Of a stretch of DNA of 13,938 nt, positions 1-13,938 are shown piece after piece. The stretch is from positions 3,154,743 to 3,168,680 of the forward strand of contig CP070688.1 of NCBI GenBank assembly GCA_020353135.1. Direction: 5' to 3'. Position 1 is the first letter of the stretch; each line of letters begins with the position of its first letter. Both the position numbers and the translations under genes were made by a program. This stretch comes from Chloroflexota bacterium (lineage in GTDB: Bacteria > Chloroflexota > Anaerolineae > Promineifilales > Promineifilaceae). The notes beneath the pieces were generated by a model. That model was not told the origin of the DNA. It did not search any database and was given only the letters and a program-made list of their open reading frames with translations.

Positions 1-1205
1 CCCGCAATCTGATGAGCGACCTCGGCATGCCTTTGGCCGCCATCATGGCTGGCATTATCGCCATTCCAATTGGATTCGCGGCCGGCTTCTTCTTGACCGG
101 TTGGCTGGTAGGTTTGTCAGAGACGGCCGTCGAAAACTCCTGGATCGGCCTGGTGGTTTTGCTAGTTACGGTCGGGCTGATTTTTGCGCTCCTGCGTTTA
201 GGCCCGCGCATGTTTGACGAGGAGGATCCCCCACTGGAAACTAGGATCTTGACCGGCATCCGGGTATTGCTGGTTCTGCTGCTGGCCGTTTTTGCCACGG
301 CGGTCCTGGCCCAACTGGGCGTGATAGCCGGCCTCTGGATTGACGAAAACCTCGGGATCCTGAGCTTCGTCGGCAATTTCATTTTCGTCTGTTCAGATGT
401 CTTGCGGGTCTTCTTGCCGTCGTTGGTCGGCTTCATAGTCGCGCTGGTCGTCGCAACCTACGCCAGTCGCTACGGTCAGGAAGCGACTTTCCATCTTAGC
501 GAATCGGTGGCCCGTCTGCTCACCGCGGTGCTGACCGCACTGGGTGGGGCCATATTGATCTTCGGCGTGCTCTACGCCCTGTGGTGGATTAACTTCTTGG
601 GCTTCTACGAGGCGCTTGCCGAGGAAGACGCCATAGCCACCTTGGGTATAGCCGCCTTGATATCCGGCGGCGTACTGGGCCTATTGTCGCTAATTTCGAA
701 ATCAAAGCGGCAGTACCCGGTTGGCATGGTGACCTATACGATCACGCGCACGATCCTTAATACTCTGCGGGCCATTGAACCGGTCATCATGGGCTTCGTG
801 CTCGTAGTCTGGGTCGGCATCGGCCCCTTCGCAGGTGTCCTGGCGCTGATGCTCCACTCCATCGCCGATCTGGGCAAACTATTCTCCGAACAAGTTGAGA
901 ATATCGACCAGGGACCGTTGGAAGCGGTCACGGCCACTGGGGCGAACCGGTTACAAACTATCAATTTCGCCGTCATTCCCCAGATCGTGCCCCACTACAT
1001 CGCCTTCATTTTCTATCGTTGGGACATAAATGTCCGCATGTCGACCATCATCGGTTTCGTGGGCGGCGGCGGCATCGGCCTGATCCTATTCCGGGCCACC
1101 AACCAGCTGCGTTATCGCGAGGCGGCGGTCATGGTCATAGCCATTGCCTTGGTCGTAACGATCCTGGATTACATCAGTTCACGCATTCGGAAACAGATCA
1201 TTTAA
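1..1205 (+). CDS. phnE: PhnE-type ABC transporter permease, extended form (5' end outside window)
   Basis: Integral membrane permease of a phosphonate or phosphate-ester ABC importer of the PhnCDE class. The frame is open from base 3, and the first visible residues RNLM match the FLAARNLM motif in the middle of the next gene. The ATG at 12 is therefore internal and the true start lies upstream. The C-terminal ~150 residues carry the PhnE signature: LRAIEPVIMG, GPFAGVLAL, GKLFSEQ, then the EAA-type loop (EAVTATGANRLQ...IPQIVP) that contacts the ATPase, and STIIGFVGGGGIG. Between RNLM and the LNTLRAIEP block lie about 230 residues with several hydrophobic segments, absent from ordinary ~270-residue PhnE. 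The downstream neighbour, 27 bp away, is a close paralogue, so the two likely form one operon and possibly a heterodimeric channel. The ATPase and binding-protein genes are presumably upstream. The substrate cannot be told from sequence. Confidence 0.9.
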   Translation, partial: RNLMSDLGMPLAAIMAGIIAIPIGFAAGFFLTGWLVGLSETAVENSWIGLVVLLVTVGLIFALLRLGPRMFDEEDPPLETRILTGIRVLLVLLLAVFATAVLAQLGVIAGLWIDENLGILSFVGNFIFVCSDVLRVFLPSLVGFIVALVVATYASRYGQEATFHLSESVARLLTAVLTALGGAILIFGVLYALWWINFLGFYEALAEEDAIATLGIAALISGGVLGLLSLISKSKRQYPVGMVTYTITRTILNTLRAIEPVIMGFVLVVWVGIGPFAGVLALMLHSIADLGKLFSEQVENIDQGPLEAVTATGANRLQTINFAVIPQIVPHYIAFIFYRWDINVRMSTIIGFVGGGGIGLILFRATNQLRYREAAVMVIAIALVVTILDYISSRIRKQII

Positions 1206-1232
1206 GGTCAGCAGAACCTTGGAAGCTTACCC

Positions 1233-2744
1233 ATGAGCGAACTCACCGCCAAAAGAGCCGGCCGGAATCTGGTCAGAACCATCTTGATCATACTGGCCAT
1301 CCTGCTGGTTTACGCTATTGCCGTGCAGGCCACCGACATCAGCCTGACCAAACCGCTGGATTCGGAGCGGCAGGAAAGCCTGATCCGCGTCCTGCGACTT
1401 CTCGCCGACCCGGATATCGTCAGAACTGATGAGGTCACAGGAGATGTGATCCTCAGCGAAGCGACCAGGATTACGATCGAGCGCATCATCGAAACGATCT
1501 TCATGGCCCTGCTGGCCTCCACTATCGGCACGATCCTGGCCGTGCCCATCTCGTTTTTGGCCGCGCGTAACTTGATGGAGCCCATTACGGCACCCCTGGC
1601 GTCCATCATGGCCGCTATCGTCGCCGCGCCCATTGGCGGCTGGATCGGCCTTCGGATTACAGGTCTGTTAACCGACCTGGCGGCCGAGGTTACAGACCAG
1701 CTTTTGATTGGGGTGATCGTGCTGTTGGTCACGGCCGGTTTACTGTGGCTGGTCCTTCGTCTGGGCCGGCCGATGGTCAGCGTCGACGAGCCGACAACTG
1801 GCGAGAAGGTGATCGCCGCCATACGAACGCTGATCATCCTGCTCCTGCTGACCTTTGGCATCGCCGTATTCGCCCAAATCGGCCTGGAGATCGGTGCCTC
1901 GCTGGAGGAGAACCTGGGACCTTTCGGCTTTTTGGGCAACTTCATCTTCGTAATCTCCGACGTGCTGCGCCTGTTCCTGCCGGCCGTCGCCGCCTTGCTT
2001 GTCGCTGTCGTAGCTGCTTCGTATGGCGGCCGCTATGGACAGGAGGCGGTGCTGAGCTGGAGTCAAGCGCCGGCCCGCCTGTTGACGGCCGTCCTGACTT
2101 TCGCCGGCATGGCCATCGTCATATTCGCCGTCGGTTCAGCCTTGAACTGGCTGTACCAGTTTGATAATCCCGAGAACTGGACGACCATTCCGGCGTTAGT
2201 CGGCGGCGGAGCGTCCGCGATTGGCTCGCTGGCCCTGCCGCCTAAACGGCCGTTCAACATCGGCTTCGCCATCTACACCGTGATGCGCAGCATCCTGAAT
2301 GTCCTGCGAGCCATTGAGCCGCTGATCATGGGCATCGTCTTCGTGGTTTGGGTCAGCCTGGGGCCATTCGCCGGCATCATGGCCCTGACCTTGCACTCCA
2401 TCGCCGCCCTGGGCAAGCTTTTCTCTGAGCAGGTCGAGGGCATTGACGACGGGCCGGTGGAGGCTGTCCTGGCTACCGGCGCCAGCCGGCTGCAGATGGT
2501 AGTTTACGCAGTCGTCCCCCAAATCGTGCCACCCTTCACCGCCTTCGCCCTTTACCGGTGGGACATCAACGTGCGTATGTCGACCATCATCGGCTTCGTC
2601 GGCGGCGGCGGCATCGGCTTCGTTCTCAGCCAAAATATTCAGCAGCTGCGCTATCGACAGGCCGCCGTCATGATGCTTGCCATCGCCATCGTCGTAGCCA
2701 CGCTGGACTACGCCAGCTCGAAGATCCGCAGCCGAATTATCTAG
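1233..2744 (+). CDS. phnE: PhnE-type ABC transporter permease, extended 503-residue form
   Basis: Second permease of the same phosphonate-class importer, complete. GGAAG about 10 bases before the ATG serves as ribosome binding site. Order: transmembrane helix at ~13-31, an extracytoplasmic stretch to ~85, a helix leading to FLAARNLM (108-115), an insert of about 230 residues (~117-345) with around five hydrophobic segments, then the conserved C-terminal PhnE core: LNVLRAIEPLIMG (355-367), GPFAGIMAL (377-385), EAA loop EAVLATGASRLQ...VPQIVP (410-433), STIIGFVGGGGIG (450-462). Ordinary PhnE is ~270 residues, so the excess matches the insert. The gene before it shares the insert, the LGNFIFV-SDVLR-FLP block, RYGQEA and RLLTAVLT, so the pair arose by duplication after the insert was gained. 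Family assignment is firm; transport of phosphonate rather than phosphate or another ester is inferred from family only. Confidence 0.92.
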   Translation: MSELTAKRAGRNLVRTILIILAILLVYAIAVQATDISLTKPLDSERQESLIRVLRLLADPDIVRTDEVTGDVILSEATRITIERIIETIFMALLASTIGTILAVPISFLAARNLMEPITAPLASIMAAIVAAPIGGWIGLRITGLLTDLAAEVTDQLLIGVIVLLVTAGLLWLVLRLGRPMVSVDEPTTGEKVIAAIRTLIILLLLTFGIAVFAQIGLEIGASLEENLGPFGFLGNFIFVISDVLRLFLPAVAALLVAVVAASYGGRYGQEAVLSWSQAPARLLTAVLTFAGMAIVIFAVGSALNWLYQFDNPENWTTIPALVGGGASAIGSLALPPKRPFNIGFAIYTVMRSILNVLRAIEPLIMGIVFVVWVSLGPFAGIMALTLHSIAALGKLFSEQVEGIDDGPVEAVLATGASRLQMVVYAVVPQIVPPFTAFALYRWDINVRMSTIIGFVGGGGIGFVLSQNIQQLRYRQAAVMMLAIAIVVATLDYASSKIRSRII

Positions 2745-2778
2745 TCGTCGCGACTCGGCCGCCGGCATTGATATGCCG
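2743..2778 (+). terminator. Two small hairpins after the permease gene, weak terminator candidate
   Basis: AGTCG-TCG-CGACT (2743-2755) starts at the stop codon and CGGCAT-TGAT-ATGCCG (2763-2778) follows. Neither has a T-tract, so intrinsic termination is doubtful; they may simply protect the 3' end of the transcript. Confidence 0.25.
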
Positions 2779-2918
2779 TGCACGTAACCCAAACCGGCTC
2801 TAACCAATTCCACATGCCTTCCGGTAAGGGCGCCTGGACCGCCAAGCATTGCAGCCGGGACCAGAGAGACTCCCCTCTGCTCCTTCGCTCCTCTGCCCCT
2901 CTGATCGCCAGCCTCTCG

Positions 2919-2949
2919 CCCCAGCGACCGACCCCCGGTCCCCAGCCCC
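2919..2949 (-). other. Potential G-quadruplex (minus strand) / i-motif (plus strand)
   Basis: On the plus strand four C-tracts occur in 31 bases: CCCC 2919-2922, CCCCC 2932-2936, CCCC 2940-2943 and CCCC 2946-2949. On the minus strand this gives four G-tracts of at least four bases with loops of 2, 3 and 9. That fits a four-tetrad quadruplex with one long loop. For the glycosyltransferase promoter downstream it lies upstream; for read-through from phnE it would be on the template strand. Confidence 0.4.
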
Positions 2950-3010
2950 GTACGCGAAGCGGACGCTTGTGACATCCCCGATCCCAATTTTAGGAAGAGA
3001 TAAGAAACCC

Positions 3011-3039
3011 TTGGGAGCCTCGCCAAGAGATAATAAGAT
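3011..3039 (+). promoter_or_regulatory. Candidate sigma-70-like promoter of the glycosyltransferase pair
   Basis: TTGGGA (3011-3016) and TAAGAT (3034-3039) each match 4 of 6 consensus bases and are 17 bp apart. Transcription would begin near 3046, leaving a leader of about 78 bases. The repeated AAGAGATAA words lie at and around it and could be operator half-sites. Supported by pattern only. Confidence 0.3.
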
Positions 3040-3123
3040 ACATCCGAGAAGAGATTTGTCCTTCGCCCGTTAAGGTCGGCGGCAAGTCGGGGAGATACAT
3101 TTCTCCAAATCTATGATAACAAC

Positions 3124-4053
3124 ATGTTAGACCTCGCCGTAATCATCGTAAGCTGGAATGTGCGCGACTACCTGGCTGATTGCCTGCGCTCGGTATATAC
3201 GGATCTCGATCGCTGCGACTTGCGCGGCGAAGTCTGGGTGATCGACAACAACTCCACTGACGGCACCCAGGAACTGCTGCGCGACGTCTTCACCAACACC
3301 CAGCTGATCGTCAACGAGGACAATCCTGGTTTTGGCGCAGCCAACAACCAGGGCATGTCGGCCGCCGCTTCAACTGACCATCAAGGTCCCCGTTATTTCC
3401 TGCTGCTCAACCCCGACACCCTGGTCCGGCCGGGCGCCTTGGGCCACCTGGTAGGCAGCATGGACGCGCTGCCCGAGGCCGGCCTGGCCGGCGCGCGGTT
3501 GATCTACGCTGACGGCCGTTTCCAGCAAAGCGCCTTCCGCTTCCCTGGCCTGGCCCAGCTGACCTTTGATCTCTACCCGCTACCTGATCGGCTATACGAA
3601 AGCCGCCTCAACGGCCGCTATCCCCGACGGCGCTCCAAACCCAACTCCTCTCCTTTTCCGGTCGACCATACCCTTGGCGCGGCCATGATGGTTAGGAGTG
3701 ATGTGGCTGAAGCTACCGGCGGTTTTGACGAGTCCTTCCACATGTACTGCGAAGAGATCGACTGGTGTTGGCGCATCCGCAGCGCCGGCTGGGCCGTTTA
3801 TAGCGTGCCCAAGGCCGAAATCGTCCACTTCGGCGGCCTGAGTACCAGGCAAATCCCGGCCCGATCGGTCGTCAATCTGTGGCGCAGCCGGGCCCATCTC
3901 TATCGTCGCCATCATGGCCGCCTGAAGTTCGCTCTCGCCCGGCGCCTGGTCAAGGCCGGCATGAACCGCAAAGCCGCCAAGGCCAGCTCCCAGGATCTAC
4001 AGACCGCCTATCGCGAGGCGGCCGCCATCTGGCAAAACTCCGTGCGCCCTTGA
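3124..4053 (+). CDS. Family 2 glycosyltransferase (WbbL/rhamnosyltransferase-like)
   Basis: Cytoplasmic or membrane-associated GT-A fold enzyme that transfers a sugar from a nucleotide-activated donor to a growing glycan, as in O-antigen, exopolysaccharide or cell-wall polymer synthesis. Visible motifs: LAVIIVSWNVRDYL (4-17) as the first nucleotide-binding strand, VIDNNSTDGT (39-48), NPGFGAANNQG (67-77), LLLNPDT (93-99; the NPD takes the place of the metal-binding DXD), and GGFDESFHMYCEEIDWCWR (199-217), containing the ED-type acceptor/base motif. The length of 309 is normal for the family. No transmembrane segment is apparent. No clear Shine-Dalgarno precedes the ATG; GGGGAGA lies too far off, inside a small inverted repeat. 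A second glycosyltransferase follows after 15 bases, so the two probably act on the same polymer. Donor and acceptor cannot be assigned from sequence. Confidence 0.9.
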   Translation: MLDLAVIIVSWNVRDYLADCLRSVYTDLDRCDLRGEVWVIDNNSTDGTQELLRDVFTNTQLIVNEDNPGFGAANNQGMSAAASTDHQGPRYFLLLNPDTLVRPGALGHLVGSMDALPEAGLAGARLIYADGRFQQSAFRFPGLAQLTFDLYPLPDRLYESRLNGRYPRRRSKPNSSPFPVDHTLGAAMMVRSDVAEATGGFDESFHMYCEEIDWCWRIRSAGWAVYSVPKAEIVHFGGLSTRQIPARSVVNLWRSRAHLYRRHHGRLKFALARRLVKAGMNRKAAKASSQDLQTAYREAAAIWQNSVRP

Positions 4054-4068
4054 GGCGCTTCCTCAGGC

Positions 4069-4887
4069 ATGGACTCACCTTCGCCAGGTAATTCTTCCAC
4101 CCCGGCCGCTGCTGGTCGCTCTATCACCTTAGCGGCCGTAATTCTAACCTACAACGAGGCCCGGCACATCGCCGAATGCGTCGACAGTTTACGCTGGGCC
4201 GACCAGGTTGTTGTCTTCGATTCATTCAGCGAAGACGAGACGATCGAACTAGCTCGCCAGGCGGGCGCGGCCATTGGCCAGGCGACGTTCGAGAATTACG
4301 CCCAGCAGCGCAATGCCGCCCTGGATTTTGTGGCCTCAGGCGGGGACCGCCTCGTGGGCGTCGACTGGGTGTTTTTTGTAGACGCCGACGAAAGAGGAAC
4401 AGTTGAGCTTGGGGATGAGATTCGCCAGGTCACTGAACAACGGCCGGAAGCGGGCTGGTTTGTCCCCCGCCACAATTACATTTTTGGCCGCCTAACCACC
4501 GGCGCCGGCTGGTACCCGGACTATCAATTGCGTTTACTGAGACTTGGCAAGGCCAATTACGAGCGGCCGGTGCACGAGGTGGCCGTCGTCGAGGGCGACA
4601 TTGGTTACTTACGAAATGCCCTGGTCCATTACAACTACGACGACCCGGCCCATTTTCATGCCAAGCAACAGAAGTACACCGATTACGACGCTACAATACT
4701 CAAACAGCAGGGCATCAGGCCCAAAGCTTACACCCCGTATTCGCAGGCGTTGCGGCAATTCTGGTGGCGGTTCGGTTCCCTCAAGGGCTATCGAGATGGC
4801 CCGCACGGTTTTCGCCTGAGCGTTTACCTGGCCTATTATGAGTGGCTGAAGTATCGACGACTCGCAGCCCTCTGGCGAACTACCTAA
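4069..4887 (+). CDS. Family 2 glycosyltransferase (WaaE/KdtX-like)
   Basis: Second GT-A glycosyltransferase, 272 residues, from the subgroup that includes LPS-core beta-glucosyltransferases such as WaaE. After a Ser/Pro/Ala-rich stretch of about 20 residues comes AAVILTYNEARHI (22-34), VVVFDSFSEDET (47-58), a Q-R-N-A-A region (80-84), DWVFFVDADE (99-108) with the metal-binding DAD, GWYPDYQLRLLR (147-158), and RPVHE (166-170), which are typical of this subgroup. The aromatic/basic C-terminus (FWWRFGSLKGYRDG, then a Tyr-rich helix to WLKYRR) usually lies at the membrane surface. The N-terminal extension has no good alternative start inside it, and no Shine-Dalgarno is seen, so translation may be coupled to the upstream gene 15 bases away. 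The gene is the last plus-strand one and converges on the next gene with 54 bases between. Substrates are unknown. Confidence 0.9.
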   Translation: MDSPSPGNSSTPAAAGRSITLAAVILTYNEARHIAECVDSLRWADQVVVFDSFSEDETIELARQAGAAIGQATFENYAQQRNAALDFVASGGDRLVGVDWVFFVDADERGTVELGDEIRQVTEQRPEAGWFVPRHNYIFGRLTTGAGWYPDYQLRLLRLGKANYERPVHEVAVVEGDIGYLRNALVHYNYDDPAHFHAKQQKYTDYDATILKQQGIRPKAYTPYSQALRQFWWRFGSLKGYRDGPHGFRLSVYLAYYEWLKYRRLAALWRTT

Positions 4888-4941
4888 TCTGGGTCGGTCC
4901 AGAACAGGGCCTCAAATTGGCCGGCCGTATTCGCCGATGAA

Positions 4942-5184
4942 TCAAACCAGCTGAGTTTCACGCCCGCCGTCCCGCAGCAACTCCCAGGTCATCGTGTCCG
5001 GGCGCAGCCGGATCCGCCGGACGCCGCCTTCAGGAAACATGATCAGCACATGCCGGCCGAGATGGTCCTGCCACTGTCGCCCCTGTTCGACGGTCAGCCA
5101 ACGGCCGTCGAAAAAAATGCGCCGGACCTTCAGCGTTCCATCGGCCTCAAACTGGCAATCTACCCCGATCTGACTATCTGGCAT
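4942..5184 (-). CDS. Small conserved-looking hypothetical protein, 80 residues
   Basis: I do not recognise the family. The start at 5184 is chosen because AGGAGA lies 7 bases upstream of its ATG; a GTG at 5202 in the same frame has no such site. The protein is soluble, with no signal or membrane segment. It alternates short hydrophobic strands and turns: VDCQFEADGTLKVRRIFFDG, WLTVEQGRQWQDHLGRHVLI, then VRRIRLRPDTMTWELLRDG. This suggests a compact beta-rich domain with Trp residues at 29, 38 and 67. There is one Cys, at 10. The good ribosome binding site, normal codon composition and dense pattern of D-G-R-W type motifs argue that it is a real gene. It lies downstream of the twin-hairpin array and would be read from the same strand as the membrane glycosyltransferase, but there are 285 bases between them. 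Confidence 0.65.
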   Translation of the reverse strand: MPDSQIGVDCQFEADGTLKVRRIFFDGRWLTVEQGRQWQDHLGRHVLIMFPEGGVRRIRLRPDTMTWELLRDGGRETQLV

Positions 5185-5191
5185 TAGAACT

Positions 5192-5197
5192 TCTCCT
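5192..5197 (-). promoter_or_regulatory. Ribosome binding site deciding the start of the 80-residue protein
   Basis: AGGAGA on the minus strand with 7 bases to the ATG ending at 5184. It fixes the start six codons inside the longest open frame. Confidence 0.7.
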
Positions 5198-5221
5198 GCC
5201 ACCCGAACCCCAAAATAGTTG

Positions 5222-5469
5222 GCTGATTTTGCAAATCAGCGGCGAAATACAATTTCGCCTCTTCTGCTAGCCAATTTTGCAAATCAGTGCTGATTCTACG
5301 AATCAGCGGTGAAATGCAATTTCGCCTCTACTGTTGGCTGATTTTGCAAATCAGCGGCGAAATGCAATATCGCATCTACTGCTGACTGATTTTGCTATCA
5401 GCGGTGAAATGCAATTTCGCCTCTACTGTTGGCTGAATTTGCAATTCAGCGGTGAAATGCAATTTCACC
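5222..5469. repeat. Tandem array of twin hairpins, 48-bp period, with compensatory changes
   Basis: Each 48-bp unit has hairpin a (consensus GCTGATTTTGCAAATCAGC, 8-bp stem, TGC loop), directly followed by hairpin b (GGCGAAATGCAATTTCGCC, 8-bp stem, GCA loop) and a 10-base spacer near TCTACTGTTG. Hairpin a copies: 5222-5240, a degenerate half copy around 5270-5287, 5289-5307, 5337-5355, ~5385-5402 (one base lost, stem of 5), 5432-5450. Hairpin b copies: 5241-5259, 5308-5326, 5356-5374 (two mismatches), 5403-5421, 5451-5469. Stem changes are paired: closing T-A to C-G in the copy at 5289, T-A to A-T in the copy at 5432, and in hairpin b a C-G to T.G to T-A series. The array begins at the stop codon of the glycosyltransferase gene and ends 37 bases before the start of the 80-residue gene. 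There are no unique spacers, so it is not CRISPR. Confidence 0.93.
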
Positions 5470-6828
5470 CTACCCCAAACTCAACGCCGGTACAATGAAG
5501 CGAAACAGGGCCAGTAGATCCAGAGCGACCAGGGCTGAAGCCAATCCCAGTGGTAGCAGGTAGGCCGTTTCCGGACGCCGCTTCCGTAACGGACGCAGCA
5601 GCACAGTCCAGGCGATGGCCACGGCAATGCCTATCGGCACCAATGCCGAGAACAAGTACCGACCCTGGTGCTGCACGAAAGTCAGGTTGTAACTCAAGTA
5701 AACGAGCAAACTCATGGCGAATGTGCCGCCCAATATGAGCAGCGCGCCCAGCCACCAGGATGGACGGGACGATTCGTCGTCATCCAGCCGACTGCGCCGG
5801 AGCGCCAGCCAGGCCAGGCCGCCCAGGGTGAGCATAGTGAAGAGCAGCAGCGGCCGGTAAACCCAGGCCGGCATCACGACGCCCATCCAGCCGAATTGGC
5901 CCCAGAAACTCTGGAACGTCGTCTGCAAGAAAGCCCGAAGCGTGCCGACCAGGCCGCGCTCGGCGATCCACTCGGCCGTCCTCGGCTGGCCAACCACCAC
6001 TGCATTGTGAGCGACCGTGCCCAAGACATCCAGGCCGCCGTAGACAGACAGGTTGCGGATCCACCAGCCCAGTCCGATTAGAAATGATATGCCAAAGGCC
6101 AGCAGCCCAGCCAGCGCCAGATCGCGCCACCGTCCCCAATACCGCCACAGCAGGACGGCCGCCGCCACCGGGGCCAGCATGTAGACGGTCACTTTGGTCA
6201 GGAAACCCAGGCCGAGTAGCACGCCTATCAGAAACCGCAAGCCAAAATCAACGCTCCCTCCCCCTTCGGCTTGCTCATTTGAGCGACCGGTGGCGATGGC
6301 GACCAAAACCAGCACGATGGCCGCGATTAAGAGCTCGGCCAGGCTATCGTTATTAACGGCGGCCATCATAGCCACATGCTGGGGCAAAAAGGCGACGAAG
6401 GCGGCCGCGGTCAAGGCCAGCCAGTTTCGGCCTGGAAAAAGGCGCCTGGCGACCACATACGTCAACAAGACCACGCCGGCGCCCAGAAGCACAGAAACCA
6501 GCCGTAACGCCTGCAGCCGGCCATCGGTCAGCCGGAAGACCGGTGTTTGCAGGAGATAATAGAGCGGCGGTTGATAATCCTCATACGAAAAGGGAACGAC
6601 CGAATAGCGAGGATCAAAACGCGTGGAAATAACTTCGCTTTGGTAGATCTGGGCGTAGTCGCCGGGCTCGATTACCGGCATCCGGCCGGCGGCCAGTTGC
6701 CGAATGTAGTTGTAGTGAGCCGGCTCGTCGGGCGCCTGCCAGTCCGGTGTGTAAATGGCGTAAAGGCCGGCCACAACCAGATAAACGAACAACAGTACGA
6801 CCACAGGCGCCAGGCGTCGCATATTCAC
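5470..6828 (-). CDS. GT-C type membrane glycosyltransferase (PMT/ArnT or DUF2142-like)
   Basis: Polytopic membrane protein of 452 residues, likely transferring a sugar from a polyprenyl-phosphate carrier on the outer face of the membrane. The first helix (~8-25) is followed by a loop with DEPAHYNYIRQL (34-45), whose acidic pair is the expected catalytic position of GT-C enzymes; then comes YQPPLYYLLQTP (85-96), a common motif of the PMT/GT39-like group. Around ten further hydrophobic segments follow. Near the C-terminus VQHQGRYLFSALVPIG resembles DUF2142 and related families. The start may be the GTG at 6828 or the ATG at 6822; no Shine-Dalgarno separates them. The stop codon abuts the twin-hairpin array. 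metG ends 137 bases upstream. The donor and acceptor are unknown; participation in envelope or S-layer glycan synthesis, like the two family 2 enzymes nearby, is inferred. Confidence 0.85.
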   Translation of the reverse strand: MNMRRLAPVVVLLFVYLVVAGLYAIYTPDWQAPDEPAHYNYIRQLAAGRMPVIEPGDYAQIYQSEVISTRFDPRYSVVPFSYEDYQPPLYYLLQTPVFRLTDGRLQALRLVSVLLGAGVVLLTYVVARRLFPGRNWLALTAAAFVAFLPQHVAMMAAVNNDSLAELLIAAIVLVLVAIATGRSNEQAEGGGSVDFGLRFLIGVLLGLGFLTKVTVYMLAPVAAAVLLWRYWGRWRDLALAGLLAFGISFLIGLGWWIRNLSVYGGLDVLGTVAHNAVVVGQPRTAEWIAERGLVGTLRAFLQTTFQSFWGQFGWMGVVMPAWVYRPLLLFTMLTLGGLAWLALRRSRLDDDESSRPSWWLGALLILGGTFAMSLLVYLSYNLTFVQHQGRYLFSALVPIGIAVAIAWTVLLRPLRKRRPETAYLLPLGLASALVALDLLALFRFIVPALSLG

Positions 6829-6924
6829 ATGATAGCTGATTTTGGCCTTTGAGCTACCGCCTATTAGCGCTGGCTAAACCGTTCCGCCAACAATATCGCT
6901 TCTCGCCAAGCAAAGACTTCGACC

Positions 6925-6939
6925 AGCGGCCTGGCCGCT
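6925..6939 (-). terminator. Hairpin after metG, terminator candidate without T-tract
   Basis: AGCGGC-CTG-GCCGCT forms a 6-bp GC-rich stem with a 3-base loop, 27 bases past the metG stop on the minus strand. No T-run follows, so it may be a weak or factor-assisted terminator, or just one of many GGCC palindromes in this genome. Confidence 0.25.
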
Positions 6940-6965
6940 CGCGGAAAGCGATCCACAGACCGAGA

Positions 6966-8762
6966 CTACTGCCCCAGTCTGGCCAATTCTTCCTCGACTA
7001 TCTCGGGGTCCAGCTTCTTGAACAGCGGCGAAGGTTTTGGCAATTGGCGACCGGCCGGCGCCAGGCGGCGCTCCCAGCGGCCCACGGCCGAATCGCCGTC
7101 GTAAGTGAGGGCCAGATGGCCGCGAGTGCTTTCCTGGTACGTCCCTACCTGTTGGACGCCAAAGAGTTGGCCTTCTTCGCCGAGCATCTCGTGTACTTGC
7201 TGGCCAGTGAAAGGCAATACTGGCGCAAAGAGGATCTTGAGGCCGCTGATGGCCTGGATGGCCACGTAAAGCGCCCGGCCGGCCGCCTGCCGATCGTTCT
7301 TGATCGTTCGCCAGGGACCGGTCTCTTCCAGGTACTGGTTGACCCGCGTCGCCAGGCTCAGCGTCTCCTGGACGGCGGCCCGGAACTTGCAAGCGTCGTA
7401 CAATTCGGCGATCCGCACAAGACCCTCGTCGACGGCGGCCAGCAGCGCCTCGTCGTCGGCTGCCAACGGCCCGGGTTCAGGCACCCGGCCGTCGAAATAG
7501 CGCTGCGTCATGTTGAGCACACGGTTCACCAGGTTGCCCCAATTGGCCACCAATTCGGTATTATTGCGCTCCACGTAACCCGACCAGGTCCAATCGCTAT
7601 CCCTGGTTTCGGGCATCGTCACCGTCAGGTAGTAACGCAGTGGGTCCGGGTCGTGGCGGTCCAGGGCGTCCAACATCCACACGCCCCAGTTGTTGCTGCC
7701 GCTAATCTTTTGGCCTTCCATGTTCATGAATTCGTTGGCCGGGACATCGTAAGGTAGATTCAGTTTCTTGTGCTGGTCCTCTTCGTACAGTCGCTCAACG
7801 CCCTGCAGCTCGGCCGGCCAAATGATGGCATGAAACGGGATATTGTCCTTGCCCACGAAATAGTAACTGCGGGCGTCCGGATCGTACCACCACTTTTTCC
7901 AGTCCTCCGGCCGGCCCTGGTTCTTGGCCCATTCAATCGAGGCCGACAGGTAGCCAATGACCGCCTCGAACCAGACGTAGATAACTTTGCCTTCCCAACC
8001 TTCCACCGGCACCGGGATACCCCAGTCCATGTCCCGGGTCATGGCCCGGCCATGCAATCCTTCGTTCAAGATCAGATTGCGGGCGAAATTGATGACTTGC
8101 GGCCGCCAATGCTCCTTGTCCTCGACAATCCAATCGGCCAGCCCATCGTCAGCCAGGGCGGCCAGGTCAAGATAGTAATGCTCCGTGTCGCGCAACTCCA
8201 GCGCGCTGTCGTCGAGCTTGCTATGCGGCTTGATTAGCTCGCTGGCGCTCTCAAACAGGGTATTGCAATTGTCACATTGATCGCCTCTCGCCCGATGGAA
8301 ACCACACACCGGGCAGGTACCTTCGATGTAGCGATCGGGCAGGAACCGTTCAGCGGTCGGCGAATACATCTGTGCTGTGACCTTGCGATACATGTATTCA
8401 CTGTCCAGCAAAGCCAGGAAGATATCCTGAGTAACCTGGTGGTGATTCTCGGTATCCGTGTGGGTAAAAAGATCATAAGTCAGTCCCAGGCGCTGAAACA
8501 GGGCTAGGAAACGACCATGGTAGAAATCGAACACCTCGAGGGGCGTCTTACCTTCAGCCTCGGCCTTTACAGTCACCGGCGTGCCGTGACCGTCGGAGCC
8601 AGAGACCATCAAGACGTGATTGCCGCGAAGTCGATGAAAGCGGGCATAGATGTCGGCCGGCAGATAGGATCCGGTCACATTGCCCTGGTGTATGTCGGCG
8701 CTGGCATATGGCCAGGCAACGGCCACAAGTATATGTCGCGGGCTATGTTTCAGTTTACTCAT
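6966..8762 (-). CDS. metG: Methionyl-tRNA synthetase
   Basis: Class I aminoacyl-tRNA synthetase charging tRNA-Met in the cytoplasm, 598 residues. Order: Rossmann domain with ILVAVAWPYA (11-20) and HQGN (25-28) in place of HIGH (an Asn at the last position also occurs in eukaryotic-type MetRS); SGSDGHGTPV (54-63); a zinc knuckle with C150, C153, C163 and C166; WFEAVIGYLSAS (264-275); KDNIPFH (305-311); then the KMSKS position, which reads KISGS (352-356) within MEGQKISGSNNWGVW, so the catalytically important second lysine is Gly. The anticodon-binding domain begins near ANWGNLVNRVLNM (406-418). No C-terminal tRNA-binding (EMAP-like) domain; the protein ends soon after LFKKLDPEIVEEELARLGQ. Its ATG overlaps the stop of the upstream EVE-like gene (TAATG), indicating translational coupling. 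Confidence 0.95.
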   Translation of the reverse strand: MSKLKHSPRHILVAVAWPYASADIHQGNVTGSYLPADIYARFHRLRGNHVLMVSGSDGHGTPVTVKAEAEGKTPLEVFDFYHGRFLALFQRLGLTYDLFTHTDTENHHQVTQDIFLALLDSEYMYRKVTAQMYSPTAERFLPDRYIEGTCPVCGFHRARGDQCDNCNTLFESASELIKPHSKLDDSALELRDTEHYYLDLAALADDGLADWIVEDKEHWRPQVINFARNLILNEGLHGRAMTRDMDWGIPVPVEGWEGKVIYVWFEAVIGYLSASIEWAKNQGRPEDWKKWWYDPDARSYYFVGKDNIPFHAIIWPAELQGVERLYEEDQHKKLNLPYDVPANEFMNMEGQKISGSNNWGVWMLDALDRHDPDPLRYYLTVTMPETRDSDWTWSGYVERNNTELVANWGNLVNRVLNMTQRYFDGRVPEPGPLAADDEALLAAVDEGLVRIAELYDACKFRAAVQETLSLATRVNQYLEETGPWRTIKNDRQAAGRALYVAIQAISGLKILFAPVLPFTGQQVHEMLGEEGQLFGVQQVGTYQESTRGHLALTYDGDSAVGRWERRLAPAGRQLPKPSPLFKKLDPEIVEEELARLGQ

Positions 8763-9448
8763 TAATCGTCAAACACTTCCTCGGTCTCTTCGTCCAGTTC
8801 GACTTCTTCCTCATCCTCGCTGGCTTCGGTCAATAACTCGGCCAGCAACTCAAACTCGTCTTCGCTAATCGGCACATAGGCCTGAAGATCGCCCAGCAGC
8901 TTCTTGATATCGGGCTGGCTCTCAAATTCCACGCTGTCAATGGACACCGCCTTTTCCAGATTCAAGGCCCGCGCGTCGACGTCGAGCGGGAAAAGAAGAA
9001 CCGGGTCCTCCGCATGGGACTCCGGCGGGTGATCTCTACGTGTTGGCTCACTTGGTGGACCGGTCACGGTTCCTACGGCATAGAAAGTCTGGCTCTCAAT
9101 CGAGAAGTAGATGAGCCGATCGCCTAGGGTGATCCTCACTTTCGGCGCTTGCCTGACAGTGACGTGCTCTTTCCAGCCCTTGACCCCAAGCTCTTCCGCC
9201 TTCAATGAATTGGCCGGGCGGACGAAATACTGGTTAGCCGTCTTCGCCTTACGCCGCGAAGTACGCGCCGTCCGGCTACTCTGGATCTCTTCCTCGGCCA
9301 GGATATTCTCCCAGATGCGGCTCTGGATAGCCATGTTGAGCTCGGCCGTCGTGCCGTCCGCGTATTCCACCGTCATCTTGGGCTCATTCACTTCTATTAC
9401 CGTATACGTCCCGTTGCGGTTTGCATACTGTCCGCCCACTTCAAACAT
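8762..9448 (-). CDS. Two-domain protein with EVE/PUA-like domain and acidic tail
   Basis: Protein of 228 residues, cytoplasmic, not confidently assigned. The start at 9448 is preferred because GGAGAG stands 9 bases upstream; the frame is open to a TTG at 9484, but that would bury the binding site. Residues 1-50 (VGGQYANRNGTYTVIEVN...MTVEYADG) look like a small SH3-like beta barrel. A basic linker (~58-70, RTARTSRRKAK) follows. Residues ~74-205 begin YFVRPANSL and include W92, GDRLIYFSIESQTFYAVGTVTG (109-130) and later strands, a pattern close to EVE domains of the PUA-like superfamily, which bind modified bases or RNA. The tail from ~209 is almost all Asp/Glu. The last base of its stop codon is the first base of the metG ATG. 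EVE membership is my reading of the pattern; a role on RNA or tRNA is inference from the fold and the neighbour. Confidence 0.75.
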   Translation of the reverse strand: MFEVGGQYANRNGTYTVIEVNEPKMTVEYADGTTAELNMAIQSRIWENILAEEEIQSSRTARTSRRKAKTANQYFVRPANSLKAEELGVKGWKEHVTVRQAPKVRITLGDRLIYFSIESQTFYAVGTVTGPPSEPTRRDHPPESHAEDPVLLFPLDVDARALNLEKAVSIDSVEFESQPDIKKLLGDLQAYVPISEDEFELLAELLTEASEDEEEVELDEETEEVFDD

Positions 9449-9457
9449 ATACTTTAT

Positions 9458-9463
9458 CTCTCC
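9458..9463 (-). promoter_or_regulatory. Ribosome binding site deciding the start of the EVE-like protein
   Basis: GGAGAG on the minus strand, 9 bases before the ATG ending at 9448. It supports a start 12 codons inside the longest open frame. Confidence 0.6.
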
Positions 9464-9497
9464 GTCCCTAAGAATGAATAACAAATCTGGTAGCCGC

Positions 9498-9526
9498 CTG
9501 GGCCGGCATCGACGATTGTGGCCCAG
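9498..9526 (-). other. Leader hairpin upstream of the EVE-like/metG operon
   Basis: CTGGGCC (9498-9504) pairs with GGCCCAG (9520-9526) across a 15-base loop. It would lie in the 5' leader if the promoter at 9560-9588 is used. No T-box features are evident around it, so a regulatory role is only a possibility. Confidence 0.3.
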
Positions 9527-9559
9527 ACTCGGCCGGCGACCTCGAATTTTCAGCCGTGC

Positions 9560-9588
9560 ATGGTACCGCTTTGTGACTAGGATTGCAA
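9560..9588 (-). promoter_or_regulatory. Candidate sigma-70-like promoter of the EVE-like/metG operon
   Basis: On the minus strand TTGCAA (9588-9583) and TACCAT (9565-9560) each match 4 of 6 consensus bases with 17 bp between. The start point would be near 9553, about 105 bases before the EVE-like gene. Pattern evidence only. Confidence 0.3.
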
Positions 9589-9639
9589 GTGAAAAGCGGC
9601 CAGACTACAACCAGGCGTGAGCTCCGAAGCGGGAATGGT

Positions 9640-9657
9640 CGCCGCCGGCCTGCGGCG
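9640..9657 (-). terminator. GC-rich hairpin after the Lgt-family gene, weak terminator candidate
   Basis: CGCCGC (9640-9645) pairs with GCGGCG (9652-9657) across a 6-base loop, about 38 bases beyond the stop of the Lgt-family gene. There is no T-tract. Confidence 0.2.
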
Positions 9658-9694
9658 CTCGTTCAAATCGGCCGAGCAATAAGAGGTGGACGCC

Positions 9695-10447
9695 TTAGGC
9701 GCCGCTATCGCCGGCCAGGCTCTCTTCCTGAACTGCCTGGCGACCCATGAGAAAAACGCAGACGAGCAGAATAATGAGGCTGGCGATTTGCACGAGGTGG
9801 AAGCCGTCGGCCGTCAACGGCGTGTTGGCCCGGAAAGCGTCAAATAGCAGGCGGCCGCCGGCATAAATGGCCACCGTCAACAAGAACAACTGACCTTCGT
9901 AGCGGCGTCGATCGACGAATCGCCACCAGATAACCAGGGCCAGAACGCCAACCGCGATCTCGTATAGCTGTACCGGGTGACGGTGAATGCCGAAGACGTC
10001 GATAGCCCAGGGAAGTGAAGATTCTTGCCCGTAGCCTGGTCCAGCCGCGAAGTCAGACAGGCTCAACACTATCAAGGCCAGAATAAGTCCAGGCGCCAGG
10101 GCGTCCAGCGTGGCTGCCGGCGGCAGTTGCTTGGCCCGCGTATAGAATAGGCCGGCGAACAGGGCGGCGGCGACCCCGGCCCCCCAATTGAAGCCGGTCG
10201 TCAGCGGCCAGAATATGCTTAACAAGTCATCCTGGTATGCCGGCCAGTGCAAGACGACGAACACGAGCCGGGCGCCGACGAACGCCGCGCCCATCATGAT
10301 CGCCACCAACGTATAAGTCGCCTCGACATTCAGTTTCAGCCTTTTGGCCGCCCTCTCGGTGACGCTCAGAACGATCCAGGCGCCGACGATGAATACCAAC
10401 CCGGCCGTGGGCAGAACGAGCGGACCAATGTCAATCGTGGGCAACAT
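9695..10447 (-). CDS. Lgt-family (prolipoprotein diacylglyceryl transferase-like) membrane protein lacking key catalytic residues
   Basis: Seven-helix-type membrane protein of 250 residues with the Lgt layout: DIGPLVLP near the N-terminus, GARLVFVVLHWPAY (58-71), GPGYG (136-140), LPWAID, RHPVQLYE (156-163), and GGRLLFDAFRAN (197-208). True Lgt moves diacylglycerol onto the lipobox Cys of prelipoproteins. Aligned by eye to E. coli Lgt, several residues reported as important there are changed: Tyr26 to Ala15, His103 to Trp88, Arg143 to Ser129, Asn146 to Asp132, Glu151 to Pro137. The C-terminal arginines (199, 206) remain. It may be a paralogue with another job rather than the housekeeping enzyme. 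It follows a TlpA-type thioredoxin with 6 bp between genes. It has a single Cys (230), so a CcdA-like thiol relay of its own is unlikely. Automatic annotation would call it lgt. Family membership is firm; activity is doubtful. Confidence 0.85.
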   Translation of the reverse strand: MLPTIDIGPLVLPTAGLVFIVGAWIVLSVTERAAKRLKLNVEATYTLVAIMMGAAFVGARLVFVVLHWPAYQDDLLSIFWPLTTGFNWGAGVAAALFAGLFYTRAKQLPPAATLDALAPGLILALIVLSLSDFAAGPGYGQESSLPWAIDVFGIHRHPVQLYEIAVGVLALVIWWRFVDRRRYEGQLFLLTVAIYAGGRLLFDAFRANTPLTADGFHLVQIASLIILLVCVFLMGRQAVQEESLAGDSGA

Positions 10448-10453
10448 GACAGT

Positions 10454-11002
10454 CTAACCGTCCGCGATCAGTCGCTCAATGCGATCTTCCAGGACCGCTT
10501 GATTGACGATTCCAGTGAACACTTCGGCGACGAGGCCCTCTGAATCAATGAATACAGTGGTCGGCAAGGCCGACACGCCGTAGGTGCGATTGACGCTGTT
10601 GTCCTGGTCGACCAGCAGCGGATAGCTAATGTTCAAGGCGTTGCCGAAATCGCCGACGATTGAAGCTGGCTCGCCTTGATCGACGCCCAGGACCGTGGCC
10701 TGGCCATTATATTTAACGCTGGCCGCCTGGAAGTGAGGCATCTCGGCGCGGCAAGGGGGGCACCAGGTAGCCCAGAAATTCAGGACTACCGGCCGTCCTA
10801 GATAGTCGGCCAGCGAGATCTCCTCGCCAACCGTACTCGTCAGGGTAAACTGCGGCGCAATGTAGCCAGCAATGGGCGCCTCGGTCAGCTCTTGCCCTCC
10901 AGTAAGCGACGCGGCCGGCTCCTGAGAATAGGCTACCCAACCCAGGCCCAGCAGGCCCAGTCCAATGAGCAAAATCGTCCAGCCAAATCGTGATTTCAGC
11001 AT
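10454..11002 (-). CDS. TlpA/ResA-type membrane-anchored thiol-disulfide oxidoreductase
   Basis: Extracytoplasmic thioredoxin-fold protein, 182 residues. An uncleaved-looking signal anchor (basic K3/R5, hydrophobic 8-25) places the domain outside the membrane. It has APQFTLTSTVGEEISLADYLGRPVVLNFWATWCPPC in the classical order (49-84), with active-site Cys81 and Cys84 in WCPPC, and the cis-proline at 147 in ALPTT. The domain is of AhpC-TSA/redoxin type, as in ResA, TlpA and CcmG, which reduce disulfides for cytochrome c maturation or supply reductant to other extracytoplasmic proteins. The Lgt-family gene follows after 6 bases, so the two are very likely cotranscribed and may act together. No cytochrome c biogenesis gene is in the window. 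Its electron donor, usually CcdA, is not seen either. Confidence 0.9.
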   Translation of the reverse strand: MLKSRFGWTILLIGLGLLGLGWVAYSQEPAASLTGGQELTEAPIAGYIAPQFTLTSTVGEEISLADYLGRPVVLNFWATWCPPCRAEMPHFQAASVKYNGQATVLGVDQGEPASIVGDFGNALNISYPLLVDQDNSVNRTYGVSALPTTVFIDSEGLVAEVFTGIVNQAVLEDRIERLIADG

Positions 11003-11172
11003 AGCATTCTGTCCAGCGGCTGCATTTTGGCTTAAAAGCGACCTAGTTGCTGCCGACTACTAATCGATCCTATCACATGCAGACGCCTTGCGTTGTAACC
11101 AGTCTCACCGAGGAAATAGCCAGACCGAAAATCGCCGAATCGACGTTGGGCCATCTGGCGCCGAGGCATAGA

Positions 11173-12558
11173 TCAAGCGACATCGTTCAGCGGCACTGGC
11201 GCCTGCGCGCCGGCCGTTTCGGGTGTGCCGGTCAAATCGTACACCGTCGCGCCATCTATCCGGACCGGCAACATTGCGCCTACCGGCGCTTCACCCTCCA
11301 GGATGACCAGGCCATCGATTTCCGGCGCGTCACGGTAGCTCCGGCCGACGCTGATCCCGTCACCTTGCCCTTCGATGAGCACCGGCAAAGAGCGGCCGAC
11401 CATGGTCTGATTGATCTCCAGCGAGATCTGCTGCTGCAGCGTCATCAACTCGTCGCGCCGGGCCTCTTTGACCGCTTCGTCGACTTGCCAGGAAACGGTT
11501 GCCGAAGGCGTGGACGCCTCAAATGAGTAGGTGAACACTCCGACCCTATCAAAGCGCAAGTCGCGGACGAACTGCTTCAGGCCGTCGAATTCAGCCTTGG
11601 TTTCGCCAGGGTAGCCGACGATGAAGGTCGTGCGCACCGCGATGTCGGGCATGGCCCGCCGCAGCTTTTCGACGGTCCGGTAGACCCACTCTACGTTGGC
11701 CGGCCGGCGCATGCGTTTCAGCATCTCCCGGTGCCCGTGCTGCAGGGGAATATCTAGATAGGGCACAATCTGGGGCAGCGTGGCCATCGTCTCGATGAGT
11801 TCGTCGGTGACGTAGCCCGGATAAGCGTACATGATCCTTATCCAGGGTATGTCTGGCGCGGCCTGAGCGATGCCTCGTAGGAGTGAGCTAAGGCCGTTCT
11901 TAAGCCCCAGATCATGGCCATAATCGGTGGAGTCCTGGGAGATGATCACGATCTCCTTCACGCCAGCCTCTTGCAGGCGGCGCGCCTCATCGAGAATTGC
12001 CTCTTGAGGCCGGCTAACCAGCGTACCCTTTATCTGGGGAATCGCGCAAAACGAGCACGGCCGCCGGCAACCGTCAGCTATCTTCAAATAAGCGCTCCCG
12101 CCTTGTCGCGCCACCCGAAGCACGCCTTGTTCGTCGTGGCCGACGGTTTCTGCCTGGTCAGGAAGATGGTACAGTGGCTCAGGGCGTTTATTGGCCCGCA
12201 ATCTCTGAATGAAGGGGACGATGTCCATCCACCGCCGGGTGCCAATTACGCCATCTATGCCAGGAACATCCTTCACCAACTGGGGCCCAAAACGTTGCGA
12301 CAGGCAACCGGCTGCGATGAGCATCTGTCCGGGCTGTTTTCCGGCTGCCAAATCGCGCAGGGCATCCACCGACTCCTGGCGTGCGCTTTGAATGAAACCG
12401 CAGGTATTGACGATGAGCACCGCCGCGTCGCTCGCGTCGGCCGTACCCCTGTAGCCGGCCCGATCGAGCAATGTGGCCATGCTTTCGGAATCGACCGTGT
12501 TCTTGCTACAGCCTAAGCTCAGCAGGTAAAATTGTTTTGATTGTGGGTCTGCGCTCAT
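11173..12558 (-). CDS. rimO: Ribosomal protein S12 methylthiotransferase RimO
   Basis: Radical-SAM enzyme adding a methylthio group to a conserved aspartate of ribosomal protein S12. The 461 residues show the three family domains. The N-terminal UPF0004 domain has Cys17 (SLGCSKNTVDSE), Cys53 (VNTCGFI) and Cys85 (AGCLSQR) for the second iron-sulfur cluster. The radical SAM core has Cys164, Cys168 and Cys171 (GCRRPCSFCAIP) and later ISQDSTDYG, YAYPGYV, DIPLQHG and FIVGYPGET. The C-terminal TRAM domain (from about 385) includes VGRSYRDAPEIDG, the RimO-type continuation that separates it from MiaB. A short Pro/Ala tail follows. Its ATG overlaps the stop of the upstream rodZ-like gene by 4 bases (ATGA), so translation is coupled. 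Confidence 0.97.
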   Translation of the reverse strand: MSADPQSKQFYLLSLGCSKNTVDSESMATLLDRAGYRGTADASDAAVLIVNTCGFIQSARQESVDALRDLAAGKQPGQMLIAAGCLSQRFGPQLVKDVPGIDGVIGTRRWMDIVPFIQRLRANKRPEPLYHLPDQAETVGHDEQGVLRVARQGGSAYLKIADGCRRPCSFCAIPQIKGTLVSRPQEAILDEARRLQEAGVKEIVIISQDSTDYGHDLGLKNGLSSLLRGIAQAAPDIPWIRIMYAYPGYVTDELIETMATLPQIVPYLDIPLQHGHREMLKRMRRPANVEWVYRTVEKLRRAMPDIAVRTTFIVGYPGETKAEFDGLKQFVRDLRFDRVGVFTYSFEASTPSATVSWQVDEAVKEARRDELMTLQQQISLEINQTMVGRSLPVLIEGQGDGISVGRSYRDAPEIDGLVILEGEAPVGAMLPVRIDGATVYDLTGTPETAGAQAPVPLNDVA

Positions 12559-13466
12559 CCGCTTTGTGTCGTGGTCCAGGTCTCGTCGACGACCTCACCG
12601 CGGCCGCCCAGTTTGCCCAAGGGCACATCGTTTATGGTAACGAATATGCCAATGGCGTTGCCGGTCAGCAACTGCGCCTCCTGCAGCGCCTCCCAAATGT
12701 ATGGCTCGTCCCCTTTGCGGGCCAGTCCCTCAAACACCACCTCGCCGTCAACTGTGACCCGCATCCAGGTTCGCTCGGTCACGTCCAGGCGCATCTGGAT
12801 CGTCTCCAGAGTAGCCGGCAGAGTCGGCCGGGTGGCAGTCGGCGTCGGCAAGACGATTCCCGCATTACGGCTCGTGGAGGTAATCACCTCGGCCGCGCCG
12901 GGAATGGTCGCCTGCTCTGAAGTGGGCGCTGGCGTAGGTTCCTCGGCGTTGGTGATGCCGCCCACGACCTCTTCGATGCTGTCCGTAAGCGCTTCGCCGC
13001 CATCGCCATTTCCCGTCAGCATGGGCACAAAGCGAATGGCGACGATGGCGATGGAGATGAGCAGGGCCAGAATGATGATGATCCGCAGGCCCGAGCCCGA
13101 ACCACCCCGACCGCCTCCGCCGATATCGACGTTGACCGGATCGAAGAACACCGGATCTTCCGGGGCGTCTAGTGGACCCAGCGCCGCGAGGTCCTCATCG
13201 GGCGTTTGTTGTGGTGTGGGCTCCAGCCGCCGGTCTTCTCGATTCAGTTCATAACGGTCAAGCAGCGGTTTGGGGTCGAGGCCCAGGTAACGAGAATAGT
13301 TACGCAAGTAGCCGCGAACATGAACTTCGCTGGGCAACACATCGTACTGACCTTCTTCGAGGGCCTCTAGATAGCGACTATTGATCCGAGTCGCTTCTTG
13401 CACATCGGCCAGGGTCACCCCTTTGGCCTCACGCGCCTCACGAAGAAGAGTGCCTAATTCGTCCAC
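12555..13466 (-). CDS. rodZ: RodZ-like cytoskeletal/helix-turn-helix membrane protein
   Basis: Bitopic membrane protein that in other bacteria links MreB filaments to the cell-wall elongation machinery. The 303 residues show a cytoplasmic HTH_25 domain (1-70: LGTLLREAREAKGVTLADV, then INSRYLEALEEGQYDVLP, VRGYLRNYSRYLGLDP), an acidic/Pro linker, a Gly-rich stretch (116-126), a transmembrane helix (127-149), a Thr/Pro-rich extracytoplasmic linker (~173-220), and a C-terminal DUF4115-type beta domain (225-295, with ERTWMRVTVDGEVVFEG). The start is GTG; the canonical family N-terminus begins there and no better start exists. No clear Shine-Dalgarno is seen. It follows the rplI terminator closely and is coupled to rimO, a neighbour pair seen in other bacteria. 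mreB is not in the window. Confidence 0.92.
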   Translation of the reverse strand: MDELGTLLREAREAKGVTLADVQEATRINSRYLEALEEGQYDVLPSEVHVRGYLRNYSRYLGLDPKPLLDRYELNREDRRLEPTPQQTPDEDLAALGPLDAPEDPVFFDPVNVDIGGGGRGGSGSGLRIIIILALLISIAIVAIRFVPMLTGNGDGGEALTDSIEEVVGGITNAEEPTPAPTSEQATIPGAAEVITSTSRNAGIVLPTPTATRPTLPATLETIQMRLDVTERTWMRVTVDGEVVFEGLARKGDEPYIWEALQEAQLLTGNAIGIFVTINDVPLGKLGGRGEVVDETWTTTQSG

Positions 13467-13486
13467 AATAATATGATTCGCCCATC

Positions 13487-13518
13487 AAAAAAAGGCCACT
13501 GGACCGGGTCCAGTGGCT
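13487..13518 (-). terminator. Strong intrinsic terminator of rplI
   Basis: GCCACTGGA (13495-13503) pairs perfectly with TCCAGTGGC (13509-13517) around CCGGG, and the minus strand continues directly into seven T residues (complement of 13487-13493). This ends the rplI transcript 65 bases after its stop codon and leaves only about 20 bases to the rodZ start, so rodZ either depends on read-through or has a promoter overlapping the terminator. Confidence 0.92.
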
Positions 13519-13582
13519 TCTTCGCATCATAGATTTGTCTACGGGCGGCGCCGCTGGCGTCCATGTCCCAGACAGGCGATCC

Positions 13583-13938
13583 TCAGTCGTTCTCGGTCGC
13601 CTCGTCGGCGGCCATCGGCTCAGCTTCGTCGATTCCTTCTTCGGATTCGGCCGCTTCCTCGTCTTCAGCCTCGTCCACTGTTGCCTCTTCAGCTTCTTCG
13701 GCCGCGCCTTCAGCAGCCTCTACCGCCTCAAGTTGCTCTTCTTCCGGGACCTCTTCTTCAAATTGCTCAATGGTCACGGTGATCTGAGGCTGATAATCCC
13801 GACTCAAGCGAACCGTGACCTTGTGATCGCCGAGCTGGCGCAGTGGCCCGCCGACGATCTGCCGACGTTCGACTTCCGTGCCCAGTTCCTCATTCAGCTT
13901 CTCGACGACGTCGGCGGTGGTAACAGAACCGTAGAGTT
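13583..13938 (-). CDS. rplI: Ribosomal protein L9, C-terminal part with long acidic extension (5' end outside window)
   Basis: The frame is open from the right edge (first full codon ends at 13936). The first ~55 visible residues read LYGSVTTADVVEKLNEELG, then RRQIVGGPLRQLGDHKVTVRL, which is the C-terminal domain of bacterial L9 that reaches away from the large subunit and influences frame maintenance. Normal L9 ends soon after this domain. Here about 58 more residues follow (from QFEEEVPEEE to the end), built almost only of Glu, Asp and Ala, with no Lys or Arg. A TTG at 13807 would give a shorter frame, but the L9 homology upstream rules it out as the start. The perfect terminator downstream supports the stop at 13583. 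Expression level and ribosome role are inferred from the family. Confidence 0.93.
   Translation of the reverse strand, partial: LYGSVTTADVVEKLNEELGTEVERRQIVGGPLRQLGDHKVTVRLSRDYQPQITVTIEQFEEEVPEEEQLEAVEAAEGAAEEAEEATVDEAEDEEAAESEEGIDEAEPMAADEATEND

What the first reader, a model, noticed from the sequence alone, without database searches (positions are those of the whole stretch)
5222..5469. Twin-hairpin tandem array with covarying stems
Five 48-bp units each hold two directly adjacent perfect or near-perfect hairpins with 3-base loops (TGC, then GCA). Sequence differences between units fall in pairs that restore the stem: GCTGATTT/AAATCAGC, GCTGATTC/GAATCAGC, GCTGAATT/AATTCAGC, and GGCGAAAT/ATTTCGCC to GGTGAAAT/ATTTCACC. 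The structure therefore looks selected or is actively renewed, rather than the letters. Possibilities: a structured non-coding RNA, a repeat element of the REP/MITE type carried in the genome, a protein-binding array, or a stacked RNA 3'-end protection device.
Basis: partly seen in the sequence, partly recalled or inferred. Interest (0 to 1): 0.75.

Follow-up and report, generated by a model that had tools for sequence, protein, structure and literature searches.

The report
Tandem REP hairpin array, Chloroflexota bacterium
The strange double-hairpin repeat is most likely a small cluster of REP elements, short palindromes that bacteria carry between genes and that a dedicated transposase is thought to copy around; it is a known kind of element, here in a poorly studied bacterial phylum.

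Summary
The array is real: five twin-hairpin units (one 47 nt) plus a degenerate orphan hairpin, window 5218-5474, far above chance. It is best explained as a tandem cluster of GTAG-tagged repetitive extragenic palindromes (REPs) in head-to-head pairs (a BIME). The same architecture is dispersed, often in dozens of copies, in related Chloroflexota genomes: 13 of 22 match at E<=0.001 (15 at E<=0.05), against 0 of 18 more distant genomes at E<=0.001. In relatives such pairs flank genes of the REP-associated tyrosine transposase (RAYT); 7 of the 8 RAYTs of one supported clade have them. Stem changes are compensatory across genomes (10 of 16 pairs); inside the window the case is weaker (3 double changes, 4 broken cells of 79). 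The array fills a spacer between two co-oriented genes; five relatives with this gene order show no such array. Its outer GTAG overlaps the upstream gene's stop codon. The window's own genome is not held, so dispersal there and its own RAYT could not be tested. A new member of a known kind, of modest interest.

The parts
5218..5474 (.). Whole array: tandem cluster of head-to-head GTAG-type REP pairs, including the outer feet
   Evidence: model R1 hits on all five units, (the five units were among the 15 rows of the model, so this is by construction)
5222..5269 (+). Unit 1: hairpin A 5222-5240 with foot GTTG 5218-5221; hairpin B 5241-5259, whose foot position reads GAAG on the minus strand; linker 5260-5269
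5270..5288 (+). Orphan degenerate hairpin A (two mismatched pairs)
5289..5336 (+). Unit 2: hairpin A 5289-5307 (loop TAC); hairpin B 5308-5326 (one G-U pair), GTAG on the minus strand at 5331-5328
5337..5384 (+). Unit 3: hairpin A 5337-5355, foot GTTG 5333-5336; hairpin B 5356-5374 (two mismatches), GTAG on the minus strand at 5379-5376
5385..5431 (+). Unit 4 (47 nt): hairpin A 5385-5402 with 1-nt deletion and mismatches, foot GCTG 5381-5384; hairpin B 5403-5421 (one G-U pair), GTAG on the minus strand at 5426-5423
5432..5469 (+). Unit 5: hairpin A 5432-5450 (compensated GCTGAATT/AATTCAGC), foot GTTG 5428-5431; hairpin B 5451-5469 (compensated GGTGAAAT/ATTTCACC)
5470..5473 (-). Outer GTAG foot of unit 5 on the minus strand; overlaps the TAG stop codon (5472-5470) of the PMT-like gene
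5470..6828 (-). Neighbour upstream in the direction of transcription: membrane glycosyltransferase-like gene (PMT_2 / DUF2142)
4942..5184 (-). Downstream neighbour: small conserved ORF. The ATG at 5184 (behind AGGAG) fits the starts of relatives better than the GTG at 5202 that the ORF listing gives (inferred)

Best explanation
The array is a tandem cluster of GTAG-tagged REP elements in head-to-head pairs (a BIME). Each hairpin (8-bp stem, 3-nt loop) is one REP; the two hairpins of a unit are inverted partners whose tetranucleotide feet point outwards (GTAG in 4 of 5 B halves, GTTG in 3 of 5 A halves). Shown: the anatomy, dispersed relatives, RAYT linkage in relatives, and absence of such an array from the same spacer in relatives. 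Inferred: a RAYT (an HUH single-strand transposase) of the window's own genome recognised foot plus hairpin on single-stranded DNA and put a pair into the spacer behind the PMT-like gene, and the pair was then multiplied in tandem by RAYT action or by slippage or recombination. Stem changes stay paired because only foldable copies are recognised and copied; once in place, copies decay, as unit 4 and the orphan hairpin suggest. The cluster should be transcribed within the MetRS-PMT-small ORF run and fold in RNA, with possible effects on mRNA stability (inferred, untested).
For: (1) Covariance model R1, built from 15 elements (5 window units plus 10 from the genomes G003, G017 and G021), matches in 15 of 22 related genomes at E<=0.05 and 13 of 22 at E<=0.001. 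Genomes that gave no training element hold many hits: G020 133, G018 121, G005 117, G015 112, G013 89 (hits on both strands, so about half as many places; at most 150 candidates scored per genome). 0 of 18 more distant genomes match at E<=0.001. In a sample of 120 genomes of the class, under stricter filters, 11 match at E<=1e-6, one of them (G138) with 49 hits, as many as were scored. (2) The foot: of 54 half-elements in 27 places (three short matches left out), 35 have GTAG, 5 GTGG, 1 GTTG, and 13 were not called by the script (the model was itself built from elements rich in GTAG). (3) RAYT linkage: the protein of L135 (same gene as L212, G018) passes NCBIfam NF047646 (84.3 bits, cut-off 80) and resembles TnpA_REP of PDB 4er8 (E 8e-6), with hairpins AACGATTTGGTAAATCGTT on both sides, foot GTAG in two copies and GTAA in others. 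G020 (L227) has hairpins and pairs directly before the start and behind the stop of its RAYT, two pairs in tandem, with the window's core GATTTTGCAAATC. G116 (L259) has four tandem pairs behind its RAYT and GTAG hairpins before it. (4) 8 of 60 RAYT loci (two of the 60 are one gene) have an R1 hit at E<=0.001 in their flanks; in a tree of 59 of them 7 of those 8 sit in one clade of 8 with support 100/99, and 0 of 500 label shuffles cluster as tightly. (5) Compensatory changes. (6) Spacer without array in relatives. (7) Tandem arrays of such pairs occur elsewhere: 9.1 copies of a 102-bp unit in G021.
Against: The window's own genome is not held, so copy number and a cognate RAYT there are unknown; no Y1_Tnp match was seen among the ten window proteins scanned (not every ORF was scanned). 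The exact window variant (32-nt pattern, up to 3 mismatches) is in 0 of 396 genomes of the class sample, and 109 of 120 class genomes have no R1 match at E<=1e-6. The nearest relative by MetRS, G001, has no R1 match and no RAYT match, though it is only 3.0 Mb. G006, G010 and G014 have RAYT matches but no R1 match. G021 filled all 150 scored candidates, but its one RAYT match (L207) is outside the linked clade and has no R1 hit. A-half feet in the window are GTTG; in one studied REPtron, changes at the last two positions of GTAG severely reduced cutting (PMC8266576, passage). L228 is outside the clade, and its pair is one-sided with another ORF between it and the RAYT. L229 in the clade has the layout but no R1 hit. 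The R1 hits at L253, L257 and L258 are weak (best E 1e-5, 5e-4, 4e-4). L214 and L227 share a neighbouring gene, so they may be one inherited insertion rather than two independent cases.
Confidence: 0.88

Rival explanations
1. A MITE of an ordinary transposon: a small element with terminal inverted repeats that happens to fold into two hairpins.
For: In G138 the same kind of REP pair sits inside a longer inverted repeat of about 100 bp in the nine stretches read, and the genome has 49 scored matches; in G021 the pair has longer palindromic edges.
Against: In the window no longer inverted repeat was noticed around the units (by eye); GTAG feet and RAYT linkage fit REPs. Target-site duplications were not tested.
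Confidence: 0.06
2. A local structured RNA or cis-regulator of the MetRS-PMT-small ORF run (mRNA stabiliser, attenuator or terminator) kept for its function.
For: It lies between co-oriented genes and folds as RNA on the minus strand (z -6.5). One of three terminator-like hits in 4850-5700 lies in it, at 5240-5222 on the minus strand (3 found, 1.0 expected in shuffles).
Against: Five relatives with the same gene order have no such array; no Rfam match at gathering scores, only sub-threshold microRNA models; units decay (unit 4, orphan hairpin); similar pairs lie at many places in relatives. It may still act this way as a side effect.
Confidence: 0.04
3. A protein-binding array (for example for a nucleoid protein or gyrase) selected at this place.
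For: Tandem palindromes are typical binding layouts (recalled); REPs and BIMEs are reported as binding sites for several proteins (start of the abstract of PMC2817692, seen in the listing).
Against: No evidence for a ligand here; the dispersed, RAYT-linked distribution in relatives is explained without one.
Confidence: 0.02

Closest known systems
GTAG-tagged REP superfamily (Di Nocera et al. 2013, PMC3733652: abstract and passages seen)
   Same: Short stem-loops with an unpaired GTAG at one end; head-to-head dimers; some dimers with only 1-5 bp between partners; homo- and heterodimers; clusters of dimers repeated in tandem; mostly intergenic. Chloroflexi are named there among the phyla with GTAG repeats.
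   Different: The passages seen name T. roseum GTAG-23, but I saw no family with this GATTT/GAAAT core (Figure 1 and the supplements were not seen). Here the spacer is 0 nt and one half carries GTTG.
BIME arrays (REP plus inverted REP in tandem) of E. coli (PMC8266576, passages seen)
   Same: Inverted pairs in consecutive tandem copies, GTAG feet, a RAYT (TnpA_REP) as proposed mobiliser.
   Different: E. coli REPs are imperfect palindromes with a bulge; here most stems are perfect 8-mers with a 3-nt loop.
Stenotrophomonas REPtron Sm (PMC8266576, passages seen)
   Same: REP of 16 nt perfect palindrome interrupted by 3 nt and directly preceded by GTAG: the same geometry as the window's hairpins. 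GTAG mutants are still bound but cut poorly.
   Different: Different host phylum and RAYT; its stem sequence was not compared.
REPINs (Pseudomonas; PMC3116915, seen only in the listings)
   Same: Two inverted REPs as the mobile unit (recalled).
   Different: There the unit is thought to fold as one long hairpin (recalled); in the window halves A and B have diverged and each folds on itself.
REP-like palindromes listed by RepRanger for Chloroflexota (PMC12306157, passages seen)
   Same: Its Table 3 lists counts of such sequences for Dehalococcoides mccartyi, Anaerolinea thermolimosa and Ardenticatena maritima, so REP-like palindromes are already reported in this phylum and class.
   Different: In the passages seen there is no family, pair structure or RAYT linkage for these species.

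Membership tests
GTAG-type REP | Stem of 7-20 fully paired nt with a loop of 2-5 nt (rule given in PMC6006769, passage) | tested here: met
   8-bp stems with 3-nt loops; six of the ten unit hairpins are perfect; 2B and 4B have one G-U pair, and 3B, 4A and the orphan have mismatches
GTAG-type REP | GTAG or GTGG tetranucleotide 0-2 nt 5' of the hairpin | tested here: inconclusive
   Met in 4 of 5 B halves (GTAG, 0-1 nt away); not met in A halves (GTTG in 3 of 5). In relatives 40 of 54 halves have GTAG or GTGG
GTAG-type REP | Many dispersed copies in the genome | not testable with these tools
   Own genome not held. Met in several relatives
GTAG-type REP | Intergenic location | tested here: met
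   Between the PMT-like gene and the small ORF; only its outer GTAG touches the stop codon
GTAG-type REP | Cognate RAYT flanked by the same REP | tested here: inconclusive
   Not testable in the window's genome; in relatives 8 of 60 RAYT loci have an R1 hit at E<=0.001 in their flanks, 7 of them in one clade
BIME | REPs in alternating orientation, regularly spaced, in tandem | tested here: met
   Five A/B pairs at 48 nt, with one pair of 47 nt and one orphan half
MITE | Terminal inverted repeats and target-site duplication | not tested
   No exact empty site was found; the relatives with this gene order are too diverged
Rfam RNA family | Match at gathering score | tested here: not met
   0 matches in the window

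The most novel reading that the evidence does not exclude
The window belongs to a distinct class of REP in Chloroflexota: zero- to short-spacer head-to-head heterodimers (a GATTT half and a GAAAT half, feet GTTG and GTAG) mobilised as a unit by one deep RAYT clade, with stems that drift together with the RAYT but stay paired. The window array would be a case in which such a unit landed on a stop codon, supplied it, and then expanded inside an operon.
Probability: 0.3. Interest if true: 0.45.

Novelty: new member of a known kind. Interest (0 to 1): 0.3.

Why it matters
It explains an odd-looking covarying array as a REP cluster, and shows that RAYT-linked, head-to-head REP pairs are abundant in several uncultured Chloroflexota. 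A full-text search for 'repetitive extragenic palindrom' together with 'Anaerolineae' found no paper, but REP-like palindromes are already reported for the phylum, including Anaerolinea and Ardenticatena, so only the pair family and its RAYT clade would be new. A RAYT clade with its matching REPs, whose stems vary while pairing is kept, is a natural data set for how this transposase recognises its hairpins.

Tried and rejected
Rfam search: only sub-threshold microRNA models, taken as chance. Plain DNA search of 20 relatives' genomes with the array (19 of 20 with a match at E<=1): by eye mostly chance-level hits, but two (L107, L083) were twin hairpins and gave the lead. Pattern search (13 of 20 genomes with a match, 3 mismatches allowed) was one base too short in the loop, so its counts are not used; its loci still showed REP pairs. 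A search for the exact window variant was empty in 396 genomes. Rho-independent terminator: one hit inside the array. The first tree (30 rows) warned of long branches that meet; the larger tree was used; one of 60 rows (L265, 21.9 bits) was dropped there, and two rows (L264, L272) are identical because they are one gene. The script called no foot in 13 of 54 halves, some because the stem is imperfect or the foot reads GTAA or GTAC. L188 was left out because it holds a training element. RAYT counts depend on NF047646 at E<=1e-5 and on the 30 loci returned per call (30, 30; both calls list more matches without loci); the proteins of L119 and L139 fall just under the NF047646 cut-off (78.7 and 79.9 against 80). 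The 11 genomes were chosen because they had R1 matches.

Full report
What is there. The window is most likely from a Chloroflexota bacterium: its methionyl-tRNA synthetase is nearest (80% identity) to that of the Chloroflexi MAG UBA11865 (L001), and the gene order from RodZ to the second glycosyltransferase is kept in L001 and L002 (RimO and thioredoxin in that stretch are my names, by eye). The array lies at 5218-5474 between two genes read on the minus strand: a PMT_2/DUF2142 membrane protein (5470-6828) and a small ORF (4942-5202; start more likely the ATG at 5184, behind AGGAG, as in relatives). It has five units of hairpin A (19 nt), hairpin B (19 nt) and a 10-nt linker, with one 1-nt deletion (unit 4) and one orphan, mismatched hairpin A between units 1 and 2.

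More than chance. The two hairpin patterns have 7 and 6 matches (5 distinct places each) against about 0.01 expected in shuffles. Folded as single-stranded DNA the array has z = -10.4, as RNA on the minus strand z = -6.5. The covariation within the window is modest: 3 double changes, 2 one-sided changes to G-U, and 4 broken of 79 cells.

What it is. A plain DNA search of 20 relatives' genomes looked near chance except for two twin hairpins of the form GTAGG-stem-loop-stem / stem-loop-stem-CTAC. Ten such elements from three genomes (G003, G017, G021) with the five window units gave an alignment with 97.1% paired cells and 10 of 16 pairs changed on both sides; sliding the partner by 1-3 columns drops pairing to 30-52%. 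A covariance model (R1) matched in 15 of 22 related genomes at E<=0.05 and in 13 at E<=0.001, with dozens of hits in eight of them (both strands counted, 150 candidates scored at most). It matched in 11 of 120 genomes of a class sample at E<=1e-6 under stricter filters and in 0 of 18 more distant genomes at E<=0.001 (11 of other phyla and 7 Chloroflexota, by record titles). So these are dispersed repeats in part of the class, and in G021 they also form tandem arrays (9.1 copies of 102 bp).

The foot and the halves. In 27 places the tetranucleotide before the hairpin was GTAG in 35, GTGG in 5, GTTG in 1 and not called in 13 of 54 halves. In the window, read 5' to 3' into each hairpin, B halves have GTAG in 4 of 5 (minus strand) and A halves GTTG in 3 of 5. 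Both feet point outwards: head-to-head pairs in the terms of Di Nocera et al. 2013 (PMC3733652, abstract and passages seen), who describe GTAG palindromes, dimers 1-5 bp apart, heterodimers and tandem clusters, and name Chloroflexi among the phyla. The window's halves differ (GATTT/AAATC in A; GAAAT/ATTTC in B read from its own foot), with the stem paired in both. The same pairing of a GATTT half with a GAAAT half is seen in the nine stretches read from G138, and a GGATT half with a GGAAT half beside the RAYT of G116.

The transposase. RAYTs are HUH transposases reported to be flanked by inverted REPs (PMC2817692, abstract and passages) and to bind and cut REP DNA with a role of the GTAG (PMC8266576, passages). 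In relatives, NF047646 matched at E<=1e-5 in 18 of 22 genomes (15 over the cut-off) and in 11 of 11 genomes chosen for their R1 matches (8 over the cut-off). R1 hits at E<=0.001 lie in the flanks of 4 of 30 loci of the first set (L212, L214, L227, L228) and 4 of 30 of the second (L253, L257, L258, L259; three of these weak; two further loci, L271 and L268, only at E 0.01-0.08, not counted). In L227 the hairpins sit directly before the likely start and behind the stop of the RAYT (start inferred by likeness to L214 and L135). L135 (the same gene as L212) passes the NF047646 cut-off and resembles TnpA_REP of PDB 4er8. In a tree of 59 RAYTs, 7 of the 8 R1-flanked ones fall in one clade of 8 (support 100/99); the eighth member, L229, has the same layout with another stem sequence; label shuffles reach this clustering in 0 of 500. 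L214 and L227 share a neighbouring gene, so they may not be independent. Of the 22 genomes, the four without a RAYT match (G001, G002, G004, G019) are all among the seven without an R1 match, but the other three of those seven (G006, G010, G014) do have RAYT matches, and genome size and completeness confound this.

The place. Five relatives keep PMT, small ORF and GT2 in order. In L011, L002 and L015 the spacer is about 24, 50 and 121 nt (counted by eye), in L001 it is short but holds Ns, and L068 has a 2-kb stretch with other ORFs; none of the five has an R1 match at E<=1. These relatives are too diverged to show an exact empty site. In the window 285 nt lie between the PMT stop and the ATG. 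The outer GTAG of unit 5 (5473-5470, minus strand) contains the PMT stop codon TAG, so the insertion seems to have landed on the gene's end and now supplies the stop (inferred).

How it works. Most likely a RAYT of this genome (not seen) recognised foot plus hairpin on single-stranded DNA and inserted a REP pair, which then expanded in tandem. Pairing is kept because unpaired copies are not recognised; decayed copies in the array (unit 4, orphan) fit a lack of strict local selection. Effects on the message of this gene run are plausible and untested.

Limits. The window's genome is not held; the exact variant is absent from 396 class genomes; G021 has many copies, but its one RAYT match is outside the linked clade; the window's A halves carry GTTG. 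These keep the confidence below certainty.

Noticed in passing
G138 loci L235-L243: 49 scored matches of a REP heterodimer; in the nine stretches read it is nested in a longer MITE-like inverted repeat of about 100 nt. The two RAYT loci of this genome (L252, L260) show no R1 hit.
   Followed up: partly
L230, L231 (G021): 102-bp tandem arrays of REP pairs whose linker carries an AGGAGTTCCCC(A/C)TG stretch that in some copies looks like a ribosome site and start codon.
   Followed up: no
L218 (G012) 2012-2541: A RAYT followed by an array, spacing about 68, alternating two other hairpins (CGCGGTTGGGAAACCGCG and CGCGAATTCCATTCGCG).
   Followed up: no
L217, L223, L224, L225: Other RAYT genes flanked by quite different palindromes, such as AGATTGGTCCAATCT and AACCTCCCGGAGGTT.
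   Followed up: no
L214 (G022), L227 (G020): Two RAYTs of the linked clade sit beside the same gene, which by eye looks like part of a type I restriction-modification locus (named from recall).
   Followed up: no
L139 (G003): A RAYT-like gene between an ORF that looks like a reverse transcriptase and one that looks like Cas1 (both named from recall, not tested), flanked by GGGAATTGGAATTCCC palindromes.
   Followed up: no
window 13495-13517: A perfect 10-bp hairpin GCCACTGGACCGGGTCCAGTGGC just upstream of the RodZ-like gene.
   Followed up: no
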